This document shows positions 1 through 56,558 of a DNA stretch of 56,558 nucleotides, one piece after another. The position numbers and the translations under genes were made by a program. Each line of letters begins with the position of its first letter. Position 1 is the stretch's first letter. The notes below the pieces were generated by a model that was not told the origin of the DNA, searched no databases, and saw nothing but the letters and a program-made list of their open reading frames with translations. Origin of the DNA: Ignavibacteria bacterium. Lineage in GTDB: Bacteria > Bacteroidota > Ignavibacteria > Kapaibacteriales > UBA2268. The stretch covers positions 1 to 56,558 of the forward strand of contig JAOADV010000014.1 in NCBI GenBank assembly GCA_026417135.1, in the 5' to 3' direction.

Positions 1-99
1 GAAAAAAACAATGGCTCTATCAGAGTCGAAAGTACATTAGGCAAAGGTTCTAAATTTATTCTTACTCTACCCAAATATGTTAAGCCCTCTGCTGAATAA
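1..99 (+). CDS. Sensor histidine kinase, C-terminal end (partial)
   Basis: Only the last 32 codons are in the window; the gene begins to the left. The frame starting at base 1 reads NNGSIRVESTLGKGSKFILT followed by LP and a short tail to a TAA at 97-99. This is the typical end of a histidine kinase ATPase domain: the G2 box (G-x-G-S-x-F) and the final beta strand. The protein would autophosphorylate on a histidine upstream and signal to a response regulator. The sensor part and partner cannot be seen. The gene sits just upstream of flagellin, but the 250-base gap and a separate promoter argue against co-transcription. Confidence 0.75.
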   Translation, partial: EKNNGSIRVESTLGKGSKFILTLPKYVKPSAE

Positions 100-288
100 A
101 TTTGGCTAAAATTCTTCACTTGTTCAGTTAAGTCCAAAAATTTCAAAAAATATTAAGCATTTTTCTGTCGTTTTTTCGCCAATTCAAGAACTTTTTCAAA
201 GAAAAACAATTAGATGAATTTTTGTAAACCCTTGATAATAAATGAGTTATCAGAAGAACATTATTCCTTTATTTTACAATTACTTCGA

Positions 289-305
289 TTGGCATATCTA
301 TTGAA
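289..305 (+). promoter_or_regulatory. Sigma-54-like -24/-12 promoter upstream of flagellin
   Basis: The string TTGGCATATCTATTGAA matches the sigma-54 consensus YTGGCACGNNNNTTGCW at the GG of the -24 element and the TTG of the -12 element. Exactly 10 bases separate the GG (291-292) from the G at 303, the fixed spacing of this class. The mismatches are T for C, A for G, and A for C in the final GC. Transcription would start near 315, about 38 bases before the flagellin ATG. Flagellar genes are often sigma-54 dependent in other phyla. No enhancer site was identified. Confidence 0.45.
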
Positions 306-352
306 AAAGAATAAATGCAATAGGTGAAAAAATTAACAATTAGGAGAAAAAA

Positions 353-1288
353 ATGCCATTTGCAATTGGAGGTACCCAGAGAATTCGAACAAATATACCC
401 GCAGAAAATGCATATAATGCATTAGAGGTTTCTAGCCGAAATATTTCTTTGCGTCAACTAAGATTATCGACTGGAAAACGAATCAATAATCCCAGCGACG
501 ATGTTGCTGGTTACATTACTTCTCGAGCATTACATTCGCGTAATGGAGCGATGAAAGCTGCACTTCTAGCTGTTAGCGATGCTTATGCAATTACTAACAT
601 TTCAATCGAGGCGCTCGACAATATTTCCCAACGTCTTCTTACTATAAAAGATACCGTTTCCCAAGCTGCGAGTGGGGCTTTGGGCACAGATGAAATTGTT
701 TCTCTTGCGAAGGCTGCGTATAGAATGGCTCAACAGATTCAAACCATTGTAGATACAACCGTCTACGGTGGGAAGCAGTTACTCGACGGTACCTTTTCGG
801 CTTCTTTTGTTATCGGAATGAATGCGAAATATGATTTGGTAACTCTTTCTGTTGATTTAACCACATTTAACTCGGATTACAATATTCCGAGTGGTCAATT
901 TGATATTAAAGCATTGTTTGCCGAACATTTTGCTGGGGTTAGTGGTTTAGATTTAACGAGCTTAAATGCAGTTTCGACCAGCAACCTTGGAGTTTTTTCG
1001 GCAACCCAAATCAATCTGACAATTCAAAGCTTGAACCAAGCTTTGCAAAATGTGAATAAAGTAGCTTCCCTACTCGGTGGTATTAGTAACCGTCTGAGCT
1101 CGCAAGAAGACTTACTTAAAGCACAAATTACGAATTATAATGCTGCAATTTCTCGTATTGAAGATGCAGATGTTGCTCTTGAGCAGTTAGAACTTATCAA
1201 AGCACAATTCCTACAACAAGCCTCTTTGGTTTCTCTTGCTCAAGCTAATGCAAACCCACAAGCATTTTTGCAACTAATACGCGGTTAA
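353..1288 (+). CDS. fliC: Flagellin
   Basis: Structural subunit of the flagellar filament, 311 residues. The N-terminal D0/D1 helices carry the flagellin signature (LSTGKRINNPSDDVAGY near residues 38-54). The C-terminal D1/D0 helices are present too (ISRIEDADVALEQLELIKAQ, then FLQQASLVSLAQANANPQAF). The middle is short, so the variable surface domains D2/D3 are nearly absent and this is a minimal flagellin. An AGGAG at 342-346 lies six bases before the ATG, an unusually good ribosome site for this window. It is monocistronic, with its own sigma-54-like promoter and a strong terminator. No other flagellar structural gene is nearby except a FlgD-like protein at 38651-39379, which probably has another role. 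Confidence 0.92.
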   Translation: MPFAIGGTQRIRTNIPAENAYNALEVSSRNISLRQLRLSTGKRINNPSDDVAGYITSRALHSRNGAMKAALLAVSDAYAITNISIEALDNISQRLLTIKDTVSQAASGALGTDEIVSLAKAAYRMAQQIQTIVDTTVYGGKQLLDGTFSASFVIGMNAKYDLVTLSVDLTTFNSDYNIPSGQFDIKALFAEHFAGVSGLDLTSLNAVSTSNLGVFSATQINLTIQSLNQALQNVNKVASLLGGISNRLSSQEDLLKAQITNYNAAISRIEDADVALEQLELIKAQFLQQASLVSLAQANANPQAFLQLIRG

Positions 1289-1327
1289 ATAAATTCTCCT
1301 ACCAATTCCTACCAAAACCTCGAATCG

Positions 1328-1356
1328 GGCAAATCAGGGGGGGATTTGCCTTTTTT
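1328..1356 (+). terminator. Rho-independent terminator of flagellin
   Basis: GGCAAATC (1328-1335) pairs with GATTTGCC (1343-1350) around a 7-base loop, followed directly by TTTTTT at 1351-1356. It lies 40 bases after the flagellin stop codon and before the convergent dnaX gene. Confidence 0.9.
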
Positions 1357-1381
1357 ATTTTTCAGGAGAGTTTTGGGCTTA

Positions 1382-3022
1382 TCATTTTTGAGGTAGTGGG
1401 TATTCTTTCCCACCAAAAAGTTCTATTATGATTTTTTCTGCTTCGCTTAAATTACCCTTTTTTGGAGAGAAATTAGATGATACTGAGTTGAACTCCTTTC
1501 CAACATTGATGTTTTCTTCTTTAAGACTTTTGGAACTTCTTGCGTCTTTGAAAATTACTTCTAAGTCGTAGTCTTTGCCAAAAAATTCCTTTATAGCTGC
1601 TTTTATCTTGTTCTTCCGAGAATTAATAGTTTCGAAAGTGATTTCGCTCAGAGCAACCAAAAGAATTTGCCTGTCCTTAAATTCTACTTCGAGAAGTTGG
1701 CTCTCGATAAAAGACTTTAATCCATTTAGATTTTTATATTTTTCCAGAAATTCCTCCCATTTTTTGTTTTCCGCAACTTTCTCATTACCTACCTTTTTAA
1801 CAGAAGCGATAACAGCAGATTTCTCTTTGAGTTTGTTTTCGGTTAAATTTTTGTTCGAATAAGAAACAGTCTCGCTTTGGAAGTTCAATTCTTTCAAACT
1901 TTTTATTTCTTTAATAAGTTCATCGATTTCTTTAACACTTGGCATATCAATAATTTGAGCAAGTAGAAGTTCAAGTCGGATTTTAGGCATCGAAGCAAAC
2001 TTTATCTGTTGCTCAGTTTGAGAAATTAGATTCATAATCCTAATTGTGTCTTTAATAGAAAATTTATCGGCTGTGTCTTTGTATTTTTTTCGTAATACAT
2101 CGGGAGTCTTTAAGAAATCTTCCAAGTCGGTCATCTGGGAAACAAAAATATTACGAAAATGTTCGAGAAGACCAGAGATGAATTCATTGTAGTCGTAACC
2201 TTTATTTGTTATCTCGTTGCAAATTTCAAAAGCCTTTGAAACTTCTCTATTCAAATAAGCATCGGAGACCATAAAGTAGTAATCGAGGTCGATAAAATGG
2301 AGAATTTCTTTAACCAAATCATATTTAATTTTATTTCCAGCAGAAGTTACGAATTGGTCGAAAATACTTTGTGCATCGCGCATCGAACCATCTGCTTTTT
2401 TTGCAATTGTATAAAGGCTCATTTCGTCGATTTGGATACCTTCGGCTTTTGCTATTCTGGAAATATGCTCCACAATTTCTTTAATCTCGAGGCGATGAAA
2501 ATCGAACCGCTGACATCTGCTTACTATTGTTGGAATTACTTTATGGCTTTCAGTAGTTGCAAATATAAAGACTAAATGTTGTGGAGGTTCTTCTAATGTT
2601 TTCAACAAAGCATTGAAAGCCGAAGTTGAAAGCATATGAACTTCGTCGATGATGTAGATTTTGTATTTTCCCGATACTGGTGGATATTTCACATTCTCTC
2701 GCAAGGTCCGTATATCGTCGACACTATTATTCGATGCTCCATCTATTTCTACGACATCGAGGGAACGACCATCGAGAATTGCTAAACAAGAATCGCATTT
2801 ATTGCAAGGTTCGCCATCGTCGAGACTTTTGCAATTTAATGCTCTTGCCAAAATTCTTGCTGTTGTGGTTTTCCCTATTCCGCGAGGTCCACTAAATAAA
2901 TATGCGTGATAAATTCTCTGCATTCGGACAGCATTTTTCAATGTACGCGTGATATGGTTTTGTCCGATAACTTCGTCAAATCTTAAAGGTCGCCACTTCC
3001 TTGCTGTTACAGTATAGTCCAA
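1382..3022 (-). CDS. dnaX: DNA polymerase III subunit gamma/tau
   Basis: Clamp-loader ATPase of the replicative polymerase, 546 residues. It has Walker A GPRGIGKTTTAR (about 45-56), zinc-binding cysteines C64, C73, C76 and C79, Walker B IIDEVH (about 124-129) and the SRC arginine-finger motif near 168. The C-terminal third is lysine-rich and low in complexity, with a short tau-like end. The start codon is TTG: the frame begins MDYTVTARKWRP, matching the conserved N-terminus of DnaX, and a TAA lies two codons upstream, so no ATG is available. It is divergent from the protease at 3151. The short gap (3023-3150) must hold promoters for both. Confidence 0.93.
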   Translation of the reverse strand: MDYTVTARKWRPLRFDEVIGQNHITRTLKNAVRMQRIYHAYLFSGPRGIGKTTTARILARALNCKSLDDGEPCNKCDSCLAILDGRSLDVVEIDGASNNSVDDIRTLRENVKYPPVSGKYKIYIIDEVHMLSTSAFNALLKTLEEPPQHLVFIFATTESHKVIPTIVSRCQRFDFHRLEIKEIVEHISRIAKAEGIQIDEMSLYTIAKKADGSMRDAQSIFDQFVTSAGNKIKYDLVKEILHFIDLDYYFMVSDAYLNREVSKAFEICNEITNKGYDYNEFISGLLEHFRNIFVSQMTDLEDFLKTPDVLRKKYKDTADKFSIKDTIRIMNLISQTEQQIKFASMPKIRLELLLAQIIDMPSVKEIDELIKEIKSLKELNFQSETVSYSNKNLTENKLKEKSAVIASVKKVGNEKVAENKKWEEFLEKYKNLNGLKSFIESQLLEVEFKDRQILLVALSEITFETINSRKNKIKAAIKEFFGKDYDLEVIFKDARSSKSLKEENINVGKEFNSVSSNFSPKKGNLSEAEKIIIELFGGKEYPLPQK

Positions 3023-3150
3023 CTTTTATAAACATTGTCTTACAAATGAGTTTTAAAATTAAGAAAAAAGTTAAATTTTTTTGTTGTTTTCTTGAACTAA
3101 TATGTAATTTGCATTTTGCTTCGTCATTTATTGCGTTAAGATATGTTAAT

Positions 3151-5943
3151 ATGAGGAAAAGTATTTTTTTGATTTATATTTTCTCTTTAATAAGTGTTTT
3201 TGCTAACGATTTACCAGTCGGATTATACATAAGATTTCGAAACCAGCTTGATAAGAACGAAATCTCGAAAATTTTCTCGGCTAACAGGTTGGTTAATTTT
3301 AGTCAACTTCTTCCCATAGAATTGTCGATTGCGTATAGAATGAAACAAAACAATGAACCTTTGAATTTTGACCCGGATATATTAAAAAATATAATTGCTG
3401 CGGAAGAGCCACTACTTCGAACATATTTCGTTCACCCACCATCGACGAACATTGATATTTGGAAATATTGTCGCACACTTGTCGAAGCAAACCCCGAAAT
3501 AGAAATAGCCGAACCTGTGTTTCCCGATATCCCATTGAAAATTCCAAACGACCCTTATGCTCCCCAACAGCTAATGCTTGCTACAATAAAAGCTTTCGAT
3601 ACTTGGGATTACTTCGAAGGGGACACAAATGTTGTTATTGGAATTGTCGATACTGGAGTTTTGCAAAACCACGAAGATTTGCAAAATTCCATTGCTCCGA
3701 ATTGGAAAGAAATTCCCGACAACAACATAGACGACGACGGGAATGGCTACATCGACGACCATCGGGGCTTTAATCTTGCCTATGCATCCGAAGGAAATCC
3801 CGGAAATACATTTCATACTAACGAACACGGAACTGCTGTTGCTGGAATTGCGGGAGCAACTACAAACAACCAAAAGGGAATTGCAGGTGTTGCAAACAAA
3901 TGCAGGATTTTCCCAATTAAGGCTTCTCGAATAACCAGCTCCGATAGAATTGACTTTGGTTATCTTGGCATACTTTACGCTGCTGTTCGCGGTTTTCAAG
4001 TTGTCAATTGCAGTTGGGGGTCCCCAGCTTCGAGAAAAGTATTTTCACCAATTGAGCAGTCCATTATCGACTATGCTGTTGCTCGTGGAGTCGTGGTTGT
4101 TGTCGCTGGCGGAAATGGAAACAACTCGCCAATGTTGTGGTATCCAGCTGGGTATTCTGGAGTCCTTGCCGTTGGCGAAGTAAATCAATCCGATTTGGTA
4201 ACAGGGACAACTACTATAAACGAGACTATTAGAATTATGGCTCCGGGCATCGGGAATTGGATAACAAACAATCATCCAAATGGTTATAGCTCGCCGAATT
4301 ACGGCGGTACATCTTGGTCGACAGCTGTAATTTCTGGAGCTGTGGCAACCGTTAGAGCCAAATATCCACAGCTCGATGCATTGCAAACAATTGAATATGT
4401 TCGCCAATTAACCGATGATATTTCTGAATACACAGCTTCTTTTCCCTATGTGGTTCCGGGTCGGATTAACTTAAAAAAAATGCTCGAAGTTCCTCCATTT
4501 AGTATACCCGGAATTAAACCTAAGGCTTTTAAAACTTACACAACTAATGGTAGAATCGAAGAAAGGTTTAATCCCGGCGATACAGTTGTCCTTGTAATCG
4601 ACGCACAAAATTATTTAGGAAAAGCCGAAAACCTTCGTTTCGAACTTTCCGTCGCCGACATTTTCGACAATTCTCTCGAAGTTGTTGAAAACGAATTCCG
4701 AAAAAGCATAGTCGAAAGAAATGAATCTTTCAGCATAGGACCATTTTCTTTTCGGATTAAAGCAAAGAATGAAGGGAGAACTTTCCTTCGAGTTGATATT
4801 TTTGGCGACAACAATTATAAGGATTTTTTCCTTGTGCCTTTTGTCCCGACTTTGAACATAGCAAATTTTGAGAACGATTCGATAGCATTTTCAATTTCGG
4901 AAAAAGGGACCATTGGTTTTTGGGGAACTGGCGAAAGAAAAGTCGGAAAAGGTATAGCGAGCAAATCTTTGGGGAATCAGCTCTTTAAAGGTGGCATCAT
5001 TATAACCGAAGAAAATACCAGAATTGTTACTGGTTTATTTAGCACAAATCCCGATGGTTCTGATTTTTATCCTCTGAAACCATTTACCGAACCAAACCGA
5101 AACATAGCAATTGTTGACGATGAAATTGCTCCAATCTTGGATAGAATAGGTTTGGAGCTCGAACAAAATGTTTTCGTTCCAATAGGTGGCGAAAAGTATT
5201 TCAAGATACATTTCAAAATCCGAAATCGTTCGAACCGAAACATCAAGAATCTTTCCGTCGGATATTATTTGGATTGGGATGTAGCGCAAAAAGCAGATAG
5301 CAACTTTGGATATCTTGTTCCCGACGCAATCCCACCAGAATTTTCGAGAACAGCGTCGGCTGTTCAATTTGTTCAAAATATTGATACAACGGTAATTATT
5401 GGAGTCGGCGTATTCTCCGAAAATAATTTGGATGTTGCACAGTCGGCACTTTTAAGCCCAGAAATTACTTCTAATTTTACACGCGAAAGACAAATTTTAG
5501 CAATGAACTCTGGCACGGCTTTACAATTTAAGGGAATTGGTGATATTTCGATGACTTCTGGGATGAAGTTCACTGAACCAATTCCACCAAAAACGGAAAG
5601 AGAATTTACGATGATGATTGCAATCGCACAAAATCCAAATGAATTAAAGAATTTGTTCTTAAGCAAAGTAAGTTCAACTCCGACTGAACGCAAAATAGAC
5701 GAAAAACTTATTATCTATCCAATTCCTGCCGAAGAAAGTATATCCTTGGAATTATCAGAAAATATTAGTTTTCCAGCTAAGTACGAGTTGGTCGATTACT
5801 TAGGTAGGGAAATAGCCGAAGGTACTTTCTTCCGAAAAGACTCGTTAATCGAAATTTCTGGAATCCCCGATGGAATTTATTTTTTGAAAATTTACTGCAA
5901 TGGCAAAATTTATACCCAAAAATTTGTTAAGCAACAGAGATGA
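3151..5943 (+). CDS. Secreted S8 subtilisin-like serine protease with T9SS sorting domain
   Basis: Predicted secreted protease of 930 residues. The frame stays open upstream to 3001, but the ATG at 3151 is preferred because it begins a signal peptide ([18 protein letters not shown]). The peptidase S8 catalytic triad is D167 (GIVDTGV), H226 (NEHGTAVAG) and S388 (GGTSWSTA); AGGNGNN supplies the oxyanion-hole asparagine. Two aspartate-rich segments (near 190-203) look calcium binding. After the catalytic domain come beta-rich Ig-like regions, then a C-terminal type A sorting domain (about 855-930: [15 protein letters not shown] ... [12 protein letters not shown]). The protein should cross the outer membrane by T9SS and stay on or leave the surface. 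It overlaps yjbQ by four bases and heads a seven-gene run. Confidence 0.9.
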
Positions 5944-6356
5944 AATCATATCGAAAAGAAATTTGGTTCAACATTCCAAAACGGAGAGCCTTCGTAAACA
6001 TCACGCCAGAAGTTGAAAAGTGTGTAATCGAAAGTGGAGTTAAAGAGGGGCTCTGCTTGGTCAATTCAATGCACATTACATCGAGTGTATTTATCAACGA
6101 TGATGAAAGAGGCTTACACGAGGATTTTGAACTATGGCTCGAACGACTTGCCCCAGAAAAACCCCATTCGCAATACAAGCACAATACGTTCGAAGATAAT
6201 GCTGATGCCCACTTAAAGCGACAAATAATGGGACGCGAAGTTGTTGTTGCTATTACCAATGGAAAATTAGATTTTGGACCTTGGGAACAGATATTTTATG
6301 GCGAATTCGATGGAAACAGGCGAAAGCGAGTTTTAGTAAAAATTATTGGGGAATAG
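5940..6356 (+). CDS. yjbQ: YjbQ family protein (UPF0047)
   Basis: 138 residues, about the normal length for the YjbQ/UPF0047 family. Visible family motifs are [14 protein letters not shown] in the first half and, in the second half, [12 protein letters not shown], then [13 protein letters not shown] and [10 protein letters not shown]. The family forms a small trimeric beta barrel; a weak thiamin phosphate synthase activity has been reported for some members, but its cellular role is uncertain. The ATG overlaps the protease stop (ATGA), so the two are probably translationally coupled. The function does not obviously match its neighbours. Confidence 0.88.
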
Positions 6357-6359
6357 GAA

Positions 6360-6632
6360 ATGGAATTCTCCCAAGTTGTTGGCACTATTGCTGCTTTACT
6401 GACAACCTCGGCTTTTCTACCCCAAGCAATAAAAATTATCAAAACAAAAAGCACCAACGATATCTCGCTTTTTATGTACTTAATACTTTCGATTGGAATT
6501 CTTCTTTGGCTAATCTATGGAATTATCATAGGGGAATTCCCAATTATCTTTGCAAACTCAATTGGATTTACATTTACTTTTTCAATTTTAGTGCTAAAAA
6601 TAAGATACGGGAAAAAAAATGCAAGAAATTAG
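6360..6632 (+). CDS. SemiSWEET family sugar transporter
   Basis: A 90-residue membrane protein with three predicted transmembrane helices, the unit of a triple-helix bundle. Bacterial SemiSWEETs form dimers that let sugars pass down their gradient. The PQ motif follows the first helix (AFLPQAIKIIKTKSTNDIS, about 19-37), as in the MtN3/saliva/PQ-loop family; the later LSIGILLWLIYGI helix also fits. It starts three bases after yjbQ and ends inside the start of nadB (14-base overlap), so all three are co-transcribed. Substrate is unknown. Confidence 0.85.
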   Translation: MEFSQVVGTIAALLTTSAFLPQAIKIIKTKSTNDISLFMYLILSIGILLWLIYGIIIGEFPIIFANSIGFTFTFSILVLKIRYGKKNARN

Positions 6633-8169
6633 AACTGAGATTCTTGTTATTGGTTCTGGCGTTGCAGGTTTGATTTCTGCTTTAACAGCTGCCGACCTTG
6701 GGCGGGAAGTTCTTGTGATTTCCAAGTTGCCCACACTTTTAAGTGGAAATACTCCTTGGGCACAAGGTGGAATAGTATTTCTTGGGAAAGACGATAGTCC
6801 AGAAAAACTTAAAAAAGATATAATCGATGCTGGGCATTATCATTCATGGGAACCAGCTGTCGATTTTATCGTCCAAGAAGGACCTCGGCTTGTTAAAGAA
6901 TTATTAATCGAAAAATATGGTGTCCTTTTCGATAGAAACGCCGACGGCGAATTGCACTTGACTTCCGAAGGTGCTCATTCGACAAGCAGAATAATTCATT
7001 CGAAGGACAAAACTGGAGAAATCATACATTTGACTTTAATCGAAAAAGCACAGAAACACCCAAATATCAAGTTCCTTGTGGACCATACTGCAGTCGATTT
7101 ATTAACACTTTCGCATCACTCAACTAAATCGACAGATATTTACGAAAAACCAACTTGCTTTGGGGCTTTTGTTTTAAACAATCAAACTGGAAAAGTTTTC
7201 CCTATTTTTGCATATAACACAATTTTAGCAACTGGGGGACTTGGGCAAATTTATCTACATACTACAAATCCACCCGAAGCAACTGGAGACGGAATCGCAA
7301 TGGCATATAGGGCAGGAGTTCGTCTTTTAAATTTACAATTTATCCAATTTCATCCGACTGCTTTCTATAGCGAGAGAGTGAACCTTTTAATTAGCGAGGC
7401 CGTTCGTGGCGAAGGTGGCAAACTTATCGACAAGTATGGAAGGGAGTTTATGAATGAATACCACGAAAATGGTTCACTTGCTCCACGCGATATTGTCGCC
7501 CGAAGTATTCACCAAACTATGTTGAAAACAAATCATCCTTGTGTTTATTTGGATATTTCTTTCAAAAGCTCAGATTGGATAAAGTCGAGATTTCCTACCA
7601 TATATCAAAATCTTTTGAAAGCTGGAATCGATATGACCGTCGAGCCTATTCCGGTCGTTCCAGCTGCCCATTATTCCTGCGGTGGTTTGGGAGTTAGCCT
7701 AAAAGGGAAGACCTCGCTTTCGCGACTCTATGCAGTAGGTGAAGTTGCTTGCACTGGAGTGCACGGTGCGAACCGCCTCGCTTCGACATCCTTGCTCGAA
7801 GGAGTTGTCTGGGGTTATCACGCCGGCAAAAGTGCATCTGAAATTAATAAAAGCGACCAATACATACCAGAAATCTTCCCTTGGAAAGATGAAAACGAAT
7901 ATATCGACCCCGCTTTGATTGCCCAAGATTGGTTAACTATTAAAAACACTATGTGGAATTATGTTGGTCTTGTTCGTACTCGGCAAAGGCTTACCCGCGC
8001 AACAACAATACTTAGACATTTGCAAAACGAAATTGAGCAATTTTACAAAAGAGCCAAAATGAACAAAGAAATTCTCCAACTTCGAAATGGCATTATTACT
8101 GCTATTGCTGTAACAAATGCCTCTATTGAAGACAAAGTCAGTCGAGGTGCTCACTACCTTGAAAATTAA
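6619..8169 (+). CDS. nadB: L-aspartate oxidase
   Basis: First enzyme of de novo NAD synthesis: oxidises L-aspartate to iminoaspartate with FAD. 516 residues, normal length. It shows the N-terminal FAD-binding GSGVAGLISALTAAD (about 12-26), TPWAQGG, HSTSRIIHSKDKTG, QFIQFHPTAFY, the catalytic arginine region RGEGGKLID and PRDIVARSI, HYSCGGLGV and GANRLASTSLLEG. The HSTSRI and SCGG motifs separate it from succinate dehydrogenase flavoproteins, which share the fold. Its last 53 bases overlap the yihY-like gene. The partner quinolinate synthase (nadA) and nadC are not in the window. Confidence 0.93.
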   Translation: MQEIRTEILVIGSGVAGLISALTAADLGREVLVISKLPTLLSGNTPWAQGGIVFLGKDDSPEKLKKDIIDAGHYHSWEPAVDFIVQEGPRLVKELLIEKYGVLFDRNADGELHLTSEGAHSTSRIIHSKDKTGEIIHLTLIEKAQKHPNIKFLVDHTAVDLLTLSHHSTKSTDIYEKPTCFGAFVLNNQTGKVFPIFAYNTILATGGLGQIYLHTTNPPEATGDGIAMAYRAGVRLLNLQFIQFHPTAFYSERVNLLISEAVRGEGGKLIDKYGREFMNEYHENGSLAPRDIVARSIHQTMLKTNHPCVYLDISFKSSDWIKSRFPTIYQNLLKAGIDMTVEPIPVVPAAHYSCGGLGVSLKGKTSLSRLYAVGEVACTGVHGANRLASTSLLEGVVWGYHAGKSASEINKSDQYIPEIFPWKDENEYIDPALIAQDWLTIKNTMWNYVGLVRTRQRLTRATTILRHLQNEIEQFYKRAKMNKEILQLRNGIITAIAVTNASIEDKVSRGAHYLEN

Positions 8170-9055
8170 ATTGCCTAAATTTATTGTTTCGGCTTTTAGG
8201 TTTTTAGTTGACTTCTTCGATAGAATCGGCAATCACCATATTTTTCTCCTTTCCGCAGCAATTACATTCAATGCAATTCTATATATAGTTCCTTTGATAC
8301 TTGTAGTTATTTTTATTACTTATCTTTTTTTGAATAAAAGCGAATTCATCGAAATTATTCCAATTTTATTGCTTTCTTTTTTGCCCGAAACCGAAGAAAC
8401 TTATTATTTTTTAAGTAATTTGCTCATCGAGATAAATAAAATATTTTCTTTAAGCTCCTATCTGGGGTTAGCTGGGATTATTACATTACTTTGGCTTTCT
8501 TCGACTCTTTTAAGTTCCTTGCGAAGCAGTTTGAATGTCGTTTTCGAAGCAAAAGCACAAAAAGTTTTTATCATCTATCGCCTTAAAGATATGTTCTTGA
8601 CTTTGGTTTTGACTATCTTTATCTTACTGCTTGTTTATTTACTCCCTTTTTCGAATTTAATCTACAAGACTATGAGCAATATCTTGCCAGTCGAGTTTAT
8701 CCAAATTCTTTCGAAGTTAACTAGCCAATTTGTTTGGATACCACTTTATTTTTGTTTTTTTCTTTTCATCTATAAGTTCATCCCAAACAAAAAAATACCT
8801 TGGAAGGTTATCCTTTTCTCTTCAAGTCTTTCGACTATCCTTGTTGAAGTAGCTCGATTGCTTTTTACTTTTTACATCAAAAACATAGTTGACTATAGTA
8901 GGTTTTACGGGGCGTATGGTTTTCTTGTCGCAATATTAATCTGGTTGTATTATCTTTTCTTTATTGTTCTATTTTCGGCAGAATTTGTTCAGTTTGTTTT
9001 TGCGAAAAGAATTCAAGGAAATTATGATAGTTCACAAATTCAAGCCGATGAGTAA
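8117..9055 (+). CDS. YihY/virulence factor BrkB family membrane protein
   Basis: A polytopic inner-membrane protein with about six hydrophobic segments, typical of the YihY/BrkB family (formerly misnamed RNase BN). Family features include the N-terminal HHIFLLSAAITFNAILYIVP region and the C-terminal FYGAYGFLVAILIWLYYLFF followed by SAEF. Function is not established. The ATG at 8117 lies 53 bases inside nadB and gives 312 residues; in-frame GTG (8147) or TTG (8159) codons could be the real start and would shorten the overlap. It ends overlapping the methyltransferase gene by eight bases. Confidence 0.85.
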   Translation: MPLLKTKSVEVLTTLKIKLPKFIVSAFRFLVDFFDRIGNHHIFLLSAAITFNAILYIVPLILVVIFITYLFLNKSEFIEIIPILLLSFLPETEETYYFLSNLLIEINKIFSLSSYLGLAGIITLLWLSSTLLSSLRSSLNVVFEAKAQKVFIIYRLKDMFLTLVLTIFILLLVYLLPFSNLIYKTMSNILPVEFIQILSKLTSQFVWIPLYFCFFLFIYKFIPNKKIPWKVILFSSSLSTILVEVARLLFTFYIKNIVDYSRFYGAYGFLVAILIWLYYLFFIVLFSAEFVQFVFAKRIQGNYDSSQIQADE

Positions 9056-9803
9056 TAACTTAAAGAAGTTCATTACTTCTTTGAAAGACAAAACAAAAAG
9101 AAAGGAAACAGGATTGTTCATAGCCGAAGGGTATAAACTATGTAACGAACTGTACGAATCGAATTATTCGACCGAACTTGTGGTAATCGCTGGGAATGCA
9201 AATGAAAAGACCAGGGCTCTTGCAAAGAAATTTTTCGAAAGAGGAGTCGAAGTTTATTCGGCGCGTCGTTCACAATTTGAATCAATTTGCGAAACTGAAA
9301 CTCCACAAGACATCTTAGCCGTCGCAAAATCGCCCACCGAAAGTCTTCGCATTTCTTACCCTTTCCTTGTGCTCGACGGGGTAAGCGACCCCGGCAATCT
9401 TGGAACTATCATCAGAATAGCAGATTGGTTCGGAGTAAATTCAATCGTTGCGAGCAAAGATTGTGTCGAAAAATACAATCCTAAGGTAATACGAGCATCG
9501 ATGGGTTCGTTCTTTCGCGTCGATGTTTTCTACGTTGAAAAGTTAAGTAATTTCTTAACCGAAAGGAAAAAGGAAGCAAAAATTTTTGTCGCAACTCTAA
9601 GAGCAAATAATCAGCTAAACACACTCGAATTTCCCCAGAATTCGATTTTTGTTTTTGGCAACGAAGCTCGTGGCGTACGCAAAGAAATTCTTGAACTTGC
9701 CGACGAGCAATTTACTATCGAAGGGGCTGGTAATGCTGAATCTCTTAATGTTGCAATTTCTGTTGGCATTGTTCTTTACAAATATTTTCTACTTTCAAAA
9801 TGA
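9048..9803 (+). CDS. TrmH/SpoU family RNA 2'-O-ribose methyltransferase
   Basis: 251 residues from the ATG at 9048. An upstream in-frame ATG lies inside yihY and would add an unlike 28-residue extension. The N-terminal SpoU substrate-binding domain (to about 95) is followed by the knotted SpoU methyltransferase domain: motif 1 VLDGVSDPGNLGTIIRIADW, motif 2 VFGNEARGV and motif 3 ESLNVAISVGI, which build the trefoil-knot AdoMet site. It probably methylates rRNA (RlmB-like) or tRNA; the target cannot be told from sequence. It is tightly coupled to neighbours on both sides (8-base and 4-base overlaps). Confidence 0.9.
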   Translation: MSNNLKKFITSLKDKTKRKETGLFIAEGYKLCNELYESNYSTELVVIAGNANEKTRALAKKFFERGVEVYSARRSQFESICETETPQDILAVAKSPTESLRISYPFLVLDGVSDPGNLGTIIRIADWFGVNSIVASKDCVEKYNPKVIRASMGSFFRVDVFYVEKLSNFLTERKKEAKIFVATLRANNQLNTLEFPQNSIFVFGNEARGVRKEILELADEQFTIEGAGNAESLNVAISVGIVLYKYFLLSK

Positions 9804-10507
9804 AAATTCTTATTTTCCTTTCTCTTTTGTTGTTTTCTCTCGGATGCGAAGGTGTTCGCACAACAAGTTTGCAAGAAAAACAAATTGTAAGGTTGCCGAT
9901 TGCTAATCCCGAAGGAATATGCTTTTCGGAAAACGACACGAGTTTCTATTTGGTTACGGACGATGGGGAAATTGCTCGCTTAAATGTAAATTTTGAATTA
10001 ATCCATATTCAAGAAATTACGAATGTAAAATTTGTTGATATCTTCGTCGACGATTTCTTTATTTATACACTTTCGCCAAAAGAAATTATTGTCCTCAAAA
10101 AGGCAAGTTTCGAAATAGTTTCGAAGCGAGCTCTCGATTTCCTTAAAAGAAAAAATCGGAACGCTCTTTCTCTCTTTTTTAATGCTTGGACAAGGACTTT
10201 CAATATTATAGTCGAAGAAAAAGGGATTTACATATACGAACTCGAACCAAAACAATTTAAATTCATATCCAAGCAAAAACTTAAAGGAATCGACAAAGCA
10301 ACAGCGGCGATGCTTCTTGCGAACAATATTTTATTAATTGATAATCAAACGAACACGGTTTATAAAATCGACATAACCGATAGGTACAAAATAATAAGCA
10401 AATATCAAATCCAACAGCAAGATATTGTTGGAATAACTTATTCGGAAAAAATAGGCTTAATTCTTTTAAGCAAAGAGTTGCGACGTGCCTATGTTTACGA
10501 GTTTTAG
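9800..10507 (+). CDS. Lipoprotein, possible SdiA-regulated-like beta propeller
   Basis: 235 residues. The N-terminus MKILIFLSLLLFSLGCEG is a lipoprotein signal peptide with lipobox (F)SLGC, so C16 would be lipidated. The mature part starts with PIANPEGICFSENDTSFYLV and TDDGEIARL, resembling the first blade of SdiA-regulated/esterase-like propellers, and continues with repeating beta-rich segments (IYIYELEPKQFKFISKQKL; TNTVYKIDITDRYKIISKY). The likeness is weak and no catalytic site is visible. It is the last gene of the run starting at 3151 and overlaps the methyltransferase stop (ATGA). It is probably anchored in the outer membrane. Confidence 0.7.
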   Translation: MKILIFLSLLLFSLGCEGVRTTSLQEKQIVRLPIANPEGICFSENDTSFYLVTDDGEIARLNVNFELIHIQEITNVKFVDIFVDDFFIYTLSPKEIIVLKKASFEIVSKRALDFLKRKNRNALSLFFNAWTRTFNIIVEEKGIYIYELEPKQFKFISKQKLKGIDKATAAMLLANNILLIDNQTNTVYKIDITDRYKIISKYQIQQQDIVGITYSEKIGLILLSKELRRAYVYEF

Positions 10508-10685
10508 TATTTCGAGATAAATCTTTCTTTTGATAAATCAAAGGTATGTAGTCAACAATCGAAAGAAAATTATTTTCGAATTTGTTTACCTTTATTCAAG
10601 TTTTTTAACTATTTTTGGTGTTCTTAAAATAAGTTTAAAGAGATTATAGAAAAAGCATTAGTTTTGCTTTAAAACTTGCTTTGAA

Positions 10686-11237
10686 ATGTCCGAATTTAAA
10701 CGTTTATTTATTGGAACATTTATATACACAACGAGAATCCAGCAAGGGATTTCCATTTTAAAAAAAGAACTTGCAAGCTTTTTGACAGGAAAATGGGTCG
10801 AGGAAGAGAACTTACATTTTACATATCACTTTCTTGGAGAAGTTCCGGCAGCAATTGTACAGCCGCTATACCAGGAGCTATTACCAAATCTTCGAGAATA
10901 TGACGTTAAGTTAGAATTCAATGGAATTAATTGTTTTCCTAATCTTTTTTCACCACGAGTACTTTTCATTGAAATTTCCGATACTGAAAAGATTCTATCC
11001 TCGATTTACAATTCCTGCAAGAGGGCTCTACAAAAATATAATATTCCTATTGAAGAAAGAGAATTCCATCCCCACTTAACATTAGTTAGAATCAAAAGTG
11101 CTCAAAAGACGAAGTTTTTAGAAATAATTAAAAAATATCAAAACTACGACTTTGGCTTTGTCGAAAAATTTAAAGTGGAACTAATCGAAAGTCGCCTAAC
11201 AACAGCTGGACCAATCTATAAATCGATAAAATTTTAA
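10686..11237 (+). CDS. thpR: RNA 2',3'-cyclic phosphodiesterase (2H/LigT family)
   Basis: 183 residues, the usual length. The two catalytic HxT motifs of the 2H phosphoesterase superfamily are present: H44-F-T46 (LHFTYHFLGEV) and H130-L-T132 (FHPHLTLVRIK). The N-terminus KRLFIGTF and the GINCFPNLFSPRVLFIEI stretch are typical of ThpR. It hydrolyses 2',3'-cyclic phosphate ends of RNA to 2'-phosphate. A 178-base gap separates it from the upstream run, so it probably has its own promoter. It converges on phosphofructokinase, with six bases between the stop codons. Confidence 0.88.
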   Translation: MSEFKRLFIGTFIYTTRIQQGISILKKELASFLTGKWVEEENLHFTYHFLGEVPAAIVQPLYQELLPNLREYDVKLEFNGINCFPNLFSPRVLFIEISDTEKILSSIYNSCKRALQKYNIPIEEREFHPHLTLVRIKSAQKTKFLEIIKKYQNYDFGFVEKFKVELIESRLTTAGPIYKSIKF

Positions 11238-11243
11238 ACCTTT

Positions 11244-12251
11244 TCAAAGAAGGGCCATAGCAAATTCTTTCAGTTTGTCGGGAATATTCAAGTGCGTCGT
11301 CTTTTCGCTATTGACTGCTTCGTCGAGTGGAAGTCGGACAGGGTCTTGCCCGGGAAAATAACAAGTATAAAAACCACTTTCGGCACCGCTAAATGCCTCC
11401 TTTACCATATAATAACCAAGCCAACTTGCAGTTATGATGTCTTTAACTGCTGCTTTACCTCCTCGTTGAAAATAACCCATATCTACATATCGAATTTCGT
11501 GTTTAATTTTCCGCCGCACAAATATCTCGTTCAAGATTTTAGTAATTTCGTCGGCAGATTTCGAATACCCTTCGGCAACGATTATGCGGGTATCGCGGTC
11601 GCGTTCAGCAATTAAATTAACCAGCTCCTCGTAGTCAACATCATCGTTTGGCAAAATAATGTATTCAGCACCAGTAGCAACCCCAGCATAAAATGCAAGG
11701 TAACCAGAATCCCGCCCCATCGATTCAATAATATAAACGCGTCGGTGGGCAGAAGCAGTATCGCGTATCCATTCCAACATTTCGAGACTTTTATCGACAG
11801 CACTATAGAAACCAATCGAATAACCAAAGTTATTGCAAACATCGTTATCGATTGAACCAGCAGTAACTAAAACCTTTGTTCTCAATCCTTTCGAAAGGAT
11901 TATATTGTTTAATACATTCGAAGCTGCAAGACTTCCGTTTCCTCCAATTACGAATAGATAATCGAAGAAATTGTCGTGAAGGTTGAACGCCATCGCTTCT
12001 TGCATATCGCGGTTGTCTTTCAATTCTGGAAGACGCAGTGTCCCAAGAATTGTTCCGCCTTGATTTGCAATTCCAGCAGTATCTCGTTTGGTTAATTTTC
12101 GAAAATTTCCTTCGACAAGCCCCCGCCAACCATCGATTACACCCCAAACTGAGGTTGCGGGACGCAAATTCAAACAACTACGAACGACCGCTCGGATGAA
12201 TGCATTCATTCCCGGGGAATCGCCGCCTCCTGTTAGTATTGCTACTTTCAT
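11244..12251 (-). CDS. pfkA: 6-phosphofructokinase, with Asn in the Mg-ATP motif
   Basis: Phosphorylates fructose 6-phosphate to the 1,6-bisphosphate in glycolysis. 335 residues. Family motifs are GGGDSPGMNAFIR at the N-terminus, the catalytic SIDNDV (D136, D138), HRRVYIIESMGRDSG for substrate binding, IVAEGY, and MGYFQRGG. The nucleotide motif reads GGNGS: asparagine (N105) replaces the aspartate equivalent to E. coli D103, which binds Mg-ATP. The following glycine is kept, which favours ATP over pyrophosphate as donor. TIDND is changed to SIDND. It may be a second, divergent isoform. Clear ATG start; it is followed by the coiled-coil gene upstream at 12279. Confidence 0.9.
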   Translation of the reverse strand: MKVAILTGGGDSPGMNAFIRAVVRSCLNLRPATSVWGVIDGWRGLVEGNFRKLTKRDTAGIANQGGTILGTLRLPELKDNRDMQEAMAFNLHDNFFDYLFVIGGNGSLAASNVLNNIILSKGLRTKVLVTAGSIDNDVCNNFGYSIGFYSAVDKSLEMLEWIRDTASAHRRVYIIESMGRDSGYLAFYAGVATGAEYIILPNDDVDYEELVNLIAERDRDTRIIVAEGYSKSADEITKILNEIFVRRKIKHEIRYVDMGYFQRGGKAAVKDIITASWLGYYMVKEAFSGAESGFYTCYFPGQDPVRLPLDEAVNSEKTTHLNIPDKLKEFAMALL

Positions 12252-12278
12252 AAACGATATGGTTTGTTGGACATAAAG

Positions 12279-13181
12279 TTAAATTGCGAACAATAAAACA
12301 ACAAAAATAAGAATGAAAAGTGTTCCAAAAATTAAAATTCTCCTTATTGTATTTTCAATCTTGCTCTGTTGAATTCTAAACTCATTCAAATATTGAAATG
12401 CTTGTCGGACTTCATCCCGAATTTTATTCGAACTTTCTTCTTTGTTTTGGATTGTGGTTTCAGTCTGTTGTTCAATTTGGTTAAGCAATTGGTCGAAGCG
12501 AATAAGTTTTTTGTTTAGTTCCTCCGAAAATTCGCTAAATCGAGCCTCGATTTTTTGTCGTTCGTCGTACAAAGCTTGCTTAATTTGTTGTAAGCCTTGT
12601 TGCATTGTATCAGTTTCTTCGTAAAAAGTTTTTGTGAAACGCGATTGACTCAACGTTAGAGCTAACAATTTCTGTTCAAAATTTACCACTTTTTCTTCGA
12701 GAGACTTAATCTTTAGAGCATACTTAACTTCGAACTTTTTCAGACTTGAACTAATTTCGTTTTCTATCATATTCAGAACTTTACGAGAAAGAGATTCGAA
12801 CTCGAGTTCGACTTTGTTTTCGAAAGTCTTCAAAAGACTATCAAATTTTATCATTTGAACTTTCAGTTCAGAATTTTGGTTGTTAAGTTCTTGTTTCAGA
12901 AGTTCAATTCTATCGAGTTCTTTATAAGCGACTTCGAAAGAAGCGGACTTTTGCTGGAAATCCGAAATGAAATCGTTAATGGTATTTTCCAGCAATTTGA
13001 TTTTATTTTCTATTTCTTCGAGAATGTGTTGCGAAAAGTTTTCAAGTTCTTCCAGCTTCTGACTGATTATTTTCTTTTCCTCCTCGAAAAATTCGAAAGC
13101 TTTCGAATATTCAAGAGCTTGTCGTTTTACAGTTTCGAACAAGCCCTTAATTTCTGGATTTATTGCTTTGCTCTCGTCCAT
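12279..13181 (-). CDS. Coiled-coil protein with C-terminal membrane anchor
   Basis: 300 residues, not recognised as a named family. Residues 1 to about 270 are almost entirely heptad-like, rich in Glu, Lys, Gln and Leu, and predict long coiled coils. The last 20 residues (IRRILIFGTLFILIFVVLLF region) form a single transmembrane helix with almost nothing behind it. That is a tail anchor with the coiled coil in the cytoplasm. The start overlaps the end of the 83-residue gene at 13160-13411 by 22 bases, so they are translated together. It may organise or tether something at the membrane; nothing more specific can be said. Confidence 0.75.
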   Translation of the reverse strand: MDESKAINPEIKGLFETVKRQALEYSKAFEFFEEEKKIISQKLEELENFSQHILEEIENKIKLLENTINDFISDFQQKSASFEVAYKELDRIELLKQELNNQNSELKVQMIKFDSLLKTFENKVELEFESLSRKVLNMIENEISSSLKKFEVKYALKIKSLEEKVVNFEQKLLALTLSQSRFTKTFYEETDTMQQGLQQIKQALYDERQKIEARFSEFSEELNKKLIRFDQLLNQIEQQTETTIQNKEESSNKIRDEVRQAFQYLNEFRIQQSKIENTIRRILIFGTLFILIFVVLLFAI

Positions 13182-13411
13182 ATTTTTGTATAATCAATGA
13201 AAAATTGAAGGCTGTTGCAAAGCTCTTGTAGGTAATACTTTTCGAGAAGTGTAACTTCCGATTTTGAAAATTTTAGCATAATTTCGTTGACATCGTCGCG
13301 GAAAGTTTCGTTCTTTTCGTAAAATTCACGCCATTGGTGTTCGAGTAAATCGGCAAGCACACCAGCTTCGGCAAGTTCTTCGAATATTCGTCTTGGTTTA
13401 ATTTTTTTCAT
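13160..13411 (-). CDS. Small hypothetical protein, partner of the coiled-coil gene
   Basis: 83 residues, highly charged and mainly helical: basic N-terminus (MKKIKPRRIFEELAEAGVLA) and acidic middle. No signal peptide, membrane segment or recognised domain. It starts six bases after the PLP-enzyme stop codon side of the operon (upstream gene is on the far side at 13417) and overlaps the tail-anchored coiled-coil gene by 22 bases, which suggests the two products act together. Confidence 0.65.
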   Translation of the reverse strand: MKKIKPRRIFEELAEAGVLADLLEHQWREFYEKNETFRDDVNEIMLKFSKSEVTLLEKYYLQELCNSLQFFIDYTKIWTRAKQ

Positions 13412-13416
13412 ATTTC

Positions 13417-14604
13417 TTATTCAATGGAACTTAACCCTTTTTCCAGGCCATTAATTAAATCTTCGGGGTCTTCGATACCAACAGAAAGTCGGACAAGTCC
13501 TTCGGTTATTCCAGCTTCGGCACGAAGTTGTGGGGTCATACTTGAATGTGTCATACTTGCGGGATGTTGAATTAATGATTCTACCCCACCAAGACTTACT
13601 GCAAGCTTCCAGACACTGATGTTGTTCATCAAAGCTTTACCCGCAGACAACCCCCCTTTAAGTTCAATGGAAATCATACCACCACCCCCAAGACTTTGCT
13701 TTCTTGCTAATTCATATTGAGGATGGCTTTCCAAGTATGGGTACCATACTTTTTCGACTTTGGGATGCTGTTCTAAGAACTTAGCCACTTGGAGTGCATT
13801 CGAACAGTGCCTTTCCATCCTCAAATAAAGTGTTTTCAATCCACGATGCACCAAGAAAGCATTGAAAGGGTCGATTACTCCACCAATATGGTTCGAAAAC
13901 TTTCGAAAATGCAAATAATCATTTTCGTCCTTGAATACAACAATGCCAGCGACGACATCGGCGTGCCCATTTAAATATTTCGTCATACTATGGACGACTA
14001 TGTCCGCACCGAGCTTAAGCGGATTTTGGAGCACTGGGGTCATAAAAGTATTATCGACGACAACTTTCGCTCCGAAAGTGTGGGCAATTTTGGAAATCAC
14101 TTGGATGTCCGAAATTAAGAGAGTCGGGTTGCCAGGGGTTTCGAAGAATATAAGTTTTGTGTTCGAACGAAAGGAATTCTTAACTTCCTCTATGTTTGAT
14201 GTATCGACGAACGACACTTCGAGCCCGTAGGAGCTAAAAATTTGTCCAAGCAAAGTTGTAATAGGACCATAAACAGATTTACCAGAGATAATATGGTCGC
14301 CACTTTTTGTCGTGGAAAAGATAACCAAAGAGATAGCAGCCATACCGCTTGCACAAGCTATACTTTTCGTTCCAAATTCCAGTTCGGCAACCGCATCTTC
14401 TAAAGCCTCGATAGTTGGATTTCTCATTCGGGTATAGATGAAGCCTTCTTCTTCGCCCTTGAAAAGCCGAGCACCGTGGTCGGCATCCCGAAAAGCGAAT
14501 GTCGAGGTTTGGTAGATTGGTGGAACTATTGGTCCGAATTCGTAATGCTTAACTCCAGAATGAACACACTTTGTTGCAATTTTCATCGAGCTACCAGTTT
14601 CCAT
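13417..14604 (-). CDS. Cys/Met metabolism PLP-dependent enzyme (cystathionine gamma-synthase/lyase type)
   Basis: 395 residues. The PLP lysine lies in HSMTKYLNGHADV, and the family motifs GFIYTRMRNPT, SGMAAISLV and FFETPGNPTL are present, as is the C-terminal LVRLSVGIEDPEDLI. It acts on sulfur amino acids: candidates are cystathionine gamma-synthase, gamma-lyase, methionine gamma-lyase or an O-acylhomoserine sulfhydrylase. The methionine gamma-lyase active-site Cys (YGC) is replaced by proline (KSVYGPIT), arguing against that option. The first ATG is at 14604; a second at 14586 (MKIATKCVHSG) matches family starts better. The 275-base gap upstream shows no known riboswitch and probably carries its promoter. 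Confidence 0.88.
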   Translation of the reverse strand: METGSSMKIATKCVHSGVKHYEFGPIVPPIYQTSTFAFRDADHGARLFKGEEEGFIYTRMRNPTIEALEDAVAELEFGTKSIACASGMAAISLVIFSTTKSGDHIISGKSVYGPITTLLGQIFSSYGLEVSFVDTSNIEEVKNSFRSNTKLIFFETPGNPTLLISDIQVISKIAHTFGAKVVVDNTFMTPVLQNPLKLGADIVVHSMTKYLNGHADVVAGIVVFKDENDYLHFRKFSNHIGGVIDPFNAFLVHRGLKTLYLRMERHCSNALQVAKFLEQHPKVEKVWYPYLESHPQYELARKQSLGGGGMISIELKGGLSAGKALMNNISVWKLAVSLGGVESLIQHPASMTHSSMTPQLRAEAGITEGLVRLSVGIEDPEDLINGLEKGLSSIE

Positions 14605-14879
14605 ATTTTTCGAAATTCTGATTTAAAAAAGCAAATTAAACATTTGAGTTTAAAAATAAAAATTTGGAATTTCAGCGGAAGTATCTTTGTTCCCTTTGTA
14701 TACTTCTTTTTAAAGAAGAAAGAAGTACAAATTGAAGGATTGTAATTCAGAAATGTTAAATTGGATACATTGAGAAGAGTTTTCTACCACTCTGAGCATA
14801 GTTTTGCCGAATTACCATCTTGGTAGTTCTTATTTACAAAGATGCTATTTGGTTTCACAAAACTTATTTCCTTGAACCT

Positions 14880-15212
14880 TTAATCTTCGAAATCGGAGAA
14901 CTCTATTAGAACTTGGTCTTTTTTTACAACATCGCCAATTTTAACGTTTATGGATTTGATTTTACCTTCGACAGGGGAGTTGACGTCATTTTTCATTTTC
15001 ATAGCTTCGAGCACAAGTAGTGGTTCGCCCCGACGAACTTTTTGCCCAACTTGTACATAGATGTTCTGGATTACTCCGGGAATAAAAGCCTTTAGCTGGG
15101 ATTTATCTGGCATTTGAAATTTTTTACGCCGTAGATATTTGCGTGGGATTTTTGTAAAAAACTGCCCATCTAAAAGCTGAAACTCAACAAAATCTTCTTT
15201 TCTTTCATCCAT
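14880..15212 (-). CDS. Biotin carboxyl carrier protein of an acyl-CoA carboxylase
   Basis: 110 residues. The C-terminal 70 form a biotinyl/lipoyl domain, with the biotin site EAMKMKN (biotinyl-lysine at K72) preceded by FIPGVIQNIYVQVGQKVRRG. A short N-terminal segment (about 1-38) precedes it. The protein carries carboxybiotin between a biotin carboxylase and the carboxyltransferase encoded just upstream (eight bases apart, same strand). No biotin carboxylase subunit is in the window, so it must be supplied from elsewhere. Confidence 0.9.
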   Translation of the reverse strand: MDERKEDFVEFQLLDGQFFTKIPRKYLRRKKFQMPDKSQLKAFIPGVIQNIYVQVGQKVRRGEPLLVLEAMKMKNDVNSPVEGKIKSINVKIGDVVKKDQVLIEFSDFED

Positions 15213-15220
15213 AATTCAAA

Positions 15221-16759
15221 TTAGAATGGTGGAATTCCATGTTTTTTTGGCAAAGTCTGTTCTTCTTTGCTTCGAGAAATAAATAGAGAATGAAGAATGT
15301 ACTTTCGTGTTTCGTCTGGTTCTATTACTGCATCGATATAACCATTGGCTGCTGCAACGAAAGGATTTGCAAATTTTTCGATGTATTCTTTAACTTTTTG
15401 CTTTCTTGTTTCCTCTGGGTTGGGCGATTCGGCAATTTCGTTTTTGAAGATTATGTTCGCAGCACCTTCCGGTCCCATAACAGCAATTTCTGCCATTGGC
15501 CAAGCGAAAACAAAGTCTGCCCCAAGATGTCTCGAACACATTGCAATATAGCCTCCGCCGTAAGCTTTGCGCATAATAACCGTTATCTTTGGTACTGTTG
15601 CTTCGCTGTAAGCATAAAGGATTTTCGCCCCGTGGCGAATGACTCCCGAATGCTCTTGGTCGACCCCGGGTAAGTAGCCGGGAATATCAACAAGAGTAAC
15701 TAATGGTATGTTAAAAGAATCGCAAAATCGGATAAAGCGTGCAGCTTTATCGGAAGAATCGACATCCAAAACCCCAGCCAAAACTTTAGGTTGGTTGCCG
15801 ACGATGCCAATTGTCTCTCCGTTCATTCTGGCAAAACCAATAACAACATTTGGAGCAAAAAATTCCATTATTTCGAAAAAGTCGGAGTCATCGACAATAG
15901 CGCGAATTACATCGCGAACGTCGAAAGGTTGCCGTGGGTCTTCGGGTATCAATTCAGAAATTCGGTAATTGACCTTTGGTTGCTTGGGGGGAAATGGGTC
16001 GGCTTTTTTTCGATTGTTCCAAGGGATAAAAGTTACCAGTTTTTTCACTTGTTCGAAACATTCTTCTTCGGTTTCGGCGAAGAAATGTGCATTTCCAGAA
16101 ATTTCGGCTTGAACACGTGCTCCACCAAGGTCTTCCATCGAAATTTCTTCGCCAAGTACGGTCTTAATTACTTCCGGTCCAGTTATGAACATTTTCGAAA
16201 TTTTATCGACAACAAATACGAAATCGGTCAAGGCAGGTGAATATACAGCACCACCAGCGCAAGGTCCCAAAATTATTGATATTTGAGGGATAACACCAGA
16301 AGCTCGGGTATTTCGGAAGAAAATTTCCCCATAACCAGCCAAAGAGTTAACTCCTTCTTGAATGCGAGCACCACCACTATCGTTGATACCAATGATTGGG
16401 ACACCAAGCTTTATTGCGTGGTCCATTATCTTTGTTATTTTTCTCGCGTGTGCAAGACCGAGCGAGCCCCCAGCAACGGAAAAGTCTTGTGCATAAATGC
16501 AAATGGGATGTCCCATAATGCTTGCTGTTCCTGTTATCACTCCATCACGCGGAAGGAACTTTTTGTCCAAGCCTAAATCGGTTGATGCTTGTTGGACAAA
16601 CATATCCCATTCGTGGAAAGAACCAGGGTCGACTATTCGTTCTATTCGTTCGCGTGCAGTTAGCTTTCCTTGTTTGGTTTGTTTTTCTTTGGCTGTCTTT
16701 TCGCTTTCTAAAACTTGCTTTTTCTTTCGAAAGAAAAAATCTAATAATTTTTTTAACAT
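15221..16759 (-). CDS. Acyl-CoA carboxylase carboxyltransferase (propionyl-CoA carboxylase beta type)
   Basis: 512 residues, normal length for PccB/MmdA. The N- and C-terminal crotonase-like carboxyltransferase halves are both present. It has GKLTARERIERIVDPGSF, the acyl-CoA site region DFSVAGGSLG, the oxyanion motif NDSGGARIQEGV, GPCAGGAVYSPALTDF, and in the second half VDIPGYLPG and RKAYGGGYIAM. The first 20 residues are an unusual hydrophobic then basic extension (LLDFFFRKKKQ). With the adjacent biotin carrier it most likely carboxylates propionyl-CoA to methylmalonyl-CoA, feeding the mutase at 24114. Without beta or gamma subunits a sodium-pumping decarboxylase is less likely. Confidence 0.9.
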   Translation of the reverse strand: MLKKLLDFFFRKKKQVLESEKTAKEKQTKQGKLTARERIERIVDPGSFHEWDMFVQQASTDLGLDKKFLPRDGVITGTASIMGHPICIYAQDFSVAGGSLGLAHARKITKIMDHAIKLGVPIIGINDSGGARIQEGVNSLAGYGEIFFRNTRASGVIPQISIILGPCAGGAVYSPALTDFVFVVDKISKMFITGPEVIKTVLGEEISMEDLGGARVQAEISGNAHFFAETEEECFEQVKKLVTFIPWNNRKKADPFPPKQPKVNYRISELIPEDPRQPFDVRDVIRAIVDDSDFFEIMEFFAPNVVIGFARMNGETIGIVGNQPKVLAGVLDVDSSDKAARFIRFCDSFNIPLVTLVDIPGYLPGVDQEHSGVIRHGAKILYAYSEATVPKITVIMRKAYGGGYIAMCSRHLGADFVFAWPMAEIAVMGPEGAANIIFKNEIAESPNPEETRKQKVKEYIEKFANPFVAAANGYIDAVIEPDETRKYILHSLFISRSKEEQTLPKKHGIPPF

Positions 16760-16766
16760 TTTTCTT

Positions 16767-17060
16767 CTACTTTTGTTTGTATTGATTAATATAGTTTATT
16801 AAATTATCGAGCGGATAATTAGAAACATCCTCGGGTAGAAGGATTCTTATCGTTTTTTTTCCAATAGCTCCTTTGACGGTATATTCTCCACGAACAATAA
16901 CTTTGAAAGCTGGGACATCGAATTCATCGAAGTAAAGGAATTTGCCTAATTTCCCAAGATATTCAGCAAATTCTTTTGTTATAGGACCGCTCAAGAGAAA
17001 ATCGCAACTATTGTTACTTTCGAAACAGTCTTTAACTTCTTTCACTTTTAAAACTTTCAT
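16767..17060 (-). CDS. Small conserved protein linked to class V aminotransferase
   Basis: 97 residues, no named family recognised. It has a mixed alpha/beta pattern and begins MKVLKVKEVKDC, with FDEFDVPAFKVIVRGEYTVK in the middle and KKTIRILLP towards the end. Its start overlaps the aminotransferase stop by four bases (ATGA), so the two are translationally coupled and probably act together. A clear paralogue lies at 28150-28431: both share MKV at the start, D-C at 11-12, D-x-LLS-x-x-ITK-x-F, LGK, P-x-FK, and the IKG/VKG...KK-x-R core. A role in sulfur transfer or in modulating the PLP enzyme is only a guess. Confidence 0.7.
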   Translation of the reverse strand: MKVLKVKEVKDCFESNNSCDFLLSGPITKEFAEYLGKLGKFLYFDEFDVPAFKVIVRGEYTVKGAIGKKTIRILLPEDVSNYPLDNLINYINQYKQK

Positions 17061-18202
17061 ATTTTTTTGGTTACCAAGGCTATTTTCTTAATAGCATCTG
17101 TAAATTTGTAAATTTCTTCCTCTGTTGTAAAATAGGAGTGGCTTGCACGGACGGTTCCCCAAGGTGCAACCCCAAGATAAGGGAGCATTAAGGGGGCGCA
17201 ATGTAATCCTGTTCGGACGTAGATATCGAAAGAGGATTCGAGCATATAGCCGACTTCTTCGGGGACCATTTTCTTAACATTAAAACAGAAATTAGAGTAA
17301 GAAGTATTTTCGCGCGGGCTGTAAATTTCGATATCTTCATTGCCTTCTAATTCATCGAATAGAATTTGATAAAGTTTCTTTTTGTGTTCGAGGATTTTTT
17401 CCAATCCAGTATTTAAAATAAACTGAACTCCAGCGTAAAGCGAAATGATACCCGGTCTGTTTGGTGTTCCAGCTTCATAATGGATAGGGACTCCTTCGGG
17501 TTGGAGAAGGATTTCGCTCAGAATACCAGTACCACCAACTTTTAAAGGCTTCAACTCAATTCCTTCTTTAATATAAAGTCCGCCTATTCCTTGTAATCCA
17601 AAAAGGGACTTGTGCCCAGTAAAAGCAAGTAAGTCAATATCCCAGTTTTTACAATCAATCTGTATTGCTCCAGCCGATTGAGATGCATCGACTATTAAGT
17701 AAGCACCACGGGAATGTACTATTTTCGCGATTTTTTCGAGGTCTAATACAGCCCCAGTTACATTAGAACAATGATTTACAATTACCGCGCGAGTATTGTC
17801 GCGTATAGATTTTTCGATTTGTTCGGGATAAACATAACCATTTTTGTTGCATTCTACAATTGTAACGGAGATTTTACCTTCCTTTTCGAGAGTTTTAACA
17901 GGACGGATTACGGAATTGTGTTCGATTGCAGTAATTACTACATTTGAACCATCAAGAGAAAGACCTTTGATAGCTAAATTCAAAGCTTCGGTGCTGCCAG
18001 ATGTAAAAACAATTCGCAGAGGGTCTTCGACGTTGAATAAATCGGCAAGCCGAACGCGACAAAGGTAAGCGATATCCTCCTCTTCTCGTTCGAAACCTGT
18101 TCGAGAAGAATGGACTAATGGATAATCGAAAGAAGCCACTACTGCATCTTTGACCTCCTTCGGCTTGGGAAAACTTGTCGCTGCATTGTTTAGGTATATC
18201 AT
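17057..18202 (-). CDS. Class V aminotransferase, cysteine desulfurase-like
   Basis: 381 residues. It has the N-terminal YLNNAATSFPKP of the NifS/Csd-like group, FTSGSTEALNLAIKGL, EHNSVIRP, the PLP-aspartate region YLIVDASQSAG and the PLP lysine in FTGHKSLFGLQG. RTGLHCAPLML carries a cysteine at the place used for persulfide formation. This subgroup (starting YLNNAATS, ending in R-x-G-x-HCAP) is annotated as cysteine desulfurase or selenocysteine lyase-like; the real substrate is not established. Its stop overlaps the start of a 97-residue partner protein. Start: ATG at 18202, preceded by a 23-base gap from pheS. Confidence 0.87.
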   Translation of the reverse strand: MIYLNNAATSFPKPKEVKDAVVASFDYPLVHSSRTGFEREEEDIAYLCRVRLADLFNVEDPLRIVFTSGSTEALNLAIKGLSLDGSNVVITAIEHNSVIRPVKTLEKEGKISVTIVECNKNGYVYPEQIEKSIRDNTRAVIVNHCSNVTGAVLDLEKIAKIVHSRGAYLIVDASQSAGAIQIDCKNWDIDLLAFTGHKSLFGLQGIGGLYIKEGIELKPLKVGGTGILSEILLQPEGVPIHYEAGTPNRPGIISLYAGVQFILNTGLEKILEHKKKLYQILFDELEGNEDIEIYSPRENTSYSNFCFNVKKMVPEEVGYMLESSFDIYVRTGLHCAPLMLPYLGVAPWGTVRASHSYFTTEEEIYKFTDAIKKIALVTKKI

Positions 18203-18225
18203 TTATACCCCAATTAAATTTTAAT

Positions 18226-19239
18226 TCAAAATTGTGTCAAAAGTCTCATATCATTTGCATAGAACAATCGAATATCGTCTATTCCAGATAATAACATAGC
18301 AACTCTTTCGATGCCTAATCCGAAGGCGAAGCCAGTATAGGTTTCTGGGTCGATACCTCCTGCTTTCAAAACATTAGGATGGACCATACCACAACCAGCT
18401 ATTTCGAGCCATCCTGAATATTTACAAACTCTACAACCTTTCCCTCGACAAAGAAAGCAAGTAATATCTAATTCAGCACTGGGCTCGGTAAATGGAAAGA
18501 AGGATGGACGAAATCGAAAACGGAGATTTTTTCCAAACATTCGCTCAGAAAATTCTACCATCGTGCCTTTTAATTCGGCAAATGTAACGTTATGGTTTAT
18601 ATACAAGCCTTCTATTTGGTGGAATTCTGCAAGCGAGCGAGCCGAAATTGCTTCGTTTCGATAAACTCGACCCGGCATAATATACCGAATTGGCAAAGGT
18701 TTGTTGTGCATAACTCGAATTTGGACAGGAGAGGTGTGGGTTCGCAAAAGTAGTTTCTTATCGGACTTAATAAAAAAGGTATCTTGCATATCCCGAGCTG
18801 GGTGTTCGGGTGGAAAATTCAAGGCATCGAAATTATGGTATTCGTCTTCGATGTCGGGGCCTTCGGCAACTCGAAATCCCAATTCAACGAAAATATTAAC
18901 CATTTTCTCCATCGTTTGATAGACTGGGTGGAAATGCCCAATGTAGTCGGTTCTACCAGATAATGTTAAATCGATTTGGGATTTTTTTTCGTCTCCTTTC
19001 GAAATTAATTCGGAAAGTTCTTTAAATTTTTTCTCGGTGAATTCTTTAAGTTCATTAAGATATTTCCCGACAATTGGTTTCTCTTCTTTCGAAACTTTGC
19101 GTAGCCCGTCGAAGAGTTCCTGAATTTTTCCTTTGCGTACTAAAAAGATTCTTCTGAAATTTTCAAGGTCCTCTTTGGTCTTAATTTTTTCCAAAGCGTG
19201 TTTAATCTCTTCTTCGACTTTCCTTATTTCTTCAATCAT
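18226..19239 (-). CDS. pheS: Phenylalanyl-tRNA synthetase alpha subunit
   Basis: Charges tRNA-Phe with PheT. 337 residues, normal length. An N-terminal coiled-coil arm (about 1-90) is followed by the class II catalytic core: HPVYQTMEKMVNIFVELGF, FDALNFPPEHPARDMQDTF (motif 1/2 region), RTHTSPVQIR, YRNEAISARSLAEFHQIEGL, and motif 3 FAFGLGIERVAML. A Cys4 cluster (CFLCRGKGCRVC near 260) is seen in some bacterial PheS. pheT is not next to it: a class V aminotransferase follows instead. rplT and rpmI lie upstream on the same strand, as in the classical infC-rpmI-rplT-pheS order. Confidence 0.95.
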   Translation of the reverse strand: MIEEIRKVEEEIKHALEKIKTKEDLENFRRIFLVRKGKIQELFDGLRKVSKEEKPIVGKYLNELKEFTEKKFKELSELISKGDEKKSQIDLTLSGRTDYIGHFHPVYQTMEKMVNIFVELGFRVAEGPDIEDEYHNFDALNFPPEHPARDMQDTFFIKSDKKLLLRTHTSPVQIRVMHNKPLPIRYIMPGRVYRNEAISARSLAEFHQIEGLYINHNVTFAELKGTMVEFSERMFGKNLRFRFRPSFFPFTEPSAELDITCFLCRGKGCRVCKYSGWLEIAGCGMVHPNVLKAGGIDPETYTGFAFGLGIERVAMLLSGIDDIRLFYANDMRLLTQF

Positions 19240-19305
19240 AAAGACTTAATAGATAGAAGTTTTTATCACCAAATATTATAGGTCAAAAGCTATTCTCTTT
19301 TGAAA

Positions 19306-19653
19306 TTAATTCAAAGCAAATTCGACGAGTTTTGCGAAGTAGTCGGGTTGGTTCATTGCAAAATCAGCTAAAATCTTTCGATTAATTTCGATATTTTTCT
19401 GGCGTAAAGCTCCCATAAACCGAGAGTAAGTTGTCCCGTTTTGCCGGCAAGCAGCGTTGATGCGGATAATCCATAACCTACGGAAGTTGCGTTTCCTAAG
19501 GCGTCGGTCGCGATATTGGTATTGCAATGCCTTTTCGATATGATGCTTGGCAATTGTCCAGACATTCTTCCGCCTGCCCCAAAACCCTTTTGCTAACTTT
19601 AAGAATTTTCGTCGCCGCTCTCGCGATGCTACTTTGTTTTTTGCTCGTGGCAT
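19306..19653 (-). CDS. rplT: 50S ribosomal protein L20
   Basis: 115 residues, very basic; full-length L20. It begins [20 protein letters not shown] and contains [26 protein letters not shown] and [18 protein letters not shown]. It binds 23S rRNA early in large-subunit assembly. A strong Shine-Dalgarno (AAAGGAGG, plus-strand 19659-19666) sits five bases before the ATG, one of few in the window. A GC-rich hairpin lies between rpmI and rplT (19680-19702), where L20 autoregulatory structures are known in other bacteria. That role is inference here. Confidence 0.96.
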
Positions 19654-19679
19654 ATTTTCCTCCTTTCTTAATTTTTGCT

Positions 19680-19702
19680 AAGGGGGAGCATCGTTGCCCC
19701 TT
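19680..19702 (-). promoter_or_regulatory. Hairpin between rpmI and rplT
   Basis: In the 64-base rpmI-rplT spacer, plus-strand AAGGGG (19680-19685) pairs with CCCCTT (19697-19702). On the transcribed strand no T-run follows, so it does not look like a terminator. It could stabilise the mRNA or serve as an L20 binding or translation-control structure. Confidence 0.4.
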
Positions 19703-19717
19703 TCGCTCTGTTGAATA

Positions 19718-19912
19718 TCAAATTCCCAACATTTTCTTGATTCTTGGCAAATCTGTCCTATCGACAAGTGTTTTTTTCCGAAGTTCTCGTTTCCGTTTTC
19801 GTTCTTTCTTTGTGAGAATATGACTTCGATTTGCCTTTTCCCGCATAACTTTCCCAGTAGCAGTAATTTTAAAACGTTTTTTTGCCGATGATTTTGTCTT
19901 TAGTTTTGTCAT
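19718..19912 (-). CDS. rpmI: 50S ribosomal protein L35
   Basis: 64 residues, full-length bL35: KTKSSAKKRFKITATGKVMR, RSHILTKKERKRKRELRK and the C-terminal DLPRIKKMLGI. Usually the middle gene of infC-rpmI-rplT. Here infC is not upstream: a 180-base gap separates it from an ADP-forming acyl-CoA synthetase. The gap must hold the promoter; no L20 leader or other known structured RNA was recognised in it. An AGGA lies close to the ATG. Confidence 0.95.
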   Translation of the reverse strand: MTKLKTKSSAKKRFKITATGKVMREKANRSHILTKKERKRKRELRKKTLVDRTDLPRIKKMLGI

Positions 19913-20092
19913 TTCCTAAAGCTTTTACCAAAAAACTACAAAATTATGAAAATTCAAACAAATTTCTTCATCGTAAATGTTTATTTTAAAACCGAAAATC
20001 TCCGCAGAACGTAAAAGAAATCGAATTTCAGATTATCCACAATATCTACTTAACTTGTTAATCAAAATTTCAATTCAATATTATGTTATGTT

Positions 20093-22150
20093 CTATTTTA
20101 ATTTGCCTACTTTAATTCTCGCATCGACGACAAAAATTTTGTCCCCAAATGCAATAGCGGGATTTAAATCTAATTCTTGTATTTCTGGGACGATTTCAAT
20201 TAGTTCGGAAAGACGAAGAAGAATTTCGACCACTTTTTCTTCGTCAACTGGTTGCGTTCGGCGAGCACCTTTAAGTATCGGATATCCTTTAATTGATGAT
20301 ACAAGCTGGCGAGCTTCTTCGAGTGAAAGTGGAGCAAGCATAGATGCGACATCCCGAAGAATCTCGACAAAAATACCTCCTAATCCAAAAACTATTAGAT
20401 GCCCGTAACCATGTTCGTACTTTACACCAAAGAAAAGTTCAATTCCATCGAGCATTTGTTGAATTTCGACAGCTTGTGCTCCTTCGATTTGCATAAGCTC
20501 TTCGAAAGTTTGTTCGGCTTCCTCTTGCGAACGTATATTTAATCTGACTCCGCCAGACTCCGACTTGTGAAGTAAACCTAAGACTTTCATTGCCAAAGGA
20601 AAACGAAACTCGTCTAAAGACTTTTGTAATTCAGCTTTATTCTCGACAATTTTTGAATCGACGTAAGGTATTCCAGCTATAACCAACGCCTTGCGAGCAA
20701 TCTCTGTAGAAACAAAATTATTCGAAAAGTCTTTGAAAAGATTTCGCAATTCTTCCTTCTTTTCAATTTGTTTTTTTGGGGAAGTTTTGCCAACTCGTTT
20801 GTTTCGAACAACTTTTGCAATTGATTTCCCAAGAGCAACTTCGTCGTTGAAGTAAATTCCGCCGAGCGATTTAAATAATTCTATTTCTCCTTTTGCTTGT
20901 AAAATTGACGGTAGAACTGGGAAAATTGGTTTGCAAGAATCCATCATTCTACGAACTATAACACGATATGCATCGCTAACATCGAAAAGTCCCGGAGTTC
21001 CAAAAATAACGACGGAGGCGTCGATTTGTTCGAATTTGTTTTCAACGTAATCAAGTATCAAATCTAACTGCTCTGCAGTTCCAGTAGCAAGAAAGTCGAT
21101 AGGATTTGCAACAGAAGAGCCAAAATGTAGATGTTTCAAAAGTTCGTCTGCATAAGTCCCTTCTATCGGTGGTATTTTTATTCCTTCTGATTCCAAGGTA
21201 TCTGCAAGCATAACTCCAGGACCACCAGCGTGCGTAACAATTGCAAATCTATCGCCTAAAATCTTTTTGTTCGAAAGTACGCCTGCAACATAAACAAGTT
21301 CCATTCTTCCTTCGCAGCGAATAATACCAGCTTTGCGAAAAAGAGCATCGACCATCTCGTCCTCGCCAGCAAGTGAACCTGTATGCGAAGTAACTGCACG
21401 AGCGCCCGCCTTCGTTCGTCCAGATTTTATTCCAGCTATTCGGCACCCTTTCTCTATAAGCGAACTTGAATGTTTTAAGAATTTGTTTGGGTTTGAAATC
21501 TGTTCTGCATAAATCAATTTCACTTTCGAGCTTTTCGAGTCGAAAGTTAAATCCCAATATTCCAGGACTTCTTCAATTCCAATCTGTGCAGAATTTCCGA
21601 CCGAAAAGATTTGCGAAAACTTTATTCCTCGCGTTATAGCTTCTTCGAGAATGAAAACAGCAGTTGCCCCGGAAGCCGAGACGAAATCGCATCCTTCGGG
21701 CGAATATTCTGGGATTGGTCCAGCAAATACTCCCTTGTATTTTTCAGTAATTACTCCAATGCAGTTAGGCCCTATCAGCGAACCATTAACAGAGCTTACG
21801 ATATCGACCAACTTTTTTTCTAATCGTTTTCCTTCTTCGCCCATTTCACTAAATCCAGCCGAAAGTACGATAAAGGCTCGTGTACCCCGCCTTGCGAGAT
21901 TTTCCATCATCTGGGGAACTAAATTTGCTGGAATTGCAAAAAAAGCTAAATCAACTGGAGGTAAAGCTTCGATTGTCGAGAAAGATTTAACGCCTTGAAC
22001 TTCTTTCTCTTTCGGATTAATTACAAACAAATCGCCTTCGAATTTCCATTCAATTAAATTTTGGAGCACTTTGCCACCAGGTTTCCGCACATCATTTGAA
22101 CCGCCAACAACGACAATACTTTTAGGGAAAACTAACTCTTTAACTATCAT
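20093..22150 (-). CDS. ADP-forming acetate/acyl-CoA ligase, fused alpha-beta
   Basis: 685 residues, single-chain type. Order: CoA-binding Rossmann domain (1 to about 130, VVGGSNDVRKPGGKVLQNL, IGPNCIGVI), succinyl-CoA-ligase-like flavodoxin domain with the phosphohistidine loop SHTGSLAG (about 255-262), then an ATP-grasp domain in the last 230 residues (FPLAMKVLGLLHKSESGGV; FGLGGIFVEIL). It makes ATP from acyl-CoA, ADP and phosphate, or the reverse. With the methylmalonyl-CoA genes nearby it could conserve energy from acetyl-, propionyl- or succinyl-CoA; the substrate is unknown. The whole domain set and the catalytic His are intact. Confidence 0.9.
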   Translation of the reverse strand: MIVKELVFPKSIVVVGGSNDVRKPGGKVLQNLIEWKFEGDLFVINPKEKEVQGVKSFSTIEALPPVDLAFFAIPANLVPQMMENLARRGTRAFIVLSAGFSEMGEEGKRLEKKLVDIVSSVNGSLIGPNCIGVITEKYKGVFAGPIPEYSPEGCDFVSASGATAVFILEEAITRGIKFSQIFSVGNSAQIGIEEVLEYWDLTFDSKSSKVKLIYAEQISNPNKFLKHSSSLIEKGCRIAGIKSGRTKAGARAVTSHTGSLAGEDEMVDALFRKAGIIRCEGRMELVYVAGVLSNKKILGDRFAIVTHAGGPGVMLADTLESEGIKIPPIEGTYADELLKHLHFGSSVANPIDFLATGTAEQLDLILDYVENKFEQIDASVVIFGTPGLFDVSDAYRVIVRRMMDSCKPIFPVLPSILQAKGEIELFKSLGGIYFNDEVALGKSIAKVVRNKRVGKTSPKKQIEKKEELRNLFKDFSNNFVSTEIARKALVIAGIPYVDSKIVENKAELQKSLDEFRFPLAMKVLGLLHKSESGGVRLNIRSQEEAEQTFEELMQIEGAQAVEIQQMLDGIELFFGVKYEHGYGHLIVFGLGGIFVEILRDVASMLAPLSLEEARQLVSSIKGYPILKGARRTQPVDEEKVVEILLRLSELIEIVPEIQELDLNPAIAFGDKIFVVDARIKVGKLK

Positions 22151-22265
22151 AACTTTTTATTCCACATTAAACAAAAGCAAAATTAAAATAAATAAATTGC
22201 AAAGATGAAAGACATTGAAACCCAAATTTGTTAATTTTGCTATGCTGGTTTGATTTTTTTTGAAA

Positions 22266-22346
22266 ATGTTAGAAAAACAAATTAGGGAGGGTATCCCTTC
22301 CCAATTACATTTTTTACTCCCGAAGTTACTTCGACTGGTAAGTTGA
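22266..22346 (+). CDS. 26-codon leader ORF coupled to the DNA methyltransferase (tentative)
   Basis: ATG at 22266 opens 26 codons (MLEKQIREGIPSQLHFLLPK then LLRLVS) ending in TGA at 22344-22346. The TGA overlaps the TTG start of the methyltransferase as TTGA, the same kind of overlap that joins other coupled genes here. It may be a leader peptide for translational coupling, the N-terminus of an originally longer methyltransferase lost by frameshift, or chance. No family recognised. Confidence 0.3.
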   Translation: MLEKQIREGIPSQLHFLLPKLLRLVS

Positions 22347-23533
22347 GTTTGTTCGACAATGTACAATTTATCTACGAATTGTCCTTAGCAGAATTAGAGC
22401 TAAAATCCCTTGGGGTTGAATATAGTATCTGCAGTAATGAATTGCGGGAATTTTCAGTTACTAATTATTCTCCAAAGTTTAAAGAGACGATTATAAAAAG
22501 AGTTGCATATTTCAAAACAATCGACAATGATTTTACACACTATTATAATATTCAAGAGAAAAATAGAACGAACTCTGTCAATCAATATCTTACCCATTGG
22601 ATTTATCCGTACAAAGGCAAATTTCATCCACAGATGATTAGAGCGTTGTTGAATATTATTGGAGTTCAGCAAGGAGATATAGTTCTCGACCCATTTTCTG
22701 GAAGTGGAACTACGGCATTAGAATGCCAACTTTTAGGAATTAATTTTTTTGGAGTAGATATTTCACCACTTTGTGTAATACAAGGCAGAGTAAAAACAGA
22801 ATCGATATATGTTTTAGATGAAATCGTTGAATTGAAAGACGAAATTATTTCAAATATTGAACCAAATTTGTTTCAAAAAACCGAAAATTATTATGAGTTT
22901 ATATCGAGAATAACGGATAGCGAGAAAGTAAGTAATTTTTACATTTTAGCTCGATTGGTTGCTGTTAGCGATAATTCCCGTAGAAAAAGAGATTTCACAA
23001 CCTCATTTAAAAGGAACCTTGAATTGATGATTTCATCTATTAAAGACTATCATTTGCTAAAAAAAGAATTGAATTTGACTTTGGGGAAGACAAAAATTGA
23101 AATTGGAGATGCAAGGAAATTGAATTTGAAGGATAACTCCGTCGATGGGATTATTACTTCTCCTCCATATTCTATCGCACTCGACTATGTGCAGAACGAC
23201 GAACATGCATTAAAAGATTTGGGATACGAGACAAGAAAGTTAAAAGACAAATTTATCGGAGTCAGAGGGGACGGAAAAAGTCGATTGTTTCTTTATAATG
23301 AGGATATGTTATCTTCGTATACGGAGATGCATAGGGTTCTCAAACCAAACAAATTTGCGGTTATTATCATCGGTAATGCCACTTATCAAGCTAAGGAAAT
23401 CAACACTGTTGACTTTACAATCGATGTAATGAAGAAACTTGGATTTAAATTGACACTGAATATTAACAAGATAATTTTTGGGCTGTATAATGTAATGAAA
23501 AAGGAAAACGTTTTAATATTCAAAAAAGCTTGA
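22343..23533 (+). CDS. Site-specific DNA methyltransferase (N4-cytosine or N6-adenine type)
   Basis: 396 residues. Motif I (AdoMet binding) is DPFSGSGTT at 116-124, preceded by HWIYPYKGKFHPQMIRAL. Motif IV (catalytic) is TSPPY at 272-276. An S/T-PPY motif fits N4-cytosine enzymes, though N6-adenine cannot be excluded. The 150 residues between the motifs (about 145-250) would hold the target-recognition region. Motif I precedes motif IV. The first start in frame after a TAG at 22283 is the TTG at 22343. The gene lies one base before a broken restriction endonuclease, so it is the modification half of a type II system. It carries fewer of the TCG-rich codons common in neighbouring genes, suggesting transfer. 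Confidence 0.88.
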   Translation: MSLFDNVQFIYELSLAELELKSLGVEYSICSNELREFSVTNYSPKFKETIIKRVAYFKTIDNDFTHYYNIQEKNRTNSVNQYLTHWIYPYKGKFHPQMIRALLNIIGVQQGDIVLDPFSGSGTTALECQLLGINFFGVDISPLCVIQGRVKTESIYVLDEIVELKDEIISNIEPNLFQKTENYYEFISRITDSEKVSNFYILARLVAVSDNSRRKRDFTTSFKRNLELMISSIKDYHLLKKELNLTLGKTKIEIGDARKLNLKDNSVDGIITSPPYSIALDYVQNDEHALKDLGYETRKLKDKFIGVRGDGKSRLFLYNEDMLSSYTEMHRVLKPNKFAVIIIGNATYQAKEINTVDFTIDVMKKLGFKLTLNINKIIFGLYNVMKKENVLIFKKA

Positions 23534-23534
23534 A

Positions 23535-24113
23535 ATGTCGAAAGAAGGAGATAATATCGACAAGGATTGTGTAGACAATTTAAAACAATTGTTAAAACCT
23601 ATTGAAAACATTCAATTTAGTGAGGTAATTAAAGCAATTTTTAATCACGATGTTTTATCGTTCGACGATAACAATAACGAACACAAAGAGGTGTTGAAGA
23701 AATTAATTGAATGTGCAAAAAATGCTGGAGAAGAAATCAATAAGATTGGCATACTTAGACCAAGACCTAATGAAGTCGGAAACGATGTGGAACAATATGT
23801 TAAAAATGAACTTGAAATATTAGGATTAAACCCTCAAATTCCTTCAACAAACAAAGAAAAAAGAAAGGCAATTGGATACCCAGATATAATTTTTTACTAA
23901 AAAAACTCTCCATACTATCTTGAATGTAAAACATATAATTCAAAGAACATTCAATCTTCGCAAAGGATTTTTACTTGTCGCCTTCGGAGGAATATAAAGT
24001 AAACCACGACACTCTACATTTTCTTTTGTCGTTCGAAAAGTATGTCGCTGGGGAACAAGACGGCAAACATATTTATAGCGGTGGGAAATCGGATGTGGAA
24101 TCAAATTTTAAGT
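23535..24113 (+). pseudogene. Degenerate type II restriction endonuclease, PD-(D/E)XK fold
   Basis: The ATG at 23535 opens 121 codons ending GYPDIIFY and a TAA (23898-23900). Reading through the TAA in the same frame gives KNSPYYLECKTYNSKNIQSS. Together GYPD and LECK form a classic PD-(D/E)XK active site with the stop codon between them. About 60 bases later one T seems lost from a T-run near 23970: one frame over, the text continues FYLSPSEEYKVNHDTLHFLL and on to GGKSDVESNFK. The frame then runs into the end of the methylmalonyl-CoA mutase gene and the C-terminus is missing. A stop, a frameshift and a truncation mean no nuclease is made. It follows the methyltransferase by one base and was its cognate enzyme. 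Confidence 0.8.
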
Positions 24114-26297
24114 TTATACTTCTTCTTTATATAATTCAAGTAGAATGTTTAATATTTTTTTTGCTGCGTGTGGGATAATGGTACCCGGGCCAAAGATTTC
24201 GACTACACCAGCATTGTATAGAAATTCGTAATCTTGCGGAGGAATAACTCCGCCGACGACAACCATAATATCGTTCCGCCCGTAATTATTCAGTTCCTCG
24301 ATTAAGTTTGGAATTAAAGTTTTATGTGCACCAGCAAGCGAACTAATACCAACTATATGAACATCGTTTTCAATTGCTTGTCGGGCAACTTCGCTTGGAG
24401 TTTGGAAAAGTGGTCCAATATCGACATCGAAGCCCATATCGGCGAAAGAAGTTGCTATAACTTTTGCCCCACGGTCGTGGCCATCTTGTCCCATTTTTGC
24501 GACGAGAATTCTGGGCCTACGGCCAGCGAGTTTTTCGAATCTATCGCCTAAGTTCCGGACTTCCTCTATATCCTCTTTTTTAGCATATGATGAGCTATAA
24601 ACTCCAGTGAAGGAGCGGATTATTGCTTTATGCCTACCCCAGACTTTTTCCATTGCAAAAGAAATTTCCCCAAGTGTTGCACGAGCTCGTGCAGATTCGA
24701 CAGCTAATTCGAGCAAGTTCCCTTTCCCAGTCGCAGCACACTCTGTTATTGCATTTAAGGTAGATTCAACTAAACTGTTGTCCCGTGTCTTTTTTAATTC
24801 TGAAAGTCTTTTAATTTGTTGTTCAAGAACAGCCTTGTTGTCGATTTCTAAAATTGGAATTGGAACTTCGTCCTCTACTCGATATTTGTTAACTCCAATA
24901 ATAGTTTCTTCGCAAGAATCTATTCTTGCTTGGCGACTTGCAGCGCACTCTTCGATTTTCATTTTTGGATACCCAGTTTCTATTGCCTTTGTCATACCTC
25001 CGAATGACTCTATTTCTTGGATGTGAGCCCAAGCTTTATGTACAAGCTCATTTGTAAGGTATTCAACAAAGTAAGAACCACCAAGAGGGTCAATTGTTTT
25101 CGTTACTCCTGCTTCTTCTTGAAGAAGCAACTGTGTATTTCGTGCAATTCGAGCCGAAAAATCGGTCGGAAGAGCTATGGCTTCGTCGAGTGAATTTGTA
25201 TGTAAAGATTGGGTATGTCCAAGCACAGCAGCGAGTGCTTCGATACAAGTTCGGATTACATTGTTAAATGGGTCTTGTTCTGTTAAGCTCCAACCTGAAG
25301 TTTGGCAATGTGTTCTCAATGCCATAGATTTAGGGTTCTGTGGGTCGAATTGTTTAACAATTTTTGCCCAAAGCAAACGAGCAGCACGAAGTTTAGCAAT
25401 TTCCATAAAGAAATTCTTGCCAATTCCAAAAAAGAAAGAGATTCTTGGAGCAAAATCATCGATTTTTAAACCTGCCCGCAAACCTGCTCTTAGATATTCT
25501 AATCCATCGGCAAGTGTATAGCCTAACTCGATATCGGCAGTTGCTCCTGCTTCTTGGATATGATAACCAGAGATGGAAATTGAATTAAACTTAGGCATAA
25601 ATTTAGAAGTGTAGGCAAAAATATCTGTGATTATTCGCATTGAAGGTTCGGGTGGGTATATATATGTATTGCGAACCATAAACTCTTTTAGAATGTCGTT
25701 TTGGATTGTTCCCGAAAGTTGTTCTTTCGAAACCCCAGATTCTTCGGCAGTTACGATATAGAATGCCATTATTGGTATGACAGCCCCGTTCATAGTCATC
25801 GAAACGGAAATTTTGTCCAGAGGAATTCCATCGAATAATATTTTCATATCCAAGACAGAGTCTATTGCAACGCCAGCCTTCCCAACGTCGCCAACGACAC
25901 GCGGATTGTCGGAATCGTAGCCTCTGTGTGTTGGTAAATCGAAAGCAACTGAAAGACCTGTTTGCCCAGAGGCAAGGCAGCGCTTGTAAAAGGCATTGCT
26001 TTCTTCGGCGGTCGAAAAGCCGGCATATTGCCTGATTGTCCAAGGTTGTTGTATGTACATTGTAGGATAGGGTCCGCGTAAAAATGGAGGAAGCCCAGCA
26101 GTAAAATTTAAATGTTCAAAAGTTTTATAAATTTCCGAATTAAACAATGGGTAGATTGGAATACCTTCGGCGGAGTATTTAATAAAATTTTCAAATTCTA
26201 CGCCAGTTGTTTCCTTGAACTTTTGCTTCCAAATTTCAAAAGTGTAGTTGTTTTCGATTTCTTTTAACTCGATTTTTGTTAAATCTGGAAATTCCAT
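24114..26297 (-). CDS. scpA: Methylmalonyl-CoA mutase, large (catalytic) subunit
   Basis: Interconverts (R)-methylmalonyl-CoA and succinyl-CoA using adenosylcobalamin. 727 residues from the ATG at 26297; a TTG at 26315 would add six residues. The TIM-barrel domain has [34 protein letters not shown] and TMTMNGAV-like [10 protein letters not shown]. The C-terminal B12 domain has the cobalamin-histidine motif DGHDRG near residue 600, then [17 protein letters not shown] and VVVGGVIP. The small subunit (MutA) is not present on either side, so either it is elsewhere or the enzyme works as a homodimer. No cobalamin riboswitch is visible upstream. It converges with the restriction remnant, whose 3' end it cuts off. 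Confidence 0.95.
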
Positions 26298-26596
26298 AAA
26301 ATATATAATTAACAAAATACAAAATTAAAAAACATAGGTTGGATATTATGCAGGTTTATTCTTTGAGTATAGTATGTGAATAACAACATAAATTAATGCC
26401 CCAAACATTTCGCACTATGAACTTAGATAATTTAACAACAAAATTGATACAAATTTCGACTACGGAAGTTATTGATAATTAATTACTTAACATTAATCCC
26501 TTACTTGATTTTAAAAAAAATTTGAGAATTTCTTTTGTAATTTCCTAATTTTATTTTTCAAAATTTGTAGTAGAAAAAATTTTAAAGGAGGTTTAA

Positions 26597-26785
26597 ATGG
26601 GAGAAAAGTTGTTGAAGTTTTATGAACAAGCTTACAAGCTTGGCGGCATTAAGGCTCAAATGAGGTTAGCAATCCTTACTTTATTACCAAGCACTAAGGC
26701 TAAAGATGAGCCAGATTCGCAAGAAAATATTCAAAAATTTGAAAAAGCAATGAAAGAAATTGAAAAAGAATTTGAAAACAAATAA
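26597..26785 (+). CDS. Small helical protein, first gene of the V4R operon
   Basis: 62 residues, not recognised. It is mostly helix-forming: FYEQAYKLGGIKAQMRLAIL, a short Pro-Ser-Thr-Lys turn near 32, then EPDSQENIQKFEKAMKEIEK. No signal or membrane segment. AAAGGAGG at 26584-26591 lies five bases before the ATG, a near-perfect ribosome site in a window where most genes have none, so strong expression is likely. Twelve bases separate it from the next gene. It could be an adaptor or regulatory subunit for the two V4R-like proteins. The 300 bases upstream hold no gene and probably the operon promoter. Confidence 0.7.
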   Translation: MGEKLLKFYEQAYKLGGIKAQMRLAILTLLPSTKAKDEPDSQENIQKFEKAMKEIEKEFENK

Positions 26786-26797
26786 GGAGGGTGAATT

Positions 26798-27328
26798 ATG
26801 ATTCAAGAAGTTAAAACTTCAATAAAGTATAACCATACTTTTGACCCCAGGACTAAGCGACATTACATTAATGGTTTTCAAGCAGTTTTGCATTGTCATC
26901 ATTACTCGACGCTGTATACACAGTTAGCGTTGGACGCTAGCGAAACTGAATTGTTAAAAGACTGTGCTCGGGATTCTTTCCGTGAAGTTCTCGACAATTA
27001 TTTCGTTCAAAACCCCGATATTTCTACTATTCAAGACAAAATAAATATTGCAATCCAGTATTTTTCTCTTTTTGGACTTGGAAAGATGAAAGTAAATTTT
27101 TTGGGTGATTTCAGTGGTGAAGTTGAACTTATAACTTCTCACATTGATAGTGGATGGCTAAAGAAATGGGGGACTTATGATAAACCAGTTAACTACATCT
27201 CTGCTGGATATATTGAAGCTATGTTTGAAAGCGTTCTCGGGGTATCTTCTGGCACTTTCAAAGCAGTTGAAGTTCAAAGTATTGTGATGGGAAGTAAGTC
27301 TTCATTGTTTAAAATCACAAGGAGGTAA
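26798..27328 (+). CDS. V4R-domain-like protein 1 (HCHHY type)
   Basis: 176 residues. The C-terminal half resembles V4R (4-vinyl reductase) ligand-binding domains: E-L-x-T-S-H-x-x-SGWLKKWG, PVNYISAGYIEAMFESVLG, then FKAVEVQSIVMGSKSSLFKI. Such domains bind small hydrophobic ligands. The N-terminal half has a striking HCHHY at 32-36, which could bind a metal or heme. Helices follow (ASETELLKDCARDSFREVLD). An AAGGAGGG at 26784-26791 gives strong initiation. The next gene starts two bases after the stop, and its Shine-Dalgarno is formed by the last Arg-Arg codons. The fold assignment is by eye and moderate; ligand and pathway are unknown. Confidence 0.7.
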   Translation: MIQEVKTSIKYNHTFDPRTKRHYINGFQAVLHCHHYSTLYTQLALDASETELLKDCARDSFREVLDNYFVQNPDISTIQDKINIAIQYFSLFGLGKMKVNFLGDFSGEVELITSHIDSGWLKKWGTYDKPVNYISAGYIEAMFESVLGVSSGTFKAVEVQSIVMGSKSSLFKITRR

Positions 27329-27330
27329 AA

Positions 27331-27939
27331 ATGGCAATCGATAGAAAAAAAATAATAGAACTTATGTCCAAAATTGACGTTTTGCCAGACGAAAATGGTA
27401 TAATCGAAGGTTTTAATGTTTATGTTAACCAGTTACCGACAAGTTTTTGGAATTCATTTGCTGAACGATTAACAAGTAAAGCAGAGAATTTGGAAATTTT
27501 GCATGCAAAGGAATATCTTCTTTACAATGCAGCTCACGAATGTGGATACCACACTGGCTACGGTATTATCACTTCGGATGAATGGAATGCGGTCGTAGCA
27601 CCTATGATTGAAAAAGTCCCCGAAGATATCCTTTTTGGTGCGTTTGCAGTATTTACCGCTTGGGGTTGGGCTGACGCTGAAATAGTTGAATTAGTACCAA
27701 ATGAAAAATTGGTAGTTCGTGCATACAATTATTACGAATCTGATATAGTGAAATATGGTTCATCGAACAAAATGTCGGCATATATGATAGCTGGGGTTAG
27801 TGCTGCATTTATGGATTTAGCATATGGCGGTGAATACGACCCCAAAGGTAAACCCATTGGAACTTTTGAATGTAAGCAGGTAAAAGGTATTGAATGTGGT
27901 GACGCCTACGGAGAATTTATCGTTACAAAAGCCAGATAA
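27331..27939 (+). CDS. V4R-domain-like protein 2
   Basis: 202 residues, related in plan to the preceding protein: EGFNVYVNQLPTSFWNSFAE near the N-terminus echoes its NGFQAVLHCHHY segment. AAHECGYHTGYGI (about 67-79) and the C-terminal GTFECKQVKGIECGDAYGEF resemble the conserved ends of V4R domains. Cysteines C71 and two near the C-terminus are candidates for ligand or metal contact. The central part is rich in Trp and Ala (FTAWGWADAEIVEL). GGAGG at 27321-27325 lies five bases before the ATG and inside the end of the preceding gene. The pair may form a heterodimer. Function unknown. Confidence 0.7.
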   Translation: MAIDRKKIIELMSKIDVLPDENGIIEGFNVYVNQLPTSFWNSFAERLTSKAENLEILHAKEYLLYNAAHECGYHTGYGIITSDEWNAVVAPMIEKVPEDILFGAFAVFTAWGWADAEIVELVPNEKLVVRAYNYYESDIVKYGSSNKMSAYMIAGVSAAFMDLAYGGEYDPKGKPIGTFECKQVKGIECGDAYGEFIVTKAR

Positions 27940-28149
27940 ATTGTAGTTAGAGTTGCATACTCTATTTTCTTCAAGTTCAGTTTAAGAGTTTTTAATTAAT
28001 TTTTATTACTAACATTTTTTAAGAGATTGAATAATATAACTGCTTAAATCTTATCGCTTAGTAGTAGTTACTTTGTGATGCATTTGTGTATAATTTGAAA
28101 AATGTAAAATTTTTGTAATTTTCCTTAGATAATGTAGGGAAGATTATTA

Positions 28150-28431
28150 TTGAAAGTTATACAAATAATAGATATAGAAGATTGTCTAAGTAATGTAAAA
28201 AGTTTTGATTTACTTCTTTCCGATGAAATTACAAAAAACTTCATCTTAAATTTAGGTAAAAAAGGTTATTTACAGTATTACTCCGACTTTCCTAAACCCT
28301 TTTTTAAAATTCGATTGGAAGGAATTTGCGATATTAAAGGCGTCGAAGGGAGTAAAAAATTACGAGTGATTTTTAGAAATCACTCGTATATTCCACTCAA
28401 CTTTGTGATTGAATTAATTAATATTTTTTGA
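28150..28431 (+). CDS. Paralogue of the aminotransferase partner protein
   Basis: 93 residues from a TTG start (MKVIQIIDIEDCLSN). It aligns end to end with the 97-residue protein at 16767-17060: MKV, DC, FDLLLSDEITKNF against CDFLLSGPITKEF, LGKKG against LGKLG, P-x-FKI against PAFKV, and GVEGSKKLRVIF against GAIGKKTIRILL. Unlike that copy it has no aminotransferase next to it; it lies 210 bases after the V4R operon on the same strand. The frame is complete, so it is probably functional, but the non-ATG start and a 12-base perfect hairpin near its 3' end are odd. Not recognised as a named family. Confidence 0.6.
   Translation: MKVIQIIDIEDCLSNVKSFDLLLSDEITKNFILNLGKKGYLQYYSDFPKPFFKIRLEGICDIKGVEGSKKLRVIFRNHSYIPLNFVIELINIF
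28361..28388. repeat. Perfect 12-bp inverted repeat inside a gene
   Basis: TACGAGTGATTT (28361-28372) and AAATCACTCGTA (28377-28388) are exact inverted repeats around TTAG. It lies in the last 25 codons of the gene at 28150-28431. No T-run follows, so it is not a normal terminator. Confidence 0.8.
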
Positions 28432-28570
28432 TTTTATCTTGGGTTGAATTTTATCAAATAGAGAGTTATTTTAATTCCTGCAATTAAAACGAATTGCGGT
28501 GCCCTTCCAGACTTCAACCTTCAATTATTCGATAATCCTTTTACTCCCCAATAATATAATCAGAAATAAT

Positions 28571-30520
28571 TTATCTTGGGGTAACGATTACCACTTGGAC
28601 TGTTCGGGAAAGGTGTCGTCCAGTTGGTATTTCGTTGTCGAATAGCAAGTTTCGTTCTCCAACCCCAAAAGTTTCGATTTTTACATCTTTTCGTTCCCTC
28701 TGAATTATAGCTTTAACTGCTTCGGCGCGTCGTATTGAAAGGTCTAGGTTATAATCGAATTCCCCAATTCTATCGGTATAACCATAAATTTTCACCGTGG
28801 AATTATATTTAATCTCTGGGATAATTAATTTCCTAATGGTTGCTTGGTCCTGTGGCGAGACTTCTGCTTTATCGAAGTCGAAAAGAACCAAACTAAATTT
28901 GGTAACAGTACGGTCGGGTAAATTTTCAGCTTTTTTTCTTGTTTGGGAGTAATACTCTGTTGGAATTGAGCCTACGTCTCGATAAATTTTTCCACCGATT
29001 GTTTCGACTTTTAATCTATAGTCGATTGGGACATTTCTCGGAACAAGTTCATTAGGTTTAATGTGCCAATGTAAAGTTTTAGGTTCGCCAGTGCCAGAAT
29101 ATTGTTTCAAAACATTATCGCCTTGGTATATAGAAATTTCCCAATAACGAATTGAATCGTAAACTTGTGCATATGGCTCGAATTTAATTACCGAAGGTTC
29201 AGCAAGTCGCTGATTTTCGCCTTCAATCAGAAGGGGGTCAAGGATATCGGGGCTAGAACTCGAAAGCTCTGCTCTTCGGTTTTCGGCAACGCCTTCGGGA
29301 ACACGGTCGGTCGATGGTTTGCTTGGATAGTCTACTGTTCGAACATTTAAGCGTTCGGGATTTATTTTCCACGTTTTTACTAAGTAGTCGCGAACGAAAT
29401 CGGCTCGTTGTTTGGCAAGCTGTTTGTTGGCTCTTTCGTTTTTACTTTTGTCCGTTGTTCCAATAATAGTCAATTCTGCATTAGGATATTTTTTCAAACG
29501 CCAGCCAATGATATCTAAAGTTCTCCTATTTACTTCGAGTGCGTCGAAAGGTAAATTCTGTGGTATGAATTCCCCAGCTTCGACGCTACTTAATGTATTT
29601 TGAGTATTGCTCGCTGGAATTGCACTATTTTCTTCGAAGAAAATGTATGGAACGATTGGAAAATACTCTTTGTAGCGTGTGTCTTCGACACGGATGGTTT
29701 TGAACGGAAATTCATTGCCACTTTCATTAAGAGCAACTACTTGACGAAAACCAACTTTTGCATCTAAATCAACTGGCTCTACGATTTTACGCTTTTTCTC
29801 TTCTAATCCGAAGGTCAAACTTGCTCCGAAACGGAGTTGGCTAAAGGAGAAAATTTCGTTAATACTCAGTCCAAAGGCGGAAGAATAAACATTGTCGGAA
29901 AGTTTTGTCACCGGGAACCTAAACGAAAATTCTGGGGAAAGAAAGATGTTATCGGCAATTTCAAAGGTATGTCCGACCCCCACAGCGATTGCAAAACGGG
30001 GATTGACATTGGGAACTTCTCCAGATGCAAGAGTTTGGTTGTTAACAAATTCAGTCGAAAGAATATAGCCGAATTCAATTCCTCCCAGAAAATAAAGGTT
30101 TTTGACCTCGGGTATTAAAGAGTAAAATTTAACAGCAGGCATAATTTCGATATATGAAAAATTGAAATCGACAGCATCTTCGTAAGTTGTGATTGTTTGC
30201 GTTAGTTGATCATAAAAATCATAATTGAAATTCCCAAAGCCATAATTATAAGCTGCCCTCCCAGAAAAGAAAATGTTGTTAGCTATGGGGACGTTAAATA
30301 TTCCTCCAAAAGCAAATCCATTTAGAAACTTGCTGTAAGATTTTTCTGCTTCCAGTGTCCCATGCACATTGAGCCATTTTAAATCGATGCCGAGTATGTT
30401 TGCGCTAAAGCTCCCGAAAAGACCAAAATTTAATGGTGGCAAGTTTTGCTTGTCTGATTGAGAGCGTATTTCGGCTACCAAAAAAAGGACAAGGAAAGTT
30501 AAAGCAATTAACCTTTTCAT
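28571..30520 (-). CDS. Outer-membrane protein with N-terminal barrel and two OmpA-like domains
   Basis: 649 residues with a signal peptide (MKRLIALTFLVLFLVAEIRS). Residues about 25-245 are beta-rich with alternating aromatics (FGFGG, SYIEIMPAVKFYSL, FSQLRFGASLTF) and look like an outer-membrane barrel. Two peptidoglycan-binding OmpA domains follow. The first is near 320-425 (FDALEVNRRTLDIIGWRLKK, ending ENRRAEL). The second is at the C-terminus (VLFDFDKAEVSPQDQATIRK, ending GRHLSRTVQVVIV). It probably anchors the outer membrane to the cell wall. The doubled OmpA part is unusual but occurs in this group. It converges with the small gene at 28150, with 139 bases between holding only an AT-rich hairpin. 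Confidence 0.85.
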   Translation of the reverse strand: MKRLIALTFLVLFLVAEIRSQSDKQNLPPLNFGLFGSFSANILGIDLKWLNVHGTLEAEKSYSKFLNGFAFGGIFNVPIANNIFFSGRAAYNYGFGNFNYDFYDQLTQTITTYEDAVDFNFSYIEIMPAVKFYSLIPEVKNLYFLGGIEFGYILSTEFVNNQTLASGEVPNVNPRFAIAVGVGHTFEIADNIFLSPEFSFRFPVTKLSDNVYSSAFGLSINEIFSFSQLRFGASLTFGLEEKKRKIVEPVDLDAKVGFRQVVALNESGNEFPFKTIRVEDTRYKEYFPIVPYIFFEENSAIPASNTQNTLSSVEAGEFIPQNLPFDALEVNRRTLDIIGWRLKKYPNAELTIIGTTDKSKNERANKQLAKQRADFVRDYLVKTWKINPERLNVRTVDYPSKPSTDRVPEGVAENRRAELSSSSPDILDPLLIEGENQRLAEPSVIKFEPYAQVYDSIRYWEISIYQGDNVLKQYSGTGEPKTLHWHIKPNELVPRNVPIDYRLKVETIGGKIYRDVGSIPTEYYSQTRKKAENLPDRTVTKFSLVLFDFDKAEVSPQDQATIRKLIIPEIKYNSTVKIYGYTDRIGEFDYNLDLSIRRAEAVKAIIQRERKDVKIETFGVGERNLLFDNEIPTGRHLSRTVQVVIVTPR

Positions 30521-30614
30521 AAATTTCCCTTTTGAGTTAAAGAATAAAATTACAATAATAACACAAAAATAGTTAATTTTGCAAATTAAAAAAGTTAATA
30601 TAAGATTTACTAAG

Positions 30615-31289
30615 ATGATATTGAAAGTTTGTTCGAAGATTTCTTTTTTATTGTTATTTACATTAATTGGGAATTATACCTATTCGCAACCATTTAGCTT
30701 TGGCTTTGGATTGGGAATTGCAACACCAAATGATGAAATAAATAATGTTTATAATTCGGATAAAATTAACTTGAACAATAACATTGGGAATGTTATACGC
30801 GATGCAGTAAAGCTTGGATACTATATTGGGACGAATCTTAATTTGCCCCTTTCGAAAGATTTTTCTTTTAGAGCGGGTATTTCATTAAATAGATTCCCAA
30901 AGTCTGAACTTAAAATTTACTTTCCAAATTCTACTTACGACACTGTGATTTTAAAATCCCTTCAAAATATAATACCTATATCGGTGGGGTTCGATTGGTT
31001 TCTTTATCGAAGTTTTGTTAATCCATATTTAACTGGCAATTTGTCTTATTACTACATTCTTCATTCAATCGATATAGTTCGACTAAACCAAGAACTTCCA
31101 ATTTCGACTTCGGAAACAGATAGTCGGTTGGGCGCAGGAATTGGTGCTGGATTGGATTTCGACTTGAAGATATTGACTATCTTTCTCGAAGGTAAGTACT
31201 GGTTCGTTAACTTAATTGGGGGGGAAAGCAACGAACAAAGTAAGAACTTTTTCTCCTTAGGTTTAGGTGTAATTTTTGGTGGTCGTTAG
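30615..31289 (+). CDS. Outer-membrane beta-barrel protein
   Basis: 224 residues from the ATG at 30615, chosen because it starts a signal peptide (ILKVCSKISFLLLFTLIGNY, cleavage near TYSQ). The frame is open upstream from 30579. The mature part has a repeated beta-strand pattern ending in glycine and aromatics: FGFGLGIATPND, GYYIGTNLNLPL, FSFRAGISLNRF, SRLGAGIGAGLDF and finally FFSLGLGVIFGG. This fits an eight-to-ten-strand OMP_b-brl type barrel. It is divergent from the OmpA-like gene, and asnS follows three bases later. Confidence 0.75.
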   Translation: MILKVCSKISFLLLFTLIGNYTYSQPFSFGFGLGIATPNDEINNVYNSDKINLNNNIGNVIRDAVKLGYYIGTNLNLPLSKDFSFRAGISLNRFPKSELKIYFPNSTYDTVILKSLQNIIPISVGFDWFLYRSFVNPYLTGNLSYYYILHSIDIVRLNQELPISTSETDSRLGAGIGAGLDFDLKILTIFLEGKYWFVNLIGGESNEQSKNFFSLGLGVIFGGR

Positions 31290-31292
31290 CTT

Positions 31293-32651
31293 ATGGGGAC
31301 AATCAATTCGCGTTATAAATCATATTGTTACATCGAAAATCTTTCGCAGTTCGTTGGTTCCGAAGTAACTCTGAGAGGCTGGGTTTATCATAAAACTGGA
31401 AAAGGGAAACTCCATTTCATACAACTTCGCGACGGAACTGGGATTGTTCAATGCGTTGTTTTTAAACCCAATGTCTCCGAAGAAGTTTTCGAAAGAGCAA
31501 AATCGCTCACACAAGAAAGTTCTCTTATTTTGAAAGGTTATGTTCGCGAAGACCCGCGCTCGCCTGTTGGTATTGAAATTGATGTAAGCGATTTGCAAGT
31601 AATTCAATTAACAAACGATTATCCCATCACCCCAAAGGAACATGGGGATAGCTTTTTGATGGAACATCGCCATCTTTGGCTACGGTCGTCGAAACAACAC
31701 GCAATCATTCGTGTAAGGTCTGCTGTTATAAAGGCTATCCGAGACTTTTTCGACGGAAATGGTTTTAAGCAAGTTGATTCGCCCATACTAACCCCGAATG
31801 CTTGCGAAGGAACGACGACACTTTTCGAAACAAAATATTTCGACCTTGGTTCTGCCTATCTTTCTCAATCTGGGCAACTTTATGCTGAAGCTTCTGCAAT
31901 GGCACACGGGAAGGTCTATACTTTTGGCCCTACCTTCCGAGCTGAACTTTCGAAAACAAGGAAACATCTTACAGAATTTTGGATGGTCGAGCCAGAAATG
32001 GCTTTTTTCGACCTCGACGACGATATGGACCTTGCAGAAGACCTTGTGGAATATATTGTCCAATATGTGCTTAAACATTGTAAAAAAGAACTCGAAATAC
32101 TTGAACGCGACATAACGAAATTGGAGAAAGTACGAAGGCCATTTTATCGGATGACATATACCGAAGCGGTTGATTGGTTAAATCGCAACAATGTTCCGAT
32201 TATCCGCAAAGTCGATGGAAAGGAAATAGAAGAACCTTTTCCATGGGGCGAAGATTTTGGAGCTGTCCAAGAAGAAGCAATTATGGAACAATTCGATAAG
32301 CCTTGTATTATTCATCGTTATCCAGCAAAAGTGAAAGCTTTCTATATGAAACGCGACCCCCAAAACCCCGAACTTGTTTTAGCCATGGATATGCTTGCCC
32401 CCGAACGCGGAGGTGAAATAATTGGTGGAAGCCAGCGCGAAGATGATTACAATGCACTTTTGGAACGCATTAAGGAAGAGAATTTGCCGCTCGAAGCATT
32501 CCAATGGTATCTCGATTTACGAAAATATGGCTCCGTCCCCCATAGTGGTTTCGGGCTTGGAATAGAAAGAACCGTTAAGTGGATAACTGGGGCAAGGCAT
32601 ATTCGCGAAGTAATTCCTTTTCCAAGAATGATTTACAGAATTTATCCTTAA
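31293..32651 (+). CDS. asnS: Asparaginyl-tRNA synthetase
   Basis: Class II synthetase of 452 residues. The N-terminal OB-fold anticodon-binding domain (about 20-115: EVTLRGWVYHKTGKGKLHFI, QLRDGTGIVQ) is followed by the catalytic core: FDGNGFKQVDSPILTPNACE, YLSQSGQLYAEASAMAHGKV, TFGPTFRAELSKTRKHLTEF and motif 3 GFGLGIERTVKW. It ends MIYRIYP. The C-terminal form and length favour AsnRS over AspRS. It starts three bases after the barrel-protein gene without a Shine-Dalgarno. Confidence 0.94.
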   Translation: MGTINSRYKSYCYIENLSQFVGSEVTLRGWVYHKTGKGKLHFIQLRDGTGIVQCVVFKPNVSEEVFERAKSLTQESSLILKGYVREDPRSPVGIEIDVSDLQVIQLTNDYPITPKEHGDSFLMEHRHLWLRSSKQHAIIRVRSAVIKAIRDFFDGNGFKQVDSPILTPNACEGTTTLFETKYFDLGSAYLSQSGQLYAEASAMAHGKVYTFGPTFRAELSKTRKHLTEFWMVEPEMAFFDLDDDMDLAEDLVEYIVQYVLKHCKKELEILERDITKLEKVRRPFYRMTYTEAVDWLNRNNVPIIRKVDGKEIEEPFPWGEDFGAVQEEAIMEQFDKPCIIHRYPAKVKAFYMKRDPQNPELVLAMDMLAPERGGEIIGGSQREDDYNALLERIKEENLPLEAFQWYLDLRKYGSVPHSGFGLGIERTVKWITGARHIREVIPFPRMIYRIYP

Positions 32652-32706
32652 TTAGGGTAATTTTGAATTAAACATTATGTGGTTGTAATATAGAGTTAGT
32701 AGAAAT

Positions 32707-33033
32707 ATGGGAAAAATAATTCACGTTACAGACCAAAGTTTTAATGAAGAGGTAATCGATTCTAAAATCCCCGTTATTGTCGATTTCTGGGCAACTTGGT
32801 GTGCTCCTTGTCGAATGATTGCTCCAATTCTCGAAGATATCGCAGAAGAATACGATGGCCGCGTAAAAGTATGTAAGTTGGATGTCGATAACAATCCAAC
32901 AACAGCGATTAATTACGGGGTCCGTTCGATACCTACTTTGTTGTATTTCAAGGATGGTAAGCTTATTGCTTCGACAATAGGAGCAGTCGCAAAGTCCAAG
33001 ATTGTAGCACAAGTCGAAAATTTACTGCAATGA
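32707..33033 (+). CDS. trxA: Thioredoxin
   Basis: 108 residues, one thioredoxin fold. Redox site WCAPCR with C32 and C35, the buried aspartate in VIVDFWAT, cis-proline region RSIPTLLYFKDG. It has no signal peptide, so it is cytoplasmic and keeps protein thiols reduced. The stop overlaps the start of the pterin dehydratase gene by four bases, so they are co-translated. Confidence 0.95.
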   Translation: MGKIIHVTDQSFNEEVIDSKIPVIVDFWATWCAPCRMIAPILEDIAEEYDGRVKVCKLDVDNNPTTAINYGVRSIPTLLYFKDGKLIASTIGAVAKSKIVAQVENLLQ

Positions 33034-33329
33034 ACCTTCGCAATCTTTTGACTAATGAAGAAATTGAGATTGAATTGAAAGATGTCCCTCTTTGGAAATG
33101 CGAAGGTAATACTTTAGTTAGGGAAATTGTTGCATCCGATTTTCCTTCGGCAATAGGTTTTGTAAATGCGGTAGCAATTGTTGCTGAATCTATGGACCAT
33201 CATCCCGATATACTTGTTTATGGCTGGAACAAAGTTAGAATAATTACTTCTACTCATAGTGCTGGTGGGCTTACGAAACTCGATTTCGAGCTTGCAAAAA
33301 AAATTGACAACCTTAATTTTTTTAAATAA
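33030..33329 (+). CDS. 4a-hydroxytetrahydrobiopterin dehydratase (PCD/DCoH family)
   Basis: 99 residues, usual length. The active-site motif [16 protein letters not shown] gives the catalytic histidines, and [20 protein letters not shown] supplies the third histidine and closing helix. It recycles 4a-hydroxytetrahydropterin after aromatic amino-acid hydroxylation. No hydroxylase is nearby. Family members also occur beside other genes as folate or molybdopterin-related helpers, so the role is open. It is coupled to thioredoxin by an ATGA overlap, and enolase starts 13 bases later. Confidence 0.9.
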
Positions 33330-33342
33330 CACAAAATCGTAT

Positions 33343-34641
33343 ATGAAAAATTATCCAACTATTGAAAAGGTTACTGCATTGGAAATTTTAGATTCACGCG
33401 GTAACCCAACAATCGAAGTTGAAGTAGTCCTTTCGAACGGAATAAGAGGACGCGCAGCTGCACCTTCCGGCGCTAGTACCGGAGAAAACGAGGCGGTCGA
33501 ACTAAGGGATAACGAAAACCCAAGGTACTTCGGCCGTGGAGTTTTAAAAGCTGTAAATGTTGTCAACCAAACTTTCAATGAAAAACTTGGTGGCTTGAAT
33601 TCTTTTAATCAATCCGAAATCGATAGGATGCTCGTCGAACTCGATGGGACCCAGAATAAATCGAGACTTGGGGGGAATTCTATCGTTGCAACTTCGATGG
33701 CAATTGCAAGTGCTTCGGCAAACTACTTGAATGTTCCTCTTTTTCGATATATCGGAGGAATTTCTGCAAGAATTTTACCAGTCCCATTAATGAATATTTT
33801 GAATGGCGGTAAACACGCCGACAACAATGTAGATATCCAAGAGTTTATGATTGTCCCTGCTGGGGCAAATAGCTTTGCCGAAGCCTTACGAATGGGAACC
33901 GAAGTTTATCATACTCTTAAGTCTGTTCTTAAGAAAAAAGGATATTCTACCGCTGTTGGAGACGAAGGTGGCTTTGCCCCCTCGTTGAAATCCAACGAAG
34001 AGGCAATCGAAGTTATTCTCGAAGCAATTAATAATACTGAGTATAAAGCTGGAAAGGAAATTTTCTTGGCTCTCGATGTTGCTGCAAGCGAGATGTATGA
34101 AGATGGTAAGTATCGTTTTTTCAAATCAACGCGTGAGCTTTTTTCTTCCGACGAAATGATTAAGTGGTATGCAGAACTAATAAATAAATATCCAATTGTA
34201 TCGATAGAAGACGGTTTAGGCGAACGCGATTGGGAAGCTTGGGTTAATTTAACAAAAGAAATTGGTCGGCGAGTTCAATTGGTTGGGGACGATATTTTTG
34301 TAACAAATATCGACTTTCTTAGGAAAGGGATTGAGCTGGGTGTTGCAAACTCTATTCTGATAAAATTAAATCAAATAGGAACAGTTACCGAAGCTTTACA
34401 AACAATAGAGTTAGCAAGGCAAAATGGATATACAACAATTATATCGCATAGGTCGGGCGAAACAGAAGATACATTTATAGCTGATTTTTCGGTAGGGACA
34501 TCGGCTGGGCAAATAAAAACGGGAGCACCTTGTCGGACCGATAGATTAGCGAAATATAACCAATTACTTCGTATCGAAAAGGAACTTGGGGCAAACGCCT
34601 TTTTTGCTGGACTTAGCCAATACAAAGGATATATTCAATAA
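33343..34641 (+). CDS. eno: Enolase
   Basis: Converts 2-phosphoglycerate to phosphoenolpyruvate. 432 residues from the ATG at 33343; upstream in-frame codons lie inside the previous gene. Motifs are [70 protein letters not shown] (metal-binding D), the catalytic lysine in [13 protein letters not shown] and [15 protein letters not shown]. All catalytic residues expected by eye are present. Confidence 0.97.
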
Positions 34642-34673
34642 ATTGATGTTAAACTTAACTGACGAGCGTATTT

Positions 34674-36071
34674 ATGATAGTTTTTGGAACAGATGGCTGG
34701 CGCGGGGAAATTGCCCGCGATTTTACTTTCGATAATCTTCATAGAGTTGTTCTTGCTACTGCAAACTATTTGAAAAGCCTTGCCCGAAATAACCTTTCTG
34801 TTGTAATTGGTTACGACACTCGTTTCCTTTCCAAAGAATTTGCCTACGAAGCTGCAAAAATCTTTGCAGCAAATGGAATAGTTGCACATATAACAAATAC
34901 CTTTGCAACCACACCTATGGTTTCTTTTCATACAAAACAAAAAGGTTCCGATTTAGGTATTGTTATTACTGCATCGCACAACCCACCGATTTACAATGGG
35001 TACAAAATTAAAGGTAGATTCGGAGGACCGGCACCCCCAGAAGAAATTCAAAAAGTTGAAGCCGAGCTACAAAAAATAACACGGGTACCAAAATTGAAGT
35101 TTAAACCGCTCGATGTTTACATAGGGGCTCGGATTATTCGTCCTTTCGATTCGAAAGAACCTTACTTGCGATATATTAAGAAAAAAATAGATATCGATTT
35201 AATACGCTCGAAGAATTTCAAGATTGTTTACGACTCTATGTATGGTGCTTCGATTGGCTTGCTGAAGCTTTTGCTTCCCAATGTCCACGAAATACATTCC
35301 GAATATAATCCATCATTTGGCGACTTGCACCATCCCGAGCCTGTCCCAGAAAACTTGCATACCTTGTTCGATATTATGAAAACGGGTAAATACGATATTG
35401 GGCTTGCAAGCGATGGCGACGCCGACCGACTCGGGGTTGTCGATAGCGAAGGTAATTTTATCGACTCACATCGCGTCTTTATGATTTTGTTGAAATACTT
35501 GTTCGAACAAAAAGGGAAGCGGGGTATTGTTGCTAAGACCGTGGCTTTGACTTCGATGGTCGATAAATATTGCGAGCGAAACAATATTCCATTGATTGAA
35601 ACACCTGTTGGATTCAAACACATTGCAAAATTGATGAGTGAACAAAAAGTTTTGATTGGAGGCGAAGAGTCTGGCGGTCTTGGAACTATTTTGCACATTC
35701 CAGAGCGCGATGGATTTTTCAATGCTCTCTTATTATTAGAAATAATGGCAAAAAGAAAAATGTCGATTAAAGAACTTTCCGATGAACTCGACAAAGAATT
35801 TGGTCCGCATAGATATTGGCGGCGAGATATCCGGGTCGCCGATTCCGAAAAAAGAGCCTTGCTTAAGGCTTGTTCAAAAATGCCAACAAAAATTGGCAAA
35901 TATATTGTAAGAAAAATCGATACTAAAGATGGGTTCAAATTTTATTTCGATGATGCTTGGCTACTTATTCGGCCTTCTGGGACAGAACCGTTAGTTCGAT
36001 TCTACGCAGAAGCAAGTTCAATGAATATTGTCAACGAACTGCTCGAAGGAGCTACCAAACTACTTAAATGA
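34674..36071 (+). CDS. Phosphoglucomutase/phosphomannomutase
   Basis: 465 residues of the alpha-D-phosphohexomutase family. It has the phosphoserine loop TASHNPPIYNGYK (S101), the metal loop DGDADRLGVVD, the sugar-specificity loop GGEESGGL and the phosphate-binding RPSGTEPLVRFYAE. The GEESGG form is common in phosphoglucomutases, whereas GEMSGH is usual in bacterial PMM/PGM, so glucose 1-/6-phosphate is the likely substrate. It stands after enolase in a glycolysis-like cluster and converges on the transporter gene with four bases between stop codons. Confidence 0.9.
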   Translation: MIVFGTDGWRGEIARDFTFDNLHRVVLATANYLKSLARNNLSVVIGYDTRFLSKEFAYEAAKIFAANGIVAHITNTFATTPMVSFHTKQKGSDLGIVITASHNPPIYNGYKIKGRFGGPAPPEEIQKVEAELQKITRVPKLKFKPLDVYIGARIIRPFDSKEPYLRYIKKKIDIDLIRSKNFKIVYDSMYGASIGLLKLLLPNVHEIHSEYNPSFGDLHHPEPVPENLHTLFDIMKTGKYDIGLASDGDADRLGVVDSEGNFIDSHRVFMILLKYLFEQKGKRGIVAKTVALTSMVDKYCERNNIPLIETPVGFKHIAKLMSEQKVLIGGEESGGLGTILHIPERDGFFNALLLLEIMAKRKMSIKELSDELDKEFGPHRYWRRDIRVADSEKRALLKACSKMPTKIGKYIVRKIDTKDGFKFYFDDAWLLIRPSGTEPLVRFYAEASSMNIVNELLEGATKLLK

Positions 36072-36075
36072 ATAA

Positions 36076-37512
36076 TTAGAAGAAAATCCAAAAGTAAATA
36101 GAAATAACCAAGATACCAATAAGGTTTAGTAAGAATCCGACCTTAGCCATTTCTTTTATTGAAATTAGACCGCTACTAAAGACAATAGCATTTGGTGGGG
36201 TTGCAATTGGAAACATATAAGCTAACGATGCAGAGATTGTTGCTGGCACCATAAGTTTAATCGGGGAAAGACCAAGCAATCGTGATATCGATGCAATTAT
36301 AGGTAAAAATGACGAAGCTACCGCTGTATTCGAAGAAAATTCAGTGAAGAAAATTACAGCAGTGCAAATTATTATCAATAAGATTAGGGGATGTGGATGA
36401 ATTAGATTCAACAAATTTTGTGCAATTAAATCGGAAAGACCAGTTCTGTTAAGTCCATTTGCAAGAGCAAAGCCACCTCCCATAAGTAAAATTATTTCCC
36501 AAGGAACTTTGGACAAATCGCCAGTAGCGAGAATTTTTGAGCTTTCACCTCTAACTCGAATTGGAAGCAAGAACAAAAGAATAGCCGAAAAAATTGCGAC
36601 GGTCGAATCGTCGATGTAATTGGAAACCCCAAGAAGTTCGGACCAACCGGGAATTTTGAAAAAACCAAATTCAATCGGCGACCGAAATATCCAAAGAAAG
36701 CAAGTTAAACAGAAAATTGCAAAAGTAATTCTTTGATTCGGAGTTAACTTATCCGAAGTTTTAATTATGCTTTCCTTGGGGAAAATATTTCGTGGTAGTT
36801 TTTGTAGGAAAATAAGCCTAAGTAACAAAAATTGAATGCTAATAAGAATTAAAGACAACGGAAAAGCGACTTTCAGCCATTGAAAGAAAGTGATTTGTGG
36901 TAATTCCGGATAGTTAATTTGATAAATCTTTTGAAGTATTAAATTTGGGGGTGTCCCAATCAGAGTTGCTGTTCCTCCAACCGAAGCCGAATAGGCAATA
37001 GTCAAAAGCAATGCTTTAGCAAGGTTGCGACTTTCTTGTTCGGAAAAACTTGTAGGTATCTGTCGGATGATTGATAAAACAATTGGTAACATAATTATTG
37101 CCGAAGCTGTGTTGGATATAAACATAGAAAGTACCCACGTCGATAGGGTAAACGAAAGAAGTAGCCCATCTTTGCTGCTACCAAGAAAATTAATTAATCG
37201 AATCGAAATCAGTCTATGTAGGTTTGTTTTTTCGATAGCAATTGCAAGAAGAAAACCACCAAGAAAGAGGAAAATAGTCGAATTCATATATTCGACTGCG
37301 ACTTCTGTTGCTTTTGCAATGTTTAGAACTGGAAATAATATGATTGGTAAAAGTGCGGTTATAGCCAAGGGTAAGCTTTCTGTCAGCCAAAGTAAAACCA
37401 TTAAAACCAAAACCGCGAACATTTTCGAAGCTATCGGATTGGATGGTGCAATTGGGACGAACAAAAAAACACAGAAAATAACAAAACAAAATAATACACC
37501 AATATCCTTCAT
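36076..37512 (-). CDS. SLC13/DASS family sodium:dicarboxylate or sulfate symporter
   Basis: 478 residues with about 11-12 hydrophobic helices. The two conserved SNT sodium/substrate motifs are present: FISNTASAIIMLPI in the first half and EFSSNTAVASSFLPI in the second. GGTATLIGTPPNLIL and FPIATPPNAIVF fit the same family. It probably imports dicarboxylates such as succinate, fitting the methylmalonyl-CoA/succinyl-CoA metabolism nearby, but the substrate cannot be read from sequence. It is upstream-adjacent to a glycosyltransferase (six bases), probably in one transcript. Confidence 0.9.
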   Translation of the reverse strand: MKDIGVLFCFVIFCVFLFVPIAPSNPIASKMFAVLVLMVLLWLTESLPLAITALLPIILFPVLNIAKATEVAVEYMNSTIFLFLGGFLLAIAIEKTNLHRLISIRLINFLGSSKDGLLLSFTLSTWVLSMFISNTASAIIMLPIVLSIIRQIPTSFSEQESRNLAKALLLTIAYSASVGGTATLIGTPPNLILQKIYQINYPELPQITFFQWLKVAFPLSLILISIQFLLLRLIFLQKLPRNIFPKESIIKTSDKLTPNQRITFAIFCLTCFLWIFRSPIEFGFFKIPGWSELLGVSNYIDDSTVAIFSAILLFLLPIRVRGESSKILATGDLSKVPWEIILLMGGGFALANGLNRTGLSDLIAQNLLNLIHPHPLILLIIICTAVIFFTEFSSNTAVASSFLPIIASISRLLGLSPIKLMVPATISASLAYMFPIATPPNAIVFSSGLISIKEMAKVGFLLNLIGILVISIYFWIFF

Positions 37513-37517
37513 TTAAT

Positions 37518-38654
37518 TTAAGATTTTAGTTCGACAGTCGAGTCATCTAAAACGTTTTGTCGTAATTCTTGAATTCTGTTAAAAAAATCTTTAAACAAGT
37601 CCTTTGCAATTAATGTGTTTTTTAAAGATTTTGCTGGGGTAAGCGAAGCATTTAGGTCGTCGAAATAAATGAAATCGCAATTCCAATATGGAAAGTCGCC
37701 GACGTTAGTTGATTTCATAATTGGAATAATACCAAAATAAAGATATTCGAATAATTTAGTTGGGAAAGATACTTTGTTTAGTAAGTGGTCTTCCCGAAGA
37801 ATAAACCCATAGTTGGCAAATTTGTAGAAGGATGGTAATTCTTCGGGCTTTGCAAACAAAATAAAAACGTTAGGATGTGGAAATAATTCAAATTTTCGAG
37901 CGATTTTTTTCATTTCTCCGAGATTTGCAGTCAACAGAAAAGCTTTGTATCGCGGATTAAGCGGAACGAGTTCTTGTAATTTTTTCATCATTAGTTCTAC
38001 ATTTTGCCACAATTCCGTGCTTCCAGAATAAATAAAAACTACATCGTCTTCGGATATTCCGAATTTATTTCGCAATTCTGTATGACTTTTGCTTGAATCG
38101 AAAGAAGTTAATGATTGAGTTAAATTTGGCAAAACAAAGGTTTTTTTTTCACGAAGAAACGAGTATTTTTTTATGTAATATTCCTCGAAGCTTCTCGACA
38201 CAAATACTACATTTCGACAACGGCGAAGAGTTTGGTATTCGAGCCACAAAAATAATTTCGATTTAAATTTTTCTCCATAATAATCCAGTTCTTCGGGAAT
38301 TGCCCCGTGTAGGTCGAGCGTTATTTGTTTATTCTTTGGTAAGAGGAAAAAGTAAGGCAAAATTCTGTAAAGGTATAATAAGGAGTGAATGTATATATGT
38401 TTTGCTCTGAACAATAGATTGGTTATAGTCAATGGATGTAAAAATTGATTAACAGTTATAACCGTAACATTGCCAAATGTTCTGATATTTTTTTTAAAAA
38501 ATGGTTTTCGGAAAATTTCGAGATAGATTCTCGAAACATTGGTAAAAGCTTTGTCTATTTCGTTTATTCTCTGTTGATATCCATCAATTCTAAAAGGTTG
38601 AATTGGGTTGTTTGCTAAAAAGAGCAACTCAATTGTTTCGGGTAAATTTATCAA
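37518..38654 (-). CDS. Glycosyltransferase, GT-B fold (GT4-like)
   Basis: 378 residues. The C-terminal half matches GT4-type enzymes: VVFIYSGSTELWQNVELMMK, FILFAKPEELPSFYKFANYG and the SFPTKLFEYLYFGIIPIM segment, which is the donor-binding E-x7-E-like region. The N-terminal half has HPLTITNLLFRAKHIYIHSL, DLHGAIPEE and VFVSRSFEEYY typical of acceptor-side domains. The start is TTG, overlapping the preceding stop as TTGA. Probable role in cell-surface polysaccharide; acceptor and donor unknown. Confidence 0.82.
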   Translation of the reverse strand: MINLPETIELLFLANNPIQPFRIDGYQQRINEIDKAFTNVSRIYLEIFRKPFFKKNIRTFGNVTVITVNQFLHPLTITNLLFRAKHIYIHSLLYLYRILPYFFLLPKNKQITLDLHGAIPEELDYYGEKFKSKLFLWLEYQTLRRCRNVVFVSRSFEEYYIKKYSFLREKKTFVLPNLTQSLTSFDSSKSHTELRNKFGISEDDVVFIYSGSTELWQNVELMMKKLQELVPLNPRYKAFLLTANLGEMKKIARKFELFPHPNVFILFAKPEELPSFYKFANYGFILREDHLLNKVSFPTKLFEYLYFGIIPIMKSTNVGDFPYWNCDFIYFDDLNASLTPAKSLKNTLIAKDLFKDFFNRIQELRQNVLDDSTVELKS

Positions 38655-39379
38655 CGTTCTAATCTAATTCTTTTCCTAATAACTTTGGAGTTTTTTATAA
38701 ATATCTCGCCAATATAATCTCCTCTTGGAAGTGGACGACCTAAATCGTCTTTACCATCCCAAATGAAACTGTAAGTACCGCTTTTTTGGTGGCCTTCGAA
38801 AATTTTAGCGACAATCAATGCTTGTTCAGAATAAATGACAATCCGAACTTCTGTGTCGAAATCCAAAGTATATTGCAGTTTTGGGGAGACATCTTCGATT
38901 AACCCGAAAAAAGAGACAATTGAAGCTAGCGGAACTTGTAGCCCAAAAGGCTTGTAAGTTTGTATGAACGGAATACTTTGCGAGCGGATTAAGCCATATT
39001 GATACAGCACAATTTCTTGTGGTAGTGGTAAATACATCTCCACTGGGATTTGTAAGTTCTTCCTTAAAATTTCTTCTTGGCTAATTCCTTGTAATTTTTT
39101 TTGTAAGAGGACTTGTGGTTCAGTTACTTTCATATCGAAATAAAAACGAGCTTCGGGGGATACATCAACCTTTTTAGCGTTGCGGAAATAACTATCTTGC
39201 TCTGGGGTAGTTTCGATTTTAAGCGGACCGGGCATAGGGCTTGATTGTGGCTTATCTTGTTTTGCCCAGAGCATCGTGGCTTGGTTTAAGAATGTTGAGA
39301 AGAGGAGATAAATAACAAGAAGAGTTATTAGAAAAAAATTTTTATGTATCGAGATTAACAACACTTTCGAAAAATACAT
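38651..39379 (-). CDS. Exported protein with FlgD-like Ig domain
   Basis: 242 residues. It has an N-terminal hydrophobic segment (FFLITLLVIYLLFSTFLNQA), probably a signal peptide or anchor. A proline-rich linker follows. The last 80 residues (TEVRIVIYSEQALIVAKIFE, then GTYSFIWDGKDDLGRPLPRG, DYIGEIFI) match the FlgD Ig-like fold with its W-D-G-x-D-x-x-G-x-x-x-P-x-G-x-Y signature. In this phylum the domain is common in secreted proteins outside flagella. The stop overlaps the glycosyltransferase start (TTGA), so a surface role is likelier than the flagellar hook. Confidence 0.75.
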   Translation of the reverse strand: MYFSKVLLISIHKNFFLITLLVIYLLFSTFLNQATMLWAKQDKPQSSPMPGPLKIETTPEQDSYFRNAKKVDVSPEARFYFDMKVTEPQVLLQKKLQGISQEEILRKNLQIPVEMYLPLPQEIVLYQYGLIRSQSIPFIQTYKPFGLQVPLASIVSFFGLIEDVSPKLQYTLDFDTEVRIVIYSEQALIVAKIFEGHQKSGTYSFIWDGKDDLGRPLPRGDYIGEIFIKNSKVIRKRIRLER

Positions 39380-39449
39380 TAAAATACAAATTTAAAGAAT
39401 TGTAATTAAAATATTAATGAGTAATTTTGTCTGGTTGATTTAATGAAGT

Positions 39450-40658
39450 ATGTTTTCCGAAGGAGTATTATTCAAGGAACTATTCAAAGGATTTATCGTT
39501 CTTAGGTGGAACGATAAGTTGCGACCAATCGAGCTAATAGAAATGGATAAACACGCCCACAAAATGATGATTGCTTGGGTTATTGGAAAATACGAAGAGA
39601 AAAAAGGGAAAAAAGTCGATTGGCACAATATCATCCGAGGCGGAGTTTTCGAATTGCTTCGACGCATTGTTCTACGCGATATTAAAAATCCTATTTATTT
39701 TAGAATTCAGAAAGAATTTAAAGATATCTATCGTAAATTGAACCAGTGGGTTTACGATTACTTTACCCAAAAAATTTCGAATTCTATACTCCTTGAAGAA
39801 CTTAAAGCATACCTTATCGAAGAAGATTTACTCGACGAGTTTAGCAGTAAAATCTTAGCATCTGCACATAAATATTCAAGCTATTTAGAGTTTTTGTTGA
39901 TTAAACAAATTAACCCTACTGGGTTCGAGATTCAAGATATCGAGCGTTCAATGTATAACGATATTTATCAATATCTCGACTTAGAAGGAATTCAAAAACT
40001 TGTTACTCGGCAAAAGGTAGCCGATTTTATCGAACTTTGTGGGCAACTTCGTTTCCAAATCCGTTGGTCGCAAACGCCCAGAATCCCAAGAACTTCAGTC
40101 TTGGGGCATTCTATGTTCGTTGCTACTGCTACATATTTTTTTGCAAGAGATAATAATGCTTGTCCACAAAGGATATATAACAATTTTTTCGGGGGCTTAT
40201 TCCACGATTTACCCGAAACACTTACACGCGACATAATTTCGCCAGTGAAGACTTCGTCCGAAGATTTTCAAAGATTAATCTGGGAACTTGAACAACAACT
40301 TGCAGAAAAGCACATTTATCCGTTGATAGAAGATGAGTGGATTGACGAACTTCGCTACTTTACGCTTGATGAATTCACGAATAAAATTAAAATCGATGGA
40401 AAAATTACTCCTGACTTGGGGGTCGAAGAAATTAATCAAAAATACAACGAGGATTACTTCGAACCTTACGATGGGGAACTAATTCGCGCTGCCGACCAAA
40501 TGGCAGCCTTTCTCGAAGCAAAAACTTCCATCGATTATGGGGTTAAAAGTTCCGATTTAAGCACCGCTGTCGAAGATATACCTAAACGTTATTGTAAATC
40601 GATTGGGCAAGTAGATTTTCGACGGATTTATGAACAACTTGAATCGAACGATAATTGA
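39450..40658 (+). CDS. HD-domain phosphohydrolase with a degenerate second HD repeat
   Basis: 402 residues. The C-terminal half carries an HD domain: H220 (LGHSMFVATATYFFA), H252-D253 (GLFHDLPETLTRDIISPVK) and a later aspartate region (ELIRAADQMAAFLEA), like YfbR-type nucleotidases. The N-terminal half looks like a decayed copy: H35/H37 (MDKHAHKMMIAWVIG) then FELLRRIVLRDIKNP at 67-81 aligning with the FHDLPETLTRDIISP of the active copy, but without the metal-binding HD. So the protein is probably a fused pseudo-dimer. Substrate may be a nucleotide. It overlaps the eIF2B-like gene by 29 bases and is divergent from the FlgD-like gene. Confidence 0.8.
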   Translation: MFSEGVLFKELFKGFIVLRWNDKLRPIELIEMDKHAHKMMIAWVIGKYEEKKGKKVDWHNIIRGGVFELLRRIVLRDIKNPIYFRIQKEFKDIYRKLNQWVYDYFTQKISNSILLEELKAYLIEEDLLDEFSSKILASAHKYSSYLEFLLIKQINPTGFEIQDIERSMYNDIYQYLDLEGIQKLVTRQKVADFIELCGQLRFQIRWSQTPRIPRTSVLGHSMFVATATYFFARDNNACPQRIYNNFFGGLFHDLPETLTRDIISPVKTSSEDFQRLIWELEQQLAEKHIYPLIEDEWIDELRYFTLDEFTNKIKIDGKITPDLGVEEINQKYNEDYFEPYDGELIRAADQMAAFLEAKTSIDYGVKSSDLSTAVEDIPKRYCKSIGQVDFRRIYEQLESNDN

Positions 40659-41421
40659 GAAAATCGATTCTATTCGAAACGACCTCGAAAGTGGAAGTAC
40701 TACAATCTTGAAAAATTCAATTCAAGTAATTTTGGATATTAATAGTCAGTATGTTTTGGACCAAGCAATGCTTGGCGAAATTGTAAAGGAATTGATTTGT
40801 GCAAAGCCTACAATGTCCGCCCCAAAGAATGTTCTGTCAAAAATATACAATGAGGTTGAAGCAGAAGGAATAGGCATTTTAACGGATATATGCAATCAAA
40901 TGTTGGAAAAAATAAATACTTCGAGCCAAAACACAACTCGGCTGGCAAGCGAATTTTTTCGTTTGCGTTACATTTCGAAGAATAAAACAATCTTATCCAC
41001 ATCGTTTAGCTCGGCTGTAATAAGAGTAATCGAAGAACTTAGCAAAACAGATAACTTAAAAGTTGTTGCAGTAGAATCGAAAATGGGGGAATTCGACTAT
41101 TCATTTGCTCTTGTCGAAACTTGTAGGAAATTCGGCGCCGAAACTTTGATTCTTTCGTTCTCGGAAATCGAAAATTTGGCATACCCTATTGATTTTGCAA
41201 TAATAGGGGCAGATTGTGTAGCAAAAGACGTTGAAGTTGTCAATGGAACTCCTTCGTTTTTGCTTGCTAAGTTTTGTCAAGCCAAGAAAATTCCTTTCTA
41301 TGTTGTAGCCGAATCTTTTAAATTTTCGAATAAATGCTTAACAGAAGAAGGGTTCGATAGAATTCCTTGGAATTACATTACGGATATACTTAGTGATTCA
41401 CTTTTTGAACTATGGAAGTAG
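40630..41421 (+). CDS. eIF2B-like / sugar-phosphate isomerase family protein
   Basis: 263 residues. The second half matches the eIF2B alpha/beta/delta, MtnA and ribose-1,5-bisphosphate isomerase superfamily: LVETCRKFGAETLILSFSEI, DFAIIGADCVAKDVEVVNGT (with the catalytic aspartate region GADCV) and KIPFYVVAESFKFS. The N-terminal helical part is divergent and short. Candidate reactions are aldose-ketose isomerisation of a sugar phosphate; the usual R-G-A-A catalytic loop of MtnA is not seen. It is translationally tied to the HD phosphohydrolase (29-base overlap), so a joint role in nucleotide or sugar-phosphate salvage is a reasonable guess. It converges on the carboxypeptidase with seven bases between. 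Confidence 0.75.
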   Translation: MNNLNRTIIEKIDSIRNDLESGSTTILKNSIQVILDINSQYVLDQAMLGEIVKELICAKPTMSAPKNVLSKIYNEVEAEGIGILTDICNQMLEKINTSSQNTTRLASEFFRLRYISKNKTILSTSFSSAVIRVIEELSKTDNLKVVAVESKMGEFDYSFALVETCRKFGAETLILSFSEIENLAYPIDFAIIGADCVAKDVEVVNGTPSFLLAKFCQAKKIPFYVVAESFKFSNKCLTEEGFDRIPWNYITDILSDSLFELWK

Positions 41422-41428
41422 GCCAATA

Positions 41429-42472
41429 TTACATTACGACATTTTCTAAATATTGTAAAATTCCTTTTTCTGCGTCAAAGTAAGCTTTTGCTCCAATGGG
41501 AATGGTTGCTTGGTCGGGGGTATGTCCTAAACAAAGTCCATAAGCACTTGGCTTTTTTAAAGGTTTGAAATAATAATCCAAAACTTCGCCCAGCGAGAAA
41601 TCCCAAACATTTTGATTAGTAGTTAAGCAATCAATGCATTCCCCAAAAATAATTCCATTGACTTGGTTTAGCTTTTTGGCAAGTCGAAGTTGGTTTAGCA
41701 TACGGTCGATACGATAGGGGTCCTCTTGTACATCCTCGAGAAACAAAATAGAATTTTGAAAGTCATATTCAAAGTCTGTTCCTAAAAGCGAACAAATAAT
41801 TGAAAGGTTACCCCCAATTACTTTACCTTCGCTTGAACCGGGATAAATTGTTCTAAGAAAATGTGAACTTCTAATTTTTTCAGATTCGCTTGGATTTTGA
41901 ATTTTTGGTTTTGTTTCGAGCCCAAAAATAACTTTCTTTAAGTTTTCGAAGGAATATTGCGTAAAAGGAGAAAGCAACATAGGGCCGTGGAAAGTAACCA
42001 TTTTTGCAAATTTATTGAATGCGATATGTAAAGCAGTTGTATCGCTGTATCCAACGAAAATCTTGGGATTGGAGCTTATAGTCGAGTAATCTATTTCGTC
42101 GAGAAGTTGTCCACTTCCGTAACCTCCACGAATGCAAAAAACTGCTCGAATATCGGGATTACGAAACATATAAACAAGGTCATCGACACGCTCGGCAACT
42201 GAACGAGATTTGTAATTACTTCCTTTCGAAATGCTCCGGGCAAAAGTATAGCGCAAGTTGAGTTTCTCTAAAATTTCCTTGGCACGGATTAATTCGTCGG
42301 GGTTTGGAACAGCGGTTGCTGGCGAGATAACCCCTACAAGGTCATTTTCCCGAAGCTTTTCTGGAATAATCATATTATCATTTCCCTTAATTTTCGAAAA
42401 TATATTTTCAGAAAGAAATGTTATTGATGTGGCAGCTAATAGTCCTAAAAAATTGCGTCTCGATAGTTCCAT
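41429..42472 (-). CDS. LD-carboxypeptidase (S66 family) with a Tat signal
   Basis: 347 residues. It starts MELSRRNFLGLLAATSITFL, a twin-arginine export signal (SRRNFLG), so it is folded before export. The mature part is a peptidase S66/MccF-type domain: VISPATAV, nucleophile S120 in IRGGYGSGQLLDEIDY, the glutamate in LFLEDVQEDPYRIDRM and the histidine in LCLGHTPDQATIPIG. It removes the terminal D-alanine from L,D-tetrapeptides in peptidoglycan recycling. S66 enzymes are often cytoplasmic; Tat export of this one is unusual. purD lies just upstream on the same strand. Confidence 0.9.
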   Translation of the reverse strand: MELSRRNFLGLLAATSITFLSENIFSKIKGNDNMIIPEKLRENDLVGVISPATAVPNPDELIRAKEILEKLNLRYTFARSISKGSNYKSRSVAERVDDLVYMFRNPDIRAVFCIRGGYGSGQLLDEIDYSTISSNPKIFVGYSDTTALHIAFNKFAKMVTFHGPMLLSPFTQYSFENLKKVIFGLETKPKIQNPSESEKIRSSHFLRTIYPGSSEGKVIGGNLSIICSLLGTDFEYDFQNSILFLEDVQEDPYRIDRMLNQLRLAKKLNQVNGIIFGECIDCLTTNQNVWDFSLGEVLDYYFKPLKKPSAYGLCLGHTPDQATIPIGAKAYFDAEKGILQYLENVVM

Positions 42473-42490
42473 TATAAAAAATTTCCAAAT

Positions 42491-43774
42491 TTATGTTGTT
42501 TGATACTTTAATCCTTTTGCTCCAATATCGCGGCGATAATACATATTTTCGAAATAAATTTCGTTGACCCCAGTGTATGCATTATGGATTGAGTCAGCAA
42601 GTGAGTTCCCTATCCCGCAAACGCCAAGTACACGTCCGCCGTTTGTAACAATTTTACCACCTTTTTCCAAAGTTCCAGAGTGAAAAACTAAACAGCCGAG
42701 CGATTCAGCTTTTCGTATTCCACTTATTTCGAAACCCTTTTCGTATAAATCTGGATAGCCCTTCGAAGCGATTATTACGCAACTAACGAATTTATTTTCT
42801 ATTACATTAACGCAATTTTTGTTCAATTTCCCTTGCGCAGCACTTGCGAGCAATTCAAAAAAGTCCCCGTTTACCAAAGGCAAAATTGCTTGTGTCTCTG
42901 GGTCACCAAATCGGCAGTTAAATTCCAATACTTTTGCCTTTCCATCCTTAATCATTAGCCCAGCATAAAGGCATCCAACGAAAGGATAGCCTTCGTTTGC
43001 CATTCCTTTTATTGTTGGTAAAATGATTTCTTCTTCTATTTGTTTCAATAAAGGTTTGGTAACCAAAGGGGTCGGAGAATAGGCGCCCATTCCACCAGTA
43101 TTTTTCCCTTTTTCTCCTTCCAATATTTTTTTGTGGTCCTGAGCCGAGGGTAAAAGAATATAATCTGAACCATCAGTAATAGCAAGAACCGAAGCTTCGT
43201 CCCCTTCCAAATATTCTTCTAAAACAATTGTAAATCCAGAATGACCAAATGCCCCAGCGAACATCCAACGGATTTTTTCTTTCGCATCTTCAAAATTTTC
43301 GGCAATAACGACGCCTTTCCCAGAGGCCAGCCCATCGGCTTTGATAACGAGAGGGAAATTTGCATTCTTTACAAAATCGATGGCTCGTTCTTCTTGGTCT
43401 TTGGTGAAAATTTCAAAATTCGCTGTTGGGATGGAATTTCGTTTCATAAATTCTTTTGCAAATGCTTTCGACGATTCGATTTTCGAAGCAAGTTTCGAAG
43501 GTCCAAAAACAAGAATTTTCTCCTTCGAAAGAATATCGGTTATTCCATTTGCAAGTGGTGCTTCGGGTCCAACAACGACTAAGTCAATGTTTTGCTCGAT
43601 GCAAAACTTTGCTAATGCTGGGTAATTACTTTCATCAATTGGTATATGCTCGGCTAAAGAAAGAATTCCGCTATTGTTACTTGGCGAGAAAATTCTAATC
43701 CTTGTGGTAGATAGTTTAAGTCGCCAAGCAAGTGCGTGTTCACGCCCCCCACTTCCTATAAGTAGAACATTCAT
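42491..43774 (-). CDS. purD: Phosphoribosylamine-glycine ligase
   Basis: Second step of purine synthesis. 427 residues from the ATG at 43774 (MNVLLIGSGGREHALAWRL); a TTG at 43783 would add three. ATP-grasp enzyme with VVGPEAPLANGI, PLVIKADGLASGKGV, the ATP-grasp GGMGAYSPTP and LEFNCRFGDPETQ, which holds metal ligands. Full length and intact. It precedes the carboxypeptidase by 18 bases and has a long, gene-free upstream region. Confidence 0.96.
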   Translation of the reverse strand: MNVLLIGSGGREHALAWRLKLSTTRIRIFSPSNNSGILSLAEHIPIDESNYPALAKFCIEQNIDLVVVGPEAPLANGITDILSKEKILVFGPSKLASKIESSKAFAKEFMKRNSIPTANFEIFTKDQEERAIDFVKNANFPLVIKADGLASGKGVVIAENFEDAKEKIRWMFAGAFGHSGFTIVLEEYLEGDEASVLAITDGSDYILLPSAQDHKKILEGEKGKNTGGMGAYSPTPLVTKPLLKQIEEEIILPTIKGMANEGYPFVGCLYAGLMIKDGKAKVLEFNCRFGDPETQAILPLVNGDFFELLASAAQGKLNKNCVNVIENKFVSCVIIASKGYPDLYEKGFEISGIRKAESLGCLVFHSGTLEKGGKIVTNGGRVLGVCGIGNSLADSIHNAYTGVNEIYFENMYYRRDIGAKGLKYQTT

Positions 43775-44638
43775 CTCAAACAACCAAAAAATGCAAATTT
43801 ACTCAAAGAGTAAAACAGATTTGATTAAAATTTTAAGGAATTTCTATTTAAAGTTTAGAAAATTTTAAAGATTTGTCGTTTCAATTTTGTCTTATACAAC
43901 TTTTTGCAATTGAATAGATTCCCTTGGATTTTCTAGTCCAAAAATACAAAGGCAAAAGCCTTTTTTACAAAAAAAGGAGAAAAATTAGTAGCATTGCTTT
44001 AAACAGACAAAGAATAATTTCTTTCTATTCCAAGAAAAGTCTCGAAGTATTCCCCATTTAATTGAGTTTATTTTCAAATCGAAATGAACTATCGCGAAGA
44101 AGTGAATGGTGCGAATGTGGATATGCGAGCTTCTATCGGAAATTATTAGATTTTAGAATTCAACACCGATAATGTTTTTTTACATCGACAAATGAAAGAT
44201 GAAAATATATTTTACCCAAAATTTCAACACATCACATAGCAAATTGATTTTGTTTTATTCACAATGGAGCGAAGAATTTCGACCCTTTATCGAAAAGTTC
44301 TTTAAACATTTTTTTACTCTTTATAATTGTTTAAGCAAGTAAAACTCAAAGTTTGTCTGTATTTTGGTTACTGAAAAAAGTGGTAAAGTATTAACACAAA
44401 TTGAATTAGTCGAGTTGTCGAGTGCTCACCTAATTTTCTATTTCAACGGGGACCATTCGAATTTTTTGAGAGTACTTATAAATATTTTCCAAAATGCAAC
44501 AAACACAAACTATGATTGGCTAAACAAAGATGGTAATTTTCTTTACCTTTTTGGGGAGATTTCCTAAATTTGAAATGTTATTTACTGACTTTATAAAATT
44601 TTTATTGCTTGTGGAGTGTTTATCATTCAAGGCTGTAA
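43775..44638. other. 864-base stretch without a convincing gene
   Basis: No long open frame with good codon use. A short palindrome, AAAGGC (43948-43953) with GCCTTT (43958-43963) followed by TTT, looks like a small terminator on the plus strand, but no plus-strand gene precedes it. An ATG at 44084 opens only 21 codons (NYREEVNGANVDMRASIGNY) and a TTG-started 67-codon frame at 44364-44567 has no ribosome site or recognisable product. The stretch may hold decayed sequence and the promoters of purD and of the gene at 44639. Confidence 0.6.
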
Positions 44639-45232
44639 ATGGAAAGAGATGATATAATAAAATGGTTCGAAGAAAATCGAAAAAAAGGACAGCCTATTCG
44701 GATACCCGAAGAGATTTACAAAAATTTAACTGTTGAAACCGCATACGAACTTGTTCGACTTTTCGGACATAATACTTTATGCTACCTTCCCAATTCCGAG
44801 GTTCAATTCTTCGAATGGTTGCGTGTAAATGATTACTCCATTTGGGAAGATTTGTGGGGTGGAGTCGACGAAGACCCTTATGTGGTTTCTCTCGCTTTTA
44901 TCCCTCTGCTCTTTCAAAAAACAAGAGGATTCCCAATTTGCGATTTAGCAAACAACGACAATTATTATTTCACCGAAGATTTAATTGTTAAAAAAAGTGC
45001 AAATCTTCTGTTGGAAACGCTAAGGGAGAAATTTTTGAAGAAAGAGCCGCTGACAATTGCTCAAATACTACTTCTTGAAATTTCTGTTGCTCCACTCGAT
45101 ATTTGGCATTTTGCCTATCACCACCGAGTTTCTATCCAAAAAGCAAAGGAGGCTGTAAAAGAGCTTGTCGATGATAATCTTATTATACATTTAAAGAAAG
45201 CGGAGGAAATTGCCGAGTATGTCAAATTTTAG
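44639..45232 (+). CDS. Hypothetical protein
   Basis: 197 residues, no recognised family. It is soluble, acidic, with many aromatics (IWEDLWGGVDEDPYVVSLAF). The last 60 residues read like a winged-helix: LTIAQILLLEISVAPLDIWH, VSIQKAKEAVKELVDDNLII, so nucleic-acid or protein binding is possible. It overlaps the pyruvate kinase start by 14 bases (to 45232 versus ATG 45219), so they share a transcript. Function unknown. Confidence 0.7.
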   Translation: MERDDIIKWFEENRKKGQPIRIPEEIYKNLTVETAYELVRLFGHNTLCYLPNSEVQFFEWLRVNDYSIWEDLWGGVDEDPYVVSLAFIPLLFQKTRGFPICDLANNDNYYFTEDLIVKKSANLLLETLREKFLKKEPLTIAQILLLEISVAPLDIWHFAYHHRVSIQKAKEAVKELVDDNLIIHLKKAEEIAEYVKF

Positions 45233-46661
45233 ACGGTTTATTCGTAATGCAAGAACAAAAATCATTTGCACAATAGGACCAGCTTCCAGTTCAATTGAAA
45301 TTATTTCAAAACTCATTGCAAAGGGGATGGATGTTGCTCGATTGAATTTTTCGCACAGCACCCACGAAGTTCACGCCCAGCTAATACAAAATATTAGGCT
45401 CGCCAGCAAAGAGCTAGGCAAAGAAGTTGGTATCCTTCAAGACCTTCAAGGACCAAAAATACGAATCGGAAAAGTTGAGAACGATTCTGTTTGGCTCCAA
45501 GAACAACAGGAATTTGTTGTTACAACACAACAATTAGAAGTTGGGAACTCCAAGATTGTTTCTGTAAACTATCCGAACATTATCGAAGACGCTCAGCAAT
45601 CCACGAAAATACTTATCGACGATGGTTATATAATTCTCGAAGTAGTATCCGTTTCGGAGGACAAAATTGTAACAAAAGTTGTAAAAGGTGGGCAGCTCAA
45701 AAGCAATAAAGGGTTCATCATCCCTATGGTGAAAACTTCTATTCCGGCGATTACAGATAAAGACATTGCGGACTTAAAATTTGGCCTCGAAAATGGTGTC
45801 GACCTTGTTGCAATGTCATTTGTCAGGTCTGCACGCGACATTGTCGAACTTAAAACGATTATGAAGCTTTATGGTAAAATCTTACCCGTAATTGCAAAAA
45901 TTGAAAGAGCCGAGGCTATCGAAAACATAGATGAAATAATTAATGAATCCGATGGAATTATGATTGCTCGTGGCGATTTAGGGCTGGAAATGGATGCCGA
46001 AAAAGTACCAGTATTGCAAAAAGAAATTACGAGAAAATGTCGTTTAAAAGGCAAGCCAGTAATCATTGCAACCCAAATGTTGGAAAGTATGATACAAAAC
46101 CCACGACCGACAAGAGCAGAAGCCAGCGACGTAGCTAATGCGGTATTCGATGGCGCCGATTCTCTTATGCTAAGTGCGGAAACAAGTGTTGGTAACTATC
46201 CTGTCGAAGCAGTCGATTATATGAATAAAATAATTTTGGAAGCCGAAAGTAATCAATCATTTGTAGAAAAGCAAGTTGGTAGCGAGGTCGACGCTCCAAA
46301 TTATATTTACGATGCAGTTGCTCGTGCCTCGTGCGTGCTTTCGGAACAAATCGATGCCGATGGCATAATTGCTTTAACTAAAAATGGGTTTACCCCTATT
46401 AATTTGGCAAAGTATCGCCCCAAATCGCCTATAATTGCTCTCACGGATAGTGTTGATGTAATTAGAAAATTATCTTATGTTTGGGGTGTCGATGGCTTTA
46501 TTTTTCAGCCAAGCAATAATCAAAATTTAAATAATGAAATAGTCAACTTTATCCAGCAATCTGGGATTCCAAAGCGTGTCAATAAATTTGTTGTTACTAC
46601 TTGTAGTACAGCTACTTCAATCGATGCAGATAATTCAATAAGAATACTTGTATGTAAATAA
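45219..46661 (+). CDS. pyk: Pyruvate kinase
   Basis: Final step of glycolysis: phosphoenolpyruvate to pyruvate with ATP formation. 480 residues from the ATG at 45219; a TTG nine bases earlier is possible. A GGAGG (45202-45206) lies upstream. The N-terminal ARTKIICTIGPASSS, MDVARLNFSHSTHE, the catalytic lysine/metal region PVIAKIERAEAIENIDEII, GIMIARGDLGLEM and TQMLESMIQNPRPTRAEASD are all present. The C-terminal allosteric domain is complete but ends without an extra PEP-utilising domain. It overlaps the hypothetical gene. Confidence 0.95.
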   Translation: MSNFRRFIRNARTKIICTIGPASSSIEIISKLIAKGMDVARLNFSHSTHEVHAQLIQNIRLASKELGKEVGILQDLQGPKIRIGKVENDSVWLQEQQEFVVTTQQLEVGNSKIVSVNYPNIIEDAQQSTKILIDDGYIILEVVSVSEDKIVTKVVKGGQLKSNKGFIIPMVKTSIPAITDKDIADLKFGLENGVDLVAMSFVRSARDIVELKTIMKLYGKILPVIAKIERAEAIENIDEIINESDGIMIARGDLGLEMDAEKVPVLQKEITRKCRLKGKPVIIATQMLESMIQNPRPTRAEASDVANAVFDGADSLMLSAETSVGNYPVEAVDYMNKIILEAESNQSFVEKQVGSEVDAPNYIYDAVARASCVLSEQIDADGIIALTKNGFTPINLAKYRPKSPIIALTDSVDVIRKLSYVWGVDGFIFQPSNNQNLNNEIVNFIQQSGIPKRVNKFVVTTCSTATSIDADNSIRILVCK

Positions 46662-46740
46662 ATTTTCAAATTGATTTAATCTCAAATACGCTTTTTTATT
46701 GTATTCAAAAAATATTCAACACGAAAGAAGCAATTTAAAT

Positions 46741-47076
46741 CAATAAGCAAAACTTAGTCTCAAGAATTTGCTTATTGTATTGTCGGGAGCCAACATTGTT
46801 GCGTTGTATAGCTGGAAAGCTTCACACCCAAATAGTAGCACAAGCATCTTGCTTGTGCTTGTAAAATTTCATTCAACACCCCTACGCCCCTCTACGAGAG
46901 GGGAAAAAGAGCGAAAAATTCCCCTCTTATAGAGGGGATAAAGGGGTGTTCAAAAAAAAATAATTTCGAAAGCAGAGATGCTTTCGCTACCTGCGAAATA
47001 CCAAAAGCATCCTTGCTTTTGGAATGACGGCAAGGATGCCGTCGTTACATCAATGCACAGGATGGGAATCCTGTGC
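46741..47076. repeat. Array of seven hairpin structures in a gene-free region
   Basis: Stems in order: CAATAAGCAAA/TTTGCTTATTG (46741-46777, 15-base loop); AGCACAAGCA/TGCTTGTGCT (46837-46859); the three-way element at 46875-46950; CGAAAGCA/TGCTTTCG (46967-46986); CCAAAAGCA/TGCTTTTGG (47001-47022); GACGGCA/TGCCGTC (47026-47043); GCACAGGAT/ATCCTGTGC (47055-47076). The five simple hairpins with short loops have unlike stems but alike loops: GAGA, AGGA and GGGA on one strand, and AGA and AGGA on the complement. Four close with GCA/TGC. The region lies between pyk (46661) and the terminator at 47434; nothing in 46662-46740 or 47077-47433 looks coding. Confidence 0.75.
46875..46950. repeat. Nested inverted repeat with two identical inner hairpins (three-way junction)
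   Basis: An outer stem AACACCCCT (46875-46883) / AGGGGTGTT (46942-46950) encloses two hairpins with the same seven-base stem, CCCCTCT/AGAGGGG: 46887-46903 with loop ACG and 46921-46937 with loop TAT. A run of nine A follows at 46952. The whole could fold as a cruciform in DNA or a cloverleaf in RNA. It resembles dispersed palindromic repeats seen between genes in this phylum, but identity needs a genome search. Confidence 0.8.
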
Positions 47077-47433
47077 TCCTTGTTGGTACGAAGGACATTT
47101 TGCCTGTCGAATGGATTCATTGCACTTTGTAATTAAATGTTTGTGTTGACAAAACTGACTTTTTGCATTTAAAATATTCAAATTAACCTCTGCATATCTG
47201 GATTTTTTTGCAAGAGTTTCTTCGGCAATTGTATTTGCAATTTAAATTTGTTACGAGGAGTTTTCTTTTCCAAATTTTAACTTTCCGTTTCTAGGCATAA
47301 AATAGAACATTTGCCAATGCAAACTCTGTGGAAATTTTTTCATTGAAATTCTATTGGAAGCGATAAGGAAATTGTTTTCCAACAAGTGTTAACTGGACTT
47401 CGTTGTTTGAAATTGAAAAAAAATAATTCAAAC

Positions 47434-47470
47434 AAAAAAGAAGCTCTCTTCCATCTGAAAGGAAGAGAGC
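47434..47470 (-). terminator. Rho-independent terminator of the T9SS-exported protein gene
   Basis: GCTCTCTTCC (47443-47452) pairs with GGAAGAGAGC (47461-47470) around an eight-base loop. Read on the minus strand it is followed by TTCTTTTTT (47442-47434). It lies 28 bases after the stop codon of the minus-strand gene at 47498. Confidence 0.92.
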
Positions 47471-47497
47471 CTCTTAAGTTAATGTATTTTACTTAGC

Positions 47498-49744
47498 TTA
47501 GCGAACAATTCGTAGTGGAACTACGTAAGTTTCATAATTGGTTATTAAACGAACCAAATAACTTCCCGCAGAAAAGTTTTCCGTGCTTATGCCAAACGAG
47601 TTTTCTCCCGATTGTAGTAGTCCAAGATAATCGGAAACAAGCAATTTGCCATTTATGTCGGAAATTTCGATAAAGACTTCGCTTGTTCTTTCGAGGAAGA
47701 ACGTGATTTTTACTTCGTTTGCTGCTGGGTTGGGTATGAGTTTAACATTTGAATCCTCGTTTGGTCGGATTAGTTCGACTGGAACTGATGTAATTTGATG
47801 TGTTATCCGAGCTGTATCTGAGATAAGTGGATTACCTTCTGCGTCGTAGAAAGTGATATTGACACGAGGTGTATCTGGCGTGGGCTGGTTCGCAGCGAAA
47901 GTAGCACGCAAACTCCAAGGCTTTTTAACGGGTTTTATTGAGGCGTCGCATCCTAAATCGACGAGAGCCCAGTCTTTTTGAATTGTAGTATTCCCATTCC
48001 ACGCGCGGTATCTTCCGCTTTCACGCTCTTCTCGGGAAAGTCCATCATCGACACTTACTCCTACAATATTCCAGGCAGACGAGGTTGATGTCAAGCTTGC
48101 AGAACAGGCTTGCAAATCGTTGCTTCCGGGGACAAGGGCGGAATCGATTTTCGCTTCCACCATACGGGCGGACCGAATAGTCGGTGGTACTATTGTAACG
48201 CCGTTGTTGATTGGTACTGGCACAGCACCAATGCATAACTTGGGATTCGGTTTTGCACACCAATTTTCATAAATTACTGTACAAGTATCGCCGTCGCAGT
48301 GTACAACAGAAATTACAACACTACCGCTCCAGTTTAGAGTGTAGTCAACGCCTAAGTTGAATTCTACGGTATTGTTTGCTGCCAAGCCTTGTGGGGCATT
48401 TGTTCCAGCAGCACAAGCCAAACTGACTTTGCTATACGATGGCGTTCCACTATTTGCGACGCCCCAAATACGATTACCACCATCGACTTTTAGACCTCCA
48501 CCGTTCCATTTAAATGTTGCATTGCCTGGATTTGGGTCGGGGGTGAATTGAATAAGTACGTCTTTTATTGGGGATGCTGGTTGTTTAAGATTAAATATTT
48601 TAAATGTTCGCCCAGAAAGGTTCAATCCAGCCCAAACAAATGGTGAAACAGAAAGACTATCGCAACGAGTAATCAATGGTCTTGGGCACTTCAAAACAAT
48701 TGAATCACAGCAGGTTACAGTAATACCCTGAGGAGTGGCAACTTTTACACAAAGATATAAGGTAACAACGCCGGAGGCTGTTGTGGGAGTTATTTCTCCA
48801 GAAAGTGCAAATGGTTGGTTGCAAGGTGGAGAAAAGATGAAATTGCCACTAACAGAATTATGTATATTGGTGGGATTCGTTGTATAAGAACAACCTAAGG
48901 CGTACATCGTATCCAAGAGCCCACCAGCAATTGAATATGTAAGGTCTAATATTTGAAAGCCTTGAGAAGGAAGAGGAACTCTCCAACGGAAAGCACAGCA
49001 ATTGTTGTCGATTTCCGGTTTAGATTGTCCCCAGATTTCCCTACAAAAGCCAGCAGCAAAAGGTGGTTCACAACCCCAACAGAAATTATCTACGTAAAGC
49101 CTTTCGCTGGGGGAGCTGTGATAATCTGCCGCAAAAGTTATTCCACTTACATTCGAAATTAATGTATTCCAAGCGGTACAAGTATCCATTCCCGAAGGTA
49201 TTTGAACAAGTTCCCACGAATAATTTGAATTTGATGGGAGCTTCCCATTTCGGCAAGAATCAATTGGCAGACAAATGTTATACCAAACATCTTCTTGCAT
49301 ATTTGGAGCACCTGGTAAAGCAATTAATTTAGCTGTTATTGTTCGATTATTCCAATTAGGTCCGTGCCAAACCCTTATGATTGGCACTTTCCAAGTTGGA
49401 GGTGGATATGGAGGATAGCCAAGGTCGAGCATCCAATCGAAACACAAGCAGCCACCTCTTTTGACCCAATTTCCCCTAAAAAAATTACTGTTACTTATTG
49501 CAAGCGAAGGACCGCCAGGCGAATCAACGAATTGTAAACAAGGCGTGGTATGTCCACCCGGTGGATATTGAATCCAAGTACAAGTTGAAACAGTGCAAAT
49601 CCATTGAGCACAATGGTCAACGCCAGCCGAATCGAATTTAAGACAATCGGTTTGTGCCGTCGCCGACGAAGAGAAAAGGAACAGATACAGAGCAGAGAAT
49701 ATCGAGATGAAGAGAGAATTGAGTTGATTGTGTGAACGAGTCAT
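47498..49744 (-). CDS. Secreted protein with T9SS sorting domain, laminin-B-like N-terminus
   Basis: 748 residues from the ATG at 49744 (MTRSHNQLNSLFISIFSALY, signal peptide ending near TAQ). An upstream in-frame codon at 49786 would add an unlike stretch. The mature N-terminal half is rich in Cys and Trp, with FRGNWVKRGGCLCFDWMLDL and RLYVDNFCWGCE, resembling laminin B or carbohydrate-binding beta sandwiches. Later repeats look Ig-like with paired cysteines. The C-terminal 80 residues are a type A sorting domain (KLIPNPAANEVKITFFLERT; ISDINGKLL; FSAGSYLVRLI). AGGAG four bases before the ATG gives good initiation. Likely a surface or adhesion protein. It has its own terminator. Confidence 0.82.
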   Translation of the reverse strand: MTRSHNQLNSLFISIFSALYLFLFSSSATAQTDCLKFDSAGVDHCAQWICTVSTCTWIQYPPGGHTTPCLQFVDSPGGPSLAISNSNFFRGNWVKRGGCLCFDWMLDLGYPPYPPPTWKVPIIRVWHGPNWNNRTITAKLIALPGAPNMQEDVWYNICLPIDSCRNGKLPSNSNYSWELVQIPSGMDTCTAWNTLISNVSGITFAADYHSSPSERLYVDNFCWGCEPPFAAGFCREIWGQSKPEIDNNCCAFRWRVPLPSQGFQILDLTYSIAGGLLDTMYALGCSYTTNPTNIHNSVSGNFIFSPPCNQPFALSGEITPTTASGVVTLYLCVKVATPQGITVTCCDSIVLKCPRPLITRCDSLSVSPFVWAGLNLSGRTFKIFNLKQPASPIKDVLIQFTPDPNPGNATFKWNGGGLKVDGGNRIWGVANSGTPSYSKVSLACAAGTNAPQGLAANNTVEFNLGVDYTLNWSGSVVISVVHCDGDTCTVIYENWCAKPNPKLCIGAVPVPINNGVTIVPPTIRSARMVEAKIDSALVPGSNDLQACSASLTSTSSAWNIVGVSVDDGLSREERESGRYRAWNGNTTIQKDWALVDLGCDASIKPVKKPWSLRATFAANQPTPDTPRVNITFYDAEGNPLISDTARITHQITSVPVELIRPNEDSNVKLIPNPAANEVKITFFLERTSEVFIEISDINGKLLVSDYLGLLQSGENSFGISTENFSAGSYLVRLITNYETYVVPLRIVR

Positions 49745-49756
49745 TTTTACTCCTAT

Positions 49757-49771
49757 GTTTGTTGAACAAAC
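49757..49771. promoter_or_regulatory. 15-bp palindrome upstream of the T9SS-exported protein gene
   Basis: GTTTGTTGAACAAAC has two 7-base arms around a single G and lies just ahead of the AGGAG ribosome site of the minus-strand gene. It could be an operator or an mRNA hairpin controlling translation. The rest of the 373-base divergent gap to 50118 is AT-rich, with no other clear signal. Confidence 0.35.
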
Positions 49772-50117
49772 CCGAAAAAATACCAACTAATTTCAATATA
49801 GAGCTCAATTTAAAAATTCCACTTAATCTTAGCTTTAATTTTTAGGGTCTGGTTTTTGTAGGCTCGAAGCAACTGCGCGTTGTTTGCAAGAACTTCAGAT
49901 TATTAACATTCTTTAGAGGTTATTTTTCCGAGCTAGTACTCCCATTCCCTAAATTATAGAATTTTAAGTTAAGCAAACAAAATTTTTTGCATACTTAAAA
50001 ATGCAATTTAAAATAAAATTTTTAATTCTCCAAACATTTTTTCTTAAAATTTTGTTTAAACTTTCTGAATATTTCACCTTTAGTTTTGCTCCTTTAATGT
50101 TTCAATAACAGATATTT

Positions 50118-52901
50118 GTGTTTCGCAAGACTTTATTTACTAAGAGATACATCACTTTGCCCTTTAAATTGCTTCTATGGGTGTTTCTTTCATTATTGAG
50201 TTTTTTCTTATTCCTTTACATTTGGTCGCCAGTGTATATTTTCCCCGAACCTAAACCTTTCGAAGGAAGAAGATATTATAATCCCTACGAACAAATCGAT
50301 ACACTACAATGCCTAAGAGCGAACTTTCACGCACACACAAACAGTTGGTTTGGATTGACTAATGGAGCTGGAACTGAACAACAACTTTACAACACATATT
50401 CATTGTTGGGTTATGATATTATTGGAATTTCGAATTACCAAAGAATCACCGAAGGTGCCACACTTGGTGGCGAAAAGATGAGTATATACGAGCACGGCTA
50501 CAACATACCAAAAATTCACCATCTTGTTTTCGGTGCTAAAAATGTCAATTGGCTTGATTTTATTTTTTGGCAGGATTTAAACCACAAGCAGTACGTGATT
50601 AACAGCTTGAAAACAGACGCTTCTTTAATAGTTATCAATCACCCAAAATTTAGTTTGTCGTTGCCACCAAGTGATTTTAAATATCTAACCCAATACGAAT
50701 GTATTGAAGTTTTGAATACCTATCGTAACTCGGCTGAATACTGGGACTCCGCTCTTTCTGCAGGAAATCCTGTCTTTATTATTGCTAATGATGATGCACA
50801 CGACGTCTCGAAAATAAAAGAAATAGCAAGATGCATTACCTTTGTTTACTCACAATCTAAATATGAGAATGTTGTTCGCTCCTTAAAAGAAGGAAAAGCT
50901 TACGGTGTTCAACTATTTAATAGTGACGACGACTTGATTTCGACTAAACGGATTAGACTTGATACTTTGCCGAAGCTTAAATTTATTAAGATGGTTGGCG
51001 ACACTTTGAAATTTGAACTCACAAAAAATGTCGAAGAAATCCGTTTTATTGGGCAGTTTGGGAAATTGAAGTATAAAATTAATAATGTTAACTTCTCTAA
51101 TTATATTTTCCAAGATAAGGATACTTACATTCGAATAGAAGCGGAAACATACGATGGCTCGATATTATATTTTAACCCAGTATTTAGATATTCGGAAAAG
51201 CCTTTGGAAACAAGAAAAGCCGAGATAGATATTTGGAAAACAAATTTAAAAAGATTTTTTTCCCTACTGATTATTTCTGCAACACTGTTTTTCGTTTTGT
51301 TTCGATTAATGAATAGATTTAAAGTTAACCTTGTTGAAAACTCAACTGTTAATCTTCGGCGTTTAGGATACTTTTTACTTGCCATCTCTTTTGTAGTAAG
51401 AGCATTTTTGGCATACAATCTTGAACTTGGCAATGATGAAGTTTACTATGTGCTGTATGCTAAATATCCAGATTTTAGTCATTTCGACCATCCTCCAATG
51501 GTTGGATGGCTAATCCAGTTGTTTTCGTTAAATCTTGTGTTAAACAATGAATTTTTCATACGATTATCCTCGGTAGTTTTAGGAACAGCAAATACAATTT
51601 TGATATATAAGATAGGTAGCTTGTTAAAGGATGAAAAAGCTGGTTTTTTGTCTGCGATTTTATTTAATACCTCTTTTTACGGTTTTATTATAGTTGGTGT
51701 TTTCATTTTGCCCGATACACCTTTGGTTTTTTTCTGGATATTGTCGATTTACCTTTTAGTTCAAGCACTTGATAAAGAAAAAATAACGAAAACGGAAGAG
51801 AATTTGCTACTTTTGGCTGGTTTAACAATTGGTTTGGCTATCCTTTCTAAATATACTGGGTTTTATATTTGGATTGGTGCTGTAATCTACATTCTTCTTT
51901 TCAATCGGCAATGGTTGAAAAACAAAAAACTATACTTAAGCCTTCTAATAACCTTAATTTGTTCTATACCGATATTATACTGGAATTTTCAAAACAATTT
52001 CATTAGTTTCTCATTTCACAGCCAAAGGGTAGGGGAAAACTTCTATTCAATCCGAACCGACTTCTTTTTCCGAGAAATTTTGGGTCAGATTTTCTACCAA
52101 AATCCTATTAACTTTTTCATAATATTGTTTGCAATTAAGGCATCTTTTAGTCTAAAATTTCAACATTATAATCGCAAAATTATTATGTTGTATTTGTGGG
52201 GTTTTCCCCTTGTTTTAACTTTTCTACTTATTTCGTTGTTTAAACCGACACTTCCACATTGGAGTGGTCCTGCTTTTGTATCTTTCATTCTTATTGCTGG
52301 AACAACATTATCGGAATTGCATCCGACTTCCCTTTTTCCGAAAAGAGTAAAATTTGCTGTAATAGTGCTGTTCCTAATTGTTGTAACTGGTTTTCTACAA
52401 ATAAATTTTGGTTTATTTAAACTACCAGTAAAAAACGATAATGATATTTCTTCCTATGCCAAAGACGATATAACAGCGGATATGTATGGATGGCGAATGA
52501 TATCCGAAAAATTAGCCGAAAAAATTAATAAAAAAGAAAATAAAGAACTTGCTGGTATAAGCTCAATTGTTCACTATCGTTGGTTCCCCGGCGCCCATAT
52601 TGATTATTATATTTCGAGTAGGCTCGACCTTCCGCTATATGTAATTGGAGATGTAGATAACATTCACAAGTATCATTGGATTCAGCTACGAAGCCCATTT
52701 TTAGAGCCCAACGAGGATGTCTTGTATATCACAAATGCTCGTTATTACAAATCCCCAACAGATGCTTTCGCTGGCCAATTTGAATCAATTCTTCCAGTAG
52801 ATACAATCCCAGTTTTCCGTGACGCTGAAATCGTAAATTACTATTTTATATATAAGATGAAAAATTATATTCCGTTGAAATTTGGTAAGGTCAATCATTA
52901 G
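50118..52901 (+). CDS. Fusion of PHP-type phosphoesterase and GT39-family glycosyltransferase
   Basis: 927 residues, GTG start. After an N-terminal membrane helix (about 17-37), residues 65-260 look like a PHP metal-dependent domain: H71/H73 (NFHAHT), H125, H176 (VINHPKF) and DDAHD at 225-229. A beta-rich linker (280-360) and a second membrane helix (about 380-397) lead to a GT39/ArnT-like multi-helix enzyme: GNDEVYY at 438-444 with the catalytic acidic pair, SHFDHPPMVGWLIQLF at 454-469, VFILPDTPLVFFWIL, LSKYTGFYIW and FKPTLPHWSGPA. A short periplasmic C-terminus follows. GT39 enzymes move sugars from polyprenyl phosphates onto proteins or lipids. A PHP domain on the same chain is unexpected. 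Confidence 0.8.
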   Translation: MFRKTLFTKRYITLPFKLLLWVFLSLLSFFLFLYIWSPVYIFPEPKPFEGRRYYNPYEQIDTLQCLRANFHAHTNSWFGLTNGAGTEQQLYNTYSLLGYDIIGISNYQRITEGATLGGEKMSIYEHGYNIPKIHHLVFGAKNVNWLDFIFWQDLNHKQYVINSLKTDASLIVINHPKFSLSLPPSDFKYLTQYECIEVLNTYRNSAEYWDSALSAGNPVFIIANDDAHDVSKIKEIARCITFVYSQSKYENVVRSLKEGKAYGVQLFNSDDDLISTKRIRLDTLPKLKFIKMVGDTLKFELTKNVEEIRFIGQFGKLKYKINNVNFSNYIFQDKDTYIRIEAETYDGSILYFNPVFRYSEKPLETRKAEIDIWKTNLKRFFSLLIISATLFFVLFRLMNRFKVNLVENSTVNLRRLGYFLLAISFVVRAFLAYNLELGNDEVYYVLYAKYPDFSHFDHPPMVGWLIQLFSLNLVLNNEFFIRLSSVVLGTANTILIYKIGSLLKDEKAGFLSAILFNTSFYGFIIVGVFILPDTPLVFFWILSIYLLVQALDKEKITKTEENLLLLAGLTIGLAILSKYTGFYIWIGAVIYILLFNRQWLKNKKLYLSLLITLICSIPILYWNFQNNFISFSFHSQRVGENFYSIRTDFFFREILGQIFYQNPINFFIILFAIKASFSLKFQHYNRKIIMLYLWGFPLVLTFLLISLFKPTLPHWSGPAFVSFILIAGTTLSELHPTSLFPKRVKFAVIVLFLIVVTGFLQINFGLFKLPVKNDNDISSYAKDDITADMYGWRMISEKLAEKINKKENKELAGISSIVHYRWFPGAHIDYYISSRLDLPLYVIGDVDNIHKYHWIQLRSPFLEPNEDVLYITNARYYKSPTDAFAGQFESILPVDTIPVFRDAEIVNYYFIYKMKNYIPLKFGKVNH

Positions 52902-53531
52902 CTTTAAGGGTTTAATATTATTTGAAGTTCCTTTGAGTTTTTAACCAAATCTTGAGTTATGTTGTAATTTTTATTGTTTTAAAGCATTTACATCTTATTA
53001 TTTTAAAGACTTCTAAAAGAAATTTTGAATGCTGTTTGTCTTAATGTAAAAATTTAATAATTGAAAGAGAAAACAAATTCGCTACTCTGTACAATTAAAG
53101 CTTACATTGTAGTGGGATATTCTTTACTCCCAATGAAATCTGGTTAAAGTTATCCAACTTTCATATGCATTTTAAAGCAAATCTAAACAGAAGGTATGGT
53201 TAATAATTTTAATTTTAATATTTTTCAACTTTTAGATATAAATTCAACAACAAAATCTTTTTCAAAATGCATAAGAAAAAAGGAACAAAAACTACTTTGC
53301 GATATTAATCGATACTTTAAAAATTTAGAAAATAATTCGGAGGTGAGAACATCAAAAAACTCTATGTACCAAATTAATTTTTATTAAGGATTTTAATCAT
53401 TACTAGGAGTAAATTACAAGACGTTAATCTTAGTTTAAAACAATGGTAAAAATTGTTTTTTCATTTTGAAGAGGCAAAGTCAATTGCTAAACATTGCCAG
53501 TGTTGATAGAATAGTTGAAAACTTCTACTTT
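52902..53531. other. 630-base AT-rich gap without a convincing gene
   Basis: Lies between the GT39 fusion and the end of the AAA ATPase gene. A 63-codon frame at 53196-53387 has low-complexity Asn/Phe/Lys composition and no usable ribosome site. A weak inverted repeat (GTGGGA ... TCCCA, about 53111-53131) is present. No tRNA or mobile-element ends were seen. Confidence 0.6.
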
Positions 53532-54839
53532 CTATATGTAACCCCGCTCAATACCCCATTGTTCAATGGTTTTAACATCATCGGAGTTCACTGAGGGTTT
53601 AAAATTACTAATTGCTTCGGACAAATCATCAAAGGTAATAATTGCGTCCCCGTAATTCCTTCGTTCGAAAGCGAAATAGGCGGCTTCTTCAATAATCCCC
53701 AAAATATCTGCCCCTGAAAAACCATTTAATTTGCGAGATAGCAAAGAAAGTTGCTTATCTTCCAGTAAATCATTTTCACAAGCTCTATTGCTTAAATGAA
53801 TCTTTAAAATCTCTTTTCTAGATTCAAAGTCGGGGAGAGGAACGTAAAATACTTTATCAAATCTACCAGACCTCAGAAACGCTGGGTCAATCAAATGTGG
53901 TTTATTAGTAGCGGCAATAATAACTACAGGCTTCTTTCTATCTTTAAAAATCTGACTAACTTGAGCAAGTAAGGTTGGGATAACTCTTTGCATTACTGAT
54001 GATGTCAAATTATCTCTTCTACAGAGTATCCATTCTGCCTCATCTAAGAACAATATTGCTCTTGGTTCACGACGGAGAAAATTAAATATCAACTCTATTT
54101 TCTTTTCAGCTTCGCCAGGAAAACCAACAATAATTGAAGGGTTAATTTCATAAAACTTGGCCTCGATATGATTAGAAATAGCTTCAGCAATTAGAGTTTT
54201 ACCAGTTCCAGGGGGACCGAATAAAAGGATTCCACCCCCAACCCGTAGCCCTAGTATCTCGGCATATTTAACATCTTGGTATGGTTCAATTATTCTTTTT
54301 TTAATGAAATCCTTAATCTCTTTCAAACCTGCAACTTGGTCTAATGAAACAGAAGGTTCTTTGTCAAATGTTTGTTGTATTAATTGTGTATTAATATTTT
54401 CAGAAGTTAATAACTTATAAAAATCGCTTGACTTTTCATATAAAAGCCCGATGATTTTTTCGGTTATTTCTGAACCATAAGTTCCATGCTCTAAGAAACG
54501 TAAGTTTTTATCTGGAAGGTATTTTATCTTTAAAAACCTGGATAGCAATGTTGTAGCATTATTAATTTTTTTTACCTCACCAATTGGTTTAACTTTAACT
54601 TGATAAGGAAATTTTCCTCCAAATAGTTCTGAAGATTGTACAAATTTAATTGGTTCGGTTGCAATGAAAGGACCATATAAAATATCTTGGCTTACATTTA
54701 TTAAAAAACCTATGTATCCTTTCTTCAAGTCAGAATAAGCCCATTTGTAATTCGTTGCAAGGACATTGTTGGCTAAACATTCACTCTCTGTGGAGTTTGT
54801 ACAATACATTACAAAACAAGGTAAATTAATTTGTTCCAT
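53532..54839 (-). CDS. AAA ATPase with N-terminal DCD/PUA-like domain
   Basis: 435 residues. Residues 1 to about 105 resemble a DCD (or related PUA/EVE-type) domain: CTNSTESECLANN (13-25), then GYIGFLI (41-47), ILYGPFIATEP and the diagnostic FGGKFPYQVKV (73-83, compare PAQV). A helical linker follows. A single classical AAA module has Walker A GPPGTGKT (208-215), Walker B ILFLDEAE (with D266-E267), sensor N312, arginine fingers in RSGRFD and the AAA lid helices near 365-395 (GFSGADILGIIEEAAYFAFE). It is the p97/Vps4-like type, used to remodel proteins. The start is ATG, with no ribosome site. It is isolated, with gene-poor DNA on both sides, as in accessory regions. Confidence 0.82.
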   Translation of the reverse strand: MEQINLPCFVMYCTNSTESECLANNVLATNYKWAYSDLKKGYIGFLINVSQDILYGPFIATEPIKFVQSSELFGGKFPYQVKVKPIGEVKKINNATTLLSRFLKIKYLPDKNLRFLEHGTYGSEITEKIIGLLYEKSSDFYKLLTSENINTQLIQQTFDKEPSVSLDQVAGLKEIKDFIKKRIIEPYQDVKYAEILGLRVGGGILLFGPPGTGKTLIAEAISNHIEAKFYEINPSIIVGFPGEAEKKIELIFNFLRREPRAILFLDEAEWILCRRDNLTSSVMQRVIPTLLAQVSQIFKDRKKPVVIIAATNKPHLIDPAFLRSGRFDKVFYVPLPDFESRKEILKIHLSNRACENDLLEDKQLSLLSRKLNGFSGADILGIIEEAAYFAFERRNYGDAIITFDDLSEAISNFKPSVNSDDVKTIEQWGIERGYI

Positions 54840-55336
54840 ATTTACACCTACAATACCATTACTTTACGTATTAGTATTTCTATTCAAATTGATTTGTGGC
54901 AAAAGTAATTGAAAATCAAATTTAATAATTTCTCGAGTAATTTTCTAACTTTAAGCAAAAATTGTTAGCCTTTGTTTGGTTTAGTTTGCATCGGCAAAAT
55001 TCAGTTAAAATCAAACATTGCTTGAAAGTGGATGTTATGAATTGTTTACTTATATTATTCGTTACTTTCTTCTTTTCGTATTGATTGAGCTACTTTTAAT
55101 ATTTGGGCTTTCCTTCCCGAGCTTTGTTTCAGTGTTGGTAAACTCAACTTTTAACTTCGTATTGTTATTTTTACTATCCTTCAAGTAAATTAATGTCTCT
55201 TTCTATGTAAGTCTTCAAAGATAGAACTAACCTTATTAACAATTTTGCAATGTTCAATTAACAAATACTACATTTGTATTACCATACGAAAATTAACGGC
55301 TATGCGTTTTTCGATAAGTTTTTACAAGGGCATTTG
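54840..55336. other. 497-base gap without a convincing gene
   Basis: Holds the region upstream of the AAA ATPase (minus) and downstream of the lipoprotein gene (minus). At 55037 an ATG opens 15 codons that read like a signal peptide (NCLLILFVTFFFSY) and stop, possibly a remnant. No other structure was seen. Confidence 0.55.
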
Positions 55337-56101
55337 TTAATAGTCGAGTTTATAATGGCCTTTCGAGGCATAAATAAATGTTTTGTTACTTACGATTTTT
55401 TTGTGTCGCAGTTTGATATAGATGATACCATAATTTTCGACGTTGTAAACTTCCATTTCGATCTCGTCGAGATAAGAACTTTTGTCATCGTTGAAATAGA
55501 ACTCTGGATAATTAAATTTCAATCCAAGTCGTTCAGCGGTGCTATTGGGAATTCTCAAAAATTTGTAATCTTTGGCGGTTAAAGTGACGGAGGATTCAAA
55601 AATCACTTTTGTTCCTTTCGCTAAAATTGGAGAGGGGTTCCACCTACTGGAAAAGTATAGGTCTCGCAAAGATTCATATCTATACCTGTAACGGAATTCA
55701 CTTTTGGCAAAAATGACAAAGATACCTGTATCGGTTTCGATAGGGACCGGGAAAGTTCCCTTGATAATTGTGTCGTGCGAAGCTTTTGTAAAATCTCTTG
55801 TCCAAAGTGTTTGCCAAAAGTGAGGAGCATAATCAGGAACTGAAGAGATATTGTTGACCAAAGGAAAGAAGCTATGAGAAAAAATTTTTATCCATTTGTC
55901 CGTTACTGAAAGGAAAAAAATCTTTTTATCGTTGCCATCAACTGTTTGCATTTCCACAAGAGAACATTGTACCCCATTGAGGTTAAGAATTTGCTTGTAG
56001 GCAAATGTAATATCAATTGGTGGTTCAATAAATTCGTCTCTTTCGTTGCATTCTCCAAAAAGATAATGACTATAATTTTCAAAAGTCTTGTTGAAATACA
56101 A
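55337..56101 (-). CDS. Hypothetical protein, probable lipoprotein with a damaged or non-standard start
   Basis: At least 254 residues, no recognised family; mixed beta content with many aromatics (FRYRYRYESLRDLYFSSRWN). The only standard start is the TTG at 56101, which has no ribosome site. The same frame stays open upstream to a stop at 56131-56133's left side near 56231 and encodes VVFLPFIHFIFLLLSCKEN, a good lipoprotein signal with lipobox LLSC, followed by a Pro/Asn-rich spacer. No ATG, GTG or TTG precedes it, so the gene starts at a rare ATT or has lost its start by an indel in the nearby T-runs. The product, if made, would be membrane-anchored. Confidence 0.55.
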   Translation of the reverse strand: MYFNKTFENYSHYLFGECNERDEFIEPPIDITFAYKQILNLNGVQCSLVEMQTVDGNDKKIFFLSVTDKWIKIFSHSFFPLVNNISSVPDYAPHFWQTLWTRDFTKASHDTIIKGTFPVPIETDTGIFVIFAKSEFRYRYRYESLRDLYFSSRWNPSPILAKGTKVIFESSVTLTAKDYKFLRIPNSTAERLGLKFNYPEFYFNDDKSSYLDEIEMEVYNVENYGIIYIKLRHKKIVSNKTFIYASKGHYKLDY

Positions 56102-56453
56102 TGGCTCGTCGGGTTGAGTTGGGTTGGTAGGACAATTTACATTCTCTTTACAAGATAATAATAAAAAAATAAAATGAATGAATGGAAGAAATACAACTTT
56201 CGTATTCCCCTGGTGAAATATAAATCCAATTTACCCAAAATAATTTGAAAATCAAAAATTTCGATTATTTATAGAGCGACACTCGTATTCTTGGGGAAGT
56301 AAGTGGCATTGCTCGAGAATTATGTCAATTTAGTCAAAATGGTAACTAAATAGATTGGATTGAAGAAGGAATAGTTCCATAGCAAAATTATATGGAAAAT
56401 GCTATTGCGAAAAAAAATGTTATTCAAACGAATTCTCAAAATTACTGGTTGAT

Positions 56454-56558
56454 TTAGGTCGTATTATTCGCATTGTAATTGGGGAAGAAATTTGGAGTTG
56501 GGATACTCTTCGGATAATTTTTTGTAAAATCTTCTATAATTTTCTTTATCTCCTTGGA
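56454..56558 (-). CDS. C-terminal fragment of a gene that continues past the window
   Basis: The last 34 codons of a minus-strand frame enter from the right edge (KEIKKIIEDFTKNYPKSIPT, then PNFFPNYNANNTT) and stop at TAA (56454-56456). Codon use looks coding, but no family can be named from this piece. About 220 bases between it and the upstream end of the lipoprotein frame hold nothing else. Confidence 0.4.
   Translation of the reverse strand, partial: SKEIKKIIEDFTKNYPKSIPTPNFFPNYNANNTT

What the first reader, a model, noticed from the sequence alone, without database searches (positions are those of the whole stretch)
50118..52901. PHP phosphoesterase domain fused to a GT39-type membrane glycosyltransferase
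One chain joins a PHP-like HxH metal domain to an ArnT/PMT-like enzyme, with a membrane helix on each side of the PHP domain so that it would face the same compartment as the glycosyl-transfer active site. A hydrolase acting on the lipid-phosphate donor, product or acceptor of the transferase would be a new pairing.
Basis: partly seen in the sequence, partly recalled or inferred. Interest (0 to 1): 0.6.

Follow-up and report, generated by a model that had tools for sequence, protein, structure and literature searches.

The report
PHP-like domain joined to membrane glycosyltransferase
A protein in this bacterium joins a periplasm-facing relative of PHP metal hydrolases to a sugar-transferring membrane enzyme; related bacteria repeatedly keep the two as neighbouring genes, which points to a shared job in decorating the cell envelope, although that job has not been shown.

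Summary
Window 50118-52901 is one open frame of 927 codons: membrane helix, PHP-like domain of CehA/McbA type, membrane helix, PMT_2 (ArnT/GT39-like) glycosyltransferase. The PHP-like half belongs to a double-anchored clade (38 genomes found here). In 16 of 38 a PMT_2 gene is fused or adjacent, in five arrangements and with two deeply split PMT_2 types, although 28 of these genomes carry only 1-7 PMT_2 genes each. In 15 PHP-less loci the same transferase type has a PAP2 phosphatase beside it or one gene away in 8; in two PHP-bearing genomes it is also fused to a GDPD domain. So the pairing is a recurrent link, most likely hydrolysis of a lipid-linked phosphate coupled to periplasmic glycosyl transfer. 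Against plain phosphatase activity: the fourth canonical metal ligand (His) is Tyr in 34 of 34 members aligned, and HxH is QxQ in 6 of them, QxH in one. The single chain is seen only here: in 33 of 33 assessable relatives the PHP-like part is its own gene, and a one-base slip near the join could mimic the fusion. Verdict: new variant of a known kind; pairing solid, fusion probable, chemistry inferred.

The parts
50118..52901 (+). fused open frame, 927 codons, GTG start; lone gene between two genes on the other strand
50148..50246 (+). N-terminal membrane helix (within residues 11-43); residues 1-17 hold 5 Lys/Arg and 0 Asp/Glu
   Evidence: hydropathy
50313..50912 (+). PHP-like (CehA/McbA-type) domain, about residues 66-265
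   Evidence: NF038032, hhalign
50328..50336 (+). motif I H71-A-H73 (ligands 1 and 2)
   Evidence: alignment of 28: His in 22, Gln in 6
50430..50438 (+). motif II S105-N106-Y107, in place of S/T-D/E-H
   Evidence: Tyr in 28 of 28 and 6 of 6 hold-out members; His in 3 of 3 soluble outgroups
50490..50519 (+). E125-H126-G ... K132 ... H134 (ligands 5 and 6; H126 and K132 not in the soluble outgroups)
   Evidence: all four 28 of 28; hold-out E125, K132, H134 6 of 6, H126 5 of 6
50640..50645 (+). H175-P176 (ligand 7)
   Evidence: 28 of 28
50790..50801 (+). D225-D226-x-H228 (ligands 8 and 9)
   Evidence: D226 28 of 28, H228 27 of 28
50955..51188 (+). conserved stretch (FIGQxG ... YIR ... NP), about residues 280-357, also in the soluble relatives
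51243..51320 (+). second membrane helix (residues 376-401), matching the C-terminal anchor of stand-alone relatives
51309..51311 (+). in-frame ATG (M398), the only ATG near the join that could start the transferase on its own
51351..52898 (+). PMT_2/ArnT-like transferase, residues 412-927 (Pfam match 51486-51983)
   Evidence: alignment
51435..51440 (+). D440-E441 after the first transferase helix, position of the proposed catalytic Asp of GT-C enzymes
   Evidence: invariant in 4 of 4 aligned; role by analogy (PMC11127046 passages)

Best explanation
A periplasmic glycosylation module of two parts. The PMT_2/ArnT-like half takes a sugar from a polyprenyl-phosphate carrier on the outer side of the inner membrane and gives it to an acceptor. 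The PHP-like half, held by a helix at each end so that it faces the same side, is a metal-dependent hydrolase with a reduced (two-metal or fewer) site; it removes a phosphate (or splits a phosphodiester) from a lipid-linked partner of the same pathway, most likely the acceptor lipid before glycosylation or the spent carrier after it. In relatives without PHP a PAP2 phosphatase often stands in the same place. Shown here: domain make-up, clade, gene linkage, residue conservation. Inferred: topology, hydrolysis, substrate, order of steps.
For: Linkage: PMT_2 fused or adjacent in 16 of 38 clade genomes, while the 28 genomes scanned for PF13231 hold 85 matches in all, 1-7 each. Hold-out set fetched after the claim: 9 new members, 6 assessable, 3 linked. 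PHP is paired with two deeply split PMT_2 branches (100/100 support). G610 (L111) has GT2 synthase-like, PHP, PMT_2 in that order on one strand; GT2 synthase-like genes also lie beside PHP in G250, G343, G235 and near it in G347. GtrA-type genes flank the same transferase type in L083, L084, L085, L089. PAP2 is beside it or one gene away in 8 of 15 PHP-less loci against 0 of 8 PHP-linked (Fisher p 0.019, not corrected for relatedness). A GDPD domain is fused to it in L121 and L126, which also have PHP. Ligands 5, 6, 7 and 8 are invariant in 28 of 28, including the two carboxylate positions that in Mtb DnaE1 hold the metals and are thought to activate water (PMC5636811 passages). Analogue: in Oligotropha rgtE, lpxE and rgtF carry consecutive tags c19730-c19750 (Table 4 of PMC7663294, passages).
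Against: No activity, structure or phenotype. Motif-II His is Tyr in 34 of 34 members aligned; H71/H73 are Gln in 6 of 28, three of them transferase-linked, and H71 is Gln in one hold-out member. 22 of 38 clade genomes show no PMT_2 neighbour (3 of these are cut by contig ends). The PAP2-for-PHP swap rests on few, related loci: on the transferase tree the well-supported branches force only one change of the PHP or PAP2 label. GDPD accompanies PHP and does not replace it. The nearest named family, CehA/McbA, is known from titles as carbamate hydrolases (listing).
Confidence: 0.42

Rival explanations
1. The PHP-like part no longer catalyses anything; it is a periplasmic binding or scaffolding domain that holds the transferase, its acceptor or the lipid head group, as the degenerate PHP domain of E. 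coli Pol III has a structural role.
For: Motif-II Tyr in 34 of 34 members aligned, QxQ in 6 of 28, position 3 not conserved; precedent in PMC3666897 (passages).
Against: Ligands 5-8 are invariant in 28 of 28 including both carboxylates; 22 of 28 keep HxH. A pure scaffold would not need them.
Confidence: 0.22
2. The PHP-like part is a hydrolase of an ester or amide (deacylase/deacetylase), working on the sugar donor or acceptor as ArnD or NaxD do in other pathways, not a phosphatase.
For: Closest curated family is CehA/McbA, known from listed titles as carbamate hydrolases. The ArnD/NaxD roles are recalled, not from a call.
Against: The partner seen beside the same transferase where PHP is absent is a PAP2 phosphatase, and the domain fused to it in two PHP-bearing genomes is a phosphodiesterase.
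Confidence: 0.2
3. The hydrolase acts on the lipid-linked donor (removing a sugar phosphate before transfer), as the phosphatase does in pentofuranose donor synthesis.
For: A phosphatase for a polyprenyl-linked pentose phosphate is described in PMC11127046 (passages); a GT2 synthase-like gene lies beside or near PHP in five genomes.
Against: In the Citrobacter system the phosphatase is HAD-type and part of the donor synthase; no such synthase was recognised among the PHP neighbours that I scanned by Pfam, which is a part of all neighbours.
Confidence: 0.12
4. The single chain is not real: one inserted or lost base in the contig joins two genes that are separate in the cell. (This concerns the join only and does not compete with the mechanisms above.)
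For: In 33 of 33 assessable relatives the PHP-like part is a frame of its own; in 9 of 9 PHP-first co-directional pairs the two genes are in different frames; 120 of the one-base slips tried before ATG 51309 would end the PHP part at 390 or more residues and leave the transferase to start there.
Against: 120 of 120 such slips leave at most one Lys/Arg behind the second helix (3 in the frame as it stands), while 26 of 26 full-length kin have two or more there (a slightly different count window); the frame is open without a stop.
Confidence: 0.3

Closest known systems
CehA/McbA family metallohydrolases (NF038032) and the PHP superfamily
   Same: Sequence kin over the whole domain (17 of 17 match; hhalign 99.8); ligands 1, 2 and 5-9 kept in the window protein
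   Different: Window protein is below the family cut-off (39.6 of 80 bits); two membrane anchors; Tyr for His in motif II; new Y-E-H-G ... K-x-H block; linkage to a PMT_2 enzyme
ArnT / RgtD / RgtF (PMT_2-type, polyprenyl-phosphate-sugar transferases)
   Same: PMT_2 domain; acidic residues after the first helix; GtrA or GT2 synthase-like neighbours in relatives
   Different: ArnT model scores 23.9 against a cut-off of 567; donor and acceptor unknown
LpxE/LpxF and other PAP2 lipid phosphatases
   Same: PAP2 genes occupy the place beside the same transferase type in 8 of 15 PHP-less loci; rgtE-lpxE-rgtF tags in Oligotropha mirror GT2-PHP-PMT_2 in G610
   Different: Different family; PAP2 activity is independent of cations (PMC6581854 section 6), PHP enzymes use metals. 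Whether the PAP2 neighbours are LpxE/LpxF was not tested
PHP domain of E. coli DNA polymerase III
   Same: PHP domain that lost metal ligands and is part of a larger enzyme (PMC3666897, passages)
   Different: Cytoplasmic and polymerase-linked; five of nine ligands replaced
Three-component pentofuranose systems (Citrobacter ORF12-15)
   Same: Extracytoplasmic GT-C transfer with a phosphatase in the pathway, one of its enzymes two-domain (PMC11127046, passages)
   Different: Phosphatase is HAD-type and belongs to the donor synthase, not to the GT-C enzyme

Membership tests
PHP superfamily (PF02811) | Match to the Pfam model | tested here: not met
   No hit in the window protein; 1 of 17 members of A3 at E 0.03
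PHP superfamily | Nine metal ligands (H, H, D/H, H, E, H, C/H, D/N, H) | tested here: not met
   Seven of nine in the window; Asn82 at position 3, Tyr107 at position 4
CehA/McbA metallohydrolases (NF038032) | Score above the curated cut-off of 80 bits | tested here: not met
   39.6 bits, E 4e-10; homologous, but the window protein stays outside the named family
PHP / CehA-McbA fold | Fold of the domain | tested here: inconclusive
   Models too poor to use; sequence chain positive
PMT_2 (PF13231) | Score above the gathering cut-off of 26.1 bits | tested here: met
   105.6 bits, model positions 1-160 of 160
ArnT (NF009784) | Score above the curated cut-off of 567 bits | tested here: not met
   23.9 bits for residues 400-927
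GT-C glycosyltransferase | Acidic residue in the first extracytoplasmic loop after helix 1 | tested here: inconclusive
   D440-E441 follow helix 1 and are invariant in 4 of 4 aligned; the side of the membrane is inferred
PAP2 lipid phosphatase | PAP2 model match | tested here: not met
   None in the window protein
Lipid phosphatase by function | Phosphate release from a lipid | not testable with these tools
   Needs an assay

The most novel reading that the evidence does not exclude
A previously undescribed clade of double-anchored, periplasmic PHP-like hydrolases with a Tyr-for-His site replaces PAP2 phosphatases (LpxE/LpxF-type) as the phosphate-removing partner of polyprenyl-phosphate-sugar transferases, and in this species hydrolase and transferase have become one bifunctional chain that swaps a phosphate for a sugar on the same lipid.
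Probability: 0.22. Interest if true: 0.72.

Novelty: new variant of a known kind. Interest (0 to 1): 0.5.

Why it matters
If true, it adds PHP to PAP2 and GDPD as phosphoesterase folds that pair with polyprenyl-phosphate-sugar transferases at the bacterial surface, and gives a clade of membrane proteins without a known role a testable one. The fused protein, if real, would be a convenient single polypeptide in which to look for substrate hand-over. It also shows a PHP-type site in the course of losing some ligands while keeping others strictly.

Tried and rejected
Structure: two AlphaFold jobs (PHP part with L019; whole protein with L018 and L019) gave pLDDT 38.2 and 42.7; not used, and no fold search was run. 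PDB sequence searches with the PHP part alone found nothing at E 1 or better, and with the A4 profile nothing meaningful (best E 0.057, a designed barrel). The transferase alone gave one chance hit; the A2 profile touched PMT 6p25 and ArnT 5ezm only weakly (0.021, 0.04).

Considered and dropped: chance neighbourhood (against it: recurrence and the low PMT_2 copy number); the idea that Aquifex lacks any lipid A phosphatase and might use PHP (PMC7663294 passages speak of unknown phosphatases, but PMC6581854 section 6 reports a PAP2-type LpxE there); invariance of HxH (true in the first 14 members, broken in the next 14); GtrA as the 124-aa neighbour in G800 and G838 (no Pfam match at E 0.001); GDPD as a substitute for PHP (it occurs together with PHP).

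Rows left out of counts: G501 (broken frame) from the PHP tree, though it is one of the 28 rows; G592 from the 28-row alignment (split over two contigs); fragments in G835, G763, G794 from the hold-out count (contig ends). G736 and G820 were set aside as soluble outgroup type on score and range alone and not examined. The 15 PHP-less transferase loci are L018, L004 and the 13 strongest PHP-less matches; its weaker matches (E 1e-51 to 1e-31) were not followed. L004 counts as without PAP2 although its contig gives only about 480 bases before the transferase, and its genome was searched for PHP only with the single protein. Gene calls in the scripts took the first start codon, so overlaps quoted from them are upper limits. 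In G817, G800 and G838 the absence of PMT_2 rests on my transferase profiles and Pfam scans of some neighbours.

Bacteroidota is my inference from the T9SS-type sorting tail next door and the named kin (L018 Tenacibaculum, L019 Bacteroidales); the tool tells no kinship for those two.

Full report
What is there. The frame at 50118-52901 (+) is open for 927 codons from a GTG. It stands alone between a T9SS-tailed secreted protein (47498-49786, -) and an AAA+ ATPase (53532-54839, -). The transferase half is a clear PMT_2 protein (105.6 bits). The PHP half is a remote one: no Pfam PHP match, but NF038032 CehA/McbA at 4e-10, matched by 17 of 17 members of alignment A3. The profile of 14 clade members aligns over 268 columns with a profile of three soluble relatives at probability 99.8, and that profile reaches solved PHP-type proteins 2anu and 9etk. 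I take homology to PHP as shown by sequence and the fold as likely; the structure predictions failed.

Topology. Hydropathy gives a helix within residues 11-43, one at 376-401 and the first transferase helix at about 419-437. Residues 1-17 hold five Lys/Arg and no acidic residue. N-terminus inside, PHP outside, short inner link, then transferase helix 1 leading to the outer loop with D440-E441 is the simplest reading, and it puts both active sites on the periplasmic side. Other PHP proteins of the clade have the same two anchors: N-terminal helix in 28 of 28, C-terminal helix in 27 of 28 (best 19-residue hydropathy 1.1-2.7; the exception is the broken G501), followed by 2 or more Lys/Arg in those 27.

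A clade with its own site. 13 clade members came from a scan of 395 genomes of the phylum (16 matches, 3 of them soluble outgroups), 15 more from 249 genomes of the order of G081 (16 matches with G081 again), 9 more from 294 genomes of the class (24 matches, 12 already known, 3 set aside as outgroup type), and L019 from the named genome collection: 38 in all. In the 28 aligned, ligands 5, 6, 7 and 8 (E125, H134, H175, D226) are invariant, ligand 9 is kept in 27, ligands 1 and 2 are His in 22 and Gln in 6, ligand 3 is Asn in 17 and Asp in 7, and ligand 4 is Tyr in 28. The three soluble outgroups have His there. Six hold-out members agree on Tyr, but one of them has Gln for ligand 1. Position numbers follow Table 1 of PMC3666897 (passages read). 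In Mtb DnaE1 the position-5 Glu bridges two zincs and the position-8 Asp is proposed to activate water (PMC5636811, passages). So one side of the site is gone in this clade, the rest is mostly kept, and one sub-branch has gone further. That ligands 3, 4 and 9 hold the third metal is recalled from the YcdX structure and comes from no call.

The pairing. A PMT_2 gene is fused or adjacent in 16 of 38: the window (fused); PHP then PMT_2 in G025, G354, G277, G081, G455, G535, G493, G436, G610; PMT_2 then PHP in L019; back to back in G347; tail to tail in G592, G716, G751, G777. That is 12 genera by the tool's labels plus L019. In the 28 genomes scanned for PF13231 there are 85 matches, 1 to 7 each, and their positions confirm 12 linked and 16 unlinked genomes. 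Adjacency by chance would be expected in well under one genome (my estimate, taking a few thousand genes per genome). G716, G751 and G777 came from a set fetched after the claim was made (3 of 6 assessable, 9 in all). The PMT_2 partners fall in two branches split at 100/100. On the PHP tree the linked members need 4 changes for one PMT_2 type and 3 for the other, of which the well-supported branches force 2 each. Linkage in 16 also means none in 22, three of which are cut by contig ends.

Who else sits there. In G610 one strand reads GT2, PHP, PMT_2. Its GT2 is a close match to the one near PHP in G347; that one and those beside PHP in G250, G343 and G235 match polyprenyl-phosphate sugar synthase models far below their cut-offs. 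In the close transferase branch, 8 of 15 PHP-less loci have a PAP2 phosphatase, next to it in six and one GtrA gene away in two; four loci have GtrA. In L121 and L126, which also have PHP beside them, the transferase carries a GDPD domain. No PAP2 was found in the 8 PHP-linked loci of that branch then known (Fisher p 0.019) or in the two added later. The transferase tree does not settle how often partners were exchanged: its well-supported branches force one change only. Oligotropha has rgtE, lpxE and rgtF under consecutive tags (Table 4 of PMC7663294, passages), the same order of roles with PAP2 in place of PHP.

What it likely does. I read this as phosphate removal coupled to glycosyl transfer on the periplasmic side, with PHP and PAP2 as alternative hydrolases. 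Substrate and order of steps are open: acceptor lipid before transfer, carrier after it, or lipid-linked donor. The altered site leaves a real chance that part or all of the clade is non-catalytic, or cleaves an ester or amide as CehA/McbA enzymes do by the titles listed.

The single chain. In 33 of 33 assessable relatives the PHP-like part is a frame of its own (open frames up to 444 aa; four more are cut by contig ends), and in 9 of 9 PHP-first co-directional pairs the frames differ. Of the one-base slips tried before ATG 51309, 120 would end the PHP part at 390 or more residues and leave the transferase to begin there. Against a slip: 120 of 120 would leave at most one Lys/Arg behind the second helix, where 26 of 26 full-length kin have two or more. 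No second assembly was available. I put the fusion at about 0.7; the pairing does not depend on it. Contig C63 starts with 129 bases that differ at one position from window 52662-52790 and then diverges (23 differences in the next 83), so a second copy of at least the transferase end exists at a contig edge, 1.3 kb away from the join.

Literature. The papers listed by searches (15 of 33, 15 of 311, 1 of 1) include none whose title or abstract start describes a PHP domain fused to or paired with a PMT_2/ArnT-like transferase. I read passages of PMC7663294, PMC3666897, PMC5636811 and PMC11127046 and the outline and one section of PMC6581854; the rest were seen as listings only. Many subscription papers are not held.

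Verdict. A real and recurrent pairing; a probable fusion in one species; an inferred mechanism. New variant of a known kind, interest 0.5.

Noticed in passing
L121:2928-5195 (-), L126:814-3084 (-): PMT_2 transferase fused at its C-terminus to a GDPD phosphodiesterase domain in two genomes, each with the PHP gene beside it.
   Followed up: partly
window 53532-54839 (-): AAA+ ATPase with Cdc48/Vps4-like parts and an N-terminal match to the Development and Cell Death domain (PF10539, 5.2e-7, 29.9 bits against a cut-off of 27.8); that the domain is known from plants is recalled.
   Followed up: no
G000:C63:1-240 (L022): End of a second copy of the transferase at a contig edge: 129 bases with one difference from window 52662-52790, then 23 differences in 83.
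   Followed up: partly
L112, L115, L116, L117, L119, L120: Sub-branch of the PHP clade in which HxH is QxQ while motif II is S-D-Y.
   Followed up: partly
L113:5033-6211 (-): PHP gene of G501 is interrupted by a stop.
   Followed up: no
L020, L040, L041: Mur ligase gene directly behind PHP and PMT_2 in three genomes of one genus; that it is Mpl-like is recalled.
   Followed up: no
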